A DNA stretch of 64,000 nt, from positions 348,668 to 412,667 of the forward strand of contig NZ_FWEX01000006.1 of assembly GCF_900170025.1 (NCBI RefSeq), in the 5' to 3' direction. The DNA comes from Nitrospira sp. ND1. Its GTDB lineage: Bacteria > Nitrospirota > Nitrospiria > Nitrospirales > Nitrospiraceae. A program made the translations under genes and the position numbers. Shown here piece by piece: positions 1 through 64,000 of this stretch (within the stretch, counting starts at the first letter, position 1; each line of letters opens with the position of its first letter). The notes under the pieces are model-generated. The model worked only from the letters and a program-made list of their open reading frames with translations, was not told the DNA's origin and made no database searches.

Positions 1-1069
1 CCTCGACCAGACCCTGCACCCCATCATGCAACATGGCGCGCAATGCGGCATCTTTCTGCAACGTGCGCCCGATATCGGCCAGGGCGGCATCGAGATAGGT
101 CCGAATGTCGGAGGGATCCTGGCTCAAATCATCGAGCATCCATTGCTTGAGCCGATGCCATGAATCGTCAAGGAACTGCAACAACGTGTCGTATGCGAGC
201 AGCTTTTCTTTGAGGGACGCCTCTCGCCTCAACGCTTCGCCGGAATGCATGAGCCACTGAGACAATTCGTGGAGCCGCTCAATCGCCTTCCGCCTCATCG
301 GATCGTGCGGATCGTCCCGCATCGTGCAGAGGGTGTCGTAAACCGAGTCCAGGACTTTGTGGGAGACGGGGTAATCCAACTTCACGAAACTGAGCACCCG
401 CGACCAAGGGAGCTTTTCAGCCACCGTCCTGCCCAACGAGTCTCTGTTAGCGTCCACATACTCGAGAACAGCAGACAGGATGTCGTTCAGCAGGCGATCC
501 CGTTGGTGGCTCCCGAGAAAGCCGGCCAGCATCTGACCGGCAAGGGGGGCGACGCTCACGCCCCGCATGACCTTGGTGGCAATGTCGCGCAGCATCCTCT
601 GCATCGTCGCATCTTCCGACGCGTTCAGCGCTCGAACGAGTATCTGCGCGCATTCGTATGTCAGCGCACGCCTGCGTTCGGGGGCGAGGAGCGCCTCGAT
701 CAGTTCTTCAGGGATGCGCCAGGAACCGACCAATCGGGCGATCCCCTCCGGCGTGACCAGCTTCCGCTGGGTGAGACTGCCGATATTAGAGGCAATGCGC
801 TCGGTATTCCCGGAGATGATGGCCGTGTGCGGAATCGGCAAGCCGAGGGGGTGTCTGAACAGCGCCGTCACCGCATACCAGTCGGCAAGCGCGCCCACCA
901 TCGCGGCCTCAGCGAAGGCTCGGAGCCATGCAAACATGGGATGCGTCTCTTGTTGAAACAAGGCCACGACAAACAGCAGCGCCATGAACAACAGGAGCCC
1001 GGTTGCCAAGGCCCGCATGCGAACATAGTCCTCAGCCTTCGTCGGCAGGGTCTGCTCTGTAGCACTCAC
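1..1069 (-). CDS. DUF445 (YjiN-like) membrane protein, partial
   Basis: The reverse strand is open from a GTG at 1069 to the window edge, so the C-terminus is missing; about 355 codons are visible. A GAGAGGAGAAGAG purine tract lies just upstream and decides the start. Residues about 18-40 form a hydrophobic helix. It is followed by the DUF445 hallmark AEAAMVGALADWYAVTALF, then HPLGLPIPHTAII and NTERIASNIG. The rest is a long charged helical region typical of the family. DUF445 proteins are inner-membrane-anchored and biochemically uncharacterised, so no reaction can be assigned. The long opposite-strand frame at 245-1183 is only its shadow. Family membership is clear from the motif; function is unknown. 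Confidence 0.9.
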   Translation of the reverse strand, partial: MSATEQTLPTKAEDYVRMRALATGLLLFMALLFVVALFQQETHPMFAWLRAFAEAAMVGALADWYAVTALFRHPLGLPIPHTAIISGNTERIASNIGSLTQRKLVTPEGIARLVGSWRIPEELIEALLAPERRRALTYECAQILVRALNASEDATMQRMLRDIATKVMRGVSVAPLAGQMLAGFLGSHQRDRLLNDILSAVLEYVDANRDSLGRTVAEKLPWSRVLSFVKLDYPVSHKVLDSVYDTLCTMRDDPHDPMRRKAIERLHELSQWLMHSGEALRREASLKEKLLAYDTLLQFLDDSWHRLKQWMLDDLSQDPSDIRTYLDAALADIGRTLQKDAALRAMLHDGVQGLVE

Positions 1070-1147
1070 AGCTCTTCTCCTCTCTCACACCTGGAGCAGG
1101 CGAACAGTTTCACCCGTACTCACACACTCACACGCGCGCGCCGGGAG

Positions 1148-1183
1148 CGCCTCGGGACGGCATTCATGAATAATCCAGGCTAG
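1148..1183. repeat. Half copy of CTAG-bounded repeat (family 1)
   Basis: The stretch ending at 1183 matches, nearly base for base, the right end of the complete element at 26805-26985: GCCTCG, then GACGGCATTCATGAATAATC, then GGCTAG. The matching left half is absent. It lies between the divergently transcribed DUF445 gene and the gene at 1341. Confidence 0.7.
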
Positions 1184-1238
1184 TTGATCCTTCAGACTTG
1201 CGCAACCGGGAGACCTCCAGGCCTTGACCTTCTTCCTG

Positions 1239-1267
1239 TTGCCTTAATCCTTCCACTTTCCTATAGT
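1239..1267 (+). promoter_or_regulatory. Sigma70-type promoter for the 1341 gene
   Basis: A -35-like TTGCCT (1239-1244) and a -10-like TATAGT (1262-1267) are separated by 17 bp. They lie about 75 bp upstream of the ATG at 1341. This is sequence-pattern evidence only. Confidence 0.5.
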
Positions 1268-1340
1268 GGAGACATAGGCGCTCCGCGTATGAGCTGTGTG
1301 ACGAGCCTTCCTGGTACGAACCACAAGGGGGGAGTACTCC

Positions 1341-2045
1341 ATGGCGAGTCAAGACGAAACAGACCGGACCGATACCGCAAACCAGGCCGGTCTATCTCCG
1401 CAAGCCCAAGCCCGTTCGGCTCAGGGAGACGGAAGTCACGGCCTGCCACCACCCCAGTTACTCTCCGACGCCGAAAACAAGCAATTCCGGCTGAAACTGA
1501 CGATTTTTTGGAGCGTGGTGATCGCGGCGATTGTTGCGGCCTTTGCGACCGGTTATCCCAGTTGGGAAAACTATATCGTTCAAGAGGCGGCGAAACGACA
1601 ATTGCGCGCCTACATCGATGTGCGGCCCCGGGGAATCAGTACGATCGAGGAAGGCCTGGTGCCTCGCGTCCACGACACCTTCCACAATATCGGCAGGACT
1701 CCCGCATACGACAACGGGTCGTTTTCAAGAATTCTTGTGATGGATTACCCTCTGACGCGTCGGCTCGTCAACGACGAGTGTCGCCACGTCACGCCGGATC
1801 CGAAGGCGGGGAAGTGGTTTATCGGAACGCCCAAGCGCCCGGGAATCGCGCGGGAAAGCCCCCTCACGGCTGCGGAGGTCGATGCCATCAAGGGCGGAAA
1901 ATCCGCAATCTATTTTCACGGCCGGGTCTGTTATCGGGACATTTTTAACGAGCCGCACCGCACCGACTTTTGTCTCTATTGGAAATGGGACGCCGGCCGG
2001 ATCAGCCCGAGCCTCTCGTGCCCGGAAGGAAATAGTACCGGCTGA
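1341..2045 (+). CDS. Hypothetical single-pass membrane protein
   Basis: This encodes 234 residues. The ATG follows a strong AAGGGGGGAG ribosome site. The first 50 residues are polar and disordered-looking (Q, S, P, D rich). Residues about 52-70 form one transmembrane helix (TIFWSVVIAAIVAAFATGY). It is followed by an apparently extracytoplasmic domain beginning AAKRQLRAYIDVRPRG and containing Cys residues near 154 (NDECRHV), 199 and 210. I do not recognise a named family; the QLRAY segment after one helix resembles small hypothetical membrane proteins of many proteobacteria. It is expressed alone, with a promoter-like element upstream and a repeat element downstream. Confidence 0.8.
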   Translation: MASQDETDRTDTANQAGLSPQAQARSAQGDGSHGLPPPQLLSDAENKQFRLKLTIFWSVVIAAIVAAFATGYPSWENYIVQEAAKRQLRAYIDVRPRGISTIEEGLVPRVHDTFHNIGRTPAYDNGSFSRILVMDYPLTRRLVNDECRHVTPDPKAGKWFIGTPKRPGIARESPLTAAEVDAIKGGKSAIYFHGRVCYRDIFNEPHRTDFCLYWKWDAGRISPSLSCPEGNSTG

Positions 2046-2180
2046 TGTCCCTCGTTCGTGAAACGTCGTTCATCTCCCGTCCGCGGAAGAGAACCTATGG
2101 CCGGCAAGCGGAAGAGGGCGTCTTTGCTATACGCTATGAGCCATACGCACTTATTCCCCCTAGCCACGTGTTACGTTTCA

Positions 2181-2371
2181 CTCGCCCGCATTCTTCATGA
2201 CGGTTCGTCGCGAAAGTGCGGAGTCGCCCAGCGAGACGGGCGCGCGAAGCCGTGAGGAAGCATCCTTGAACAGGCTGTCGACCGACCGAGCGGCGAGCCC
2301 GCCCGCCGACAGGCTCGTCGCAGCCGCGAGTCCGCGATTGCAGCGGAACACTCGTGAATAATGCGGGCTAG
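2181..2371. repeat. CTAG-bounded intergenic repeat (family 1, long type)
   Basis: This 191-bp element has inverted ends. The left end reads CTCGCCCGCATTCTTCATGA and the right end is the complement of CTAGCCCGCATTATTCACGA. Internal blocks (TTCGTCGCGAAA, GCGAGACGGGCGCG, GGCGAGCCCGCC, CGTCGCAGC) recur in the same order in the elements at 21617 and 30056. It has no coding capacity. Its right CTAG provides the TAG stop of the small gene at 2368-2547. Confidence 0.8.
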
Positions 2372-2547
2372 GCCGCCTGATCCGATGGCGCGAACCGGGT
2401 AAAGGTCAGTCGCTTACCCGCCGACATCAAGCCTGATACGGGCAGTTTCATGAACTCACGTGCCGACAGGGGCCAGACTTCCTGTTTGCGCTCATCGGCC
2501 CGATGCGTCTTGCTCAGATGAACCGGACGTTCGATGTGCTTCTGCAT
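2368..2547 (-). CDS. Hypothetical 59-residue protein
   Basis: The start is chosen at the ATG at 2547 because AAAGGAGGGAG sits 6 nt upstream; the longer in-frame extension to 2589 lacks such a site. The product is basic and polar (MQKHIERPVHLSKTHRADE...), with no membrane helix or cysteine. The conserved-looking core is WPLSAREFMKLPVSGLM. Its TAG stop is formed by the CTAG end of the adjacent repeat, so the original C-terminus may have been changed by that insertion. I do not recognise the family. Confidence 0.6.
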   Translation of the reverse strand: MQKHIERPVHLSKTHRADERKQEVWPLSAREFMKLPVSGLMSAGKRLTFTRFAPSDQAA

Positions 2548-2837
2548 GGTCACTCCCTCCTTTCCTGATCCAGACATCTCCGTCTCCACTTAGATCGACC
2601 CTCCACCTTCACACATTCCTGTTCTATCTCTACCCTGCGAGGCAGGTTCTCGGGACTGGATGAACCCCTGGACTCTCCAGGTCTTATCCCTGGAGACTTG
2701 TCAGCCCGGTGGATGTGAACCGGTTGCCGAGTCCTCCGGTTCGCCCTTTCCGTTAGCTTTTCCCCCGATGCAATCGCCACCAAGGATCGAGTAGAGTATT
2801 TGCGTCACACATCGGTGCCTGATGACCTGGAGGAATA

Positions 2838-3149
2838 ATGGCGAGATCGAGACGACCGGAATTGGAAAAAGATAACCCGACAGCCCCGCAGTTGTATGTC
2901 GGGCCCAGAAGAAGGCGCGCCCTCTCCCGTGCAACCACACCATCCCGCCCTGCTGCACAGGACGAGATTGCTGCGGCGATGCATACCTTGATGTCGGCAG
3001 CGGAAGAATTCGTGAACGGCGTGCCCTACGTGCAAGAGCTGGACAAGGAACGGAACGCTCTGCTCGAGGCGATCGCGCAGGCGCAGACCCTGCTGTCGCC
3101 CGAGCACGTGGCTGTGACGCGACCGGCGAAGAGGAAGCAGAAACGGTAG
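2838..3149 (+). CDS. Hypothetical small basic protein
   Basis: This encodes 103 residues from an ATG preceded by CTGGAGGAATA. The N-terminal 40 residues are Arg/Pro rich and probably unstructured. Residues about 42-90 form amphipathic helices (EIAAAMHTLMSAAEEFVNGV, then YVQELDKERNALLEAIAQAQ). The C-terminus is Lys/Arg rich (RPAKRKQKR), which could suit nucleic-acid binding, but that is a guess. It converges with the histidine kinase gene only 5 bp away. No recognised family. Confidence 0.7.
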   Translation: MARSRRPELEKDNPTAPQLYVGPRRRRALSRATTPSRPAAQDEIAAAMHTLMSAAEEFVNGVPYVQELDKERNALLEAIAQAQTLLSPEHVAVTRPAKRKQKR

Positions 3150-3154
3150 GCGCG

Positions 3155-4600
3155 TTAGTTCAATGAATGGCTTTCAGGAGGGCGGTCAAGGGGCAAGCGG
3201 ATCGTAAATTCCGACCCTTTTCCCGGCTGCGTGTCGACGGAGACCGTCCCTCCGTGCGCCTCGACAATTCCTTTGACAATCGCCAGCCCTAAACCTGTCC
3301 CTCCGGACTCCCGTGCCCTGGCCTTGTCCGCCCGATAAAACCGATCGAAGAGGAACGGCACATGTTCCGCCTCGATTCCAGGGCCTGTGTCCCGGACCGC
3401 AATCTCAAGAGATCCATCGGAACGGCGGAGACGAACCGTGACCGAGCCGCCGGGCGGCGTATACTTCAGACCATTGTCCAGCAGATTGATCAACGCCTGT
3501 TTCAACCACTGCGCGTCCGCCGAAATCGTGGGCACGGGCACCACATCGAGGGCGAGTGAGATCCGGCGGTCATCGGCAAGCAGCTTCAGTTCGATGATCA
3601 GTTCCTGAAGCAGGGGCTCCAGTTCGAGAGGAGCGAGTTGCAACGGCGGCCGATCACCGGTAACCTTGGTGAGCGTCAGCAGAGACCTCGCCAACGCAAT
3701 CAGTTTCTCCACCTGCTCCAGATTCCCGATGAGTGCCTCGCGATACTCGTCCGTGGATCTGGCCTTTTGAAGCGTGACTTCCAGGTTCCCCTGCAACACG
3801 GTCAGCGGCGTCTGCATTTCGTGGGCGGCGTAATCGACAAACCGGCGCTGGCTCTCGCAGCTCTTCTGGAACCGGTCCATCATGGCGTTAAAGGTGTGTG
3901 TCAGCCGGTGGAACTCTTGAAACGGAGAATCGAGAGATAATCGCTCGCCCAGGTCTGCTTCCGACATGGTTTCCGCCCGCCGGCTCAAGAGACCGATCGG
4001 CGTTAGGACCGTTCGCGCGATCCATGCGCTGCCGGCCCAGGCCACCACGATGACGAGGCCTGACCCGAGCGCCAACAGGATCGCGAGCCCCTTCAGCGTT
4101 TCCTTTGAAAAGTGGAGCGACTCCTCCGCTTGCAGGATGTACCGAACCTGGCCGCTCCTGGGCACAGGGATAGAGACGCGACGCACAGGGGAGCCCTCCC
4201 GCAAGCGGACCATATCGAAGACGGTCTGGCCCTGCTTGACCTGCTCGAGGAGGGATGCCGACACGGGAGGGCGAGGAACCACATCGGACCCTTTCCACAG
4301 CAGTTGTCCATCGATCGACAAGATCCGGACACTATGCGCGGCCTCCCGGAGTTCATGTTGCTCTTCCTGGCTGCGGCCCTTCTCCCCCAATACGACCAGC
4401 TCGTCACCGGCGCCGCGGATCACATCCGGACGCTGTTCGATAATGCGGCCCAATGTTTCCGCAAGTTCAAGCAGACGCCCATCGACATAGCGGCTCAACA
4501 GCGTGTCGCCGCCGACATAGATCAGCGCCGAAAAACCGAGGAGCAGCCCTCCCATCAAGATCAGCGCCGTCCGGCGGATCAGGCGTCCCAGTGAATTCAT
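3155..4600 (-). CDS. Sensor histidine kinase (OmpR-partner type)
   Basis: This encodes 481 residues and is a membrane sensor of a two-component system. Visible in order: TM1 (about 10-30), a periplasmic region of about 135 residues, TM2 (about 170-190), a HAMP linker (TPIGLLSRRAETMSEADLGERL), a HisKA domain with the phospho-accepting His near 260 (AAHEMQTPLTVLQG), and an ATPase domain with N box (LINLLDNGLKYT), G1 (DTGPGIE), F box and G2 (GGTGLGLAIVKGI). It overlaps the upstream regulator gene by 4 bp (ATGA), so the pair is translationally coupled. The signal sensed is not deducible; the architecture resembles metal- or envelope-stress sensors. Confidence 0.93.
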   Translation of the reverse strand: MNSLGRLIRRTALILMGGLLLGFSALIYVGGDTLLSRYVDGRLLELAETLGRIIEQRPDVIRGAGDELVVLGEKGRSQEEQHELREAAHSVRILSIDGQLLWKGSDVVPRPPVSASLLEQVKQGQTVFDMVRLREGSPVRRVSIPVPRSGQVRYILQAEESLHFSKETLKGLAILLALGSGLVIVVAWAGSAWIARTVLTPIGLLSRRAETMSEADLGERLSLDSPFQEFHRLTHTFNAMMDRFQKSCESQRRFVDYAAHEMQTPLTVLQGNLEVTLQKARSTDEYREALIGNLEQVEKLIALARSLLTLTKVTGDRPPLQLAPLELEPLLQELIIELKLLADDRRISLALDVVPVPTISADAQWLKQALINLLDNGLKYTPPGGSVTVRLRRSDGSLEIAVRDTGPGIEAEHVPFLFDRFYRADKARARESGGTGLGLAIVKGIVEAHGGTVSVDTQPGKGSEFTIRLPLDRPPESHSLN

Positions 4601-5280
4601 CGTCCGGCTTCCTCATCTTCCAGCATATAGCCGGCCCCCCGCACAGTCGTAATCAACGCCGGAGAAAAGTCGCGATCCATCTTCGCCCGCAACGACCGGA
4701 TATGCGCATCCACGATATTCGTCATAGGGTCATAACTGATGTCCCACACGTGCTCGATGATGGCGGTCCTGGTCAGCACACGATTCTTGTTCCGCAAGAG
4801 AAATTCGAGCAGCGCGTACTCCTTGTTCGTCAGCGCGATTTCATTGCCGCTCCTGCACACCCGGTGAGTCGCCGGATCCAGCTCCAGGTCGGCGGCCGTC
4901 AGCCGGGCCTGCAGTTGAGGCCCGCCACGTCGCAACAGGGCCCTCGCTCTCGCGAGGAGTTCTGCGAAGGCAAACGGTTTCGTCAAATAGTCATCGGCGC
5001 CCATGTCCAGACCGGAGACCTTGTCCTGCACCGTATCGCGGGCGGTCAACAGCAAGACAGGCGCCGTCACGCCGGTATCGCGTAAACGACGACAGAGTGA
5101 CAGGCCATCGAGCACAGGCAGCATGATGTCCAGGATGATGAGATCGTACGGATTCGCGATGCCGAGCTCGAACCCCTGCTCGCCATTAGACGCGACATCC
5201 ACCGCATAGCGCTCTTCCTTCAAGCCCTTTCGGATGAATTGCGCCAGATCAGCATCATCTTCTACGAGAAGAATGCGCAT
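4597..5280 (-). CDS. OmpR/PhoB-family response regulator
   Basis: This encodes 227 residues. The ATG at 5280 is chosen because MRILLVEDDADL is the standard receiver beginning; a longer frame to 5367 adds 29 unrelated residues. The receiver domain has the acidic pair D8/D9, phospho-acceptor D51 (LIILDIMLP), Thr near 79 (LLTARD) and Lys near 101 (YLTKPF). A C-terminal winged-helix DNA-binding domain follows (about 125-222: LTNKEYALLEFLLRNKNRVLTR, DAHIRSLRAKMD, TVRGAGYML). It is paired with the overlapping kinase at 3155 and very probably regulates the pair and nearby envelope genes; targets are unknown. Confidence 0.94.
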   Translation of the reverse strand: MRILLVEDDADLAQFIRKGLKEERYAVDVASNGEQGFELGIANPYDLIILDIMLPVLDGLSLCRRLRDTGVTAPVLLLTARDTVQDKVSGLDMGADDYLTKPFAFAELLARARALLRRGGPQLQARLTAADLELDPATHRVCRSGNEIALTNKEYALLEFLLRNKNRVLTRTAIIEHVWDISYDPMTNIVDAHIRSLRAKMDRDFSPALITTVRGAGYMLEDEEAGR

Positions 5281-5522
5281 ACCGATACATGCTCCATCGA
5301 ACGATCGAAGGGTGAGGAAATCAATAGCCTGCGATGTTCCCGTGGCCGGGCCTATCGTCATCACCATACTAATACATCAGCCCGTCTCGATTCGATCAGC
5401 GAGAAGGTAGTGAAAGAGGAGACACTCGGACAAGCACGCACGCGCACCTGGATGCTGGGACCAGGAACTCAGATGGTGCCCGACGACCGGAGGAAGTTCA
5501 GCCGCTCATCGGCTCGTCGTCA

Positions 5523-6188
5523 TCAGTATGGGGAAGCTGCGATAGAGCGCTCGTGGGTGGTGTTGGCCTTCGCGCTCGTGACAACACGCAAGTGAGGCGC
5601 GACGCGTTCGGGGAGACCCATCCCGATCGTACTCCATTCGTAGACCGTCTCGTGCGCGCGCGCGATCTTTTCCACGGCCTGCGGCTCGTTCTTCCACCGC
5701 AGCATGTCCAAGCAGGGAATGACCGCTTGCCAATTCAAGTCAGGCACCTGTTTGAGTTGCTCCGCGCATGTCGCGATCAAGGCCAACTCCTTAAATTCAC
5801 GATAGACCTTGATCACTTCGGGGGCGTCCAGAGCATCGTACACGGTCGAGACGATCGGAATCGGGCTACGACGCATCAGCGGCAAACAAGACAATCCTGA
5901 GTGAAGATGGATGATGTCGAAGGACGGCAGCGTGGCGAACGCTTTCTCCAATGCCAGCATGGCCAATGCCTCCGCGAGATGGCGTTTCGGCGCAGGATAG
6001 GATCGCATGGAAAGCGGAGCGACGGGGATCAGCTCACCGGCTGTTCTGCTGTCCCCACTGGCAAAGACCATCACTTCATGTCCCAGCCGGGTCAATTGCT
6101 TCGTCAAATGGAAGATCATCCTGCCCTGCGGGTCCTGACTCTCGGATGACACCTGTTCCAGAAACGGGCTGATGTGAGCAATCCGCAT
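5523..6188 (-). CDS. Glycosyltransferase family 4-like, N-terminal domain only
   Basis: This encodes 221 residues, against about 350-400 for complete GT4 enzymes. The N-terminus MRIAHISPF..., then MIFHLTKQLTRLGHEVMVFASGDSRTAGEL and FDIIHLHSGLSCLPLMRR, are the acceptor-binding Rossmann half of a GT-B glycosyltransferase. After about residue 150 there is no EX7E nucleotide-sugar-binding half, and the frame ends in ordinary sequence with no sign of the missing domain in the next 240 bp. It may be a remnant, a regulatory half or a partner of another subunit. It is preceded by AAGGGAAAAA and is not overlapped by neighbours. Catalytic activity as written is doubtful. Confidence 0.75.
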   Translation of the reverse strand: MRIAHISPFLEQVSSESQDPQGRMIFHLTKQLTRLGHEVMVFASGDSRTAGELIPVAPLSMRSYPAPKRHLAEALAMLALEKAFATLPSFDIIHLHSGLSCLPLMRRSPIPIVSTVYDALDAPEVIKVYREFKELALIATCAEQLKQVPDLNWQAVIPCLDMLRWKNEPQAVEKIARAHETVYEWSTIGMGLPERVAPHLRVVTSAKANTTHERSIAASPY

Positions 6189-6467
6189 GGTCTTTTTCCC
6201 TTTGTCCGGTCCAGCGTGAGACGTGCCCTTCAGGCTCGCGTCCAGCAGCGCAGACGAGCTGTCGACGGGGCAGCAACGGTCGCCGTGACGAATGTATGGT
6301 TTGAGGGAGCAGTGCAGGCAGCCGAATCAGCCGCCGCTCTACGTTTCAAAGAGAAGGTACAACGGCAATCATGAAAATTCGGCGAAGAGGGGGTGAAGTC
6401 ATCATGAAGTGATCTCACGATGCCGGAGACGTGGAGGTCGTGCGATCGCACAAGCAAGCGTACTGCC

Positions 6468-6532
6468 GAAAACAAAACGGGGACAGCCACTCGCGTGACC
6501 GCCCCCGTATCCAACCAGCTCACACTGTCCCC
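6468..6532 (-). terminator. Terminator-like hairpin after the Tim44-domain gene
   Basis: Read on the minus strand, GGGGACAG (6532-6525) pairs with CTGTCCCC (6486-6479) and is followed at once by GTTTTGTTTT. The loop is long (about 38 nt) and GC rich. It lies 23 bp downstream of the stop of the gene ending at 6555. Confidence 0.45.
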
Positions 6533-6554
6533 ATCGGGACCGCTCGGCAGGGTC

Positions 6555-7589
6555 TTACGCGACCTGCTGAATCGCGGACAACAACCACTTGCCGTGTTGA
6601 TATCGCATAAAGGTCCAGACCTCCGTCGTCTCGATCGGCTTCTCTGCACTCCCCTCGATGAGATACCCGGCATCGCCCGGTGCCTTCGACAGGGACACGG
6701 TATAGTCCCGGGCGCTCCAATGCAGGCTCACCGTCGCATACTGCACCGTATTTTCAACCCACGACTCCCGAACTTCGGCTTGGAGCAGCACCACATCCTC
6801 CACACGGTTCGCCTGATCCTGACTGGTCAGTTCGGCCAATCCGGTACTGAAATACTCCAGCATCTCCGGCGTCACCAGCCGACGCAATGCGGACAGATCC
6901 TGCTTCCCCCAGGCGGTTTGGATGTCGGTCAACGATTGCTGAAAGGCCGCCTTGTCGGCTGAGGTGATCTCGCTATCGATTGTGGCGGTTCGGAGTGTCG
7001 ACACGGACGAATCGTCCAAGAGCGAGCCACTCACCGCACTGCTCCGCGTGATGCCTGAGAAATCAGGCGCCACCGCAGGCTTACGCGATCGTAGATAGAA
7101 AAACAGGGCCCCGGCGCCCATGAGCATCAACAAAATAAGCATTCCGCTGGGACCGGAAGCCCCGGCCTGACCGGTTTCCCCGACCTGTTCACCCGCTTCG
7201 TTCGTTCGCGCGCTGCTGTCGGTCGCCCCGAACAGCATATGACCGATCCATGATCCGGCCAGACCGCCGGCGATACCCGCCAACAGAGGATTGCGCTGAA
7301 TCCATGACGGCTGCGCAGCAGGCGTCGGCCTGGCCGTCGAGGCCGGACCGCTGGCGACGGAAGGCGGCGGGCTCGTGGCCTGCCTGGCGGTCGTAGATTG
7401 TTCGATCGGCTTCGCGCCGTTGTCTTGATAGGTGCGCGAACCACGGCTGCCCATGCTGCCGGATGAACCACTGCTGCGCCCACTGGAGAACCCTCCCCCC
7501 GATCCCCCCCGCGCCTTCGCAAAGGAAATCGTCGGCACGCCGACGAGAGACAACACAAGACATGCAGCCATCAATTTAGTTGTATTCAA
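6555..7589 (-). CDS. Tim44-like domain membrane protein
   Basis: This encodes 344 residues. The best ribosome site (GAAAGGAC) serves a TTG at 7589; an internal ATG at 7571 is the alternative. The N-terminus is a signal/anchor helix (LVLSLVGVPTISFAKA). A Gly/Ser-rich stretch (GGSGGGFSSGRSSGSSGSMG) and a Pro/Ala-rich linker follow. A glycine-rich membrane segment (AGIAGGLAGSWIGHMLFG, about 105-122) and a further helix (GMLILLMLMGAGALFFYL, about 149-166) come next. The C-terminal half (about 210-344) is the Tim44-like fold (FQQSLTDIQTAWGKQDLSALRRLVTPEM ... EVWTFMRYQHGKWLLSAIQQ). In bacteria such proteins are envelope-associated with unclear roles. Confidence 0.85.
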   Translation of the reverse strand: MNTTKLMAACLVLSLVGVPTISFAKARGGSGGGFSSGRSSGSSGSMGSRGSRTYQDNGAKPIEQSTTARQATSPPPSVASGPASTARPTPAAQPSWIQRNPLLAGIAGGLAGSWIGHMLFGATDSSARTNEAGEQVGETGQAGASGPSGMLILLMLMGAGALFFYLRSRKPAVAPDFSGITRSSAVSGSLLDDSSVSTLRTATIDSEITSADKAAFQQSLTDIQTAWGKQDLSALRRLVTPEMLEYFSTGLAELTSQDQANRVEDVVLLQAEVRESWVENTVQYATVSLHWSARDYTVSLSKAPGDAGYLIEGSAEKPIETTEVWTFMRYQHGKWLLSAIQQVA

Positions 7590-7792
7590 GCGATACGTCC
7601 TTTCTATTGAACGTCAAGATCAGGCTGGAACCAGAAGTTATCCTAACAGCAATGCCGGAAGAAAACCTACATTTCCTCCTCGACGCCAGACGCATCGCAT
7701 CACAACCGGCTTCCTTGTAAGATAGCCTCTCACCTTCGTTCGGTTCTGTCGTCCCCGGAAACAGACCGGGCCTCCCGTTGAAAGGAGTCATC

Positions 7793-7942
7793 GTGAAACA
7801 GGGTTATCGTTTGATCGTGGTGGATAAAGACGGTGTGTTGGTGTCGGAATTCCAACTGACGGAACAGGCCTTGGCCGCGCCGGAGGCGTTCGTCGCAGCA
7901 CTCAGAGAATCGGTCGAGGCCATCGAAGAGGCGGAGCCGTAA
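7793..7942 (+). CDS. Hypothetical 49-residue acidic protein
   Basis: This short gene starts with GTG 8 nt after a perfect AAAGGAG. The product begins (V/M)KQGYRLIVVDKDGVLVSEF and continues as an amphipathic acidic helix (EAFVAALRESVEAIEEAEP). The beta-strand/turn/strand then helix pattern suggests a small folded domain. It is transcribed divergently from the Tim44-domain gene. No family is recognised. Support comes from the ribosome site, the codon-like composition and the lack of stops; the translation itself is inferred. Confidence 0.6.
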   Translation: MKQGYRLIVVDKDGVLVSEFQLTEQALAAPEAFVAALRESVEAIEEAEP

Positions 7943-8108
7943 GAGCTGAAGCAGCGTGATCATCTGACGATACAAACCTCGATCATTCTCTCGCCCTTAT
8001 ACATCCCTCCCCCATCCGGCCTGTGCCCCGTTGCTATTCCCCACTCGCGCGGGAAAAACCTCGAACACCAGCCGGATGGTGCGTCCGCCTCGCTGGACCG
8101 GGGGCCAT

Positions 8109-8208
8109 GGTAAACTATAATTTCCTCGATCATTTACAGCGCCTAATGCGGTTTACTATGATTTACCAGATTGATTCGAGTGCAGATTCTGGTAAACTTT
8201 GACTTACC
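8109..8208 (+). promoter_or_regulatory. hipAB promoter with three 18-bp operator-like sites, 41-bp period
   Basis: Three related partly palindromic sites start at 8109 (GGTAAACTATAATTTCCT), 8150 (GGTTTACTATGATTTACC) and 8191 (GGTAAACTTTGACTTACC). Each is exactly 41 bp from the next, close to four helical turns. A promoter-like TTTACA (8133-8138) / TATGAT (8157-8162) pair with 18-bp spacing overlaps the middle site. The third site ends one base before the hipA ATG, leaving no ribosome site. HipB-type autorepression is the natural reading; binding is inferred. Confidence 0.7.
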
Positions 8209-9414
8209 ATGGCAAACCTTCTCTGGGGCAATGTCTATTATCAGGATCGCTTCGCCGGCGTGCTGCGCCAGGAACCGGGCGAACGGATGTCCTTTACCTA
8301 CGATGAGCACTATCTGGCCGGGCGCCACCCCTCCATAGCCCATACGCTGCCCTTGAGGACGGACACTATTGTCAGCCAGTCCGGACTGCCGCCATTTTTT
8401 GACAATCTGGTGGCCGAGGGCTGGCTCGAGGAAGCGCAGACGCGACTGCTGGGAAAGCGTCGGGTCTCGCGCTTCGAACTGCTGCTGGCCTTCGGCCAGG
8501 ATTGCGCGGGCGCTGTCTCCGTCATCGATCCCGATCCGGAACACCGGGACGCTGCCCGCCCGGACGATCCGATGGATCTCGCCGTCCTGTCGGGGAGAGC
8601 GTCGCTCTCCGGCATTCAGCCCAAACTGGCTCTGGTCCGACGGGACGGACAATTCCGTCCCGCGCGAACGGATGAACTCAGCACCCACATCGCCAAATTT
8701 CCCTCGCCGCGGCACGGCGATCTGACGGCCAACGAATATCTGACCACGCAGGCGTTGCAAGCGTTTCTGCCCGGTGACGAGATTGTCGATCTGCGCATGG
8801 GCCACGTTGCCGGATTCGAAGAGCCGACCTTGATCATCACGCGCTTCGACCGGACCAACGGCGGACAACGCATTCATTTCGAGGAATTCAATCAGCTGCT
8901 CGGGAATCCTTCCCACGCCAAATATGAAGGCAGCCACAAAAGCATGGCGGATTTCATCCGGCAGACGCCCGGTTGCCTGCCGGCCGAGGTGTACCGGCTC
9001 TACCTGCGCATTCTTGCCGGCATTCTCCTTGGGAATACCGATATGCACCTGAAAAATTTCGCCATGTTTCACACCGAGGCGGGACTGCGCCTCACACCTG
9101 CCTATGACGCAGTATCGGCGACGTTATACGGGTACAACACCATCGCGTTATCGATAGGCGGCAGCGCCCACATTCCCATCAGCGAGGTCAAGGCGCGAAC
9201 GCTCATCCGTTTGGGTGAAGAGTTCGGATTATCGAAGCCGGCCATGGCCATGGCCGCCGGGCATCTAGAAAAGCGGCGGGAAGCGGCCAGGAACGCGATT
9301 GCTGAAAGCACCACCGGCACCCCGGAATTGCGGGATGCCATCATCACCTTCATGGAAAAACGATGGAACGGAACCTTCGCCTTGATTGGCCACGCCTTGT
9401 CGAAGAAGCCGTAA
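8209..9414 (+). CDS. hipA: HipA-family serine/threonine kinase toxin
   Basis: This encodes 401 residues, within the HipA range. The N-terminal subdomain (about 1-105, with SGLPPFFDNLVAEGW) is HipA-type. The nucleotide loop SGIQPKLAL lies at about 134-142. The catalytic loop GNTDMHLKN has the Asp at 278, and the metal-binding motif AYDAVS has Asp 300. E. coli HipA phosphorylates glutamyl-tRNA synthetase and causes growth arrest; the target here is unknown. All catalytic motifs are intact, so it should be active. It precedes and overlaps the antitoxin gene by 52 bp, the reverse of the E. coli order. There is no ribosome site before the ATG, which abuts an operator-like site, so a leaderless or otherwise unusual start is possible. 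Confidence 0.92.
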   Translation: MANLLWGNVYYQDRFAGVLRQEPGERMSFTYDEHYLAGRHPSIAHTLPLRTDTIVSQSGLPPFFDNLVAEGWLEEAQTRLLGKRRVSRFELLLAFGQDCAGAVSVIDPDPEHRDAARPDDPMDLAVLSGRASLSGIQPKLALVRRDGQFRPARTDELSTHIAKFPSPRHGDLTANEYLTTQALQAFLPGDEIVDLRMGHVAGFEEPTLIITRFDRTNGGQRIHFEEFNQLLGNPSHAKYEGSHKSMADFIRQTPGCLPAEVYRLYLRILAGILLGNTDMHLKNFAMFHTEAGLRLTPAYDAVSATLYGYNTIALSIGGSAHIPISEVKARTLIRLGEEFGLSKPAMAMAAGHLEKRREAARNAIAESTTGTPELRDAIITFMEKRWNGTFALIGHALSKKP

Positions 9415-9563
9415 AGCGGCGCAAGGAACAGAAGTTGACGCAAAAGACATTGGCCGTCCTCGCGGGCGTCAGCGGGCCGACCGTGAATGCGTTCGAGCAG
9501 CAACGAACGAGCATCACGCTGGAATCGGCATTGAAGATTTTCAGATGTCTCGGAATGGCCTAG
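9363..9563 (+). CDS. hipB: HipB-like XRE-family antitoxin
   Basis: This encodes 66 residues, nearly all one helix-turn-helix domain: RRKEQKLTQKTLAVLAGVSGPTVNAFEQQRTSITLESALKIFRCLGM. The ATG lies inside the 3' end of hipA, 52 bp before its stop, so translation is coupled and toxin is made first. It lacks the C-terminal tail of E. coli HipB that is degraded by Lon. It would bind HipA and repress through the three sites upstream of hipA. Its stop lies 57 bp from the leader-distal end of the CRISPR array. Confidence 0.88.
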   Translation: MERNLRLDWPRLVEEAVKRRKEQKLTQKTLAVLAGVSGPTVNAFEQQRTSITLESALKIFRCLGMA

Positions 9564-10219
9564 CCCGTAGGTAGCATCGTGGGATCACGGGTACTCGCGC
9601 GGGGAACATGCGAATGGTGTTCTTTGAGTAGCGCCCGTCACTAAGGACGGGCGCTACAACGCTCCAAGTCGGGCGCTGTGGTGTCTTGTGTGTTTCAATC
9701 CTCGCCCGTCACTAAGGACGGGCGCTACCAGCGAGTGTACGGAAACACATCGAAGTTCCCGGGTTTCAATCCTCGCCCGTCACTAAGGACGGGCGCTACG
9801 GCGGGAGTAGCTTCTTGTGCGCGTAGCTCTTTTGTTTCAATCCTCGCCCGTCACTAAGGACGGGCGCTACATTGCAAGGCTCGGCGTGGTGTCCAGGTCG
9901 GTGGTTTCAATCCTCGCCCGTCACTAAGGACGGGCGCTACGGTTTACCCATGGTTTCCTCTCTCGGATTTCTAAGTTTCAATCCTCGCCCGTCACTAAGG
10001 ACGGGCGCTACGCAGGCCCATCGTGAAGCCGTGGCCCACTTCATAGTTTCAATCCTCGCCCGTCACTAAGGACGGGCGCTACGGGATTCCAGCGACGGCC
10101 TCATCGTCTGGCTCATGTTTCAATCCTCGCCCGTCACTAAGGACGGGCGCTACGGGACGTGCTCTTTCTCTGTCACGCCAAGCCGAAAGTGACCTTCCCC
10201 CAGTTTCATGGACACCAGG

Positions 10220-11083
10220 TTACGCGACTGCGGCCCTCGCTTCGTACTCGGCCGGGGAGTCATAGCCGAGGGTCGAGTGCCGACGCGTCCGATTGTAGAA
10301 CACCTCGATGTATTCGAAGATGTCCTGTTTCGCTTCCGCTCGTGTGGCATAGTGCCGATGGTACACGAGTTCCCGCTTCAATGTTCCGAAGAAGCTCTCG
10401 ACACAGGCGTTGTCCCAGCAATTGCCGGTGCGGCTCATGCTGGCCGTGATGCCATACGTGGTGAGCAACTGCTGGTAGGCCCCTGCCGCATATTGCCCCC
10501 CGCGATCGGAGTGATGCAGGAGTCCTGCTGAGGGCTGCCGCGTGGCGAGCGCCATGCGGAGGGCCTGTTCGGTTAACTCTCCGGTCAAGCGCGGGCCCAT
10601 CGCCCAGCCGATGACGGCACGCGAGTACAGATCCAGCAGCACGGCCAGATACAGCCAGCCCTCCAGCGTCCAGACGTAGGTGATATCGCCCGCCCAGACC
10701 TGGTTGGGCTGGGGCACCCTGAACTGGCGGTCAAGCGTGTTTGCCGCCACGGGCAAGCCGTGCGACGAGTACGTCGTGGCCCGCCACTTCTTCACGGTCT
10801 TGGCCCGGAGGCCATCGTGGCGCATCAGCCGCGCCACGCGATGCTCTCCCACCTGGTGGCCCTGCTTGCGGAGCGCCCGCCAGATGCTCGGACTGCCGTA
10901 GGTCTGGCGACTGTCCTGATGGAGCACGCGGATGGTGACCAGGAGGGTCCGATTGGCGGCGGCCCGCCGACTCTCGGGACGTCCGCGCCACGCATAATAC
11001 CCCGCAGGGGAAACCGCCAGTGCTCGGCACATGAGGCGGATCGGATAGCGACGGTCGTGTTCCTGAATGACTCGGTATCTCAT
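10220..11083 (-). CDS. IS3-family transposase OrfB (DDE integrase)
   Basis: This encodes 287 residues. An HTH_21-type segment at the N-terminus (IRLMCRALAVSPAGYYAWRGR) is followed by the rve integrase core. The catalytic triad is visible as D in VWAGDITYVWT, D in LLHHSDRGGQYA and E in CVESFFGTLKRE, and the C-terminus is YNRTRRHSTLGYDSPAEYE. It overlaps the orfA stop by 4 bp. An AAGGAG 5 nt before its ATG could support independent starts. A T_TTT_TTA slippery heptamer at 11119-11125 in orfA lies in the right phase to make an OrfAB fusion by -1 frameshifting; the -1 frame is open from the heptamer into orfB. Confidence 0.96.
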   Translation of the reverse strand: MRYRVIQEHDRRYPIRLMCRALAVSPAGYYAWRGRPESRRAAANRTLLVTIRVLHQDSRQTYGSPSIWRALRKQGHQVGEHRVARLMRHDGLRAKTVKKWRATTYSSHGLPVAANTLDRQFRVPQPNQVWAGDITYVWTLEGWLYLAVLLDLYSRAVIGWAMGPRLTGELTEQALRMALATRQPSAGLLHHSDRGGQYAAGAYQQLLTTYGITASMSRTGNCWDNACVESFFGTLKRELVYHRHYATRAEAKQDIFEYIEVFYNRTRRHSTLGYDSPAEYEARAAVA

Positions 11084-11376
11084 CGCGACTCCTTCGCGAA
11101 GAACGCCGCCGCACGCTTTAAAAAATCCCGCTCCTGCTTCAGCACGGCATTTTCACGCCGCAGCTGGGCCAGTTCCGCCTGCTCGACCTGTAAAGATTGT
11201 CGGGTCTGTCCACGCTCTTCTGCCTGCTGCTGCTCCGCTCGCCATCGGTAGAGGAGATGATCGGCAATCCCCAGATCCCGCGCCACCTGGGCGACGGGAT
11301 GCCCTGACTCCCGGACTAACCGCACGGCTTCTTCCTTGAACGTCTCCGTATACGACCGTCGTGTCTTCGTGCTCAT
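11080..11376 (-). CDS. IS3-family transposase OrfA
   Basis: This encodes 98 residues from the ATG at 11376, chosen because TCGGAGGACAGG precedes it and because MSTKTRRSYTETFKEEAVRLV is the usual beginning. It holds the helix-turn-helix (HPVAQVARDLGIADHLLYRWRAE) that binds IS ends. A leucine-zipper-like coiled coil follows (QVEQAELAQLRRENAVLKQERDFLKRAAAFF). Near the end the FLK codons contain the T_TTT_TTA slippage site. It works with OrfB. Confidence 0.95.
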   Translation of the reverse strand: MSTKTRRSYTETFKEEAVRLVRESGHPVAQVARDLGIADHLLYRWRAEQQQAEERGQTRQSLQVEQAELAQLRRENAVLKQERDFLKRAAAFFAKESR

Positions 11377-13196
11377 CCTGTCCTCCGATTTCCTCATTCT
11401 CCCACGTATGGAAGTGTCTGTGAAATCGGGGGAAGGTCAAAGTTTCAATCCTCGCCCGTCACTAAGGACGGGCGCTACATCAACAATGATCCGATCAGCC
11501 GAGGAATCTAAGTTTCAATCCTCGCCCGTCACTAAGGACGGGCGCTACCTGTGGAGTCGCGGGCACCAGTGGGTTTCCGCCTTGTTTCAATCCTCGCCCG
11601 TCACTAAGGACGGGCGCTACTTGAGCGACATAAGAGCCAGCGCAGCGCGAGCCCGTTTCAATCCTCGCCCGTCACTAAGGACGGGCGCTACGGGCGCACG
11701 CTTGTCCAGGGGCAAACGCTTGTCGGTTTCAATCCTCGCCCGTCACTAAGGACGGGCGCTACGGCAGGGAGTAACAACTAATGAGCCTCTCAGCCAGTTT
11801 CAATCCTCGCCCGTCACTAAGGACGGGCGCTACGATAGTTGGTGTAGAACTTAATGGCTTCCGACTTGTTTCAATCCTCGCCCGTCACTAAGGACGGGCG
11901 CTACGGCAGAACCACCGGGCAAAGGGCTTATTGTCATCGTTTCAATCCTCGCCCGTCACTAAGGACGGGCGCTACCGTTTCGCCACAGCGGTGGGGCGTC
12001 CTGCCCCTGTGGTTTCAATCCTCGCCCGTCACTAAGGACGGGCGCTACGCCCGATGAGTTGGCAGAATTTCTTTCGCTGTACTGGTTTCAATCCTCGCCC
12101 GTCACTAAGGACGGGCGCTACTGCGAGGCGTTGATGCATTACTGCCGGTTCTCCGTGTTTCAATCCTCGCCCGTCACTAAGGACGGGCGCTACGGCCGCA
12201 GGGGCCACAATCAACCGTGTCACGCTGGTTTCAATCCTCGCCCGTCACTAAGGACGGGCGCTACTGCACGTCGCCATTCTTGGTCATGGGCTTGATCCAG
12301 TTTCAATCCTCGCCCGTCACTAAGGACGGGCGCTACGGCCTCGGCGCGACGTAGTACATCATATAGAAATAGTTTCAATCCTCGCCCGTCACTAAGGACG
12401 GGCGCTACTACAAGCTGCACGGTGAGTTGCCACGCTATGACGTTTCAATCCTCGCCCGTCACTAAGGACGGGCGCTACGCTCAAAGCGGATGTGATGCGA
12501 GTGGGCGGACAGGTTTCAATCCTCGCCCGTCACTAAGGACGGGCGCTACGCCGTCACCACCGGCCAGGGTGCGCGGTTTCCTTCGTTTCAATCCTCGCCC
12601 GCCCCGAAGGACGGGCGCTACCTCATGCGCTTGGAGCGCCGCATCGGCGCGATGCCGTTTCAATCCTCGCCCGCCCCGAAGGACGGGCGCTACGGGAGGG
12701 TTTAGGTTTGGGAAGGTGAGAATCTGGGGTTTCAATCCTCGCCCGCCCCGAAGGACGGGCGCTACGATGAGCGGCGTAACTTGTCCTGATCGATAAACGG
12801 TTTCAATCCTCGCCCGCCCCGAAGGACGGGCGCTACTGGAAAGCCGCATCCGCCGGAGCCGATTATGAAGAGTTTCAATCCTCGCCCGCCCCGAAGGACG
12901 GGCGCTACTGAAGACTGAGGGGGATCTTCTCGCGCTGTGTAAGTTTCAATCCTCGCCCGCCCCGAAGGACGGGCGCTACTTAGAACGAAGGAGAAACGAA
13001 AATGTATAAGCCAGTTTCAATCCTCGCCCGCCCCGAAGGACGGGCGCTACGCGTCTACGATGGTCACGAATTGCCAACTATTATTGTTTCAATCCTCGCC
13101 CGCCCCGAAGGACGGGCGCTACGGTGAGTTGCTGCACCAATCGAGTCAACTTATCAACGGTTTCAATCCTCGCCCGCCCCGAAGGACGGGCGCTAC

Positions 13197-13374
13197 CGCG
13201 TGAACAAAAACCCATGATTTCCCGAGAGGTTTGCCTGCGGTCGGCGCGAACCTACCGGAATCACCTGGGGGCGGCGACAATGGTTGGGTGTCACCTGATG
13301 AAATCTCCTTTCAATTCGCGCTCTTCTCGTCTGCGCGATCCCAGGCCCTATTTGGCAGCGCTTCTGGTTCGCGT
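13197..13374 (-). promoter_or_regulatory. CRISPR leader
   Basis: This 178-bp non-coding stretch lies between the cas2 stop and the first (newest) repeat, on the side expected from repeat orientation. It should hold the array promoter and the integration signal read by Cas1-Cas2 (and Cas4). I see no strong -35/-10 pair in it; assignment is by position. Confidence 0.7.
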
Positions 13375-13665
13375 TTACAAAACCAATGGTTCGTCAAAAT
13401 CGACTGACGTGTCCACACCAAACACCTGTACATACTTTTCTTTGGGCTCTACCAATCGATACACCCGCAAACTGTCTTCCTTCTCATCAATGATCTCGAC
13501 AAGGCGCCGGACAAGTTCTTCAAATTGCATCTCAGTGACCGCGCATTCGAACACCGATTTCTGTACGCGTTGCCCGAAATCCTGGCAGGCTTGCGCGATC
13601 TTGCGTAAGCGCCGCCGCCCTCCTGTTGATTCCGTTGCCACGTCATACGCGATCAAGACATTCAT
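13375..13665 (-). CDS. cas2: CRISPR adaptation nuclease-fold protein Cas2
   Basis: This encodes 96 residues. The N-terminal strand MNVLIAYDVAT carries the conserved Asp. Then come RRRLRKIAQACQDFGQRVQKSVFECAVTEMQFEELVRRL and a C-terminal strand pair typical of type I-C Cas2 (SLRVYRLVEPKEKYVQVFG). It bridges Cas1 dimers during spacer integration. A GGAGGGTGC ribosome site precedes the ATG. It is the last gene of the cas operon, 8 bp after cas1, with the leader next to it. Confidence 0.97.
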   Translation of the reverse strand: MNVLIAYDVATESTGGRRRLRKIAQACQDFGQRVQKSVFECAVTEMQFEELVRRLVEIIDEKEDSLRVYRLVEPKEKYVQVFGVDTSVDFDEPLVL

Positions 13666-13673
13666 GCACCCTC

Positions 13674-14705
13674 CTACCGGTACAAAAACGGCGGATAGGC
13701 CTCCAGATCTCCGCGCAACACGCGGGCCAGTAACCGTGCTTGCACGTGTGGAATCAAACCTAACGGCATCTTTTGATCCAAGACTGGGTGGGTAATCTCT
13801 TCCTGCTTACGTTTTTGATAGGCGACGATGACCTCTTTGCGGGCAGCATCTTCCAGATGCACCGCCCCACCCGGCCGCGCATGAAACTGATTGGCGGCCA
13901 CCTGTTTCCGGTTGATCAACGTGAGTGCGAGCCGATCGGCAAAGACACTCCGCAACTCTTCCATGAGGTCCAGCGCCAAGGCTGCTCGGCCTGGACGCAA
14001 CGCATGCAGAAATCCCATCTGTGGATCAAGGCCGACGCCTTCCAGCGCTGCGACGCAATCGTTCATCAACAAGGCATAGAGAAACGACAAGAGTGCATTC
14101 ACCGGATCGGTCGGAGGCCGCCGGTTTCGACCATTCAGCGTAAACGTTGCGCGGTCTTCACGGACCATACGGTCGAACGTGGCGAAGTATTTTCTCGCGG
14201 CCTCGCCTTCCAAACCTCTCAGGTAGTCCAGGTCCTCCGCGAGCGGCACGCGACCCAATACGTTTGCCAGGGACTCTGCTGTCTGCCGCAACGTCTCGCC
14301 ATCGCCTGGGTCGTCGGTATCTCGCGCAGCACGCAAAACGATCTGACGGCTATTCTGAATTTTCCCACCCACTACATGCCGAGCGATTGTCAGGGTTTTG
14401 TCGGCATTGCCGATGGCTGCATGTTGTGCGCAACGCAATAACACGTTGCCCGAGATCGGCCCTTCAACGCGCGCTTGAAAGCGTCCATTCCGATCGAGAA
14501 ACACCACGAATCGGCCATCTTGGGCGCAGCGCGCCAGCGCCGCCGGACTCACCAGCACGTCGCCAAAACAGACGATGCCACCCAGGTGATGGATCGGCAC
14601 TTGCAGCTTCGTTTCCCGCTCGACCTCGACCCGGAGCGTGTCGTGATCGAGCCGGAGATAGGCCCCTTCGGTCGTGAGATAGAGGGTATTGAGTAATTGG
14701 TGCAT
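13674..14705 (-). CDS. cas1: CRISPR integrase Cas1 (type I-C)
   Basis: This encodes 343 residues, the usual I-C length. The ATG at 14705 is chosen because MHQLLNTLYLTTEGAYLRLDHDTL is the family start; a longer frame to 14801 reads through the end of cas4. It has the N-terminal beta domain and a C-terminal helical catalytic domain with the conserved Glu/His/Asp region (NALLSFLYALLMNDCVAALEGVGLDPQMGFLH, LALDLMEELRSVFADRLAL). It cuts and joins new spacers at the leader-repeat junction with Cas2. There is no clear ribosome site; the 7-bp gap to cas4 suggests translational coupling. Confidence 0.97.
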   Translation of the reverse strand: MHQLLNTLYLTTEGAYLRLDHDTLRVEVERETKLQVPIHHLGGIVCFGDVLVSPAALARCAQDGRFVVFLDRNGRFQARVEGPISGNVLLRCAQHAAIGNADKTLTIARHVVGGKIQNSRQIVLRAARDTDDPGDGETLRQTAESLANVLGRVPLAEDLDYLRGLEGEAARKYFATFDRMVREDRATFTLNGRNRRPPTDPVNALLSFLYALLMNDCVAALEGVGLDPQMGFLHALRPGRAALALDLMEELRSVFADRLALTLINRKQVAANQFHARPGGAVHLEDAARKEVIVAYQKRKQEEITHPVLDQKMPLGLIPHVQARLLARVLRGDLEAYPPFLYR

Positions 14706-14712
14706 AGGAGGC

Positions 14713-15351
14713 TCAGCTCGGTTCCGATATGACAAACAGCGTACGGACCAACGCTGCAGCTCGCTGCTGCTCGCCGATGACCGACGGCATACAGGTCTCA
14801 TTCAATGAACAGTGTTCACAACGTTGATCATTCACCGGAGAGGGAAGAATCTTGTCGCCCAACATCGCGCGAATCGCCGTCACGACCTCTTCCACCCGAA
14901 TTCGCAATGCCGGCGTAAAGATCACTTCACGTCGCCTTCTAGATTTGTGATGAAAGATGGCGCCACGCGGAACATCGCTGCTCAGCATTTCTTCCAGACA
15001 CAGCGCTTGAGCGCAGAGCTGCAAATCATCATTCTCGTATCGCCGGTTCGACCCAGATTTGTATTCGACGGGATAGGGGGTCTCTCCATGAAACTCGACT
15101 ACATCAGCTTTTCCAATCAAACCTAGTCGCTTGGAACAGAGCGGTAAGGCTCGCTCAACTCGTACGCCTTCCTCCCAACCGCTCTCATCCTCTCGATCTG
15201 TTCGTTCGTGAAGATCGTGACCGCGCATGGTGTACACGTTTTCAGAGTACGTCTGCTCCACATGAATCAACGCACATCTCCGAGGGCAGTAGGCGTAGTG
15301 ATTCAGCGCGGAAATAGGAATCAACTCCCGATCAGCATCATCCTGCGGCAT
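14713..15351 (-). CDS. cas4: CRISPR adaptation exonuclease Cas4
   Basis: This encodes 212 residues. The four iron-sulphur cysteines are present: one in HYAYCPRRCALI and three in RCEHCSLNETC. The RecB-like nuclease residues are visible as GKADVVEFHG and YPVEYKSG (Asp, Glu, Lys), with QLCAQALCLEEML following. Cas4 trims pre-spacers and helps select PAM and orientation with Cas1-Cas2. It lies 8 bp after cas7 and immediately before cas1, the normal I-C order. Confidence 0.97.
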   Translation of the reverse strand: MPQDDADRELIPISALNHYAYCPRRCALIHVEQTYSENVYTMRGHDLHERTDREDESGWEEGVRVERALPLCSKRLGLIGKADVVEFHGETPYPVEYKSGSNRRYENDDLQLCAQALCLEEMLSSDVPRGAIFHHKSRRRREVIFTPALRIRVEEVVTAIRAMLGDKILPSPVNDQRCEHCSLNETCMPSVIGEQQRAAALVRTLFVISEPS

Positions 15352-15359
15352 CGTTTGGC

Positions 15360-16355
15360 CTACGACAGCTTGATAAGCGTACCCTTGCTGTCATCCCACA
15401 CCCACAACTCCACGCCTTTCGGTAGATTGGCCACATTCGTTGTTACCGTATAATGCGCGAACTTGCGGGGGCTTCCGATCTTGTCTTCTTTCATTGCCGA
15501 TTCATTGCGCTTCACGTCGATGACGCGGCCGACGTCCAACAACGCTTGTGCAGGCGCACAGCCGAGCATGGCTTGACGCTTACGCTGTTCCGCATTGCTG
15601 TCGGTGCCCACATGTTTAAACACAAACAACCCCCGGCGGGACATCATGCCTTTAGATGCGGAGCGGTCGTGATCCCACATGCCTGCCAATGCCTCCCACA
15701 GATGAGTGAGGTCGTCTTCTGAAAATAGCGTTCCTTGGGCAAGATTGGCGGATACGAACCCTTTGGCAACATAGAGACCATAGGGAATCAGCGCCTTACG
15801 GCCCATGGTGCGGAGCTTGTCTTCTTCTTGTTCGTTTTCCCATTTCTGGTAGTCCGCAACCGACGTGGCACCGGATACTTTTTCCGCAACAGCCATGCGG
15901 GTAATTGAAACATCCATCGGCAGAATTGGATCAACTGAACGTGAAAACGCCACCTGCACCGGGCCTCGCACTTGTCCGGCGTTGGGACCGGTGGACATAA
16001 CCGCGCCAAAGGTCCGCACATCGAAAAACTGTTGGCACATCCAATCTCGAGCTTTTCCAACTTGTGTTCTGTTTCCACCACCAGCAGGGGAACCGCCCGT
16101 TGCTTCATGCGCCGCAGTAATCGGCTTATTTAGGTTGGATGAATGCTCGACAAAAATAGCATTGGGTGCCTGATTGCCAAACGCGGCCTGTATGTAATTG
16201 CGCACCCGCCGCTTGATGGCCACATCTGAAACCAGCCCGTGCATGTCTTCCGCGTCAATGCGTGGGCTGTTGCCGGCATCTGGGTCGCCGTTCGGATTGC
16301 CGTTTTCGCAATCGAAGAGATACAAAAATTCGTAACGGTTTTTAATAGCGCTCAT
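15360..16355 (-). CDS. cas7: Cascade backbone protein Cas7c (Csd2)
   Basis: This encodes 331 residues. The N-terminus has the Csd2 signature [20 protein letters not shown], then [12 protein letters not shown] and the conserved [29 protein letters not shown] block. It polymerises along the crRNA spacer in the I-C effector. The ribosome site AAGGAG precedes the ATG by 7 nt. It lies 11 bp after the cas8c stop, so it shares that transcript; multiple copies per complex would need stronger translation than cas8c. Confidence 0.97.
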
Positions 16356-16366
16356 TGGTTTTCTCC

Positions 16367-16741
16367 TTATACGGTTTCGTTGGTTTTCTTGCTTGATCGC
16401 AGTGCGGCAAGTTGCTGGTAGTAACCGAGGGCAAATAACCCCTGACCGTTGAGGTCAAGAATGCGTGGTGCGCCGTCGCCCAAGTGACCCATCACATCGG
16501 CGATCTGATTTTCGTACCACCAAGCCAAGCCGCCTTCGAGCTTGCCCAAGTGGTTACGCGCATTGCTGGTCAAGCGGCCGAGAATCAGTCCCGGAGTCTG
16601 GCTAGCGGCAGCGTAGTAGCGTTGCACTACGCCTGCGCCCACGTCGCCCAGTGCGGCGCGTTGTAAATTTGAAAATACTGCCAGTAACCGCCCGCAGTGG
16701 TAGGCTGGTTCTGGATGATTGGGGTTAAGATACGCAGTCAT
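16367..16741 (-). CDS. cas11c: Internal small subunit Cas11c, translated from within cas8c
   Basis: Inside cas8c an in-frame ATG at 16741 is preceded by GGAGGTGATC (16747-16756), a ten-base match to the anti-Shine-Dalgarno, with 5-nt spacing. It would yield 124 residues starting [17 protein letters not shown] and rich in helices. Independent translation of a C-terminal Cas8c fragment as the Cas11 small subunit is known for type I-C systems. The sequence here supports the same arrangement unusually well; expression itself is inferred. Confidence 0.88.
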
Positions 16742-18097
16742 GGTGTGATCACCTCCAGATTTAAGTCGAACAAAATAGGCTTTGATAAGCCCCATGCAGG
16801 CGTGGTTGAACGGAGGCTGGTCTTTATCGACCAGATTGGAACGGAACCTCGCTAGCGCCTGCACCATTAACGGTTGCGGGATGGGTAGACGCTGCACTGC
16901 CACCTTCCATAGCGTAGCGCTGGTAGGCGCGGGCAAGTCCTTCAGTTCGCGCACCAATGCTCCACACACTGCCATGAACTTGGGATCATGAGCTTGCCCT
17001 TTGCCGTCGCGGGCGACAATGGCGAGATCGGCAAACCATGCTTCGACATTACGCACCAAATCCTCGAAAGGTCCTTCCATCCAGTCGCGCACCATCACTC
17101 GCCCTGATGCACCCGAGAGCACCAGTGCGTAGTAATGGTTGTTGCCCAAATCAACGCGTTCGCCTTTGCGGATGGATTCAAGCAGACGACGCGCAGCCCC
17201 CAGTGCAGCCGCCTCCGTCTGTTCCTTCGACTCGAAACCGCTCACCCATTCCAGAGGATCGTCTTGTGGGACAACCTGTTCCTTGAACCAGTGAACGACC
17301 AACGCGTTGGCGAGCTTGCGGGAGTGGCTGCGAATCAAGTCGTTGAGGCCATCCACATATTTCTGAGCAGCTTCGGCGCTCATGGCGGCGTTGGCCGATT
17401 GATCTAAACCGAAAGAACCAAACGCAGCTTTATCGAAACCCACCATCACATCGCCCATGCTCAAGCCACCAACGCCAGATAGCCCTGTAATCTTAGGATG
17501 GGTTGGCAAAGCTTGAGTTGCATTACCCGTGAGGAAACAGACCATGTCGCCCTCGTCAGAAGACCTAGAATTTGGCTGGCCTTCTTCCATATCCTTCTTT
17601 CGCCATTCGCGCCACCAAGCCTGAACAGTTTTTTCCTCACGCGGATCGACACCATCCACCCGCCAGCCCAGCCAATCGGCAGGCTTGGCTTTGTGCTGAG
17701 TCAGAGCTTCACGAAGTTTCGCGAGCAGACCATCATCTTCCAACGCACTTACAACCGGAATGAGCGTGGGAATCGAGCCTGAAGCCTTGCGGAGCAGATC
17801 AACAAAGAATCGGTGTTTGTTCTTGGTGTTGACAATCTTTTCGGCCTCTTCATTGCTCTTGAACAGAAGCGCCACCGTTTGCACCGTTTCCACGAGAAAA
17901 TGGGATTTACCGCCCGCATTTGTGCCTGGCATTTCCGTGCAACGAGGTTGCATCACCCCACGTTTGCCATCGCCCAGCGGCAACACATTCAGAAACCGTC
18001 CGTCAGCGGCCAGTTCGACGCACCAGCGCACTTCACGGGTCCTGAAGCCGGGTTCAGAATCAAGCCTGTTTCCATAATTCATCAGTGCTTGCAGCAT
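16367..18097 (-). CDS. cas8c: Cascade large subunit Cas8c (Csd1)
   Basis: This encodes 576 residues, a standard length for Csd1. Recognisable segments are [12 protein letters not shown] near the start, [25 protein letters not shown] in the middle and the helical C-terminus. It recognises the PAM and helps recruit Cas3. GGGGAGG lies 8 nt before the ATG, 2 bp after cas5c. Its last 124 codons can be translated separately as Cas11c (see that entry). Confidence 0.96.
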
Positions 18098-18099
18098 GG

Positions 18100-18870
18100 C
18101 TATTGCCTCCCCGGCTTTTTCACCACCGAGCTGTCGAACGGCGGAACTTCCAGTACGCCGTTGCGGATGTGGGCATCAAACAGAGTGATGAACGGTTTGT
18201 CGGTATCCTTAACCGTGTCCTTTCGCAGGTCAAACACGTCGTAGAGCATAAAACCCAGATGCTGATCCATGGCAGCGCGTGACTGGCTTTTGGCATCTGA
18301 CGATTCCACATACTCAAAGAACGCGGGGAATTCTCGACAGCCGAAATAGGGTTGCTGAAAGCATTTGCCCTGCTTAGCGCGACGCTCGAAACAGGCGTTG
18401 AACTTGCCGTAGTCGTGACTGAAGACTGGCTTGGGAACGATCTTCGCCGTGAGTCGGTAACGCACGTTCTTGAGCGCCATAGTTTGACGCTGTGTACGGC
18501 CCTTCTGATCGGTACCAAGCTCATCCTTGCCGCCGTCCGCCCAGATGGGTTCGGGTTGCTCGCGCCCTTCCATCCACGCCTTGAGCGTACGATCCGCAGG
18601 CACTTTGTCCTTTACTTCGTTCCGCCGCAAGGCAATGTAGCGCGGCAGTTCCAGCACCTCGATACGAATTAGCTGCCAGTGGAAATAGGGACGCATAATG
18701 CTTTCCCTGCCTTGCCGTTCCCGTAGTCCATCCCAGTAGATGGCGTCGAAGATGCCACGTGCCGCAGAAGGCGTGATGACCGGGTAGGAGAAACGCTCGA
18801 CCTTCATTTCTGGCCGCGTAAAGCAGGCGAAGTCGCCCCAGACTTCCAATGTGTGTGTGCCGTTAGCCAT
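18100..18870 (-). CDS. cas5: Cas5c (Cas5d), crRNA-processing subunit
   Basis: This encodes 256 residues. The N-terminal RRM-type start LEVWGDFACFTRPEMKVERFSYPVITPSAARGIFDAIYW is the I-C Cas5 signature; Tyr 45 corresponds in position to the catalytic Tyr of Bacillus halodurans Cas5d. The later RTQRQTMALKNVRYRL block aligns with the region that carries the catalytic Lys/His there, though I cannot assign those residues with certainty. It cuts the repeat below the hairpin and caps the crRNA 5' handle. The ribosome site is AGGAGGAGAC. Confidence 0.95.
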   Translation of the reverse strand: MANGTHTLEVWGDFACFTRPEMKVERFSYPVITPSAARGIFDAIYWDGLRERQGRESIMRPYFHWQLIRIEVLELPRYIALRRNEVKDKVPADRTLKAWMEGREQPEPIWADGGKDELGTDQKGRTQRQTMALKNVRYRLTAKIVPKPVFSHDYGKFNACFERRAKQGKCFQQPYFGCREFPAFFEYVESSDAKSQSRAAMDQHLGFMLYDVFDLRKDTVKDTDKPFITLFDAHIRNGVLEVPPFDSSVVKKPGRQ

Positions 18871-18878
18871 GTCTCCTC

Positions 18879-21191
18879 CTATGCAATGAACACCTGTTCG
18901 CCTTTGGGTGGATTCAACCCGATGGTATCGTCGTAAAAATCTCCTTCAAGAATGAACCACTCGTCGGAGACGCCACCGCGCCGCAACTTCGCCGGAATTG
19001 CCCAGGCGGGTGAGCCGTCATTGGTGCGATAGACACTGACGGCAAGCCCTTGGGCGCGGCGCATCCAGTTGGCGCTGATGCCTTGTCGATCGGCTTCCCT
19101 TCGCAATTCCAGGAATTCGTCGTGTCGGCTCACCCATGGCACCAGCACTTGAATGGCATCCTGAACAATGAGGCGGTATACCTTGGCAATCTCCACAAAA
19201 TCGAGCTCCTGAATCGCTCTTGTAAGATCAGCATTCTGACTGGCTGGATCGTTCAGATTGTAGAGCCGGTGATAATAGGCCCGGAAGACTTCGGGGTCGT
19301 TGATATCCAGATTATTGTCGTGCAGCTTGAGCAAGGCTTGTGTGACTTGAGTCGCCTGATAGTAGTTATGCGTGGGAAACCGTTTTCTCCATCCAGCCTC
19401 CTCATCCGGTTCAAAGACCACAACCTCGCCAAGACGGCCCTGCTCATTGAGCCTGCCTTCCCGGTTACAGCGTCCTGCCGCTTGTGCAATAGAATCTAAT
19501 GGCGCCATAGCACGGAAGACGGTGGGGAAATCCACGTCCACTCCTGCTTCAACACATTGGGTGGAAACAAGGCGGCAGGGAAGTCCGGCTGCAAGTTGAT
19601 CCCTGACCTTATCCATCACCACCCGTCGGTGTTCAGCACACAAGTTGGTTGAGAGATGGAACTCGCTTTCCGTCCCGTCCATCTCATTGAGCAGAGCGAG
19701 TGCGTGGCGTTTAAGGTTAACCACCACCAATGCCTGATCCACGTCTCGCAATTCAGCCGCGAGTTGAGTCCAAGTGCGCTTCTCACCAATTTCCGGCCAG
19801 CGCACGGCGACACGTTTCAGTGCCGCGAATAGTGCTGGGTGTTCCGGTACGGCCTCGATCGGTTGCCAGCCTTGCACGGCGTGCTTTCTTACGGCCTCGT
19901 TCAGAGTATCGAACGCGGGTTGTGTCGCGGTGGCAAAAACTACGGTGGAGCGATAGGCCGCCGACAGGTGAGACAGCGCCGCCAAGGTAGGTACCGCCAA
20001 GTGCTGAGGCAGACTCTGCGCCTCGTCGAACAGGATGACCGAGTTCATTAGGTTATGCAGCTTGCGACAACTGGACGGGCGGTTGGAGAAAAGCGACTCC
20101 AACAACTGCACGTTGGTGGTCAACACGATTGGCGCATCCCAATTTTCCGCGAGCAAACGGCGCTGACGTTCGCTCGCTCCTTCGGCATCCTGCTGCTCCG
20201 CTTCTACCCCCAACCCAGCCAGACTATGGTGTTCCAATACGAAATTATCCTCGGATGCCTTGAATACCGCTCGATAGATACGCGCCGTCTGCTCAATGAC
20301 AGTCAAGAAAGGGACAGCCAGAACGATCCTCTTCAGTCCATGCTTCTTCGCGTGTTCCAGCGCGAACTTGAGCATCGCCAGCGTCTTGCCTGAACCGGTC
20401 GGCGCGGTCAACGTGAACACGCCACGCTCCGCCAGGCCTGCATGCATTACTGCACCCCACAAGTTTTCCCGTGCCTTCCGCACCGCAATCTGTGCTTCAG
20501 TGACGGCGTGCAACGAGGCCATGTGAGCATCAAGCGCGGCAATTGCTGCACTGGGATCCAGCCTTGGGCCTTCAGGGCGTGGATGCTTCTCCTGTGCGTC
20601 ACCATCGAAGTGCGACTCGGTGTCGAGAAAGTCCGCATCCACCAGACACGAAAAGAGCAGCCGCACATCAAGCATGGCGGAGACGGCTTGCGCCCACGAG
20701 TTAAGAACAAAACTAGATGGTGCGCTGAATTCAATTCCATCCCTGGCGGCAAGAGACTCCAGGCGTTCCAGGTCGGGTTCACTGAGGGCTAACCCTGGTA
20801 AAACAGCGGCAGAGAGATTGCCTGGCAGTAACCGCCTTAAGGAATCTTTACTCCCGCGCTGCAAGCCAATGTGATGACCTTCGATAGCTAACGCAGCGGC
20901 AACTGCACGGTGCCTCAGAGCCAACGATGCACCCTGTGACCAATGGTCCAACCCCTTATCTTTGCCGTGCAACCGTGCCTGAAAGCGTTCGCCATATTTC
21001 CCAAGATCGTGCAATAAACCAGCGAGTGCCGCTTCTTCAGCACCGCTCTGTCCTTGCAGGAATTCTTTTGCGATCTTCGAGACGCTGGTGAGATGCTCCG
21101 CTAACTTATGCCATTTCCCATATCCGTTCGCGCTGTGTGCGAAGTACTGGCGTGGTTGGGACTCAGCGTCTGTGTGATAATCAAGCTTCAT
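18879..21191 (-). CDS. cas3: CRISPR helicase-nuclease Cas3
   Basis: This encodes 770 residues. The N-terminal HD nuclease has FAHSANGYGKWHKLAEHL and AALAGLLHDLGKYGERFQ. The helicase has Walker A APTGSGKTLAML near residue 262, the DEAQ box (VILFDEAQSLPQ) near 390, motif III FATATQP, and C-terminal motifs including VSTQCVEAGVDVDFP and QAAGRCNREGR. It degrades target DNA after Cascade binding. The ATG has no ribosome site of its own; a 17-codon ORF with a strong one overlaps it (see 21181-21234). It is the first cas gene and lies 8 bp from cas5c. Confidence 0.97.
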   Translation of the reverse strand: MKLDYHTDAESQPRQYFAHSANGYGKWHKLAEHLTSVSKIAKEFLQGQSGAEEAALAGLLHDLGKYGERFQARLHGKDKGLDHWSQGASLALRHRAVAAALAIEGHHIGLQRGSKDSLRRLLPGNLSAAVLPGLALSEPDLERLESLAARDGIEFSAPSSFVLNSWAQAVSAMLDVRLLFSCLVDADFLDTESHFDGDAQEKHPRPEGPRLDPSAAIAALDAHMASLHAVTEAQIAVRKARENLWGAVMHAGLAERGVFTLTAPTGSGKTLAMLKFALEHAKKHGLKRIVLAVPFLTVIEQTARIYRAVFKASEDNFVLEHHSLAGLGVEAEQQDAEGASERQRRLLAENWDAPIVLTTNVQLLESLFSNRPSSCRKLHNLMNSVILFDEAQSLPQHLAVPTLAALSHLSAAYRSTVVFATATQPAFDTLNEAVRKHAVQGWQPIEAVPEHPALFAALKRVAVRWPEIGEKRTWTQLAAELRDVDQALVVVNLKRHALALLNEMDGTESEFHLSTNLCAEHRRVVMDKVRDQLAAGLPCRLVSTQCVEAGVDVDFPTVFRAMAPLDSIAQAAGRCNREGRLNEQGRLGEVVVFEPDEEAGWRKRFPTHNYYQATQVTQALLKLHDNNLDINDPEVFRAYYHRLYNLNDPASQNADLTRAIQELDFVEIAKVYRLIVQDAIQVLVPWVSRHDEFLELRREADRQGISANWMRRAQGLAVSVYRTNDGSPAWAIPAKLRRGGVSDEWFILEGDFYDDTIGLNPPKGEQVFIA

Positions 21192-21234
21192 TGATATATT
21201 GTTGCGCTATCCGCGCCTGTTCATTCCGGTCCAT
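21181..21234 (-). CDS. 17-codon leader ORF overlapping the cas3 start
   Basis: ATG at 21234 follows GGAGG with 5-nt spacing and runs MDRNEQARIAQQYINEA to a TGA at 21181-21183. The cas3 ATG (21191) lies inside it in another frame, and cas3 has only an A/T-rich stretch in front. Translation of the mini-ORF would bring ribosomes to the cas3 start, so coupling or control of the first cas gene is likely. It could also be a chance reading frame, but the ribosome site has no other obvious use. Confidence 0.55.
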   Translation of the reverse strand: MDRNEQARIAQQYINEA

Positions 21235-21616
21235 GTTGTCCTCCGAATGCCGCGCACTGTACCAAGAATCGACAACGCCGTCCCGCGAGAAATACGCCGT
21301 TTCGAACCAGGTAAATGCCTAGGGCACTTCATCTCGTGGAGCGTCTCTCGTCTTGAAGACACATGCTCAATTGACCATTCCCGGGAGACCCGAACGATGC
21401 GGCACAAGAAACGTGGCCTGGCTTCTCCGCTCTTGCTATCGGCCATATGCCATACGCCATGTGCTCTGCGCATTCGCCCGACCCTACCACCGTGGTGTGA
21501 CATCCGGGGTCACAGTTTGTGGCGACATCGTTTTTTTCTTACGACACGACTTTCCCATCCCCGACGCGGTTGAAATACCACCATTCGCCCCTTGCTCTCC
21601 GTTGACAGATTTCGCC
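21235..21616. other. Intergenic stretch upstream of cas3
   Basis: These 382 bp lie between the cas operon and the repeat element. No reading frame with a ribosome site is visible on either strand. The cas promoter should lie here on the minus strand, but I see no convincing -35/-10 pair. TTGACA at 21602-21607, with ATATTC 18 bp on, could be a plus-strand promoter reading toward the caspase gene. Confidence 0.5.
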
Positions 21617-21809
21617 GTAACCCGCATATTCATGACGGTTCGTCACGAAATCGCTGAGGCGCGTCGCGAGACCGGCGCGCGGAGTCCGGAGGCCCCGACG
21701 CGTACTCGTGCAGTACGTGGAGGGTCCGAGGGGCGAGCCCGCCGGCCGAAGGCGTGTCGCAGCAGCGGATCGGCGGTTACAGTAGAAGCGCTCATGAATG
21801 ATGTGGGTT
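21617..21809. repeat. CTAG-family repeat (family 1, long type), diverged copy
   Basis: The left end is CCCGCATATTCATGACGG; the right end is the complement of CAACCCACATCATTCATGA. The internal blocks TTCGTCACGAAA, GCGAGACCGGCGCGCG, GAGGGGCGAGCCCGCC and GTCGCAGCAGCGG match, in order, the copies at 2181 and 30056. The boundary CTAG has been lost at both ends, so this copy is older. It lies between the cas operon and the caspase gene. Confidence 0.7.
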
Positions 21810-21885
21810 GTGGATTACCGTACCGCCATATTTTTCACTTCGTCCTATTCATTCTGACCGCTTCCCGCCGACCAAGGAGGTACGT

Positions 21886-22797
21886 ATGGTAAAGACCACG
21901 TCGTCATCCAGCAGCAAACCGAAGGGACTGTCCCTGCACATCGGCCTGAACGCCGTGAGCCCCGCCGCATACGGTGGCTGGAGCGGCGACCTGGCGGCCT
22001 GTGAGTTCGATGCCAAGGATATGGCGGCGATCGCCGCCTCGCGCGGCATGAAATCCACCGTCCTGCTGACCAAAAAGGGAACACGCGCCAAGACACTGGC
22101 GGCCATGCGCAAGGCCGCCAAGGCACTGCGGAAAGGCGATTTCTTTTTTCTGACCTATTCAGGCCACGGCGGACAGGTCCCCGACGTCACGGGTGAAGAA
22201 GCGGACAAGCAGGACGAAACCTGGTGCCTGTATGACGGCCAGCTGATCGACGATGAGTTGTACTTCGAATTGAGCCGCTTCGCGGCGGGCGTGCGCATTC
22301 TGGTGTTCTCCGACAGCTGCCATAGCGGCACCGTCACCCGCAACCGGCCGCCCCAGGTCGATCCTGCCGCACCGGTCAGGCGCTCGAGAATGATGCCGAT
22401 CTCCGTCGGCCTCCGCACCTATCGCGAGCACCAGCAGTTCTACGACAGCTTGCAGAAGAACGTCGCGAAAGCGGCCGGCAAGGTCTCTGCGGCAGACCCG
22501 GATAGCGTGCTCGCCCAATTGGCCGTGAGCCCGCGTTTGACCGCGATCGCGAAAGATTTCAAAGCATCCGTCATCCTCATCTCGGGATGCCAGGATAACC
22601 AGACCTCCATGGACGGAGAGCAGAACGGAGCGTTCACCGAACAGTTGCTGAAGGTCTGGAACCATGGGAACTACAGCGGGAACTACGCCCAGTTCCACGC
22701 GGCCATCAGGGCGGAATTGCCGGCGAGCCAGACACCGAATCTCTTTACGCTCGGAGCGGCCGCCCGTTTTGTGCGCCAGCGCCCTTTCACGGTGTGA
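21886..22797 (+). CDS. Caspase-like cysteine protease (metacaspase/orthocaspase)
   Basis: This encodes 303 residues from the ATG at 21886, preceded by CAAGGAGGTACGT; a longer frame to 21808 runs into the repeat. A short Ser-rich N-terminus leads into a peptidase C14 p20 domain: [32 protein letters not shown], catalytic His 94 in YSGHGG and catalytic Cys 145 in SDSCHSGT. The C-terminal part has [27 protein letters not shown], the p10-like strand region. There is no signal peptide, so it is probably cytoplasmic. Substrates are unknown; family members cut after Arg/Lys. It is divergent from cas3 and followed 28 bp on by an exported protein gene. Confidence 0.92.
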
Positions 22798-22825
22798 CGA
22801 CAACGACCGACAGGAGGGGAGGGTC

Positions 22826-23344
22826 ATGAAGATGAAGCGGCTTGTCTGCATGGGAGTGATGGTCATGGCGCTGGTCATGTCCGACACCATTGAAGCGGCA
22901 GACCTGACCGGCGCCTGGAAAGGTCTGCTCAGCAGTGCCGACGGCAGTCAGGCCGAAGTGCAAATCGACTTCAGTCCGCAGGGCTTTCCCCTCTACTCCT
23001 ACACCAACAACAAGGGGCTGACGCGGCAGGTGGAGTTGTCGCACGTCGGTCAAACGGTAGAATACGTTCCGCCGGGAGGCGGCGTACAACGGATGGTCGT
23101 GGAGCGTGTCGAGAAGGGGCAAGGGCGATTGTCGGTCGGGATCGTCGGCTCCTTCGAGCGGGCGAGTCAGGGCTATCTGGATCAGCGACAGGAAGCGGCG
23201 CTGTTCGAATATGCCCTCGTCCCCGGGGGCCTGAAGATGCGGGTCACCACCAGTTCGACATCCCACTTCGGCGACAAGGATCTGATGGTGGGAGGCGATC
23301 CGGACGCCGTTGTCGCGGAGGGGGTCCTGCAGAAGTTGCGTTGA
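22826..23344 (+). CDS. Hypothetical exported protein next to the caspase
   Basis: This encodes 172 residues from the ATG at 22826, which follows ACAGGAGGGGAGGGTC. A clear signal peptide (MKMKRLVCMGVMVMALVMSDTIEAA) ends near residue 25. The mature part starts DLTGAWKGLLSSADGSQAEVQIDF, the opening of many small beta-rich periplasmic proteins. About 125 more beta-pattern residues follow, with no cysteine. It is co-directional with the caspase, 28 bp apart, so probably one operon. The family is not recognised. Confidence 0.8.
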   Translation: MKMKRLVCMGVMVMALVMSDTIEAADLTGAWKGLLSSADGSQAEVQIDFSPQGFPLYSYTNNKGLTRQVELSHVGQTVEYVPPGGGVQRMVVERVEKGQGRLSVGIVGSFERASQGYLDQRQEAALFEYALVPGGLKMRVTTSSTSHFGDKDLMVGGDPDAVVAEGVLQKLR

Positions 23345-23393
23345 GGCGGAAAGCACGAGGGGTGCACCGGAGCAGAGTCAACCTGACTGCCTT

Positions 23394-23427
23394 ACCGGAA
23401 GGGCGCCGAATACCATGCCCTTCCGGT
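23394..23427. terminator. Perfect 11-bp hairpin between convergent genes
   Basis: ACCGGAAGGGC (23394-23404) and GCCCTTCCGGT (23417-23427) are exact inverted repeats with a 12-nt loop, sitting between the convergent genes ending at 23344 and 23483. There is no T tract, so termination would not be classical; it may act on both strands. Confidence 0.45.
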
Positions 23428-23482
23428 CACACAGGTGAGGGTCGCCATCGTCGGGCGGCGGTGACGCACGCACGAAATTGAA

Positions 23483-23581
23483 TCAGCGGCCCTTCTTCGC
23501 GCTTTTTTCCGCGCGTTTCTCCATCAGCGTCTTCGCCGGCTTCTTCTTGGTCGACTTTTTCTGCTGCATGCCCTTCGCCAT
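23483..23581 (-). CDS. 32-residue lysine-rich protein
   Basis: The ATG at 23581 follows GGGAGGTGACGT. The product starts MAKGMQQKKSTKKKPAKTLM and continues EKRAEKSAKKGR to a TGA. Fifteen of 32 residues are Lys or Arg. Similar tiny basic proteins (MAKG-start, KKPAKT core) are familiar in environmental proteobacteria but have no known role; nucleic-acid or ribosome association is a guess from charge. The strong ribosome site argues that it is real. Confidence 0.65.
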   Translation of the reverse strand: MAKGMQQKKSTKKKPAKTLMEKRAEKSAKKGR

Positions 23582-23608
23582 ACGTCACCTCCCGTGGTAA
23601 ATGAATAA

Positions 23609-23889
23609 GTAGCAGGATGCGAAAAAAATCCGCCAGCGGCGTTCACACACGCGACGCGCGTTATTCCCCGCGTCGTGAACCTCAGCAGCTCACCGTACGG
23701 CCACGGGACAAGAGCCTGTCTTGACAGGCTCGGGGTGGGCGGGTACGAATGAACGATTCGCCTCTTCGCTTGCGGCGGCCTTGCCGGACGGCCTTTTTGC
23801 GCATCCTGCGGGTTACTGCCATACCGACACGGCGCAGGAGTGGATCGTCTCGTATTGCGCAACAATCGAGTTTTTCCGCAGCCTGCTAG
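23609..23889. repeat. CTAG-bounded repeat (family 2)
   Basis: This is an approximately 280-bp element. The left end is TAGCAGGATGCGAAAAAAA and the right end is the complement of CTAGCAGGCTGCGGAAAAAC. It shares long blocks with the copy at 39654-39928 (ATCCGCCAGCGGCGTTC, GACGCGCGTTATTC, CGTCGTGAACCTCAG, CATCCTGCGGGTTA, ATACCGACACGGCGCA). It contains GCCTTGCCGGACGGCC, a local hairpin. No real gene; the frame at 23524-23865 is an artefact of the repeat. Confidence 0.85.
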
Positions 23890-23957
23890 TACCCTGTCGA
23901 TGTCGATGCTCCACGTTCATACACGCAATCCGGGCAAAATGGAATAGGTGCAATCCC

Positions 23958-24197
23958 ATGGCAGACCCATCTCACGTGTCTTTCTCCGACTCGCTCACCT
24001 TAGCGCGACGCACCGCCTTCTATGAGCGGCATAAACCCATCGCGGTGGTGATGATCCTCCTCGTCTTCCTCCTCCCGTTCTTCGGGGTCTTTGTGCGCGG
24101 GGTGATCGGCGCGGCGGCGGGCGTGATCGTTTCGGTCTTGTGTTATTACCTCACGCCTTACCTGGTGCTCAAACTTAACGGAGAGACAAACCGATAA
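23958..24197 (+). CDS. Small integral membrane protein
   Basis: This encodes 79 residues from the ATG at 23958; the longer frame upstream is repeat sequence. A polar, charged N-terminus (MADPSHVSFSDSLTLARRTAFYERHKP) precedes a hydrophobic hairpin: helix 1 IAVVMILLVFLLPFFGVFV, a short GVIGAAAGV turn, helix 2 IVSVLCYYLTPYLVL. Both termini are probably cytoplasmic. No family recognised; the ribosome site is weak. Confidence 0.6.
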   Translation: MADPSHVSFSDSLTLARRTAFYERHKPIAVVMILLVFLLPFFGVFVRGVIGAAAGVIVSVLCYYLTPYLVLKLNGETNR

Positions 24198-24317
24198 GCA
24201 CGCCCGGGCACAACGACCGGGACGGCTGCAGAAATTCTGTCTTTGCTGTTGCGATCAGCCAACCTGCCATACAATGCCTGCTGTACGTGAGCTGGTTCAC
24301 GACAGGAGGGATCTGGA

Positions 24318-24788
24318 ATGTTTCTGCCCGCGCGATTGTTCGGTTCGAAAAACCGTCGCACTCCCCTGCAACTGACTCCACGGCGGCTCACCGGGCAATC
24401 CGTGGACGAACAGATCCGGCGCCTGCAGTCGGCATGGGGCGATGTCCTCTCGCTGCCGATGTGTCTCGGCGCTCTGGCCCTCTATGAATGGTGGCGATGG
24501 TTGTTCTCCATCCCCTCGAATCCCCTGCTCCTCACCATCGTGGCCGCGGTCGCCATTCATGCCACCTGGCGGCGCCGCGCTGTGTATAAAGCCGAATTGA
24601 AACTGCTGCGCCTTGGTCGCGGCGATGAACCGACCCTCGCGCAAGCCGCAGAGTTGCTGCGATTGACCGCCGCTCGCCTTCTGCAGCACATCGCGAACAT
24701 CCGTATCCCCTCAACGATCCTGTCCTCGGTGCGCCGTGCGCTCTCGCCGGCGAATGGACTCGCCAAACGTCTCGCCGCCCGCCTCTAG
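24318..24788 (+). CDS. Hypothetical membrane-associated protein
   Basis: This encodes 156 residues; ACAGGAGGGATCTGGA precedes the ATG. A basic N-terminus is followed by a polar helix (SVDEQIRRLQSAWGDVL) and two hydrophobic helices (about 48-62 and 66-82: LPMCLGALALYEWWRWLF, NPLLLTIVAAVAIHATW). A basic cytoplasmic tail with helical repeats follows (AELKLLRLGRGDEPTLAQAAELLRLTAARLLQHI). The TAG stop is the boundary CTAG of a repeat element, so the C-terminus may be altered. Not recognised. Confidence 0.7.
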   Translation: MFLPARLFGSKNRRTPLQLTPRRLTGQSVDEQIRRLQSAWGDVLSLPMCLGALALYEWWRWLFSIPSNPLLLTIVAAVAIHATWRRRAVYKAELKLLRLGRGDEPTLAQAAELLRLTAARLLQHIANIRIPSTILSSVRRALSPANGLAKRLAARL

Positions 24789-24875
24789 CCCGGATTATTC
24801 ATGAGTTCCGTCGCGAGGCGTTCGAGACGGAAGCCCGCCGAGGCTTTTCTCGTTCGGCCTCCTCGGAGGTACGTT
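24785..24875. repeat. Half copy of CTAG-bounded repeat (family 1)
   Basis: Starts CTAGCCCGGATTATTCATGA and continues CCGTCGCGAGGCGTT, GAAGCCCGCCG, the complement of the right half of the complete element at 26805-26985. The other half is missing. Its CTAG is the stop codon of the preceding gene. Confidence 0.8.
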
Positions 24876-24965
24876 TGACGTTTCACGCTTCACGCTCATC
24901 CTGCCCGGCAGGGGTCCGCCCCACCTTGCTTGACAGCCCGAAAGCCCATCCACGACAATGCCGCC

Positions 24966-25895
24966 ATGGCACCGCGCATCATCATCGAACGTCTGGAGTG
25001 TTACGGCCGCTGTGGCGTCACGGAAGCGGAACGCGGCACACCGCAGTTGATCGCCATCGATGTGGAGTTGGAAGCGGCGGTCGACGCCGCCGGCCTCTCG
25101 GATCGCCTCGATGAGACGATCGATTATGCCCGGGTCGCGGAACGCCTCGTGGCGCTCAGCGGTTCGTTGACCTGCCGCCTCCTGGAAACCCTCGCGGAAC
25201 AGCTGGTCGGGATGCTCTTCGCAGAATTCCCGGTCGACCGGGTGCAGCTTTGGATCCGAAAACTCCATGCGCCGTTGGCGATGGTCGCCGGCTCAGTCGG
25301 TGTTCGTGTGGACCGGACTCGCACCGCGCAGCAGGCAGGACCGAGCCCCGCGCCGTTTCTGACGCAGCAGCTTGGGCGCCTCCCCAAAGGCCGGGTCCTG
25401 GATGTCGCGGCAGGCCGAGGACGCCATGCCCTGCATCTGCTGTCCCACGGCATGCAAGTCGAAGCCATCGATCGAGACGCTCTCGCACTGACGGCGCTGA
25501 AAGAGGCCGCCGAGGAGCGGCAGCTCTCAGGCCTGACAACGCGGGTGCTGGATTTGGAAGAGAAGCCCGACCATCCCCCCGACCTGGGCCGGGACTGTTA
25601 TGATGCCATCGTCGTCTTTTTTTACCTGCATCGTCCCCTCTTCCCCGTGCTGATGGACGCGCTGAAACCGAACGGCATCTTGATCTACGAAACCTTCAGC
25701 ATCGAGAATTACTTCCGTCACCAACATCCGCGCCGATGGGAATTCTGTCTGGCGCAGAACGAACTACTCCGATTGACCGCCCCGCTTCGCGTGCTCCATT
25801 ACGACGAGGGCGAACATGACGGGGGCCATGGCAGCGGGCCATGCTACACCGCGCGCTTGGTCGCGCAGAAAGCGGGGCCTGAACTACCACGATGA
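24966..25895 (+). CDS. FolB-like dihydroneopterin aldolase fused to an SAM-dependent methyltransferase
   Basis: This encodes 309 residues (ATG at 24966 chosen; an in-frame ATG at 24930 is possible). Residues about 1-118 are FolB: IIIERLECYGRCGVTEAERG with the conserved Glu, LDETIDYARVAERL, and VQLWIRKLHAPL with the catalytic-type Lys. After a short linker (RTRTAQQAGPSPAPF), residues about 135-305 form a class I methyltransferase with SAM motif GRVLDVAAGRGRHALHLLSHGMQVEAIDRD and YDAIVVFFYLHRP, resembling TehB-type enzymes. FolB makes 6-hydroxymethyl-dihydropterin for folate; the methyl acceptor is unknown. The gene overlaps the PHP gene by 4 bp. Confidence 0.85.
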   Translation: MAPRIIIERLECYGRCGVTEAERGTPQLIAIDVELEAAVDAAGLSDRLDETIDYARVAERLVALSGSLTCRLLETLAEQLVGMLFAEFPVDRVQLWIRKLHAPLAMVAGSVGVRVDRTRTAQQAGPSPAPFLTQQLGRLPKGRVLDVAAGRGRHALHLLSHGMQVEAIDRDALALTALKEAAEERQLSGLTTRVLDLEEKPDHPPDLGRDCYDAIVVFFYLHRPLFPVLMDALKPNGILIYETFSIENYFRHQHPRRWEFCLAQNELLRLTAPLRVLHYDEGEHDGGHGSGPCYTARLVAQKAGPELPR

Positions 25896-26740
25896 GTCGC
25901 ATCGACCTTCACCTCCATACCACCCATTCGGACGGCAGCTTTTCCACCCGCGACGTAATGGCCTTTGCCAAGCAGGCCGGCGTAACCGCGCTCGCGATCA
26001 CCGACCACGACATTGTCGAGGGGATTGCGGAAGCCACGGCCATCGGGGCCGAACTCGGCATCGAAGTCGTCCCCGGCGTCGAAATCAGCTCGCGCCTCGG
26101 CGAGAGCGAACTCCATATCCTCGGCTATTTTCTGAACTGGACCGATCCGCTCCTGGCCCAACGTCTCAGCACCTTGCGGGACAGCCGCCACACACGCAAT
26201 CCGAAGATCGTCCAACGCCTCAACGAGCTGGGCATCCCGATTACCTATGAAGAAGTGCGGGCCCTGGCCGGTACCGAATCGGTGGGCCGCCCCCACATCG
26301 CCCGGCTGTTGATGGAGAAGAAATTCGTCACATCGGCCAAGGAAGCCTTCGACCGCTATCTGGCCAACGGCCGCCCGGCCTTTGTCGATCGTGAGTTGCC
26401 GGAACCGGCCGAGGCGGTGCGATGGATTCGTGAGGCCGGCGGCGTACCGGTGCTGGCGCATCCGACCTGGGTGAGAACATCCGCAGACGGCTTGCGCACC
26501 CTGGTCCGCGACCTGAAAGCCGCCGGACTGGGAGGCATCGAAGTGCACTACAGCACTCACACACCCAGCCAGACCACCGAATACCTTGAGCTGGCCAAGC
26601 AGTGCGACCTCCTCGTCACCGGAGGAAGCGATTTCCACGGTGTCACCAAGCCGGATATCGAGGTCGGCATCGGCCGGGGTCAGTTGAAGGTGTCCGAGAA
26701 ACTGCTCGATCCGCTCAGAAAAGCCGCAACCTCGAACTGA
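25892..26740 (+). CDS. PHP-domain phosphoesterase (TrpH/YciV-like)
   Basis: This encodes 282 residues. Metal-binding PHP motifs are intact: DLHLHTTHSDGS at the N-terminus, ITDHDIVEG, PGVEISS, GRPHIARLL, VPVLAHPTW and GGSDFHG. Relatives hydrolyse 3',5'-nucleoside bisphosphates or trim RNA 5' ends, so a nucleotide-phosphate phosphatase is likely. The start ATG overlaps the previous stop, so it is translated with the FolB-methyltransferase. Confidence 0.92.
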   Translation: MSRIDLHLHTTHSDGSFSTRDVMAFAKQAGVTALAITDHDIVEGIAEATAIGAELGIEVVPGVEISSRLGESELHILGYFLNWTDPLLAQRLSTLRDSRHTRNPKIVQRLNELGIPITYEEVRALAGTESVGRPHIARLLMEKKFVTSAKEAFDRYLANGRPAFVDRELPEPAEAVRWIREAGGVPVLAHPTWVRTSADGLRTLVRDLKAAGLGGIEVHYSTHTPSQTTEYLELAKQCDLLVTGGSDFHGVTKPDIEVGIGRGQLKVSEKLLDPLRKAATSN

Positions 26741-26804
26741 TCTTCAGGCAAGTAGCCCGACGATCACCGCATCGCCCTCTCCGGGACCAATCCCTCCCCT
26801 GTCT

Positions 26805-26985
26805 CTAGCCCGGACTATTCATGAACACCCGCTCCGTCGTCCGATCCTCTCGCCCGGCGGGGCTGTTCTCGCTCGGCCTCCTCGACGGACTGCAAGTACG
26901 CCTGCGTCGGCCTTACGTGCGAGAAGCCCCGGCGGGCTTCGGTCTCAAACGCCTCGCGACGGCATTCATGAATAATCCGGGCTAG
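26805..26985. repeat. CTAG-bounded repeat (family 1, short type), complete
   Basis: This 181-bp element is bounded by CTAG on both sides. Its inverted ends are CTAGCCCGGACTATTCATGA at the left and the complement of CTAGCCCGGATTATTCATGA at the right. Inside are GC-rich stretches able to fold on themselves (CTCGCCCGGCGGGG; GAAGCCCCGGCGGGCTTC). No coding capacity. It is the reference copy for the half elements at 1148 and 24785. Confidence 0.88.
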
Positions 26986-27007
26986 GGTGCACTATTCCCT
27001 CGTTTCG

Positions 27008-27035
27008 TTGACACTCCAAGACCTTCAGTTACACT
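27008..27035 (+). promoter_or_regulatory. Sigma70-type promoter of the kinase-phosphatase-FHA operon
   Basis: TTGACA (27008-27013) and TACACT (27030-27035) are separated by 16 bp, 29 bp upstream of the kinase ATG. Confidence 0.6.
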
Positions 27036-27063
27036 GAGGGATAACTACGCACGACTCCAACAC

Positions 27064-28473
27064 ATGACCACATCCTGGGGCTGGATCGGCCCGTATTTGA
27101 TCGTCATTATCCTTGCGATTATGGTCGGGCCGTTACTGGCCACCCTTCCGCTGTTCACACACACGTTCCTCCAACCGTTACGCATGAACGCCGCGCAGGC
27201 CGTGCGATTGATCGCCGACGGGATCTGCCTGTTGATGATCTGGCTCACCGCGGCCAGGGCCAGGCAGGACCTGCACGACAACGGCAAGGGCCAAACCTTT
27301 TTCCGTGCGATTCTGTTTCCCTCCGCGCTCCTCCTGATCGTCCTCGTGGCCACTCGCGCGTATGAGGCGCATGGCGTTCCGGTGCTCGGGACTCCCAAGC
27401 AACCGCTCTATAACTGGCTGATCACCGGCGGCCTGATCGGCGCGGCCATCTGGCTGACGTTCGCCTGGGTTCGTCATGCCGACGCGCTGACCCAGGCCTT
27501 CGCCGGTCGTCCACGCCGTCGTCCGGTTGAGGAGGAAGACGAACCGGCAGACACGGCCGGCGAGGCCCGCGCGACCGCCGACACGATCACTCCCAACCCA
27601 ACCCGTGCAGGCGGCACCGTGATCGTCCGCAATGGGACCGCCGTTCCGGACACGCTGGGCCGCTATCAGGTCGTCAGGGAACTCGGTCGTGGCGCCATGG
27701 GCGTCGTCTACCTGGGCAAAGACCCGACGATCCAACGCCACGTCGCCATCAAAACCATGCGGCTCGACGACATCGATAACGAAGACGAGCTCAAAGCATT
27801 CCGGGACCGCTTCTTTCGCGAAGCCGAATCGACCGGACGCCTCTCACACCCCAATATCGTCACGGTCTATGACGCCGGCGAGCAGGAGGGTCTCGCCTAT
27901 ATCGCGATGGAGTACCTCGAGGGCACCTTGCTCAGCTGCTATTGCCAGAAATCCACCCTCCTTCCGGCCAAGCAGGCCTTGCAGATCGTGGCAACGGTCG
28001 CCGATGCCCTGGACTATGCACACAGCCAGGGCGTGATCCATCGCGACGTGAAACCCCCGAACATCATGATTCTGAAACAACGCCTCGTGAAGGTAATGGA
28101 TTTCGGCATCGCCAAGATGGCCAGCGGCTCGAAAACCCAGACCAGCATGATTCTGGGCACGCCGCGGTACATGTCGCCGGAGCAGGCGACGGGAAAAGAT
28201 GTGGACGGCCGGTCCGATGTATTTTCCCTGGGCATCGTGCTCTTCGAGCTGTTGACCGGCGAACGTCCGTTCGACGCGGAAAACATGCCGGCGCTCGTCA
28301 CGCGCATCGCCAAAGCTCCGCATGCCCCGCTGCTCAAATACCGCCGCGATCTTCCCACACGGGTCCAGGCCATCCTCGATCGCGCACTCCAGAAAGAAAT
28401 CCCGAACCGATACCGACACGCCAGCGATATGGCGCAGGACCTCCGTGACGTCTTCCAAGTGATGCCGAGATAG
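27064..28473 (+). CDS. Membrane Ser/Thr protein kinase (Hanks type)
   Basis: This encodes 469 residues. Four hydrophobic helices fill residues about 8-150, unlike the usual single C-terminal helix of PknB kinases. An acidic linker follows, then the kinase domain from about 195: GRYQVVRELGRGAMGVVYLG, the VAIK lysine, HRDVKPPNIMIL near 326, DFGIAKM, and GTPRYMSPEQ, ending at the C-terminus with no PASTA domain. The helices may sense membrane or transported signals. Stop and next start are 8 bp apart. It works with the phosphatase and FHA protein that follow. Confidence 0.93.
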   Translation: MTTSWGWIGPYLIVIILAIMVGPLLATLPLFTHTFLQPLRMNAAQAVRLIADGICLLMIWLTAARARQDLHDNGKGQTFFRAILFPSALLLIVLVATRAYEAHGVPVLGTPKQPLYNWLITGGLIGAAIWLTFAWVRHADALTQAFAGRPRRRPVEEEDEPADTAGEARATADTITPNPTRAGGTVIVRNGTAVPDTLGRYQVVRELGRGAMGVVYLGKDPTIQRHVAIKTMRLDDIDNEDELKAFRDRFFREAESTGRLSHPNIVTVYDAGEQEGLAYIAMEYLEGTLLSCYCQKSTLLPAKQALQIVATVADALDYAHSQGVIHRDVKPPNIMILKQRLVKVMDFGIAKMASGSKTQTSMILGTPRYMSPEQATGKDVDGRSDVFSLGIVLFELLTGERPFDAENMPALVTRIAKAPHAPLLKYRRDLPTRVQAILDRALQKEIPNRYRHASDMAQDLRDVFQVMPR

Positions 28474-28481
28474 GCCCGACC

Positions 28482-29318
28482 ATGCACTCCTTGCACATCA
28501 CACATGGAGCGACCTCGGACGTCGGTTTGACCCGCGCGCACAACGAAGACCGCTTTCATGCCGATCCCTCCGCCGGTCTGTTCGTGGTCTGTGACGGAAT
28601 GGGCGGCCACCGCGCAGGAGAAGTCGCCAGCAGCCGCGTCATCGACATCATTCCCCGCCACCTGGCGGAGGCCGAGGCCGACCCGTCTCTCCCCCTGATC
28701 GGCGCGGTACGACCGGAGTTCTCCTCAGCCACCAACCGGTTGGCGAGCGCCGTCCGGTTGGCCAATCACAAGGTGCATCAGGAGGCGGCGCGTCATGTCG
28801 AATACGCCGGCATGGGCACTACGGTCGTGGCGGCCTGGCTGGTCGGGCCGATCCTCTCGATCGCCCACGTGGGCGACAGTCGGCTCTATTTGATCCGCGG
28901 CAATGCGCTGCAACTCCTGACGACAGACCATTCTCTGGTGCAGGAGCAGGTGCAGTCCGGACTACTGACCGCCCATGACGCGACGCGCGCGTCGTACAAG
29001 CATGTGTTGACCCGCGCCGTCGGCGTACATCCTCTGGTGGAGGTCGAGCTGGGAGAACTCCCCGTGTTGAACGGCGATATGTTCCTCCTGTGCTCCGACG
29101 GCCTGACCGCCGGCGTGTCGGCCGACACGATCCTCCGCGTCGTGCAGGAATCTTCCGATCCGCAGACCGTCTCAGACCGTCTCATCGCCCTGTCGAATGC
29201 CGCCGGGGGGACCGACAATACGACCGTCATCGTGGCGATGCTCAGGCACCGCAAGCCGGGCATGTGGCATCGCATGTGCTCACAGTTGTTCGCCGCACCG
29301 ACCACCGAACCATCCTAA
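28482..29318 (+). CDS. PP2C-family protein phosphatase
   Basis: This encodes 278 residues. PPM/PP2C metal motifs are present: SDVGLTRAHNEDRFH, VVCDGMGGHRAGEVAS, GMGTTVVAAW, IAHVGDSRLYLI, DHSLVQEQV, FLLCSDGLTAGV and GGTDNTTVIVAML. It should dephosphorylate the kinase at 27064 and its substrates. It is soluble, with no helix. There is no ribosome site before the ATG; coupling to the kinase gene 8 bp upstream is likely. Confidence 0.95.
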   Translation: MHSLHITHGATSDVGLTRAHNEDRFHADPSAGLFVVCDGMGGHRAGEVASSRVIDIIPRHLAEAEADPSLPLIGAVRPEFSSATNRLASAVRLANHKVHQEAARHVEYAGMGTTVVAAWLVGPILSIAHVGDSRLYLIRGNALQLLTTDHSLVQEQVQSGLLTAHDATRASYKHVLTRAVGVHPLVEVELGELPVLNGDMFLLCSDGLTAGVSADTILRVVQESSDPQTVSDRLIALSNAAGGTDNTTVIVAMLRHRKPGMWHRMCSQLFAAPTTEPS

Positions 29319-29327
29319 GGAGCGACC

Positions 29328-30059
29328 ATGTCCCAGCACCACCCAGCATCACCTACGCTCCTCGTGAAGGCGCCGCAGGGCGGCACACGAGAACTCGAGG
29401 TCTCGCGCACGCCCTTCACGATCGGACGGAAGCACGACAACGATCTCTGCCTGGAAGACCTCGCCGTCTCCGCCCACCATGCGCGGATCGTCCAGGTGCA
29501 GCAAGTCCTGTTTCTCGAAGATCTGACCAGCACCAACGGCACTTTCGTGAACGAGCAGAAAATCGACCGGCGACAACTGCGCGACGCAGACAGCATTCGT
29601 CTCGGCACGCACCGGTTGATTTTTCGGGAAGCACACCCGATCGCAGCGGAAACGGCCGGCACCGGCGAGGTCCTGATTACCGACGACACGATGGTGGTGT
29701 CGCGTCCGATGGGCGGCGAGCGCCCGCCGGCGGAGCAGAACATCGGCGTGGTGGAAATTCTCTCGGGAAAGAGCGGGCAATCACAGTATCACCTGACGAA
29801 ACACGTGTCGCTGATCGGCGCACAGGACGACGCCGTCATCACATTGACCGGGTGGTTTGCGCCGAAAACGGCCGCGGTGATCAGTCGGCGCGGCGAGGGA
29901 TACGTGGTGAGCCAGACCGAGAGCGGGAAACGTATCCTCGTGAACGGCCGTCACATTCAGGGGGAACACGTGCTTCGCAACGGAGATGTGGTGGAAGTGG
30001 CCGGTCTCACCATGCGATTTTTGCTGCGCGACCCGAAGGGGAGTCTCGTCGCGCGCTAG
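29328..30059 (+). CDS. FHA-domain phosphothreonine-binding protein
   Basis: This encodes 243 residues from an ATG after AAGGAGCGACC. A first FHA domain (about 20-105) has FTIGRKHDNDLCLEDLAVSAHHARI and LEDLTSTNGTFVNEQKI, with the conserved Gly-Arg, Ser-x-x-His and Thr-Asn-Gly. The second half (about 140-240) resembles a weaker FHA-like sandwich (HVSLIGAQDDAVITLTGWFAPKTAAVISRRGEGYVVSQ ... ILVNGRHIQGEHVLRNGDVVEVAG) lacking the Arg/His signature. It is probably a substrate or scaffold of the neighbouring kinase. The TAG stop is part of the CTAG end of the next repeat. Confidence 0.9.
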   Translation: MSQHHPASPTLLVKAPQGGTRELEVSRTPFTIGRKHDNDLCLEDLAVSAHHARIVQVQQVLFLEDLTSTNGTFVNEQKIDRRQLRDADSIRLGTHRLIFREAHPIAAETAGTGEVLITDDTMVVSRPMGGERPPAEQNIGVVEILSGKSGQSQYHLTKHVSLIGAQDDAVITLTGWFAPKTAAVISRRGEGYVVSQTESGKRILVNGRHIQGEHVLRNGDVVEVAGLTMRFLLRDPKGSLVAR

Positions 30060-30271
30060 CCCGCATTAGTCACGAGAGTCCGTCACGAAACCACGGAGAC
30101 GCCTTGCGAGACGGGCGCGTGGAGCCTCTCGGGCCGAGGCATACTTGAACCAGTATGGTGAGGCCACGAGGGGCGAGCCCGCCTGCTTGGGTGCGAGCAT
30201 CTCGCACCCAAGCTTGTCACAGCGGCGTGTCGGTGGTTGCAGTAGGAGTCATCGTGAATACTGCGGGCTAG
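30056..30271. repeat. CTAG-bounded repeat (family 1, long type), complete
   Basis: This 216-bp element has CTAG at both ends, CTAGCCCGCATTAGTCACGA at the left, and the complement of CTAGCCCGCAGTATTCACGA at the right. Internal blocks match the copies at 2181 and 21617, plus an extra perfect hairpin CTTGGGTGCGAG / CTCGCACCCAAG. Its two CTAGs are the stop codons of the genes on both sides. Confidence 0.88.
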
Positions 30272-30879
30272 TTGAGCAAACGACCCCGTTTCGGCAGGAG
30301 TTGAAAACACTGGTCCGAGACTTCCTGGGCATGAGATTCCAGACACTGCACCAAGGCCCCGCCGCCTAGAGGCACCTCCCGACAGAACTGCCTTCGGTCC
30401 GCCTCACAGGCTGTACGCAGCTGTTGCATCGCCTCTTTCATTCGCACGAGCCGTTCCCGCAGCATCGGCCGGCATGGGGCGGAGAGTTGTGCCGTCTTGC
30501 GTAGCAGACAGGCGCGCCGCTCCCCTTCCTCCTCGGGGCACAGCGCCTCAATTTCCAGATCGCATTTCAGCTCCCTCCCGAACGGCGCACGCACGGGCTC
30601 AACCGGAGGATGCTCCTGGGCTTCGGTTTGTACGACCGGGGCCGGCTCCCGCACCACCACCGGTTGCGAAACCGGCTCCGGGGTCGGCGGGGCGGGAACA
30701 CCGGTGTGTGCCGGAGAAGCAGGTGTCGCAGGTTGTGGCGGGAAGGAAACCGGTGTCGGTTCGGAGGCCAGGTCGTTCTGCGGCAGCGTATAGAGCACGA
30801 GGCTCCAGACCGCGCCCAACACCACACAACTGAGTACTGTCACAATCGCGATGGAACCGAGTCGGGATGGGCCAGCCAA
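30268..30879 (-). CDS. Exported or anchored protein with Cys-rich (GLG1-like) repeats
   Basis: This encodes 203 residues starting from TTG at 30879, with TAGGAG close upstream. Residues about 8-32 are a membrane anchor (IAIVTVLSCVVLGAVWSLVLY). A long Pro/Ala/Thr/Val-rich spacer (about 38-98) follows. The C-terminal part carries Cys pairs in the pattern C-x6-7-C...C-x11-C: KCDLEIEALCPEE, RRACLLRKTAQLSAPC, ACEADRRQFCREV, VQCLESHAQEVSDQC. This is the cysteine-rich repeat of GLG1-type proteins; in bacteria its role is unknown. The protein at 57788 has the same repeat. The stop is formed by the repeat element. Confidence 0.75.
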   Translation of the reverse strand: MAGPSRLGSIAIVTVLSCVVLGAVWSLVLYTLPQNDLASEPTPVSFPPQPATPASPAHTGVPAPPTPEPVSQPVVVREPAPVVQTEAQEHPPVEPVRAPFGRELKCDLEIEALCPEEEGERRACLLRKTAQLSAPCRPMLRERLVRMKEAMQQLRTACEADRRQFCREVPLGGGALVQCLESHAQEVSDQCFQLLPKRGRLLN

Positions 30880-31001
30880 GGAGCTCCTACGGGGTATGAG
30901 ATCGATCCTGCCTGATCAGCAGGATCTGGGAAGAGGCTTCCCCTTACCCGTTCGACGCGGGCGACGATGCGGCACACATGGAATTGTCCGGCAACCGCCG
31001 C

Positions 31002-32015
31002 TCAGTTCTCAGGCGCTTCGACGATGTGGTTCTCGAAACGGGTGCAACCTTCCGCCAGCAATCGATTGGTCAGCATTTCCCCCGGCCATTCGATCGGGAG
31101 GTCGGCCGTGAACACCCATACGTCGGGCGACGTCCACACAGGACCGTGGTCCTCCGGCAACTCCGGATCGAAGAGATCGGTCCAGACCGGCATATACACG
31201 CCGTTGCCACATTGCGTGTGCAGATGGGCGATCGTGCGCGCCCGCACCATGGGATCCAAATCCCGCCAGACTGCGGCGGTTTCGTCGGCCAACCGGTGCA
31301 GTCGCACCGCATTCTGCGCGTCGAACAGCGCATAAGAGGCGTAGACCGGCACCTCCAGGGTGTCCGGGGCCAGCGCCAGCTCGGCGCATTGTGCGACGAG
31401 ACCTTCCAGCAGCGCCCGGCGCTCCGGTTCCTCCAGGGAATCGGGCAAGCCCGGATCGGGCATGCCGATCAATTGAAAGAACAGAAACGCGGTGTTTTCG
31501 ACCGGGGGATAGAGACGCGACGCAATCGCCTGAGTGCGCTGAGAATCCGCGATGCTCACGAGATGTTCGTTCAACGTCTGGAGGGTTAACCCTTCGAGGG
31601 TCGCGTCGGTCAGGAGACGGGGTTCCACCCGCACGACCACGCCGGCCGGAATCTGCAAATGTCGATGCAGCAGATCTGCCGTCGCGACGGGGTCGATCTT
31701 CAATCCGAGCGGCTGCCCCAAGTTGGCTTGGAGCGGCAACTCCAACGCGGCCATCAAGGCATAGGCGCCCTTGTCGTCATCCGGCCCATCCATGATGACG
31801 GCGCACGAGGCCTCCGCCACCAGATCAAACATCCACTCCGCCATCTCCTCATCGAGCGCCGCCAAGACGGTCAGCAGATCCTGCTCACGTCCCTGCTCGA
31901 TAAAGGCTTGCAGGGTATCGATTGCGGCATCCGTGTCCCCATGGTCATGGCGACGGGCGTTGATCAAATGAATCAAATCCCTCGTCAGCGGATCCGGTCG
32001 TGACCAACTCAACAT
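31002..32015 (-). CDS. Hypothetical cytoplasmic protein
   Basis: This encodes 337 residues; the ATG at 32015 follows GGGAGGCCAGCC. No signal peptide, membrane helix or repeated motif is visible. The composition is acidic and Leu/Ala rich, with helical stretches (DAAIDTLQAFIEQGREQDLLTVLAALDEEMAEWMFDLVAEA). A conserved-looking end reads WPGEMLTNRLLAEGCTRFENHIVEAPEN. I do not recognise the family, and neighbours (a Cys-repeat protein and YjbQ) give no functional link. Confidence 0.75.
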   Translation of the reverse strand: MLSWSRPDPLTRDLIHLINARRHDHGDTDAAIDTLQAFIEQGREQDLLTVLAALDEEMAEWMFDLVAEASCAVIMDGPDDDKGAYALMAALELPLQANLGQPLGLKIDPVATADLLHRHLQIPAGVVVRVEPRLLTDATLEGLTLQTLNEHLVSIADSQRTQAIASRLYPPVENTAFLFFQLIGMPDPGLPDSLEEPERRALLEGLVAQCAELALAPDTLEVPVYASYALFDAQNAVRLHRLADETAAVWRDLDPMVRARTIAHLHTQCGNGVYMPVWTDLFDPELPEDHGPVWTSPDVWVFTADLPIEWPGEMLTNRLLAEGCTRFENHIVEAPEN

Positions 32016-32177
32016 GGCTGGCCTCCCATGTCGATACGAAGTCCTGCTGAATGGTATCTGTTCATGCTGTTATCCATGTTGCCAAACTTTCCAGAGCGTG
32101 GCAAGCGCGAATGCGGTTCTTCGTCGACCTCAGCAGCACACCATCCGTGGCAGCCTCGCCACAGAACGTTCGACGCA

Positions 32178-32591
32178 TCATTCTCCGATGACTTTGACCA
32201 GCACACGCTTACGCCGCCGCCCATCGAACTCTCCGTAAAATATTTGTTCCCACGGCCCGAAGTCCAGCTTCCCATCCGTAATGGCGACCACCACCTCCCG
32301 CCCCATGAGCTGCCGCTTGATGTGCGCATCGCCGTTGTCTTCACCGGTGTCGTTGTGGCGGTACGTCGCCTCGTGCGGCGCGAGACGCTCAAGAAAATCG
32401 TCATAGTCGCGCAGCAGCCCTGCCTCGTCATCGTTGATATACACGCTGGCGGTAATGTGCATGGCATTCACCAGCACCATCCCCTCCCGCACCCCGCTTT
32501 TTTGCACCACGGCATCGACCTGCGGCGTGATATTCACATACGCGCGCCTGGTTTTCGTTTCAAACCAGAGTTCTTCTCGATAGGACTTCAT
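32178..32591 (-). CDS. YjbQ/UPF0047 family protein
   Basis: This encodes 137 residues, the full family length. The signature is clear: [52 protein letters not shown] and [38 protein letters not shown]. Members have been linked to a minor thiamine-phosphate synthase activity and form a compact beta-rich trimer; the physiological role is uncertain. It stands alone. Confidence 0.93.
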
Positions 32592-33033
32592 CGGTCTTCA
32601 CATTCAGGGTGGTGCGCGATTCTGCAACGAGGATGTTGGAACTTGCAAGCCCTTGCGCATCAAGTCAACCCTTCACGCGCTCCGCCTCCGCGGCCGCAAT
32701 CGGTTCGACATTTCCAACCCAGGAACCTGTCCGACATGGCCTTCGTAGCGGGGCGAAGGAGGCGCGACCAGATGCTAGCCCGAAAAAGCCGGAAGCGTAT
32801 TCGCTGGAATACGTTGAGGACTATTTCGGGCCGAGAACGACGCAGATGATCGTGGATCGTTTGCCGCAGTCGAACGGTCAATGTCGGACAGACTCCCGGC
32901 CGGCCGGGCCTTGTCGCAGAACATGCGTGCCGCCTGTCGCTTTGTCGAACAAAATTGACAGGCTGTGGGGCCGGTGATAAGTACCTACAAATAGACAGAC
33001 CCGCGCCATTGTTTCGAATGAGGAGGTCCTCCG
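32592..33033. other. Intergenic region without a convincing gene
   Basis: 442 bp between divergent genes. A plus-strand frame at 32609-32977 (122 codons) has no ribosome site and low-complexity basic composition. It does contain a protein-like segment, SLEYVEDYFGPRTTQMIVDR, about 32800-32860, which may be the end of a decayed gene. The promoter for the SH3 gene should lie in the last 100 bp, but I see no clear elements. Confidence 0.5.
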
Positions 33034-33777
33034 ATGGTTTCATCTACGGGCATTCCTGCCATGCGCAGCGAGTGGACGAACTGGCATCTCCTGTTCGCAA
33101 GTCAACCGGAGCCGGATCTGGAATTCACCGAGGAAGACCTGGATGAATCAATGCCGCCCCCGGCGCCACCGATGAACTCGCCGAAGCGATCCGGCAAAAA
33201 GCCGTTGCTCTGGATTCTGCTGCTTCTGCTGGTGGGAGGAGTCGGCTACGTCGCCATGGACCCGGATGGAGCCATGCAGCTGGTTGAACCCTATCTGGGT
33301 GGCGGCGCAGAGCCCGCTCAGCCCGTGATCCAGAAACCGCCGGTCAAAGCTCAAGCTCCGAAACAAGCACCGACGGTGGCACCACCCGTGGTGGCCGACA
33401 ACAGCACCCCAGCTCCGGCTGATGTGCCTGCCGCATCGTCCGCCATACCGGCTCCCGCAATACCCGCACCTGCCATGCCGGCCCTCCAGCCCGCAGCTTC
33501 AGCCCCCAAGCCCGCGGCTCCGACCGTGCGCGTCGCCGGTCCGCTCTATGCGGAAGGCCAACGGGTGACGGTCATCGCCGATCCGACCAGACCCAAGTCC
33601 CCCATACCCCTCTTCGTTGACGCCGTAGGGACTAAAACCAGCACGGCAGTGCTGGCCGGCGCCACGCTCACGATCCTGGACGGCGATTACCAAAAGCGCG
33701 GCTGGGTCTACTCGGTTCGAGCTCAGGATGGCCGAAAAGGCTGGGTCCCTGAACGTAGCCTCAGGCTGAAACGCTAA
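33034..33777 (+). CDS. Membrane-anchored SH3b-domain protein
   Basis: This encodes 247 residues; TGAGGAGGTCCTCCG precedes the ATG. The N-terminal about 50 residues are cytoplasmic and acidic (EPDLEFTEEDLDESMPPP). One helix follows (about 54-70: LLWILLLLLVGGVGYVA), then a 90-residue Pro/Ala/Val spacer (about 85-165). The C-terminal SH3-like domain (about 170-245) has LYAEGQRVTVIADPTRPKSPIPLF, LTILDGDYQKRGWVYSVRAQDGRKGWVPERSL. The layout suggests a periplasmic SH3 module that may bind peptidoglycan or a partner. A strong terminator follows. Confidence 0.85.
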   Translation: MVSSTGIPAMRSEWTNWHLLFASQPEPDLEFTEEDLDESMPPPAPPMNSPKRSGKKPLLWILLLLLVGGVGYVAMDPDGAMQLVEPYLGGGAEPAQPVIQKPPVKAQAPKQAPTVAPPVVADNSTPAPADVPAASSAIPAPAIPAPAMPALQPAASAPKPAAPTVRVAGPLYAEGQRVTVIADPTRPKSPIPLFVDAVGTKTSTAVLAGATLTILDGDYQKRGWVYSVRAQDGRKGWVPERSLRLKR

Positions 33778-33805
33778 GCCCGCGATCGTCTCTCAGGCCT
33801 CGTAT

Positions 33806-33845
33806 GACGGCCCGTTCCTCAGTGGGACGGGCCGTCGTCTTTTCT
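33806..33845 (+). terminator. Rho-independent terminator after the SH3 gene
   Basis: GACGGCCCGTTCC and GGGACGGGCCGTC form a 12-13 bp stem with a 4-5 nt loop, followed by GTCTTTTCTT. It is 29 bp past the stop at 33777. Confidence 0.9.
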
Positions 33846-33862
33846 TGTCGATACGCCCTTGT

Positions 33863-33868
33863 TATAAT
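33863..33868 (+). promoter_or_regulatory. Consensus -10 box upstream of the HAD/hpnDE operon
   Basis: A perfect TATAAT lies 68 bp upstream of the ATG at 33936, immediately after the terminator. No good -35 is visible at 16-18 bp, so an activator may be needed. Confidence 0.4.
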
Positions 33869-33935
33869 GCCGCGCCCACACGACCGACAGCCCGATATTC
33901 AACGAACTACGCACAGGGATGCCAGAATAACGACC

Positions 33936-34643
33936 ATGAGCGAACTACGCGCCATCATTTTTGATTTTGACGGAGTCATTGCCGACACCGAGCCCCTGCA
34001 CTTTGCCGCCCTGCGACAGGTCCTGGCCGGCATTGAGATCTCCCTCACCGAAGCGGAGTACTATACCGACTACCTCGGGTTCGACGATCGCGGCTGCTTC
34101 CTGGCCGCCTTGCAGTCCCACCGGCGCCAGGCGTCTCCCACGCTCCTTGGCGAATTGATGGAGCACAAGGCCCACGCCTACCTGGCCGCCGTCAAACAAC
34201 ATCTGGCAATCTTCCCCGGCGTGCGCGAACTGGTTCATGAGGCCGCCGCTCGATATCCGCTCGCCATCGCCTCCGGCGCGCTGCGGAATGAAATCGAACT
34301 GATTCTGGAAGAGGCGGGTCTTCGTAAGGCATTTCTGCACATTACCAGCGCGGAAGACGTGACCCGTGGCAAGCCGGCGCCCGATCCCTTCCTCCACGCG
34401 ATGGCCGGCTTGAACTCACAACCGAACCAACCCGCACTATTCCCGAACGACTGCCTGGTCATCGAAGATTCCCTGCCCGGCATCAGAGCCGCACGCGCCG
34501 CCGGCATGAAAGTGCTGGCTGTCGCCAATACCCACACGGTGCAGGATCTCGGAGAGGCCGATGCCATTACCCATTCGCTTGCAGACACCAGACTGCAGGA
34601 CCTGCAGGCGCGCCTGTGGGGAGCGGCTCAAGGCCGCCCATGA
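33936..34643 (+). CDS. HAD-superfamily phosphatase/phosphoglucomutase-like
   Basis: This encodes 235 residues from the ATG at 33936; the longer frame upstream contains the terminator. Motif I is IIFDFDGVIADTEPLHF, motif II is IASGALRNEI, and the motif III/IV region is TRGKPAPDPFLHAM and CLVIEDSLPGIRAARAAGMKVLAV. The cap domain lies at about 15-85. This is the beta-phosphoglucomutase/phosphoglycolate phosphatase branch; the substrate cannot be told from sequence. Its stop overlaps the start of the next gene by 4 bp; the link with hopanoid genes is positional only. Confidence 0.9.
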   Translation: MSELRAIIFDFDGVIADTEPLHFAALRQVLAGIEISLTEAEYYTDYLGFDDRGCFLAALQSHRRQASPTLLGELMEHKAHAYLAAVKQHLAIFPGVRELVHEAAARYPLAIASGALRNEIELILEEAGLRKAFLHITSAEDVTRGKPAPDPFLHAMAGLNSQPNQPALFPNDCLVIEDSLPGIRAARAAGMKVLAVANTHTVQDLGEADAITHSLADTRLQDLQARLWGAAQGRP

Positions 34644-35572
34644 AAATTTGTTCGCTGGTGCCGGGTGCCACGGAAGTCGTCGCGGCCTTGGGGTGCCAAC
34701 ACAATCTGATCGGGATCAGCCATGAATGTGACTTTCCGCCGAGCCTCGCACAGATCCCGGTGATGGTGCGTCCGCGCATCGAGAGCCATCATCTCTCCAG
34801 CGCTGAGATCGACCAGCAGGTCGGCGCGCTGCTCGCCGCCGACGTAGGGCTCTATGAATTGGATGAGACACGGTTCTTGGCCGCACGACCGGACCTGATC
34901 ATTGCCCAGGCGCTGTGTGATGTCTGCGCCATCACCCCGTCACAGTTGGAGCGGGTCGTTCATGCACTCTCGCCGCCGCCTCGCATGCTCACCCTCAGTC
35001 CCGGGCGACTTGATGACATCCTCCTGGATATTGAAACGATTGGAACAGCCATCGGGCGGGAAGAAGCCGGAACACAGTTGTCCGCGGTGCTCCGCAGCAG
35101 GCTCGACACCGTACGGGCCACCGTGGGCGCTCAGGCAACGCGCCCCAGAGTCGCCTGTATCGAATGGCTCGCGCCGCTCTACACTGCAGGCCACTGGGTT
35201 CCCGACATGGTGGCCGCTGCAGGGGGCATCGACGTCCTGGCGCAGCCCGGCACGGCCTCCCGAAAAATGGATTGGGACACACTCGCGGCCTCTGAACCGG
35301 ACGTGATCGTCCTCATGCCCTGCGGATTTACCGTCCCGCGCACGAAAGCCGAACTCGCAAGCATGACGGCACATCCGCAGTGGCAACATCTTCCCGCCGT
35401 TCAGCGGGGAGACGTCTACCTCGTCGATGCGCTCTCATACTTCAGCCGCCCCGGCCCACGACTGATCGACGGCGTGGAACAACTCGCCGCCATTTTGCAC
35501 CCAGCCTCTTACGGCCGCCACCTTCCCGCGTCCGTCGAACGACTTGAGGGACAGACGACGCACTCACACTGA
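34640..35572 (+). CDS. Cobalamin-binding (BtuF-like) periplasmic-binding-fold protein
   Basis: This encodes 310 residues. MKICSLVPGATEVVAALGCQHNLIGISHECDFP is the BtuF-family opening. LYELDETRFLAARPDLIIAQALCDVCAI and EPDVIVLMPCGFTVPRTKAEL are typical of the 'cobalamin-binding protein' subgroup. No signal peptide is present, so it is either cytoplasmic or uses another N-terminus. No permease or ATPase gene accompanies it. The start overlaps the HAD gene and the stop is 7 bp before hpnD. Ligand is unproven. Confidence 0.85.
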   Translation: MKICSLVPGATEVVAALGCQHNLIGISHECDFPPSLAQIPVMVRPRIESHHLSSAEIDQQVGALLAADVGLYELDETRFLAARPDLIIAQALCDVCAITPSQLERVVHALSPPPRMLTLSPGRLDDILLDIETIGTAIGREEAGTQLSAVLRSRLDTVRATVGAQATRPRVACIEWLAPLYTAGHWVPDMVAAAGGIDVLAQPGTASRKMDWDTLAASEPDVIVLMPCGFTVPRTKAELASMTAHPQWQHLPAVQRGDVYLVDALSYFSRPGPRLIDGVEQLAAILHPASYGRHLPASVERLEGQTTHSH

Positions 35573-35579
35573 TGACACG

Positions 35580-36455
35580 ATGATGACACCAGCTGAAGCC
35601 CAAACCTACTGCACGACCCTCACCAAAAAAAGCGGGAGCAATTTCTACTACTCCTTTTTGTTTCTTCCGAAAGCCCGCCGCGAAGCGATGTACACGGTCT
35701 ACGCCTTCTGTAAGGAAGTGGACAACGCCGTGGACGAGCCGCCTTCCGGCAGTCATCCGCAGGAAGAATTGGCCCGCTGGCGGCGCGAGCTGGCCGCCGC
35801 CTACGACGGCACGCCGACGTTCCCCGTCACCGTCAGCCTTGCCCGGCACGTACGGGAGCTGTCCATTCCGCAGGCCTATTTCGAGGAACTCATCAAGGGC
35901 GTCGAGATGGACCTCACGACCACCCGGTACGCCACCTTCGACCAACTGTCTCTCTACTGTTATCGGGTGGCGTCGGTGGTGGGATTGATCTGCCTGCACG
36001 TGTTCGGCACCACCTCCCCGCGCGCCCAGGACTATGCCGTCAATCTCGGCATGGCCTTTCAATTGACCAATATTCTTCGCGACCTGGGCAACGATGCAGA
36101 ATGCGGTCGCGTCTATGTGCCGCAAGAAGACCTCGCGCGTTTCGCCTACCGGGAGGAGGATCTCCTGCACCGGCGGTACAAACCGGAATTTACCGAGTTC
36201 ATGCGGTTTGAAGTCGGCCGAGCAAAGGAATTTTACGCCAAGGCGGCGCGGGCGCTCGATTCGCTGCCACGCGCCGAACGCCGGGCCCTGACGGTGGCGG
36301 AAATCATGCGCGGTGTGTATAGCCGGATCTTGCACCGGATCGAGCAGTCCGGTTACCGCGTATTGGGAGATCGGGTCACGCTGACTCCGAGCCATCGCTT
36401 GGCCGTGGCAGCAGGCGTGTGGTTGCGCTCCCGTCTCCCCTCTTCGACTCCATGA
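35580..36455 (+). CDS. hpnD: Presqualene diphosphate synthase HpnD
   Basis: This encodes 291 residues (ATG 35580; the adjacent ATG at 35583 is equivalent). Squalene/phytoene synthase motifs: KKSGSNFYYSFLFLPKARREAMYTVYAFCKEVDNAVDE with the first Asp-rich motif, and NLGMAFQLTNILRDLGNDAECGRVYVPQED with the second. The SNFYYSFLFLP opening marks HpnD rather than HpnC. It joins two farnesyl diphosphates to presqualene diphosphate for hopanoids. It overlaps hpnE by 4 bp. No hpnC is in the window. Confidence 0.9.
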   Translation: MMTPAEAQTYCTTLTKKSGSNFYYSFLFLPKARREAMYTVYAFCKEVDNAVDEPPSGSHPQEELARWRRELAAAYDGTPTFPVTVSLARHVRELSIPQAYFEELIKGVEMDLTTTRYATFDQLSLYCYRVASVVGLICLHVFGTTSPRAQDYAVNLGMAFQLTNILRDLGNDAECGRVYVPQEDLARFAYREEDLLHRRYKPEFTEFMRFEVGRAKEFYAKAARALDSLPRAERRALTVAEIMRGVYSRILHRIEQSGYRVLGDRVTLTPSHRLAVAAGVWLRSRLPSSTP

Positions 36456-37762
36456 ACCGGACAGTGCTCATCCTCGGCGGCGGGATCGCCGGTCTGACGG
36501 CAGCCTTACACCTCGCCGCCGACGGCCATGCCGTCACCGTGATCGAGCAGGCCGACCACCTGGGAGGCCGCCTCTGTCACGCGCCTCCCCCGTTGCTCCT
36601 CGAAGCCCACACAGCCACCTGGTCCCTGCTCAAGACCCTCGGCAAAGACACCGCCACCAGGCGGCTTCGACATACGCCGCTTGAATTTCTTCAGGCGACG
36701 GGAACTCGCACCCAATTTCTGCACCTTCCCCTGCCGTCCCCGCTCAACACCCTCCTCGGAACCACCCTGTTCCAGGGTCTGTCGATGCGGGACCGCTGGC
36801 ATCTCCTCTCCTTCCTTGAACGCACATGGGAACAGGATCCTCCGTTGCCGAACGATCTCGACACACGAGCGGCCGACGAATGGCTCGCGAGCATCGGCCA
36901 GTCGGAACATGCCCGGCACGGTGTCTGGAACAGCCTTGCCCGCTTGTTGCTGGGGGCGGCGCTTCCGCAGGTATCCGCAGAGCTTTTCATGCGCACACTG
37001 CGACGCTGCTTTTTGACCGGTGCCCGCGCCACGAAGTTAATCATCCCGCCTCACGGACTCGATTCATTCTTGCTCACGCCGCTTCGGGCGCAGCTTGACC
37101 GGATGGGAGTCCGGTCTCGGCTGAACACGACGGCGACGCAATTGCACTTCACCCAGGATCGTGTCGCCCATGTCGAACTGGCAGACCGCACCCGGCTCAC
37201 CGCCGATTGGTATGTCGCCGCGCTGCCGCACCATCGACTCACGCCACTCTTGCCGGAACGAGTCGTGACGCACTATGCCTATTTCCAGCAAATCAGCCGC
37301 CTGAGCGAGTCTCCCCTGGTGATCGTTCGCCTGCACCTTGCGCAACCGGTCGAACAGACACAACTCGTCCTTTTGGAACGCAACCGGCTTCATTGGATGA
37401 TCCGGCACGCAGACGAGGAACGGCACGAGCAGGCCGCTGTGTTGTGGGCCGTCGCAGTCGATGAGCCGGGCCTGTTGCCGCAATCGAAAGACGACCTCGT
37501 TCAACTGACCCTGAAAGACATGGAGAGAGCGTTCCCCGGCGGCCCGCTTCCCAGGCTCATCGAGTCGGATATCGTTCGTCTCCCGTCGGCCATCCTGACC
37601 ACCAAACCGGGTACGCAACAGTGCCGACCGCTCTCACACAGTCCGTTTACCAATTTTCTCGTCGCCGGCGCCTGGACGGACACCGGCTGGCCGGCCAGTC
37701 TGGAGTCCGCAATTCTCAGCGGCCAACGCTCCGCCGCGCTCGTTCCCGCCGACGCATCATGA
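36452..37762 (+). CDS. hpnE: Hydroxysqualene dehydroxylase HpnE
   Basis: This encodes 436 residues. An N-terminal FAD-binding Rossmann motif is VLILGGGIAGLTAALHLAADGHAVTVIEQADHLGGRL, and the C-terminal FAD motif is FLVAGAWTDTGWPASLESAILSGQRSA. It belongs to the squalene-associated amine-oxidase-like family (HpnE), which completes squalene formation. The ATG overlaps the hpnD stop, so the two are co-translated. Confidence 0.9.
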   Translation: MNRTVLILGGGIAGLTAALHLAADGHAVTVIEQADHLGGRLCHAPPPLLLEAHTATWSLLKTLGKDTATRRLRHTPLEFLQATGTRTQFLHLPLPSPLNTLLGTTLFQGLSMRDRWHLLSFLERTWEQDPPLPNDLDTRAADEWLASIGQSEHARHGVWNSLARLLLGAALPQVSAELFMRTLRRCFLTGARATKLIIPPHGLDSFLLTPLRAQLDRMGVRSRLNTTATQLHFTQDRVAHVELADRTRLTADWYVAALPHHRLTPLLPERVVTHYAYFQQISRLSESPLVIVRLHLAQPVEQTQLVLLERNRLHWMIRHADEERHEQAAVLWAVAVDEPGLLPQSKDDLVQLTLKDMERAFPGGPLPRLIESDIVRLPSAILTTKPGTQQCRPLSHSPFTNFLVAGAWTDTGWPASLESAILSGQRSAALVPADAS

Positions 37763-37796
37763 CTCGTCCGATGGGCGAATGGCTCACGACATCACG

Positions 37797-37825
37797 TTGA
37801 CAACCCCTCCCACCGCGACTAAGAT
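37797..37825 (+). promoter_or_regulatory. Sigma70-type promoter of the uracil-DNA glycosylase gene
   Basis: TTGACA (37797-37802) and TAAGAT (37820-37825) are separated by 17 bp, 28 bp upstream of the ATG at 37853. Confidence 0.65.
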
Positions 37826-37852
37826 TTGGCCCTCCACTCGAATGGAACGCAT

Positions 37853-38524
37853 ATGTCTTCATCCCTGACCACCCTGCAGGAACTCGCCGAGTCGCTTCAC
37901 AATTGCCAACGCTGCCCGCTCGCCAAGCTCGGTCGACGCCAGGTCGTCTTCGGCGTCGGCAACCCTCATGCATCCGTCATGTTCGTAGGGGAGGCACCGG
38001 GATTTCACGAGGATCAGAAGGGGGAGCCATTCGTCGGGGCAGCCGGACAATTGCTCAACGACTTGTTGGAGTCAGCGGGGCTGTCGCGCGCGGATATCTA
38101 CATCGCCAATGTGATCAAATGCCGCCCGCCGAATAACCGCGACCCCGAACCTCAGGAGGTCGAGACCTGCAAACCGTTTCTCTTGCAGCAGATCGCCATG
38201 ATTCGGCCGAAGCTGGTCTGTTCGCTGGGCAATTGGGCGACGCAGACACTTCTGGAGCGCAAGGTCGGGATTACGAGAGTACGCGGACAGGCGTTTTATC
38301 TGAAGGAATTCGTACTGTTTCCCCTGCTCCATCCCGCCGCAGCGCTGCACCAGGGGACCATGCTGCAGCCGTTGCGGGAGGACTTCCAGAAGCTGAGGGA
38401 GTTTCTCGACCGGCACAGTCAGCCTCCTGCGACGCAGGAGGGAGCCGCTTCGAGCACCACCGAAACGGTGCGGATCGATCCCCCCGCTACGATCGCGCAA
38501 CAAATGGATTTGTTCGGGTCATAG
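37853..38524 (+). CDS. Type 4 uracil-DNA glycosylase (4Fe-4S)
   Basis: This encodes 223 residues. The [4Fe-4S] cysteines are NCQRCPL near the N-terminus, ETCKPF and LVCSLG. The active-site block is VMFVGEAPGFHEDQKGEPFVGAAGQLLNDLL with a Gly-Glu-Ala-Pro-Gly loop, and the second motif is LHPAAALHQ. IANVIKCRPPNNRDPEPQEVE is typical. It removes uracil from DNA. The C-terminal about 30 residues form a polar tail ending QQMDLFGS, which resembles a sliding-clamp-binding peptide (QxxDLF). It is transcribed from its own promoter. Confidence 0.93.
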   Translation: MSSSLTTLQELAESLHNCQRCPLAKLGRRQVVFGVGNPHASVMFVGEAPGFHEDQKGEPFVGAAGQLLNDLLESAGLSRADIYIANVIKCRPPNNRDPEPQEVETCKPFLLQQIAMIRPKLVCSLGNWATQTLLERKVGITRVRGQAFYLKEFVLFPLLHPAAALHQGTMLQPLREDFQKLREFLDRHSQPPATQEGAASSTTETVRIDPPATIAQQMDLFGS

Positions 38525-38587
38525 CACGACCGCTCCGAAGAGACTGAATCAGGAACGACCGCCCGTCCGGGGCCGTCACAGCCGCCT

Positions 38588-39043
38588 TCAGGTGCGGGCG
38601 GGATCCTTCACGGCATCGGGAGTTGCGGCCTCATCAGCCGTGGCTTCCTCCGACGACTCCTCTTCTTCCGGAGCGCCGAACCAGGCAACCAACATTTCTT
38701 CCCACCAGGCCTCATCGATTTCAGGGCCGGGATCGACACCGAGAAACGCCACATCGTCGGCCGAAATACCTTCTCCGACCAGGTGCGGCTGAAACTTCGC
38801 GCGATCAATCACTTCCTTCGTGGCGTACCCGCCTAAGATCCAGGAATCCGGATCCGCCCGCCTGGACTTGTATGCCTTGAGGTTGAGCTTCAGGTACATA
38901 AAGACCTGCTGCTGATGATCGTCTCCGACCCCGCTCTGCGGCAGACTGAGTGTCTTTTCGATTTTTTTTCTCCAGTGCCGATCCTCGTATCGCGAGGTGA
39001 TCAACTGAAGCATCGTCTTTCCCAGTTCGGCATCAAGAGACAT
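38588..39043 (-). CDS. Hypothetical soluble protein
   Basis: This encodes 151 residues; AAGGGAACAGACC precedes the ATG. The start is helical and basic (MSLDAELGKTMLQLITSRYEDRHWRKKIEKTLSLP), and the middle contains FMYLKLNLKAYKSR and DPDSWILGGYATKEVIDRAKF. The last 30 residues are very acidic and Ala rich (PEEEESSEEATADEAATPDA). No recognised domain. It converges with the glycosylase gene. Confidence 0.75.
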   Translation of the reverse strand: MSLDAELGKTMLQLITSRYEDRHWRKKIEKTLSLPQSGVGDDHQQQVFMYLKLNLKAYKSRRADPDSWILGGYATKEVIDRAKFQPHLVGEGISADDVAFLGVDPGPEIDEAWWEEMLVAWFGAPEEEESSEEATADEAATPDAVKDPART

Positions 39044-39079
39044 GGTCTGTTCCCTTACTCTGTTCTGATGATTGTTCGC

Positions 39080-39634
39080 TTACCGGCCGTAGGTGCCGGT
39101 GAAGGATGCTTTTCCGATGGCGTTCTGATTGAGATAGTACCCGACCATCGCGCCGGAGGCCTCTTTCTTGAGCGGCAACTGATCCACCTTCAGCGCGAAC
39201 ACCGTGAAGATATACCGGTGCGGTTTATCTCCCGGCGGTGGACAGGGCCCGCCAAAACCAGGCTGGCCAAAATCCGTCACGCTCTGAATGCTCCCTTGAG
39301 GCACGCCGGCACTCTCCGGCTGCCCCGCTCCGGCCGGCAAGTGCGTCACGCTCGGAGCTATATTGAAGATGAGCCAGTGCCACCAACCGCTTCCCGTGGG
39401 GGCATCCGGATCATAGACTGTCACGGCAAAACTCTTCGTGTCTTTCGGCGCATGATCCCATCGCAGTTCAGGCGACAGGTTGCCACCCGTGCAGCCGAAC
39501 CCGTTAAACACGTGCTCATTGCCGATCGTGCTCTGATCCTTGATCGTCGGGCTCGTTACCTGAAATTCCGCTGCCCGCCCGACCGCAGGACCCACCAGCA
39601 AGGCACAGATCATCGAGGCCATCAGTCGTCGCAT
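39080..39634 (-). CDS. Exported YbhB/YbcL-type PEBP-like protein
   Basis: This encodes 184 residues (ATG with AAGGGGGTAAGTG in front; a GTG one codon earlier is possible). The signal peptide is MRRLMASMICALLVGPAVGRA. The phosphatidylethanolamine-binding fold is plain: VFNGFGCTGGNLSPELRWDHAPKDTKSFAVTVYDPDAPTGSGWWHWLIFNI and YIFTVFALKVDQL. Bacterial members are periplasmic and of unknown ligand. Confidence 0.93.
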   Translation of the reverse strand: MRRLMASMICALLVGPAVGRAAEFQVTSPTIKDQSTIGNEHVFNGFGCTGGNLSPELRWDHAPKDTKSFAVTVYDPDAPTGSGWWHWLIFNIAPSVTHLPAGAGQPESAGVPQGSIQSVTDFGQPGFGGPCPPPGDKPHRYIFTVFALKVDQLPLKKEASGAMVGYYLNQNAIGKASFTGTYGR

Positions 39635-39653
39635 CACTTACCCCCTTCGCAAC

Positions 39654-39928
39654 CTAGCAGGATGCGGAAAAAGTCCGCCAGCGGCGTTCTCGCAAGACAC
39701 TGCCGCCTCACCACCTCGGCGGCGTTCACAAACGTGACGCGCGTTATTCCGCGCGTCGTGAACCTCAGAAGCTCACCGTACAGCGCGAGTACGATTCGCC
39801 GCCTCGCTTGCTGCGGCCTTGCTGGACGGCCTTTTTTCACATCCTGCGGGTTATTGCAATACCGACACGGCGCATGAGTTGATACGTGGCGTATTGCGCA
39901 ACAGTCAAGTGCTTCCGCAGCCCGCTAG
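39654..39928. repeat. CTAG-bounded repeat (family 2), complete
   Basis: This 275-bp element has CTAG at both edges. The left end is CTAGCAGGATGCGGAAAAAG; the right end is the complement of CTAGCGGGCTGCGGAAGC. Most of its length matches the copy at 23609-23889. Its right CTAG is the stop codon of pmbA. The frame at 39634-39840 is repeat-derived. Confidence 0.88.
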
Positions 39929-41283
39929 TTCCCTGCCAGCGTCATCTCCGCGAGCTTCACGGTAGGGCTGGCAATCCGTCCGCGAAACACGAGATCCGTG
40001 CCGATCGTCTCGATATTCGCATACATCTGCTTCAGATTACCGGCGATGGTAATTTCTTCCACCGGGTAGGCCAACTCGCCGTTCTCAATCCAGAACCCGC
40101 TCGCCCCGCGGGAATAGTCGCCGGTAACCATATTGATGCCGAACCCGATCAGATCCGTCACATAGAGACCTTGCTTCACAGACGCCAAGATATCCTCCGG
40201 ACTGGTGGTGCCCGGGACCATATAAAAATTCGTCGGCCCGGCGGAGGGACTTTCTCCGATGCTTCGCGCGGCATTTCCGGTGGAAGGCAGTCCTAACTTC
40301 TTGCCTGAATAGGTGTCCAGGATATAACTGGCCAGACGACCACGCTCGACCATCGCCTGCTTCCTGGTCGGCAGCCCCTCGCCATCGAATGGACGCGTCC
40401 CCAAGCCGCCGGGCATCCGTCCGTCGTCATAAATGGTGACAAAGTCCGGCGCGATCTGCTGGCCCAGTTGTCCGATCAGGAAGGATGCGCCTTTATACAG
40501 GGCATAGCCTGAGAGGGCACTACAGAGGTGACTGAGTAAACTCCCCGCCACTTCAGGGTCAAAGATCACCGGCACACGGCAGGTAGAGACTTTGCGCGCA
40601 CCGAGCTTCCGGACCGTCCGCCTCGTCGCTTCCCGGCCGATAGCTTCCGGACTCTCCAGTTTGGCAAACGCACGATTCACCCCGTACCAGTAATCCCGCT
40701 GCATCCCGGCCGCATCCGACGCAATCGGCGAGACGGATAGGGAGAAACTACTGTTGGCATAGTGCCCCACAAACCCGTGGCTGTTTGCCAGGATGATCCG
40801 GCCGGATGACGAGTCGCACTCGCCCCCTTCGGAATTCGTGATACGCGAATCGGCGGCAAACGCAGCCCGCTCGGCACGCAGCGCCAGGTCGATCTGCTGA
40901 TCCGTCTGAAGTTTCGTGGAATCGTGAATATTCAACTCAGGGAAATCGGTGGCGAACTGGCCCGGCTCCGGAAGGCCGGACACCGGATCCTCGACGACCG
41001 CTTGCGCCAAGGCACAGGTTTCACCGACGAACCGTTCCAGGGACTCGCGGGAAAAGTCGGAAGTCGATGCGCTGGCGGACCGTTGACCGAAAAAGACCCG
41101 CAGGCCGAGCCGCTTTTCACGTGCCTTCGTGAGTCGATCGACGGCGCCCATCCGGACCTGCACCGACAGGGTTTCCCCGTCGGCCACCATCACGTCCGAC
41201 GCCGTCGCGCCATGTTTCGCCGCACGCGCCAGCAGATCCTGCGCGATATTCGTATAGTCCTGTTCCACAATCGCACGTGTCAT
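39925..41283 (-). CDS. pmbA: PmbA (TldE)-like metalloprotease subunit
   Basis: This encodes 452 residues. The N-terminal PmbA/TldD domain 1 (YTNIAQDLLARAAKHGATASDVMVADGETLSVQVRMG) and C-terminal domain (LASYILDTYSGKKLGLPSTGNAARSIG, GFGINMVTGDYSRGASGFWIENGELAYPVEEITIAGNL) are complete. TldE lacks the zinc site and forms the partner half of the TldD/E protease, known for microcin B17 maturation and CcdA turnover. It starts 2 bp after the tldD stop. The TAG stop is provided by a repeat. Confidence 0.94.
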   Translation of the reverse strand: MTRAIVEQDYTNIAQDLLARAAKHGATASDVMVADGETLSVQVRMGAVDRLTKAREKRLGLRVFFGQRSASASTSDFSRESLERFVGETCALAQAVVEDPVSGLPEPGQFATDFPELNIHDSTKLQTDQQIDLALRAERAAFAADSRITNSEGGECDSSSGRIILANSHGFVGHYANSSFSLSVSPIASDAAGMQRDYWYGVNRAFAKLESPEAIGREATRRTVRKLGARKVSTCRVPVIFDPEVAGSLLSHLCSALSGYALYKGASFLIGQLGQQIAPDFVTIYDDGRMPGGLGTRPFDGEGLPTRKQAMVERGRLASYILDTYSGKKLGLPSTGNAARSIGESPSAGPTNFYMVPGTTSPEDILASVKQGLYVTDLIGFGINMVTGDYSRGASGFWIENGELAYPVEEITIAGNLKQMYANIETIGTDLVFRGRIASPTVKLAEMTLAGN

Positions 41284-41285
41284 GG

Positions 41286-42722
<1,437 letters not shown>

Positions 42723-42749
42723 GCATGTGCTCCTCTCGTACGGTGCGTG

Positions 42750-42779
42750 AGTATAACGCACTCTTTTCCGGAGGCGCAA
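42750..42779 (-). promoter_or_regulatory. Sigma70-type promoter of tldD-pmbA
   Basis: On the minus strand, TTGCGC (42779-42774) and TATACT (42755-42750) are 18 bp apart, 27 bp upstream of the tldD ATG. Confidence 0.5.
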
Positions 42780-42830
42780 TGCAAACACGCTCGAACCATC
42801 TGCAAATACAGCGAAATTGGGAAATACTGT

Positions 42831-42859
42831 TTGACTTTCCTGGACCCCACCGCTAGACT
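42831..42859 (+). promoter_or_regulatory. Sigma70-type promoter of the uppS operon
   Basis: TTGACT (42831-42836) and TAGACT (42854-42859) with exactly 17 bp between them, 55 bp upstream of the uppS ATG and divergent from the tldD promoter. Confidence 0.65.
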
Positions 42860-42914
42860 CGCCTTACTTCCCCGAGGATCCACATAGTCTAAAAAAAGGT
42901 GCTCACGCCGTTCC

Positions 42915-43700
42915 ATGAACGATTCTCGATCACGCGATATCGAGCCTGCCCCCGACTCTGATCTGCTCTCGCAACTCGAACCGGACCTGCTGCCGAAACA
43001 TCTGGCCGTGATTATGGACGGCAACGGCCGCTGGGCCGAGCTACGGGGCCTCCCGCGTATTGCCGGGCACCAGGAGGGCATCAAGTCCGTGCGGGAACTG
43101 ATCTCTCTTTCTCTGGAACTGGGGATCAGGGTGCTCACGATTTATGCGTTTTCGCAGGAAAATTGGAACCGGCCCGCCCAGGAAATCACCGCGTTGATGG
43201 GCCTACTGGAACATTATTTGTCCACAGAACGATCCAGCCTGGTTGAAAAAGGCGTGCGCTTTCAGACCATTGGCCGGGTCACGGCCCTGCCCCCGTCCGC
43301 TTTACAATGGGTCCGGACGACGGAGCAGGAAACCGCCCACTTGGACAAACTGATCCTCAATGTGGCCTTGAGCTATGGTGGCCGTGCGGAACTGGTCGAT
43401 GCCGCGAGAGAACTCGCCCGGGCCGTGCAGAGCGGCCGGCTTTCACCGGATCAGATCGATGAACAGGCTATGCAACAGGCCCTGTACACCCATCGCCTGC
43501 CCGATCCGGACCTCCTGATCCGCACCAGCGGCGAAACGCGCATCAGCAATTTCCTGTTGTGGCAACTGGCCTATACGGAACTGTACTTCACCCCGACACT
43601 CTGGCCTGATTTCCGGCGGCGCGAAACGTTGGTCGCCCTGATCGAATACCAGCGGCGCGAACGCCGCTTCGGCCGGGTGCTCAGCAGCGTCTCCTCCTAG
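42915..43700 (+). CDS. uppS: Undecaprenyl diphosphate synthase
   Basis: This encodes 261 residues. Cis-prenyltransferase motifs: LAVIMDGNGRWAELRGLPRIAGHQEGIKSVRE (catalytic Asp), LTIYAFSQENWNRP, LNVALSYGGRAELVDAARELA and DLLIRTSGETRISNFLLWQLAYTELYF. It builds the C55 lipid carrier for peptidoglycan and O-antigen. It is first in the conserved uppS-cdsA-dxr-rseP-proS block. Confidence 0.96.
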   Translation: MNDSRSRDIEPAPDSDLLSQLEPDLLPKHLAVIMDGNGRWAELRGLPRIAGHQEGIKSVRELISLSLELGIRVLTIYAFSQENWNRPAQEITALMGLLEHYLSTERSSLVEKGVRFQTIGRVTALPPSALQWVRTTEQETAHLDKLILNVALSYGGRAELVDAARELARAVQSGRLSPDQIDEQAMQQALYTHRLPDPDLLIRTSGETRISNFLLWQLAYTELYFTPTLWPDFRRRETLVALIEYQRRERRFGRVLSSVSS

Positions 43701-43743
43701 CTTCTCCGTGGTGAAACCAGGAGCTATTCAGTGCGAGAAGACT

Positions 43744-44592
43744 ATGCCGCCCACAGTGGACAGGGCTCGACCACGATCTTCATCCGAAACCGTTCGTCGC
43801 GTACTGGCGGCAGCGGTGTTTCTGCCGATCTTTTATTACCTCGTCCACGACCTCGGCGCGATCGCGTTCTTCGGCCTGGCCGCGATTGCCGGCATGCTCG
43901 CAGCCGGAGAGTTTTATCGGCTCCATTTGGGACAGGCCCCTTGGCCATGGTGGTGCTGGCTGGGCGTCGGGGCGACCGGACTTTTGATCAGCAGCGCGCA
44001 GTGGCCGACCCTCGTCACCGACCGTGCGGTACTGCTCGGGACCCTGGCGATTGCGCTGTGCATGCCCCTGCTCTCAGGAAAGTCGCTGCGCGACTCACTC
44101 ACGGACGGCATGGTGCTGGTCATGGGCGTGCTCTATCTCGGCCTCACACTCAGCTATCTTGTGCTCACGAGAGGGTTGCCCGACGGCGCCCTGCTGATTT
44201 TCTTCGTCTTCCTGGTCACGTGGGCCGGTGATACCGGCGCCTATGTGGCGGGAAAGTCCATGGGACGGCACGCGCTGGCGCCGGTCATCAGCCCGAAGAA
44301 AACCTACGAGGGATTGGCAGGTGGCCTCGTCCTCGCCTGCCTGATGGCCGTCGTCGCGCGTGCCTGGTTCCTACCCGCTTTCTCGCTGGTGGATTGCCTG
44401 GCGCTTGGGATGATCCTCACCATCACCGGCCTCATCGGCGACCTGGCGGAATCGGCCATGAAGCGCAGTGCGGGATTCAAAGACTCGGGGGCCCTGATCC
44501 CGGGCCATGGAGGTATGCTGGATCGCCTGGATAGCCTCTTGTTCACCGGCCCGGCCTTTTACTACTATGTCACGATCGTCAACAACGGGTGA
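43744..44592 (+). CDS. cdsA: Phosphatidate cytidylyltransferase
   Basis: This encodes 282 residues from the ATG at 43744, close after GCGAGAAGACT; a GTG at 43708 would add 12 residues. Seven or eight membrane helices are visible. The CdsA signature SPKKTYEGLAGGLVLA and GLIGDLAESAMKRSAGFKDSGALIPGHGGMLDRLDSL are intact. It makes CDP-diacylglycerol for phospholipids in the inner membrane. It lies between uppS and dxr. Confidence 0.95.
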   Translation: MPPTVDRARPRSSSETVRRVLAAAVFLPIFYYLVHDLGAIAFFGLAAIAGMLAAGEFYRLHLGQAPWPWWCWLGVGATGLLISSAQWPTLVTDRAVLLGTLAIALCMPLLSGKSLRDSLTDGMVLVMGVLYLGLTLSYLVLTRGLPDGALLIFFVFLVTWAGDTGAYVAGKSMGRHALAPVISPKKTYEGLAGGLVLACLMAVVARAWFLPAFSLVDCLALGMILTITGLIGDLAESAMKRSAGFKDSGALIPGHGGMLDRLDSLLFTGPAFYYYVTIVNNG

Positions 44593-44624
44593 CAGATGAT
44601 TGTCCCCCCGTTCTGGAGCACGCT

Positions 44625-45785
44625 ATGAAAAACATCGTCATTCTTGGTTCGACCGGCTCGATCGGAACGAACACGCTCGATATCGTGGACCGGTTTCCGC
44701 AAGAGTTTCGCGTGGTCGGCCTGACCGCCGGCTCGAACGACGAGAAACTCGAGGCGCAGATCCGCAAGTTCCGTCCTGCCTTCGCGGCGCTCGCCAACGA
44801 GGCGGCGGCGGCAAGATTGCGTGATCGATGCGCCGACCTCCCCGTCAAGATCCTTGCGGGCAACGAAGGCGTGGCCGAAGTGGCGCAGTCGCAGGAAGCT
44901 GAATTGGTCATTTCCGCCATCGTCGGCGGCGCAGGGCTGCTCCCGACGCTGGCGGCCATTCGAGCCGGCAAACAGATCGCGCTCGCCAACAAAGAGCCGA
45001 TGGTCATGGCCGGCGCATTGATGCAGGCAGAAGCCAAGAAACATCACGTCCGCATTTTCCCCATCGACAGCGAACACAGCGCCATCTTCCAGTCGCTCGA
45101 AGGACACCGGCGCGAGGACGTCAAACGTATCATTCTCACCGCCTCCGGCGGCCCGCTCTGGGGCTTCTCCCGCGAGCAACTTCAAGACGTCAGTCCCGAG
45201 CGCGCCCTGCAGCACCCGAACTGGAAAATGGGCTCCAAGATCACGATCGACTCGGCCACACTGATGAACAAAGGACTGGAAGTCATTGAGGCGCGCTGGC
45301 TCTTCGATATTCCGGAGACGCAGATCGAGGTCCTGGTGCACCGCGAGAGCATCATCCATTCTCTGGTAGAATACACAGACCGGTCGGTGATTGCGCAGCT
45401 GGGCCTTCCCGACATGCGAACACCGATTTCTTATGCCATGCGGTATCCTGAACGGATGCCGTTAGACCTTCCCTCGCTCGATCTGACGGAGATCAGCACC
45501 TTAACGTTTTTCAAGCCCGACCATGCTCGATTCCCCTGTTTGCAGCTCGGTTATGAGGCGTTACGGATCGGCGGAACCATGCCGGCCACGATGAATGCCG
45601 CCAACGAAGTGGCCGTGGAAGCATTCCTTCAGAACGGAATTCGTTTTCTCGATATTCCGGAGATTATTCGGAGTACAATGGAGTCTCATGCGCCGCGTCC
45701 GATCGACGGCCTCGACGATGCGCTGGAAGCCGATCGCTGGGCTCGCGACAAAGCCGAGTCTCTTGTGCATGCCTTGACGCGGTAA
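44625..45785 (+). CDS. dxr: 1-deoxy-D-xylulose 5-phosphate reductoisomerase
   Basis: This encodes 386 residues from the ATG at 44625, with CTGGAGC 6 nt upstream. It has the NADPH motif MKNIVILGSTGSIGTNTLDIV, the catalytic region ANKEPMVMAG, PIDSEHSAIFQSL, LTASGGPLWGF and ITIDSATLMNKGLEVIEARWLF. It commits carbon to the MEP isoprenoid route, feeding uppS and the hopanoid genes. Confidence 0.96.
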   Translation: MKNIVILGSTGSIGTNTLDIVDRFPQEFRVVGLTAGSNDEKLEAQIRKFRPAFAALANEAAAARLRDRCADLPVKILAGNEGVAEVAQSQEAELVISAIVGGAGLLPTLAAIRAGKQIALANKEPMVMAGALMQAEAKKHHVRIFPIDSEHSAIFQSLEGHRREDVKRIILTASGGPLWGFSREQLQDVSPERALQHPNWKMGSKITIDSATLMNKGLEVIEARWLFDIPETQIEVLVHRESIIHSLVEYTDRSVIAQLGLPDMRTPISYAMRYPERMPLDLPSLDLTEISTLTFFKPDHARFPCLQLGYEALRIGGTMPATMNAANEVAVEAFLQNGIRFLDIPEIIRSTMESHAPRPIDGLDDALEADRWARDKAESLVHALTR

Positions 45786-45810
45786 TACCCTGAACCCAAG
45801 GAGTGTTGTT

Positions 45811-47202
45811 GTGGGAACAGCCTTTGCCTGGTCTCCTGATGTGGTGTCGCTTCTGACCCACTGGGCGCTTCCGTTCCTGGTGGTGTTGGGCGTCCTCGTC
45901 GCCTTTCACGAAATGGGACATTTTCTCGCTGCGCGCTGGGTCGGGGTGAAAGTCCTGAAGTTTTCGCTCGGGTTTGGGCCGAAGATTTTCGGGCGCCAGA
46001 TCGGAGAAACGGAATATCTGTTGTCGGTCGTGCCCCTGGGCGGATATGTGAAGCTCTTCGGCGAAGACGAGCACGAAACCCTGACGCCGGAAGACAAGAA
46101 ACGGGCGTTTGTCCATCAGTCGCTGTGGGGCAAGACACTCATCGTCGCTGCCGGTCCAATCTTCAACTTTATCCTCGCCTATCTCATTTACACCGCCTAT
46201 ATCGGACTGGGCTATACGCTGCCGGTCCCAAGCTTCAAGGACATCATTCCTGAAGTCGAAGCCGTACTCCCTGGATCACCTGCCGACCAAGCCGGCCTGA
46301 AGCCTGGCGACCGGGTCATCCGGGTGAACGAAAAAGAAATCTCGACCAACGCCGAACTCCTGAAATACATTTCCCAAAGCAACGGGAAACAACTCACGTT
46401 GGACCTGACTCGCGGGGAACAGGTCAAGACGGTGCTGGTCACACCAAGCAAAACGACCGTGCAGGACAACGGCAAAGCCACGACCATCTTCCAGCTTGGC
46501 ATTGAAGAGCGGGCGCCGGTCATCACGGCCGTGATCCCGGGGTCTCGCGCACAGGCTGCAGGCCTATCGGCTGGCGACCGGGTCGTCCGCATCGACGGAC
46601 ACGACATCTTCACCTGGTCGCAGATGACCTCCCTCGTGCGGGAAAGCCCGAATCGCGCGCTTCAGTTTGATATTCAACGGGGCGGCACCACCCAAACGCT
46701 CTCCGTCACGCCGATGGGCGAAAAGGCCACCGTAGAGGGAAAGCCGGCCGAAGTCGGGAAAATCGGCATTTCGGCCCAAAACCAAACTATTCTCCAGACG
46801 AACGATCCGCTCAAAGCCCCGTGGCTTGGTGCCCAGGCCACCTGGGGATGGACCGAACTGACGGTGGTGGGCATCTACAAAATCATCACGGGGGACATCT
46901 CCCGCAAGAACATCGGCGGGCCGCTCACGATCGCCAAAACCGCAGGGGACGCCGCTGAACAGGGCACCTCCAGCCTGGTGTTCTTGATGGCTATGCTCAG
47001 CATCAATCTGGGCGTGCTCAATCTCCTACCCATCCCCATTCTGGACGGCGGGCACCTGCTGTTCTTTTTTATTGAGGCCATTCGTAGAAAACCACTTGAA
47101 GATCGGCAGCGAGAACTGGCACAACAGGTGGGCCTGGTTCTCCTGGTCGGCATCATGATTTTTGCGTTCTGGAATGATATTGAGCGGCTGATTTCCCCAT
47201 AA
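45811..47202 (+). CDS. rseP: Site-2 zinc metalloprotease RseP
   Basis: This encodes 463 residues; GTG start after CAAGGAGTGTTGTT. The active site HEMGH lies at residues 33-37 in the first membrane helix, with the second motif NLLPIPILDGGHLLFF near the C-terminus. Two PDZ domains lie between (about 140-225 and 230-310: GSPADQAGLKPGDRVIRVNEKEI and GSRAQAAGLSAGDRVVRIDGHDI). It cleaves anti-sigma factors and signal peptides in the membrane. Gene order dxr-rseP-proS is widely conserved. Confidence 0.95.
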   Translation: MGTAFAWSPDVVSLLTHWALPFLVVLGVLVAFHEMGHFLAARWVGVKVLKFSLGFGPKIFGRQIGETEYLLSVVPLGGYVKLFGEDEHETLTPEDKKRAFVHQSLWGKTLIVAAGPIFNFILAYLIYTAYIGLGYTLPVPSFKDIIPEVEAVLPGSPADQAGLKPGDRVIRVNEKEISTNAELLKYISQSNGKQLTLDLTRGEQVKTVLVTPSKTTVQDNGKATTIFQLGIEERAPVITAVIPGSRAQAAGLSAGDRVVRIDGHDIFTWSQMTSLVRESPNRALQFDIQRGGTTQTLSVTPMGEKATVEGKPAEVGKIGISAQNQTILQTNDPLKAPWLGAQATWGWTELTVVGIYKIITGDISRKNIGGPLTIAKTAGDAAEQGTSSLVFLMAMLSINLGVLNLLPIPILDGGHLLFFFIEAIRRKPLEDRQRELAQQVGLVLLVGIMIFAFWNDIERLISP

Positions 47203-47208
47203 ACCCAC

Positions 47209-48915
47209 ATGCGCGTTTCCGAAACCCTTATCCCCACATTGCGAGAAGATCCAGGCGAGGCTGAAACGGTCAGCCATCGCCTCATGCTGCGCGCCGGCCT
47301 GATCCGGAAGGTCGCGGCCGGAATCTACACCTATCTCCCGCTGGGCCTGCGAGTGCTCCGTAAAATCGAACGCATCGTTCGCGAAGAGATGAATCGGGCG
47401 GGAGCGCAGGAACTGCTCATGCCCGTCGCCTCTCCGGCGGAGCTGTGGCGAGAAACCGGACGCTGGGACTTCTATGGCAAGGAGCTGCTCCGGTTCAAGG
47501 ACCGGCACGAGCGCGATTTCTGCCTCGGGCCGACACACGAGGAAGTGATCACCGATCTCTTCCGCCGGGAAGTTCGCTCCTACCGGCAGATGCCGTTGAA
47601 TTTCTATCAGATCCAGACCAAATTCCGCGACGAGATCCGTCCACGCTTTGGATTGATGCGCGGCCGCGAATTCATCATGAAAGATGCGTACAGCTTCGAC
47701 CGGGATGAAGCCGGAGCCAGACTGAATTATCAAAAAATGTACGACGCGTACAACCGCATCTTCACGCGCTGCGGCCTTACCTTCCGTCCTGTGGAAGCCG
47801 ACACCGGGTTGATCGGTGGCACCTCTTCGCATGAGTTCATGGTGCTGGCGGAGACCGGCGAGGAGACGATCGTCTATAGCGAAGACGGCACGTACGCCGC
47901 CAACGTCGAACGTGCCGAAGTCCTCCCTCCGGATACCGCTGACACTTCGGCTCACCGCCCGCTTACGCCGGTCTCAACCCCGAACCGACGAACCGTGGAG
48001 GAAGTCACTGCCTTCCTGAAAATTGAGCCACGACAACTGGTCAAGACGCTGCTCTATAGCACGGGCAAAGAGACGGTCGCCGTCCTGGTCCGCGGCGATC
48101 ATGATGTGAATGAGATCAAGGTCAAACGCCTCTTGGGTGTGCCGGAGATTGAGCTGCTGAAACCCGAGTTGGTTCCCGGCCTCACGGGCGCGCCGGTCGG
48201 ATTCGTTGGGCCGGTGGGATTGAAGCAGGTCCGCATCATGGGCGACTGGGCCGTGAAGGCCATGGCCAACTTCGTCGTCGGAGCCAACCAGGCCGACACC
48301 CATTTCGTAGACGCCAACTGGGAGCGAGACTTCAAGGTGGATCAGTTTGCCGATCTCCGCAATGCACGCGCCGGTGATTGTTCACCCCGCAAGGACGGCA
48401 CGCTGAAGACGGCCAAGGGCATCGAAGTCGGCCATGTCTTTATGTTGGGGACAAAGTACAGCCAGGCGATGAAGGCCACCTTCCTGGATGCGCAGGGACA
48501 GGAACAGCTGGCGGTCATGGGCTGTTACGGAATCGGCGTGAGCCGAACCGCTGCGGCTTCGGTTGAGCAGAATCACGATGCGAAAGGCATCAAGTGGCCG
48601 GTTCCCATCGCGCCCTTCCATGTCACCCTGTTGCCGCTCAGCCAGTCTCAACCAGTCACGCAGTTAGCCGAGACCCTCTATCGCGCCATGCAGGAGGCCG
48701 GTATCGAAGTCTTGTGGGACGACCGTGACGAGCGGGCCGGGGTCAAGTTCAACGACGCCGATCTGATCGGTGCCCCCTATCATTTGGTCATCGGGGAGAA
48801 AGGGTTGGCGCAAGGTCAGGTCGAGCTCAAACTTCGTCATACCGGCGAGACTCAAAAAGTCGCTCCCGACCAGGTGGTCTCCCTGCTGTCCTCATTCCTG
48901 AAAGCCGCTTCCTAG
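47209..48915 (+). CDS. proS: Prolyl-tRNA synthetase
   Basis: This encodes 568 residues, the bacterial-type length. Class II motifs: GIYTYLPLGLRVLRKIERIVREEMNRAGAQELLMP (motif 1), FRDEIRPRFGLMRGREFIMKDAYSFD (motif 2) and GCYGIGVSRTAAASVEQNHD (motif 3). The YbaK-like editing domain is inserted at about 240-390 (VEEVTAFLKIEPRQLVKTLLYSTG...). The anticodon-binding domain ends the protein. It charges tRNA-Pro. It begins 6 bp after rseP. Confidence 0.97.
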   Translation: MRVSETLIPTLREDPGEAETVSHRLMLRAGLIRKVAAGIYTYLPLGLRVLRKIERIVREEMNRAGAQELLMPVASPAELWRETGRWDFYGKELLRFKDRHERDFCLGPTHEEVITDLFRREVRSYRQMPLNFYQIQTKFRDEIRPRFGLMRGREFIMKDAYSFDRDEAGARLNYQKMYDAYNRIFTRCGLTFRPVEADTGLIGGTSSHEFMVLAETGEETIVYSEDGTYAANVERAEVLPPDTADTSAHRPLTPVSTPNRRTVEEVTAFLKIEPRQLVKTLLYSTGKETVAVLVRGDHDVNEIKVKRLLGVPEIELLKPELVPGLTGAPVGFVGPVGLKQVRIMGDWAVKAMANFVVGANQADTHFVDANWERDFKVDQFADLRNARAGDCSPRKDGTLKTAKGIEVGHVFMLGTKYSQAMKATFLDAQGQEQLAVMGCYGIGVSRTAAASVEQNHDAKGIKWPVPIAPFHVTLLPLSQSQPVTQLAETLYRAMQEAGIEVLWDDRDERAGVKFNDADLIGAPYHLVIGEKGLAQGQVELKLRHTGETQKVAPDQVVSLLSSFLKAAS

Positions 48916-49018
48916 CTCCATCAGCCGGTTCAATCGTTCACTCCCCCCGACAGAACTTCACTCCTGCGGATACGTCCTCACACGACCGGCAGAACCGGTT
49001 TGGGAAAGTGTCTTTTAC

Positions 49019-49046
49019 TTGCCTTGACTGCGCGTTGCGATACACT
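49019..49046 (+). promoter_or_regulatory. Sigma70-type promoter of the GspE/PilB-like gene
   Basis: TTGCCT (49019-49024) and TACACT (49041-49046) with 16 bp between, 82 bp upstream of the ATG at 49129. Confidence 0.45.
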
Positions 49047-49128
49047 GACTCACACGGAAGAAGCCCGGCGTTCGGATCCCGGTCGACACCGCAACCGCCC
49101 TCTGCGCAAGCGTTTTGGAGACAACTTG

Positions 49129-51441
49129 ATGCAGCCCAAACCCCCGCTGCCCGGTCTAGGCGACGCGACTCTCAAATCCGGCAACGCGGAAAACGTCAAG
49201 CGGATCAGCGGGCAAATTCTCGCCGCGGCCGATGTCGACCAGATCTTGCTGGATCTGCGCCATGAAATCTTGAGCTGTTTCGACGCGGAAGATCTCACGC
49301 TCTTTGTGGTGGACTCGGAAAAGAAAGAGATCTTCTCCAAAATTCCCCATCTCGATACCGTTCAGGAAGTCCGCACCCCGATCACCGAACAGAGTCTTGC
49401 CGGGTTCTGTGCCAAATACCTTCGCCCCGTCAATGTCGGCGACGCCTACAGTCCGGTCGAACTGAGTGCGATCCACCCCTCGCTCACCCACGATGCCTCC
49501 TACGACAAAAACACGGGCTTCAAAACCAAACAGGTGCTCACCTATCCCGTCGTCGCCGAGAACAAATATCTCATGGGTGTCATCCAGCTGCTCAACAAGA
49601 AGAGCGGCGGACGGTTCACGCGCAAAGACGAGGAATGTGTCGCCGAGATCGCCAAGGCATTAGGCACGGCCTTTTACGCACTCAGGAAGACGTCGAAAAA
49701 ACCTCCCTCGAAATTCGACTATCTGCTGACCAACGGAAAAGTTTCGCAACACGATTTGGACAATGCGCTCGCGGAGGCAAAAAAGGGGACCACCGACATC
49801 GAGTCGCTGCTCATCGAAAAATATAAAGTGCCCAAATCGGAACTCGGCAAGTCGCTCGCCAATTTTCACAAATGCCCCTACATCGAATACAACGAGCGGA
49901 CAATCGTCGATATCGAACTGCTCAAAAACCTCAATGTCGACTACCTCAAGAAAAATCACTGGATGCCGCTCAAGCGGGACCGCGCAGCGATTGAAATTCT
50001 GACCGACGATCCCGGCGATCTGGATCGCGTCCAGGACATCAAACGCACCTTCCCCGGCCTGAACATCCGCTTTGCGGTCAGTCTTCGTCGCGATATCTCC
50101 CTCTTCCTTGCGAGCACGACCGGGACTCCGGAGATCACCAACAAGATGAATGAGAATGTGTCCGACATTCTCGGCGAACTGGTGAACGAATCCCAACTTG
50201 AGGCTCAGGAAGACGCCTCCAGCGCAGGGCTCGACGAGAACGACAACGCCATCGTGCGCCTGGCCAATCAGATCATCGCCGACGCTTTCCGGCAAGGCAC
50301 CTCCGATATTCACATCGAACCCTATGGTGAAAAGCGCGATACCCTCGTGCGGTTCCGGGTCGACGGCGACTGCTTCGAGTACATGAAAATTCCACCGAGC
50401 TATCGCCGCGCCATCGTCTCCCGGCTCAAGATCATGGCGAGTCTCGACATCGCGGAACGGCGAAAACCGCAGGACGGAAAGATCAAATTCAAGATCGGCG
50501 AGAACAAGGAAATCGAGCTGCGTGTCGCCACCATCCCAACCGCCGGCTACAACGAAGACGTGGTCATGCGTATTCTGGCTGCGAGCGAACCGCTGCCGGT
50601 GGACAAGATGGGATTTTCGGAGCGGAATCTGCGCGAAATCAAAAGTATCGCGGAAAAGCCGTATGGCATCATTCTCTGCGTGGGACCGACCGGATCAGGC
50701 AAAACCACCACGCTGCACTCGGTGCTGGGTTACATCAATACACCGGACATCAAGATCTGGACGGCGGAAGACCCCGTCGAAATCACACAATACGGACTTC
50801 GTCAGGTGCAGGTGCATTCCAAGATCGGCTTCACGTTCGCTGCCGCAATGCGCGCGTTTCTCCGGGCCGATCCGGATGTCATCATGGTCGGAGAAATGCG
50901 GGACAAAGAAACTGCGGACACGGGCATCGAGGCCTCGCTGACCGGTCACTTGGTCCTCAGCACCTTGCACACCAACAGCGCGGTGGAAACCATCACCCGC
51001 CTGCTCGACATGGGCTGCGACTCGTTCAGCTTCGCCGACGCCATGCTGGGAGTGCTCGCCCAACGTTTGGCGCGACGGATCTGCAAAGACTGCAAGGAAG
51101 CGTATCAGCCCTCGAAGGAAGAGTATGAAGAACTGCGGTTGGGATATGGCCCTGACTACTGGGACACGCTGGGCGTGACATTCGACGCCAACTTCAGGCT
51201 CTATCGAGGCAAGGGCTGCGACACCTGCAATCGGACAGGGCTGAAGGGCCGCGTGGCGCTACACGAACTGCTTCTGGGCACAGATCAAATGAAGAAGTTG
51301 ATTCAAAACAAAGCGAAAACCGACGAAATGCTGAAGGCCGGCATGGCGGAGGGCATGACGACTCTGGTCCAGGACGGGATCCAGAAAGTGCTGCAAGGCC
51401 ACACGACCTACAAAGAAGTCAAAGCCGTCGCCATTAAGTAA
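49129..51441 (+). CDS. GspE/PilB-type secretion or pilus ATPase with N-terminal GAF domain
   Basis: This encodes 770 residues (ATG at 49129, TTTTGGAGACAACTTG before it). Residues about 20-185 form a GAF domain (QILLDLRHEILSCFDAEDLTLFVVDSEKKEIFSKI ... VLTYPVVAENKYLMGVIQLLNKKSGGRFTRKDEE). Residues about 195-330 resemble MshEN, a known c-di-GMP-binding fold. The ATPase follows with Walker A GPTGSGKTTTLH near 519, the Asp box, Walker B ADPDVIMVGEMRDKETA and the His box STLHTN. The zinc tetracysteine is CKDCKEAY...GCDTCNRTG. It drives a type II secretion or type IV pilus motor, but no partner genes are here. Confidence 0.92.
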   Translation: MQPKPPLPGLGDATLKSGNAENVKRISGQILAAADVDQILLDLRHEILSCFDAEDLTLFVVDSEKKEIFSKIPHLDTVQEVRTPITEQSLAGFCAKYLRPVNVGDAYSPVELSAIHPSLTHDASYDKNTGFKTKQVLTYPVVAENKYLMGVIQLLNKKSGGRFTRKDEECVAEIAKALGTAFYALRKTSKKPPSKFDYLLTNGKVSQHDLDNALAEAKKGTTDIESLLIEKYKVPKSELGKSLANFHKCPYIEYNERTIVDIELLKNLNVDYLKKNHWMPLKRDRAAIEILTDDPGDLDRVQDIKRTFPGLNIRFAVSLRRDISLFLASTTGTPEITNKMNENVSDILGELVNESQLEAQEDASSAGLDENDNAIVRLANQIIADAFRQGTSDIHIEPYGEKRDTLVRFRVDGDCFEYMKIPPSYRRAIVSRLKIMASLDIAERRKPQDGKIKFKIGENKEIELRVATIPTAGYNEDVVMRILAASEPLPVDKMGFSERNLREIKSIAEKPYGIILCVGPTGSGKTTTLHSVLGYINTPDIKIWTAEDPVEITQYGLRQVQVHSKIGFTFAAAMRAFLRADPDVIMVGEMRDKETADTGIEASLTGHLVLSTLHTNSAVETITRLLDMGCDSFSFADAMLGVLAQRLARRICKDCKEAYQPSKEEYEELRLGYGPDYWDTLGVTFDANFRLYRGKGCDTCNRTGLKGRVALHELLLGTDQMKKLIQNKAKTDEMLKAGMAEGMTTLVQDGIQKVLQGHTTYKEVKAVAIK

Positions 51442-51469
51442 CATCGGCGGACGACAACCGGAGCGTACG

Positions 51470-52426
51470 CTATCGCCCGGAACGGGAACCGGTCAGACGG
51501 ATCAGCTCCTTCTCCAGCCGAGCAACCTCCTCAACCAGCCCCAATCTCCTCGCACAGTCCAACGCAAAGGTGATCGCCGCAATCGCCTGAGCCTGATTCC
51601 CTTGCGCCAGATAACTACGGTAGGCCCGCTCGGAATAGGCCAGCCCACGATCGGGAAATCCCCGCCGTTCTGCAACCCGGCCTAGCCGCAGAAGATCGGC
51701 AGCAATCTCCGCCCGGCGCTCCGCAGTCTTGTCCAACTCCAGAGCGCGCTCAAATTCCCGTTCCGCGACTTCGTACTCGCGGCGCTCCTCCGCCAGAATC
51801 CCCAGGTTCACATGATTGCTGGCCTCGGCAGCGGGGTGCCCCGCGGCCTGATTCAGGGCCATCGCCTGCCGGAACAATTGTTCTGCCTGTCCGACATCAC
51901 CGGTCGCCTGCCGGATCAGTCCGAAATTATTCCGGAGCATCGCTTCGGTACGCTGGTCTGCTGCCCGCTGAAGGAGATCCAGCGCCTGTTGATAGCGCCG
52001 GTCTGCCTCCTCAGTCCGCCCCTCTTGATATTCTGCCGCCCCCAACGATGCGAGACCAGCGATCAAGAGGTCCGTCTCTCCGAATTGTTGCGCCAGGGAG
52101 ACGGCCCGCCCATGAAGCTGGATCGCCTCACGCCCGGCCCCACGGCCAAGCGCAACAGACCCAAGATCGTTCAAGGCCCCGACGAGCCCTTTCATATCAT
52201 CCAGACTTTCGGCCAGCCGGCGAGCCTCTTCATAGGCCTCCCCGGCACGGGCCAAGTCCCCCCGGATCATCCAACGATCTCCTTGCATGCGCAGGGACTC
52301 GACCTGAGTGCTTAGAGGCCTGGGCGCGGGAACGGAAGGCGGTGGCGGCGTAGCGGCGCACCCGAGCAGGAGAGACAATATCACCCCCCAGAAACCCGAG
52401 GAACATCCATGCCGCTTCACAATCAT
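51470..52426 (-). CDS. TPR lipoprotein downstream of mlaD-like gene
   Basis: This encodes 318 residues. The signal peptide ends at the lipobox LLLGC (Cys 23), so the protein is lipid-anchored. From about residue 45 there are about six tetratricopeptide repeats (GDLARAGEAYEEARRLAESL, GREAIQLHGRAVSLAQQF, RTEEADRRYQQALDLLQRA, VGQAEQLFRQAMALNQAAG, YEVAEREFERALELDKTAE). It overlaps mlaD by 4 bp, so it probably serves the lipid transporter as an outer-membrane or periplasmic adaptor; this is inferred from context. Confidence 0.88.
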   Translation of the reverse strand: MIVKRHGCSSGFWGVILSLLLGCAATPPPPSVPAPRPLSTQVESLRMQGDRWMIRGDLARAGEAYEEARRLAESLDDMKGLVGALNDLGSVALGRGAGREAIQLHGRAVSLAQQFGETDLLIAGLASLGAAEYQEGRTEEADRRYQQALDLLQRAADQRTEAMLRNNFGLIRQATGDVGQAEQLFRQAMALNQAAGHPAAEASNHVNLGILAEERREYEVAEREFERALELDKTAERRAEIAADLLRLGRVAERRGFPDRGLAYSERAYRSYLAQGNQAQAIAAITFALDCARRLGLVEEVARLEKELIRLTGSRSGR

Positions 52427-53412
52427 CGACGCAGGTGATCTCCGCGCAAACTCGGGGGAGCCGTGGGTGACAAGGCGGTCTCCGGCTTCGGCGCCGGCCC
52501 GGCGTTCTGCGCGAATCGGTTAAAGGGAAAGGTCTGCTTTGCGCCACGCACCAGGATGGAGACGTCTGCCAGCGTAGTTTCCGCCGTGTGAACGACCGGC
52601 AGCAGCTCATGGCTCACCTCCTCCACGGAATCGGAGAGGCGCTTCACACTGGTGAGTGTGGATTGAGCACTGTCCAAGATAGCCGGCAAGCGACTGGTCG
52701 TCCGCTGCATGTCTGCCGTGACACGATCCACCACCGCCAGCGTGCGCTGAACTGAGCCGGTCATGGCGGGAAGCGCAGTCGCCGTTTGCTCGACCGAGGC
52801 GATGGTGCGTTGGACGGATGCCACGACCGCCGGCAAATCCTGCGTCGCCACCGCCACCTGCTCCAGAGCTTTGCCGCCGGCTTTCAACCCGCCCTGCAGA
52901 TCCTGCGTAATGGTTTCGACACGCAGCAACGTCTGCTTCACTGCCATCAGCACCGGTTCAACCTCATTGAGCAGGTCCCCGATATCTCTCGGCTCAACCG
53001 CGCGAATGATCGCGCCATCGGTCAACACGGGGCTGCTGGCGGTACCCGCCCCGATCTCGACTTGGGTCTGGCCGACCACGACACCGCTCTTGGTAATATG
53101 CAGTTCCGAATTGCCCTTCACCATGTCCTGGTAGCGGGCCGACAGTTGCAGCGTCAGATCGACCGTCCCGCGATCGTTGAGATCCACCTGCTTCACCCGC
53201 CCGACCCGAATCCCCGATACGACAACCGGCGCGCCCGGCTCGAGACCGTACGACTTGCTGAGGCTGGCCAGCAAGTGGTACTTCGGCTCGAAGAGATGTT
53301 CCGTCTTCGACATCCAGAAGCCGGCCACCGCCAGGATCAGGACGGGAATCAGCACGAATGTGCCGACAATCTGAGCCAACCGCCCGCTGGATAAGCGATG
53401 TGAATAGTGCAT
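52423..53412 (-). CDS. MlaD/MCE-domain lipid-binding protein
   Basis: This encodes 329 residues. One N-terminal helix (IVGTFVLIPVLILAVAGFWM) is followed by an MCE domain (about 40-125: YHLLASLSKSYGLEPGAPVVVSGIRVGRVKQVDLNDRGTVDLTLQL ... ELHITKSGVVVGQTQVEIGAG). A long helical tail with repeated VQRTxAxVxxxxxx units (about 150-290) probably forms a periplasmic barrel or needle. It hands phospholipid between membranes together with the neighbouring ATPase and permease. Confidence 0.92.
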   Translation of the reverse strand: MHYSHRLSSGRLAQIVGTFVLIPVLILAVAGFWMSKTEHLFEPKYHLLASLSKSYGLEPGAPVVVSGIRVGRVKQVDLNDRGTVDLTLQLSARYQDMVKGNSELHITKSGVVVGQTQVEIGAGTASSPVLTDGAIIRAVEPRDIGDLLNEVEPVLMAVKQTLLRVETITQDLQGGLKAGGKALEQVAVATQDLPAVVASVQRTIASVEQTATALPAMTGSVQRTLAVVDRVTADMQRTTSRLPAILDSAQSTLTSVKRLSDSVEEVSHELLPVVHTAETTLADVSILVRGAKQTFPFNRFAQNAGPAPKPETALSPTAPPSLRGDHLRR

Positions 53413-53457
53413 CCCCCCACCCCTCAGTCTTGCTGGACCGCCTCGGCAGAACGCGGT

Positions 53458-54189
53458 CTATTCCACATACTTTCTGAGCATCTCAGGAACGGTGCGGGCC
53501 ACCGTATCACGGGCCCCATCGGCTTCCACGCGGCCGTCGCGAAGCACGACCAGACGATCCGCCCCCTCGATAAACGGAGAAAAGGCACGTAAGGCTGCGA
53601 CCACGGTCAGCGGATGGTGAGCCCGACGTTCTTCGACGCAGGCCTTGAGCGCCAACACCATCTCGGCATCCAGGCCGGCCACGGGATCGTCCAGGAGCAG
53701 CACCTCGGGGTCCAACATCAAAGCCCGCGCAATGGCCGCTCTACGTACTTCGCCTTGATTGAGCTCGGCAGGAAACCGGTCTCGCATCGGCGCGACGCCC
53801 AGTCGTTCCAGCTGCGCCATCACGGCTTGCTCCCGACTCCGCTCCGGCATCGCTCCATGATGGTACCGGAGCGGCAGAAGCACGTTATGAAAGAGGGTCA
53901 TATTGCTCAACAACCCCGGCTGTTGCAGCACAGTCCCCACTCGAAGCCGCACGGGAGTCTGCTCACTCTCCGAGGTATCGTTCCACTCATGCCCCAGCAG
54001 AACCACCCGACCGGCTTCCGGTCGCACCAACCCCGCTGCCAGCTCGATCACCAGGCTTTTCCCCGAGCGGCTCGGCCCCACCAGCACGACGAACTCGTCC
54101 GCGGCAATCCTCAGATCGACATCGAGAACATGAGGACTGCCCGCCATCGGCGTCCGGACCTGCTCCAGAACGAGGGCTGCCTCATTCAT
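53458..54189 (-). CDS. MlaF-like ABC ATPase with non-standard motifs
   Basis: This encodes 243 residues from the ATG at 54189 (a longer frame runs through mlaE). It is an ABC fold with P-loop LVGPSRSGKSLVIELAAGL, Q loop TVLQQPGLL, signature region ELNQGEVRRAAIARAL and Walker B VLLLDDPVAGLDAE. Compared with usual ATPases, the P-loop has Arg where Gly is normal, LSGGQ is replaced by LNQGE, the catalytic Glu after Walker B is Asp, and no His follows VVAALRAF where the H-loop is expected. It is nonetheless in frame and sits within the mla operon. Activity may be low or differently controlled. Confidence 0.88.
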   Translation of the reverse strand: MNEAALVLEQVRTPMAGSPHVLDVDLRIAADEFVVLVGPSRSGKSLVIELAAGLVRPEAGRVVLLGHEWNDTSESEQTPVRLRVGTVLQQPGLLSNMTLFHNVLLPLRYHHGAMPERSREQAVMAQLERLGVAPMRDRFPAELNQGEVRRAAIARALMLDPEVLLLDDPVAGLDAEMVLALKACVEERRAHHPLTVVAALRAFSPFIEGADRLVVLRDGRVEADGARDTVARTVPEMLRKYVE

Positions 54190-54965
54190 AGGTACAACGG
54201 CACCGTGACGACGACATCGATCAGCAGACAGAGGACAAATGAATTGATCATCGCCCGGGTCGTTTGCTGCGGCACTTCGGTAAAGGAGGACCGGACAGCC
54301 AGGCCATGGTAACAACAGATGGCCGCCACGGCCGACCCGAATGACAATCCTTTGATGGCCGTCATCAGGACATCCGTCGTCGACAACGCCTTCGTGATGC
54401 TCTCGACGAACGCATAAAACGGAATGGTCAGTTGCGCGTCGGCGATGAGATAGCCCCCCAACACCGCCACCACATCGAAATACAGCGTCAAACAGAGCAT
54501 CGAGAGGACCATGCCGACCATACGAGGCATAATGACAAATCGGCTGATGGAAATCCCCATGAGCCGAAGCGCCACCACCTCGCGTGTCACGGACATGTTG
54601 CCCAACTCCGTCGCGATGGCCGTTCCTGACCGCCCGACCACAATGAACGCCGTAATCAACGGGCCCAGTTCGCGAATGACGGTCACGACGATGATGCTCC
54701 CCACCAGGCCACCGGCCCCGAGCCTCGGAAGCTGTGTCCCGGCCTGCGTGACGATGATGATGCCGAGCAGGAGCGCGATAACGGTCGTCACGGGCAACGC
54801 ATCGACCCCCGTGAACAGAATCTGCCTGACGAGTACCCGCCGCGTCTCCCCACGGCCTTGGCGTGTGGGGAGCACGAGGTCCAGCACGGCTTGCGTAAAG
54901 AGTGCCGCCAGCGCCGCCAGATACGTATACCCCGCGATGGCCTTACGCCCCACCCACTCGATCAT
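54186..54965 (-). CDS. MlaE-type ABC permease
   Basis: This encodes 259 residues, the normal MlaE length, from the ATG at 54965; the upstream in-frame extension is unrelated. Five or six helices and the family core are visible: FTGVDALPVTTVIALLLGIIIVTQAGTQLPRLGAGGLVGSIIVVTVIRELGPLITAFIVVGRSGTAIATELGNMSVTREVVALRLMGIS, then VIMPRMVGMVLSMLCLTLYFDVVAVLGGY. It is the inner-membrane lipid channel. It overlaps the ATPase gene by 4 bp and heads the operon. Confidence 0.93.
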   Translation of the reverse strand: MIEWVGRKAIAGYTYLAALAALFTQAVLDLVLPTRQGRGETRRVLVRQILFTGVDALPVTTVIALLLGIIIVTQAGTQLPRLGAGGLVGSIIVVTVIRELGPLITAFIVVGRSGTAIATELGNMSVTREVVALRLMGISISRFVIMPRMVGMVLSMLCLTLYFDVVAVLGGYLIADAQLTIPFYAFVESITKALSTTDVLMTAIKGLSFGSAVAAICCYHGLAVRSSFTEVPQQTTRAMINSFVLCLLIDVVVTVPLYL

Positions 54966-55186
54966 GCGTTGTGAGCCGCCTTTTTCATGGAGCAACACCG
55001 TCGGGCCGAGGCGATATTCATGTGGGATCCCGCGAAATTGTAGGGGAAGGATCGGAAACAAAGCAATGAGTCGCCCTGCCGGCGACGTCTCGAAACGGCG
55101 CGAGTGAGAGGAACGGCCATGTGGGCTGGTCAGCGTGGACAAATAACGGCGGAGCAACAGCAGGAAGGAAGAACGTTGTACGAGGC

Positions 55187-55519
55187 CTATGACAACGGCC
55201 TGGCCTTGATGACGAACTGCTGGATGCGCTGGAGTTGGGCAGGGCGCATCGCCAGAAACTCCACACCGAACTCCCCGCCTCGCGCCCATCGAACCACGGC
55301 TTCATCCACTCGGACCGGCCATTCATGCCCATCCGACAGAAATAAAGCCACCTTCATATGAAGTCCCGGTGACATCCTGTTATCCGACTTGGCCATACAG
55401 CCGGTCGAAGAGACATCCAACACCTCCGCCTCCCCATCCACCTCATCCTCCCCGGTAAATTCCAATCGGCAATCGGCTGCGACCCGACGAGATTTTCGCG
55501 GCGTTTTCGTCTGTTCCAC
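55187..55519 (-). CDS. PilZ-domain protein (c-di-GMP receptor type)
   Basis: This encodes 110 residues from GTG at 55519, 3 nt after AGAAAGGAG; a frame to 55654 runs into the next gene's end. The PilZ motifs are RKSRRVAADCRLEF (Arg-x-x-x-Arg region) and LDVSSTGCMAKSD (DxSxxG), followed by VRVDEAVVRWARGGEFGVEFLAM. It binds c-di-GMP in all likelihood. One of three PilZ genes within 2.5 kb on this strand. Confidence 0.85.
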   Translation of the reverse strand: MEQTKTPRKSRRVAADCRLEFTGEDEVDGEAEVLDVSSTGCMAKSDNRMSPGLHMKVALFLSDGHEWPVRVDEAVVRWARGGEFGVEFLAMRPAQLQRIQQFVIKARPLS

Positions 55520-55574
55520 ACAAACTCCTTTCTCAGCACACCACCCCCCAGCCTCATCGGCCCCGATACCGGCC

Positions 55575-55949
55575 CTATTCGGGACCGGTGGATGCGAGAA
55601 ACTGGCGGATCCGATTGAATTCGGTTGTCCCCATGGAGACAAATTCCACACCAAAATGTAGATCCCGACCCCATCGCACCAGGGCCAGATCTATGGTGGT
55701 CGGGCACAGTTCCCCCGGAAGGAGGATGATCAACGACATCGCATCTCCCACAGTCACACCCGCGTCGCTGCTGATTTTGCAACCACCGGCGGACAGGTTG
55801 ATGACGACGCCTTCACCTTCCGCATCACCGTTAAAACTGATGGTCGGAGCAAAGGGTGCGAACGAGAGCAGGCATGCCGGGGGCACAACACACCGCTGGT
55901 GTTGCCGGAGTTCAATGCGCGCAGAAGAGAGGTTGTTGGATTGATCCAT
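55575..55949 (-). CDS. PilZ-domain protein (c-di-GMP receptor type)
   Basis: This encodes 124 residues if started at ATG 55949; an in-frame GTG at 55976 adds nine, and neither has a good ribosome site. Motifs RIELRQHQRCVVPPA (RxxxR) and VVINLSAGGCKISSD (NxSxxG), then TTIDLALVRWGRDLHFGVEFVSM. It lies 55 bp upstream of the previous PilZ gene, so the two are probably co-transcribed; they share the C-terminal pattern VRW-x(5)-FGVEF. Confidence 0.85.
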   Translation of the reverse strand: MDQSNNLSSARIELRQHQRCVVPPACLLSFAPFAPTISFNGDAEGEGVVINLSAGGCKISSDAGVTVGDAMSLIILLPGELCPTTIDLALVRWGRDLHFGVEFVSMGTTEFNRIRQFLASTGPE

Positions 55950-56093
55950 GGCGGAGCGGATGGTGCGATCGTGCACGATATTCAGCCAGGATCAGTATAT
56001 CGCAAGGAGCGGGAGACGCCGAATACTTCTCATCATTTTGCGGAGCCCAAGTCGAATACACACGACCGCGCTACCACGTCGATGGAACGCCAC

Positions 56094-57032
56094 TTAGCGT
56101 CGATAGATCGGCGGCTCACCGGGAGGACGGCTTTTGAAGCGGCGATGCTGCCAGAAATATTGCTCCGGAACTCGACGGACCGCACCTTCGATCAGCCGAT
56201 TGATACGTGTGGCATCCTCCACCATTTCACCGGACGGAAAGTGCTCGAGCGCCGGCCCCACTTCAATGTCATAACCGGATCCGTCCGCTCTTCGATAATA
56301 AAAGCAGGGGACCACCGCGGCACCGCTGACCTTCGCCAACCGCGACGTGGCCGTCAGGGATGCGGCCTGTACACCGAAAAACGGGGCAAAGACGCTGCGC
56401 TTGGAGCCTGCATCGATATCGGGGGCATACCACACCACCTGGTTCCTGGCTAAGGCTCGCAGGATCCCCCGCATATCCCGGTGCTGAATCAACTCGGAAT
56501 AGTACCGGCTCCGGCATCGATTCGCGACGGTTTCGGCGACCACATCGTTCTGTGGCCGGTAGACGATCGCCACCGGCTGCTCCAGCGCCATAAACCGACC
56601 GGCCAGTTCCGCCGCATGCAAATGGGCGCCGCAGAGCAACACGCCTCGTCCCTGACGGAGTGCCTCGCGGATATGCTCCAATCCCTTGATGGTGCACTCG
56701 CAATAGGTGCGAGGATCCTTCGCCCACCAGGCCATCGCGATCTCCAGCACCCCCATTCCCATGGACTCGAAGCAATGGAGCGCGACCTGGTTACGCTCAA
56801 CCGGTTCCTGTCGGGGAAAACACACGGCCAAGTTCACCCGGACGATATCGCGCCGCTTGGTCAATAAACCATGCAGCAGACGCCCGCATTGCCGTCCGAA
56901 TGCAAGTTGCCAGCGGTAGGGAAACAGGGCCAGCAGGCGAAACAATCCGAGACCGACCCATGTCGGCCAATACAGCGGATGGTAGGAACTATGCGGGCGC
57001 TGCCGCTTCTTTCGTGTGTTCGTACTGGACAT
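56094..57032 (-). CDS. LpxL/HtrB-family lipid A acyltransferase
   Basis: This encodes 312 residues from the ATG at 57032; a frame to 57308 adds 92 improbable residues. An N-terminal membrane-associated helix (YWPTWVGLGLFRLLALFPYRW) precedes the catalytic HX4E motif in GVLLCGAHLHAAELAGRF. PVAIVYRPQND, VVWYAPDIDAGSKRSVFAPFFGVQAASLTATSRLAKVSGAAVVPCFYYR and EQYFWQHRRFKSRP are family landmarks. It adds a secondary acyl chain to lipid A or a related glycolipid at the inner membrane. Confidence 0.92.
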   Translation of the reverse strand: MSSTNTRKKRQRPHSSYHPLYWPTWVGLGLFRLLALFPYRWQLAFGRQCGRLLHGLLTKRRDIVRVNLAVCFPRQEPVERNQVALHCFESMGMGVLEIAMAWWAKDPRTYCECTIKGLEHIREALRQGRGVLLCGAHLHAAELAGRFMALEQPVAIVYRPQNDVVAETVANRCRSRYYSELIQHRDMRGILRALARNQVVWYAPDIDAGSKRSVFAPFFGVQAASLTATSRLAKVSGAAVVPCFYYRRADGSGYDIEVGPALEHFPSGEMVEDATRINRLIEGAVRRVPEQYFWQHRRFKSRPPGEPPIYRR

Positions 57033-57234
57033 GGCCGAATGGGGAAGCCATTGTAGGGAAACGGAGCGGCGAGCGCAATCTCGAAGCGATGCGGGGAATC
57101 GCCACAACGGGAGCTGGCGAGGAGCAAGCGGTTGGGACTGACGCACCAGGGCCGCAATGCCGGCCCGATAGAGGCTATGCGCAGTTCTGTGCGCCTTCGC
57201 GCTACTGCGCCGGACAGATCCCCGTAACGTGCGG

Positions 57235-57615
57235 TTATGCCCCCGGCTTCGTCGCGATGGTAATGAACTTTCGCAAGCGCATCTCGGCCACTGGTGACAG
57301 ATCGACAAACTCTAATCCGTACACCTGCTCTTTCTCCCAGCGCACCGTCGCTTCCTCCACCGTCATCGGCGACACCTGATTGGGCAAAGCAAGCGTCACC
57401 GAGACCCTGTCGCCGCGCTGAATACCGGACTCACTCATCACTTTGGCCCCTCGCATCGACACATCGAACACGACCCCGATGCCGTCCCCCCCGCGCCCAA
57501 GCCATTTAGCCAAGCCAAGGCGGGAAAAGGAACAGACGAACGGTGCCGAGACGCGCAAACGAGGATGCTGCCGCAAATCGACGGAGAACTGTCCCTGTCC
57601 CGTAGTGCCATCCAT
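57235..57615 (-). CDS. PilZ-domain protein (c-di-GMP receptor type)
   Basis: This encodes 126 residues from the ATG at 57615, preceded by GGGAGGGTACGT. Motifs FSVDLRQHPRLRVSAPFVCSF (RxxxR) and GVVFDVSMRGAKVMSESG (DxSxxG), then TVEEATVRWEKEQVYGLEFVDL. Same layout as the two genes at 55187 and 55575, with the acyltransferase between. Confidence 0.88.
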   Translation of the reverse strand: MDGTTGQGQFSVDLRQHPRLRVSAPFVCSFSRLGLAKWLGRGGDGIGVVFDVSMRGAKVMSESGIQRGDRVSVTLALPNQVSPMTVEEATVRWEKEQVYGLEFVDLSPVAEMRLRKFITIATKPGA

Positions 57616-57787
57616 ACGTACCCTCCCGTATGTAATATGGCCACTGTATCGCACCTGCGCCGGTTCGAAAAATAAATTAAGAAAACCAACCGGACGCAAC
57701 GGAACAAAAAGAGACGGTGCCGGAAGTGACCTGACCGATCGCCACCTTCCCGACACCTCTCCTCCACCCGCCCCAAGCCGGAGGCGA

Positions 57788-58144
57788 CTACCGGTGCTGG
57801 CCGCGTTGCCGAATCATTTCGGAGCAGGTTTGCGAGAGTTCCGCGGCATGCGCCTTCAAGCACTGAGCGATTCGCCCTTCTCCCGCTTTGACGCCCGGGC
57901 AGAGTTGTTTCACATCCTCGGCGCAGGCCTTTCGCATGCGATGGCCCCCAAAGCCTTTTTCCTTAGCCCCTGCTCCAGGACTGCCGGAAGACTCGGGCGG
58001 AACAGCGGATTGGTCCTGGCCAGCTGCCGTTGCTGGATCGGATGCCGACCAGGCGGGTTCATAGAAGCCAAACAGCTCGACCGCCAGTCCGCTCAAGACC
58101 ACAATCCCCATCGCCTTTCTTAGAACCCCACAATCAACCCGCAT
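57788..58144 (-). CDS. Exported Cys-rich repeat protein
   Basis: This encodes 118 residues from the ATG at 58144, 2 nt after AAAGGGGGGAG. A signal peptide (MRVDCGVLRKAMGIVVLSGLAVELFGFYEPAWSA) is followed by a Gly/Ser/Pro/Ala-rich linker. One Cys-rich repeat ends the protein: ACAEDVKQLCPGVKAGEGRIAQCLKAHAAELSQTC. The spacing matches GLG1-type repeats and the protein at 30268. Periplasmic role unknown. Confidence 0.82.
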   Translation of the reverse strand: MRVDCGVLRKAMGIVVLSGLAVELFGFYEPAWSASDPATAAGQDQSAVPPESSGSPGAGAKEKGFGGHRMRKACAEDVKQLCPGVKAGEGRIAQCLKAHAAELSQTCSEMIRQRGQHR

Positions 58145-58385
58145 ACTCCCCCCTTTCGAAAATAAATGATCGCACTCGGGCCGCTCTCCTTCCGCACCCA
58201 CGATGACTGCGTGCGGAGCCTGTTACCGACACAGTGACTCAACGCCTCCGCAGGAAAACGGTTGACGGTCCCCCTCGTCCACCGCTACCCCAGGCAGGAA
58301 CGGCCGCAACACATCTGCGACGCATCGACCCTACGGCGCCCACCAGACACTTGCGAAAACCCGCACGCTTGACTATTGTAGCGGG

Positions 58386-59255
58386 ATGCAACAAATCGCC
58401 CCGAGTTCGGTTCCAACCGACATTGTCCATCGTGTTCACCATAAGTTCTGGACCTATCTCCTATTCTGGTCAGTCGTCGCAGGTTCAATGATCGCGGTGC
58501 CTGGCTATGGACTGGTCTACGGCTACTCCTGGCTGGATTGGACGATGTTCGCCATCCTCTATGTGGTGACTGGACTGGGGATCACTGTGGGCTACCACCG
58601 GTTGCTGACCCATCGCAGTTTCGAATGTCCCGACTGGGTGAAGGGCTGTCTATTGGTGGCGGGGGGTTGGGCGCTCCAGAACTCCGGCGCGAAATGGACA
58701 GCCGATCATTTGCGACACCATGCGCACTGCGACGATCCGGCCGATCCCTATAACGCCAAACGGGGGTTCTGGTACAGCCACTGCGGCTGGCTGCTCGATC
58801 CGGTGCCATGCAACGATGAACGATTCGGCTCCCGCGTCATGCAGGACCGGGTCGCGATGTGGCAACACCGCTACTATGCGGCGATCGTCCTCGTCGGCCT
58901 GGCTCTCCCCTTTGTCGTAGGCTTCCTGCATAACGGCTGGAAGGGCGGAATCGGTGGCTTCATGCTGGCCGGCGTCGGACGCACCTTTGCCGTACTGAAC
59001 TCCACCTTCTGCATCAACTCAGTCTGCCACCTGTGGGGCGAGCAGCCCTACGGTACAGCCGATTCCAGTCGCAACTCCTGGTTTGTCTCACTGCTGACCT
59101 TCGGCGAGGGGTACCACAACTATCACCACACCTATCCGAGCGACTATCGCAACGGGCCGCTGTGGTACAACTTTGACCCGTCAAAGTGGTTGATCTACAC
59201 CTTATGGAAGTTAGGACTCGCCTCCTCGCTCCGGACGGCCTCTTCCGGTCACTAA
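58386..59255 (+). CDS. Membrane fatty-acid desaturase (delta-9 type)
   Basis: This encodes 289 residues. Three histidine boxes for the di-iron centre are present: GYHRLLTHRSFE, DHLRHHAHCDDPADPYNAKRGFWYSHCGW and GEGYHNYHHTYPSDYRNG. Four or more hydrophobic helices surround them. It inserts a double bond into acyl-CoA or acyl lipids using oxygen, implying aerobic membrane adjustment. The ATG follows ATTGTAGCGGG, with no clear ribosome site, so the start is a little uncertain. Confidence 0.94.
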   Translation: MQQIAPSSVPTDIVHRVHHKFWTYLLFWSVVAGSMIAVPGYGLVYGYSWLDWTMFAILYVVTGLGITVGYHRLLTHRSFECPDWVKGCLLVAGGWALQNSGAKWTADHLRHHAHCDDPADPYNAKRGFWYSHCGWLLDPVPCNDERFGSRVMQDRVAMWQHRYYAAIVLVGLALPFVVGFLHNGWKGGIGGFMLAGVGRTFAVLNSTFCINSVCHLWGEQPYGTADSSRNSWFVSLLTFGEGYHNYHHTYPSDYRNGPLWYNFDPSKWLIYTLWKLGLASSLRTASSGH

Positions 59256-59620
59256 ACCGCACCCATTGTGTGCCACGACAAGGAACGACGGGATCACCAC
59301 CACAGAGATCAGGCCGGAGGCGCGTGGGCCCTCTCCGTGCAGCGATCGACCGCATCCGACCGATACAAACTATTTTTTCCCTGTCCATGAATCGTGTAGC
59401 AATCCCCCTATTCATCTGTTAGGATGCAGTGTGATCTCATGACGGGCCGCATGAGAATCATGGTTCCGGATGGCTCATCACCGATGTTGTTTGTTACCGA
59501 GAAGTTGATCGGAAGTCAGACCCAAGTCGCCTCAATCATCGCGTCTTCGGCCCGCTCATTCCCCTCATATGTCTGTTCTCGTGTCGCCGACAATGTCACT
59601 ATTCAAAAGGAGAGACCCCT
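59256..59620. other. Long intergenic leader of the RRM gene
   Basis: 365 bp with no convincing gene; the small plus-strand frame at 59424-59678 overlaps the RRM start and lacks a ribosome site. The stretch is less GC rich near 59380-59600 and probably contains the promoter and an extended 5' leader of the RNA-binding protein. I see no definite -35/-10 pair or named riboswitch. Confidence 0.4.
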
Positions 59621-59944
59621 ATGGGTACTAAATTGTATGTCGGCGGACTGCCGTATGCTGCAACTGAATCGCAACTGAGCAACTTGTTTTCCACTCACGG
59701 CACCGTTGAATCGGCGCGCGTGATCACGGACAAGTTCACCGGACAATCGCGCGGCTTCGGCTTCGTGGAAATGTCCACGGCAGAAGAAGCGAAGGCAGCC
59801 ATCACGGCGTTGAACGGCTCGGACATGGATGGCCGGCAGCTCACCGTCAATGAAGCGAAGCCGCAAGAAGCTCGCTCCGGTGGCGGCGGCGGGGGTGGAC
59901 GGTTCGGCGGCGGTGAAAACCGTGGCGGACGCAGCCGCTTCTAA
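59621..59944 (+). CDS. Glycine-rich RRM RNA-binding protein
   Basis: This encodes 107 residues after AAAAGGAGAGACCCCT. One RNA-recognition motif: RNP2 KLYVGGLPY, RNP1 RGFGFVEM, in residues 3-80. A Gly/Arg tail follows (RSGGGGGGGRFGGGENRGGRSRF). Bacterial members of this type are often cold-induced single-strand RNA binders. It is followed by a strong terminator, so it forms its own transcript. Confidence 0.95.
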   Translation: MGTKLYVGGLPYAATESQLSNLFSTHGTVESARVITDKFTGQSRGFGFVEMSTAEEAKAAITALNGSDMDGRQLTVNEAKPQEARSGGGGGGGRFGGGENRGGRSRF

Positions 59945-59970
59945 GAAGTGACGAGATTCGTCTCGTCTCC

Positions 59971-60006
59971 GAAGGGGCGCTTCAACTGAAGCGCCCCTTC
60001 TTTTTT
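59971..60006 (+). terminator. Rho-independent terminator after the RRM gene
   Basis: GAAGGGGCGCTTCA and TGAAGCGCCCCTTC are perfect 14-base inverted repeats separated by two bases, followed by TTTTTT. It lies 26 bp after the stop and also faces the convergent arfB gene. Confidence 0.93.
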
Positions 60007-60024
60007 GCCCTGCGTCTGGTGAGA

Positions 60025-60441
60025 CTACTGCTCGTCCGGCTTTCCCCGCAACGATTTCAGACGCGCCCGCTTGGTCTTGCTGTCCAGCCTTCTTTGGGTC
60101 GATCCCTTCGTCGGCTTTGTCGGACGACGCGGCAGACGCAGCACCGCCACTGACTGAATCAATTCCTGCAGACGATCCAACGCCAACGCACGGTTGCGCT
60201 CCTGGCTCCGTGAGTCCTGCGCCTTAATAATAATGGTGCCGTCACGCGAGATTCTATGGTCCCGCAAGGCCAGCAGTCGCTCTTTGTAGAACGGCGGAAG
60301 GGAAGACGCGAGAATATTGAATCGAAGATGGATCGCGGAGGAAACCTTATTGACATGCTGCCCGCCTGCGCCTTGCGCCCGCACAGCGGTCAATTCGATC
60401 TCCTCGTCCGGAATGGTCACATGCGTTGAAATAGACAACAT
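60025..60441 (-). CDS. arfB: ArfB-like peptidyl-tRNA hydrolase (ribosome rescue)
   Basis: This encodes 138 residues from the ATG at 60441; the extension to 60540 is not family-like. The catalytic GGQ is in [23 protein letters not shown], and [25 protein letters not shown] is typical. The basic C-terminal tail ([28 protein letters not shown]) is the part that enters the empty mRNA channel in ArfB. It frees stalled ribosomes lacking a stop codon. Confidence 0.93.
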
Positions 60442-60640
60442 AGCGGTGAGGTCCTGCGCCCGACAGTGAAGAGAACGTACTTGGGAGACAGGGCGGGAGT
60501 CAATCACGTGAGCACACCACACCTTGTTCGCAGGCGGCAATTCACCGATGAGACGCCCCTATCTGCCGGATGGAACTGTATCCGTGAACAGGGTATGATA
60601 CTAAGGTCTTTTCCCTTGAAACCCCTGACACAAGAGTGCG

Positions 60641-62413
60641 ATGGAACCTGCGCTGAACAACGCGCCCTCCAAGGTTGGCTTGGTATCAGACAGAAGCAGA
60701 TCGACCCAAGGGGGCCTCCCGCTGGTCCTGCTTCTCTGTTTTGTCATCGCTACTGCACTGGGACTCTATGCGTTGTCGTTCCTGCGAACGGTGCTGGTCT
60801 CAGAACGGGGACGAGAATTGGCCATGAATGCCGCCGCAGTCGCGGATGCGCTCGACCGCGTCATGTTCGAACGGTTCGGCGATATCCAGCTGTTTGCGAA
60901 TGACGGCATACTCCGAGACGGCACCTCGCCTGAAAAGACCGCCCGGCTCCTGGCATACAAACAACTCTATCAATATTACTCCTGGCTGGGGGTCGCCGAT
61001 GAGAACGGACAACTCACGGCTGCCACCGACGCGCTGCCCGCGCAGGGCACGCAAGGCTTGAACCCCGAGTCGTTCGAGTTGGTGCGCAGGACAGGGAAGG
61101 TTCACTTCGAAGACATGCGACCCTCCCCGGCATCGCAGAGAAAGATGGCGATCGGATTCACGGCACCTATCTATGGTCCCAAAGGAGAGTTTCGTGGGGT
61201 AGTGGTCACACGAGTGCCGTTTGAGAATCTTCAGTCGATTTTCGAGCAGGAAGGCAGACTGCGATACGGAGAGTTGGCCTACGACTGGCTGCTGCTCGAC
61301 CGAGAAGGGACGGTCCTCAGCGAGAAACATCGCCCCTCGAATCTGAACGGCAATCCGGTAAAGATAGATTTGCCTTCGCAAGCCCAAGCCGTCATTCATC
61401 GAGATCACCTCGGTTTCGTGCAAGAAACCCATCGCCGGGGAGGAAACGCAGTCGTCACCGGCTATGCCTGGACCAGAGGGTATGCCAACTTTCCCGGATT
61501 CGACTGGCTGGTCTTGTTTCGCTTGGACCGCGATCAGGTCTATGCCCCGATCGATCGACTGATCTGGATGGTGGGAGGGATTGGATTGCTGGTCATCCTC
61601 CCCCTCACCGGCTACGGCATCTGGGTCTCGTGGGAACTGGGACGCGAGAAGAATGACCTGGTCGAGGCCCGGCAAAAGTTGGAGGAGTCCGTAGCGGAAT
61701 TAGGCCGCTCCAATGCCGACCTCCAACAATTCGCCTATGTGGCGTCGCACGACTTGCAGGAGCCCCTCCGCATGGTAAGCAGCTACACGCAGCTCATTGC
61801 GAGGCGCTACAAGGGAAAACTCGATGCGGATGCGGATGAATTTATCGCCTTTGCCGTGGACGGCGCCAACCGCATGCAACGGCTCATCCTGGACCTCTTG
61901 GCCTATTCGCGAGTCAATACGGCAGGCCGACAATTCGAACCGACAGCCATGGAGACGGTTCTAAAGGCTGCGCTGAACAATCTCACCAACGCCGTCAAGG
62001 AAAGCCAGGCCGTCATCACCCATGACCCGTTGCCGGCGGTGATGGGCGATGACAAACAATTGGCGCAATTGTTCCAGAATCTGCTGAGCAATGCCGTCAA
62101 ATTCGGCGGGGCACAACCGCCGCGCATACACATCTCCGCGAAACAAACCGATGGTGAATGGTTGTTTTCCGTTCGCGATCATGGCATCGGACTCGACCCA
62201 CAATATGTGGATCGGATTTTTGTCATTTTCCAGCGGCTCCACACGAGAGCAGAATATCCGGGGACCGGTATCGGCCTGGCCATTTGCAAGAAGATCGTCG
62301 AACGCCACGGCGGACGCATATGGGTGGAATCCGAACTCGGCAAGGGAGCGACATTTTATTTCACCCTGCGCGATGAGGAACCGGGCACCTCGGCGCACAC
62401 CCCGAATCGCTGA
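60641..62413 (+). CDS. Sensor histidine kinase with extracytoplasmic Cache-like domain
   Basis: This encodes 590 residues. TM1 at about 27-48 ([21 protein letters not shown]) and TM2 at about 308-330 ([22 protein letters not shown]) bound a 260-residue periplasmic domain of Cache type ([54 protein letters not shown]). A coiled coil ([22 protein letters not shown]) leads to His[21 protein letters not shown], of the phytochrome-like class. HATPase boxes follow: [28 protein letters not shown]. It is followed by two receiver proteins. The ligand is unknown. Confidence 0.93.
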
Positions 62414-62436
62414 CGGAAGGAAGGAGCAGGAGTTGT

Positions 62437-62898
62437 ATGGTACCTGAGATGGTGAAGCCCATCGAGATTCTGCTGGTCGAGGATAATCCGGGCGATGTTC
62501 GGCTGACGATGGAAGCACTGAAGGAAGCCAAAGTCGTGAACCATCTGACCGTGCTGAAGGACGGTGAGGAAGCATTGACCTATCTGCGACGACAGGGTCC
62601 CTACGCCCACGCGACTCGCCCCCACCTGATCCTGCTCGACTTGAATCTGCCTCGAAAAGACGGTCGGGAAGTGCTGGCTCAAATCAAGGCCGAGGAGCCG
62701 CTGAAACGCATTCCGGTGGTCGTGCTGACGACCTCAGAGGACGAGCAGGATGTCCTGAAGAGTTACAACCTTCACGCCAACTGCTATATCACGAAGCCGG
62801 TGGATCTGGATCAGTTCATTCGGGTGGTGCGATCCATCGAAGATTTTTGGCTCGGGATCGTCGTCTTGCCGGTCCCACCACAAAACGGAACCAGGTGA
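62437..62898 (+). CDS. Single-domain response regulator (Rcp1-like)
   Basis: This encodes 153 residues; AAGGAGCAGGAGTTGT precedes the ATG. It is a receiver only: [23 protein letters not shown] (acidic pocket), [14 protein letters not shown] (phospho-Asp), [16 protein letters not shown] and [12 protein letters not shown] (Lys). This subtype commonly pairs with kinases carrying a HDLQEPLR His box, as encoded 23 bp upstream. There is no output domain. Its TGA overlaps the GTG of the next gene. Confidence 0.94.
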
Positions 62899-64000
62899 GC
62901 ACCGGTCCCGCACATATCCTGCTGGTCGAAGACAATGCCGGCGATGCTCGTCTTCTGAGGGAACTCTTGACGGAAACCGGCGCCGGCCGGCTCACCCTCA
63001 CGCATGTCGACCGGCTCGATGCCGCCATCCGATGCCTGACTCAGGCCGCGTTCGACATCATTCTCCTGGATCTCTCGTTGCCGGACAGCCAAGGGGCCGA
63101 GACCCTAGTCAGGATGCACGCGGCGGCGCAGGGGATTCCAATCGTGCTGGTGACCGGACGGGAAGATGAGGAATTGGGACTACAGCTCATCCAGGCAGGC
63201 GCCCAGGACTATCTCGTGAAAGGACAGACGACCGCCCCGCTCCTGGCACGCGCCCTGAAGTATGCCGTCGAACGCAAGCGGCTGGAAGAAGAACTGCGGC
63301 AGAAAACGCGCTTTCTCCAGTCCGTGCTGGACAACATGGCCGAGGGCGTGGTGATGGCCGACGAAAGGGGAACGTTCCAAGTGTGGAACCAGGCCGCTGA
63401 ACGTATCATCGGAAGCGGTCCTGCCGACATAGGAATCGGAGAATGGTCCAAGCATTACGCGCTATTTTTACCGGACAGGGTCACACCATTCCCGACCGAT
63501 GACCTACCGCTGGCACGAGCGATCCGTGGAGAATCCGTGACCGATGTCTTGATCTTTTTTCACCGGCCGCATTGGCCGGGCGAAGCCTGGCTCAGCGTGA
63601 CGGCCAGACCGTTGCTGGATGACACCGGGCATCTCAGCGGAGGGGTTGCCGTCTTTCGAGACATCACCGCTGCAAAGCGAACCGATGAAGCGCTCCGGGA
63701 CAGCCAAGAACGGTATCGACTGCTGGTCACTAAAGCCAACGACATCATCTATAGAACGGATGCATCGGGTCGGTTCACCTTTGTGAACCCGGTCGCCATG
63801 CGCATCATGAAATATACGGAACCGGAACTGTTGGGGCGTCGGTTCATCGAGTTGATTCATCCCGATCATCAGCCCGCGGCCGAACGATTTTACGGACGGC
63901 AGTTCGTCCGTAAACAACCAAGCACCTATTACGAATTTCTGGCCCTTGCCAAGGACGGGAGCGAAGTGTGGATCGGCCAGAATGTGCAAGTTCTTTTGGA
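62895..64000 (+). CDS. Receiver-PAS signalling protein, runs off the window
   Basis: An open frame of 368 codons starts at GTG 62895 (overlapping the previous stop) and continues past the edge. Residues about 6-125 are a receiver: [30 protein letters not shown] (phospho-Asp), [11 protein letters not shown] and YLVKGQ. A coiled linker ([19 protein letters not shown]) leads to PAS 1 ([29 protein letters not shown], about 140-245) and PAS 2 ([42 protein letters not shown], from about 272). A kinase or cyclase/phosphodiesterase domain probably follows. It acts in the phosphorelay with the two upstream genes. Confidence 0.93.

What the first reader, a model, noticed from the sequence alone, without database searches (positions are those of the whole stretch)
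12585..13196. CRISPR repeat type switches part-way along the array, to a UUCG-tetraloop version
The 24 leader-distal repeats have one central sequence; the nine leader-proximal ones share a block change with no intermediates. In crRNA sense the older hairpin is GCCCGUC-CUUAGU-GACGGGC. The newer one is GCCCGUC-CUUCGG-GGCGGGC: the stem keeps pairing (one U-A becomes U-G) and the loop becomes the very stable cUUCGg tetraloop. Because each new repeat is copied from the leader-proximal one, one multi-base replacement there, then propagation, explains the sharp boundary. It may alter Cas5c processing and dates the newest eight or so spacers.
Basis: partly seen in the sequence, partly recalled or inferred. 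Interest (0 to 1): 0.72.

Follow-up and report, generated by a model that had tools for sequence, protein, structure and literature searches.

The report
Type I-C CRISPR array, two repeat forms
In this Nitrospira-type genome a bacterial immune-memory array carries two versions of its repeat in two clean blocks; both versions are common in related bacteria, and the switch is best read as a seam where two such loci recombined, in a loop that its processing enzyme probably does not read.

Summary
The type I-C array (9629-13196) has 23 full repeats plus one truncated terminal repeat with centre TCACT. They are followed, next to the leader, by nine with centre CCCCG, with one switch and no intermediates. 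The stem is kept and the CCCCG loop is cUUCGg. The "new" repeat did not originate here. CCCCG makes up pure arrays in many species (Nitrospira, Betaproteobacteria), including the sister species G044. TCACT makes up pure arrays in other Nitrospira. The surrounding locus is a mosaic: leader-cas2-cas1 match G044 at about the genome-background level, while cas4-cas3 come from a distant lineage that also has TCACT arrays. The boundary is therefore best read as a recombination junction between allelic I-C loci (about 0.62) rather than an in-situ multi-base mutation (about 0.25). Which block is foreign is unresolved. Functionally it is probably near-neutral: both centres occur with each of two deeply divergent Cas5c types, and published work reports that the I-C loop and upper stem are dispensable for processing. 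Propagation from the leader-proximal repeat still explains the uniform blocks, but the dating claim is not secure. Interest is modest; this is a new member of a known kind.

The parts
9593..9658 (-). array trailer: relic of an adjacent I-E-like repeat (ACTCGCGCGGGGAACA) and truncated terminal I-C repeat (9629-9658) with TCACT centre
   Evidence: the same degenerate array end is found in G044 (centre CCCCG) and G027 (centre TCACT)
9692..12549 (-). leader-distal block: 23 full repeats, centre TCACT (crRNA loop CUUAGU)
10190..11439 (-). IS3-family insertion sequence inside the array at a spacer/repeat border; inverted ends TGACCTTCCCCC, 3-bp target duplication AAG
12550..12584 (-). junction spacer, flanked by a TCACT repeat on the distal side and a CCCCG repeat on the leader side
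12585..13196 (-). leader-proximal block: nine repeats, centre CCCCG (crRNA loop cUUCGg), eight internal spacers
13197..13374 (-). leader; 94% identical to the leader of G044 (pure CCCCG array)
13375..13665 (-). cas2
   Evidence: TIGR01573
13674..14801 (-). cas1, type I-C; close similarity to G044 ends at about 14814
   Evidence: (TIGR03640)
14713..15351 (-). cas4; start of the segment closest to G027/G022/G030
15360..16355 (-). cas7/csd2
   Evidence: TIGR02589
16367..18097 (-). cas8c/csd1
   Evidence: TIGR01863
18100..18870 (-). cas5c, the predicted crRNA-processing enzyme
   Evidence: TIGR01876
18879..21191 (-). cas3
   Evidence: TIGR01587 and TIGR01596

Best explanation
This is one ordinary type I-C CRISPR array made of two allelic repeat types joined at a recombination seam (12550-12584). 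The locus sits at a chromosomal site shared across the genus, where related species carry allelic I-C loci. A segment carrying CCCCG repeat(s), the leader and cas2 (with at least part of cas1) of the G044 kind was brought next to a TCACT array of the kind found in other Nitrospira, by crossover through the near-identical 37-bp repeats. The cas4-cas3 module was exchanged separately or in the same event. After that, each new spacer copied the CCCCG repeat next to the leader, keeping the proximal block uniform. Both forms are expected to be processed by the same Cas5c, since they differ only in the loop and one upper stem pair. Shown: the two blocks, the pre-existing alleles, the mosaic locus, and repeat centre not tracking Cas5c. 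Inferred: that the array seam is a crossover, which block is foreign, how many of the nine repeats arrived together, and the near-neutrality.
For: Both repeat types are standing alleles: pure CCCCG arrays in G044, G030, other Nitrospira, Hydrogenophilales and Sulfuricellaceae; pure TCACT arrays in G021, G022, G027. The own genome has no second array that could act as donor. CCCCG is three steps from TCACT; TCACT is at least two steps from every other centre seen with the same flanks, and no intermediate occurs in this array. The locus is mosaic: leader 94% and cas1/cas2 about 91% to G044, near the 92-95% background of nearby chromosomal DNA, then a drop to 67% in cas4 at about 14814 (max chi-square 98.6, 0/10000 permutations). 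From there cas4-cas3 are mostly 80-94% to G027, G022 or G030, whose background is only about 75%. Leader sites favour G044 over G027 by 32:3. The array ends of window, G044 and G027 are homologous yet carry TCACT, CCCCG and TCACT centres, so repeat type has been replaced between allelic arrays. Repeat centre is independent of effector type: TCACT with E1 (G022, G027) and E2 (G021); CCCCG with E1 (G030) and E2 (L012); Cas5c of E1 and E2 are 35-39% identical.
Against: No spacer is shared with any other array held, so block transfer of repeats is not directly seen. The leader match to G044 is also what vertical descent predicts, so by itself it does not separate recombination from mutation in a common ancestor. 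The 36-bp trailer flank does not discriminate donors. Leader-tree support for grouping by repeat type is weak. cas2-cas1 are not clearly of either donor type.
Confidence: 0.62

Rival explanations
1. In-situ mutation: the leader-proximal TCACT repeat suffered a multi-base change to CCCCG in this lineage or in the ancestor shared with G044, and was then propagated by about eight spacer acquisitions; G044 later lost the old repeats by array collapse.
For: Sharp one-step boundary, leader-proximal position and uniform block fit. Leader and cas1-cas2 identity to G044 fits vertical descent. Propagation of repeat mutations through new repeats is described in the literature (PMC4869251). Another array (L021/L023) shows a one-base switch from 2 CCCCG to 53 TCCCG repeats, the expected look of such an event.
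Against: Needs three substitutions in five bases landing exactly on an allele already common elsewhere, with no intermediate. G044's terminal repeat is also CCCCG, which propagation alone cannot give. The locus has another, clear recombination junction.
Confidence: 0.25
2. Two neighbouring arrays of one genome, one TCACT and one CCCCG, were fused by deletion of the DNA between them.
For: Adjacent arrays of different kinds occur at loci of this family: I-E-like repeats lie near the I-C array in G044, G035, L021 and L027.
Against: No relative held has two I-C arrays of these two types side by side; there is no relic of a second leader at the junction, and the repeat-spacer spacing is unbroken there.
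Confidence: 0.06
3. Assembly artefact joining two strains or two loci.
For: Repeats are a classic site of misassembly (general knowledge).
Against: The genome is in 6 contigs, 100% complete with 0.38% contamination, the window lies in a 3.46-Mb contig, the own genome has no other copy of either repeat, and flanks on both sides are native (about 90-95% to sister species).
Confidence: 0.05

Closest known systems
Type I-C (Csd/Dvulg) CRISPR-Cas systems
   Same: Full cas3-cas5c-cas8c-cas7-cas4-cas1-cas2 set, hairpin repeat ending in ATTGAAAC, leader between cas2 and array
   Different: Array with two repeat centres in two blocks and an IS3 element inside
Arrays with repeat mutations propagated through new repeats (as noted in CRISPRDetect, PMC4869251)
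   Same: Variant repeats in a contiguous block at the leader end
   Different: Here the variant is a three-base change to an allele already common in other species, and the locus is a recombination mosaic
In-situ exchange of CRISPR-Cas modules (reviewed in PMC6452270)
   Same: Adaptation module conserved while effector modules of the same subtype are swapped at one locus
   Different: Here repeat type and leader also vary, and a seam probably lies inside the array itself

Membership tests
Type I-C CRISPR-Cas | cas8c (csd1), cas7 (csd2) and cas5c signature genes with cas3, no cas6 | tested here: met
   TIGR01863 290 bits, TIGR02589 298 bits, TIGR01876 131 bits, all above curated cut-offs; no cas6 among the seven genes of the operon scanned
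Type I-C CRISPR-Cas | Cas1 of the I-C kind with cas4 and cas2 | tested here: met
   TIGR03640 521 bits, cut-off 385; TIGR00372 138 bits; TIGR01573 67 bits
Type I-C CRISPR-Cas | Hairpin repeat with conserved stem base and ATTGAAAC-type 3' end | tested here: met
Type I-C CRISPR-Cas | Cas5c cleaves both repeat forms | not testable with these tools
   needs in vitro cleavage or small-RNA sequencing
Recombinant (mosaic) CRISPR locus | Significant change of closest relative along the locus | tested here: met
   junction at about 14814, chi-square 98.6, 0/10000 permutations
Recombinant (mosaic) CRISPR locus | Shared spacers identifying the donor of either array block | tested here: not met
   none of 32 spacers shared with the other arrays held (557 spacers in the set, some held twice). 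Shared spacers would be proof but are not required, as spacers turn over; so the source of the array seam stays inferred

The most novel reading that the evidence does not exclude
The two blocks are functionally different: cUUCGg repeats give a more stable 3' hairpin and hence better-protected or better-loaded crRNAs than CUUAGU repeats from the same transcript, so that a repeat-allele swap re-weights old against new immune memories.
Probability: 0.08. Interest if true: 0.55.

Novelty: new member of a known kind. Interest (0 to 1): 0.3.

Why it matters
It is a clean natural case of a CRISPR array made of two standing repeat alleles in one transcript under one Cas5c, which lets loop effects on crRNA yield be tested without engineering. 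It also warns that a leader-proximal repeat variant need not be a new mutation and cannot by itself date spacers. The wider pattern, one I-C adaptation module and repeat family combined with at least three deeply divergent I-C effector modules within one genus, is a good system for studying module exchange.

Tried and rejected
Local donor of the CCCCG repeat: no other copy of either repeat in the own genome. Dating or donor tracing by shared spacers: none shared. Donor assignment by trailer flank: 36 bp outside the repeat, 6 against 7 differences, not informative. Grouping of leaders by repeat type across the genus: weakly supported, so not used as the main argument. A first family-wide pattern was one base too long and found nothing, not even the window; it was replaced. 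Direct reading of the Cas5c papers and of Kupczok 2015 failed because they are not held; the Cas5c result is taken second-hand from CRISPRmap (PMC3783184). A papers search for Nitrospira I-C CRISPR work returned only one unrelated hit.

Full report
What is there. The window holds a complete type I-C CRISPR-Cas locus on the minus strand: cas3, cas5c, cas8c, cas7, cas4, cas1, cas2 (21191 down to 13375), leader 13197-13374, then the array down to 9629. 32 full 37-bp repeats occur, 23 with centre TCACT (9692-12549) and nine with centre CCCCG (12585-13196); a truncated terminal repeat (9629-9658) has the TCACT centre. There is exactly one switch and no intermediate; a perfect two-block order of 23 + 9 is one of 28 million. 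An IS3-family element with inverted ends and a 3-bp target duplication (10190-11439) sits at a spacer/repeat border of the older part.

Structure. In crRNA sense both forms keep the hairpin. TCACT gives an 8-bp stem with loop CUUAGU (-16.1 kcal/mol).

The variant is not new. A scan of one genome for each of about 85,000 species finds the CCCCG repeat in pure arrays in Nitrospira, Hydrogenophilales and Sulfuricellaceae, plus a single copy in a Rhodocyclaceae contig. TCACT forms pure arrays in several Nitrospira; TCCCG and TCTCG form others. In the genus, 13 of 29 genomes carry repeats of this family. Among the arrays fetched in the genus only this one is block-mixed; outside it, the array on L021/L023 switches once from 2 CCCCG to 53 TCCCG repeats, a one-base change. 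TCACT is at least two changes from every other observed centre and three from CCCCG. The "newer" repeat is thus a standing allele that is more widespread than the "older" one.

The locus is a mosaic. rpoB places G044 (pure CCCCG array) and G028 (no such array) as sisters of the window's genome at 97%, and G035 at 94%; G022, G027 and G030 are at 83-85%, and G021 could not be placed. Nearby chromosomal DNA (28-40 kb) is 92-95% identical to the sisters and about 75% to the distant ones. Against that background, leader, cas2 and cas1 are 94, 91 and about 91% to G044, as expected for vertical descent. From about 14814, at the cas1/cas4 border, similarity to G044 collapses (67% in cas4), and cas4-cas3 are best matched by G027, G030 and G022, mostly at 80-94%, far above their background (max chi-square 98.6, 0 of 10,000 permutations). 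In the leader the informative sites favour G044 over G027 by 32 to 3. cas2-cas1 cannot be assigned clearly, which suggests further exchange.

The array ends are allelic. The window, G044 and G027 share the same degenerate terminal repeat and a relic or remainder of an adjacent I-E-like array, but the terminal centre is TCACT in the window and G027 and CCCCG in G044. Leader-end propagation cannot change the terminal repeat, so at least once the repeat type was replaced between allelic arrays (or by collapse of an array onto its terminal repeat). The 36 bp of flank beside it does not tell which lineage donated.

Best reading. The boundary at 12550-12584 is most likely a crossover between two allelic I-C loci, helped by the near-identical repeats. 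Copying of the leader-proximal repeat then kept the nine-repeat block uniform. I cannot tell which block is foreign: the leader and the sister species suggest CCCCG is native and the TCACT block imported; the lone TCACT repeat in G035 (L069:9918) hints the other way. No spacers are shared with any array held, so direct proof is lacking and in-situ mutation keeps about a quarter of the probability. For the same reason the nine-repeat block does not securely date its spacers.

Function. The centre does not track the processing enzyme. TCACT arrays occur with effector type E1 (G022, G027) and E2 (G021); CCCCG arrays with E1 (G030) and E2 (L012). Cas5c proteins of E1 and E2 are only 35-39% identical. 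[quoted passage not shown] So near-neutrality is the best guess, inferred and not tested here. A small effect of the more stable tetraloop on crRNA stability is not excluded.

Placement. This is a member of type I-C by every testable feature. Mixed-repeat arrays and in-situ module exchange are known kinds (PMC4869251; PMC6452270; mixed repeats between arrays are mentioned with a citation in PMC12282179). Novelty is that of a tidy new example.

Noticed in passing
window 13375-21191 against L062, L064, L065, L067, L073, L012: One I-C adaptation module (Cas1 85-97% within the genus) is combined with at least three deeply divergent I-C effector modules (Cas5c 35-39%, Cas8c 24-29%, Cas7 27-47% between types) at one chromosomal site.
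   Followed up: partly
window 9593-9608; L073 (reverse-complement coordinates) 4669-4757; L069:8740-8828; L021:3944-4156; L027:1619-1889: I-E-like repeats (GGTTCATCCCCACTCGCGCGGGGAACAC and relatives) abut or lie near the end of this I-C array family in different genomes, even in a proteobacterial contig; the window keeps only a relic.
   Followed up: partly
L069:9918-11921 (G035): The sister species carries, near the same site, a single TCACT repeat next to 27 copies of an unrelated repeat (GCTTCAATGGGGCCACGGCATCTGAGCCGTGGAATC) and no close I-C cas genes in the stretch read.
   Followed up: no
window 10190-11439: IS3-family element inserted exactly at a spacer/repeat border, which may cut transcription of the eight or so oldest spacers.
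   Followed up: partly
L073 spacers at 5725/6083 and 5870/6153 (reverse-complement coordinates): G044's array contains two pairs of spacers that are about 97% identical over about 30 nt, as if related targets were sampled twice.
   Followed up: no
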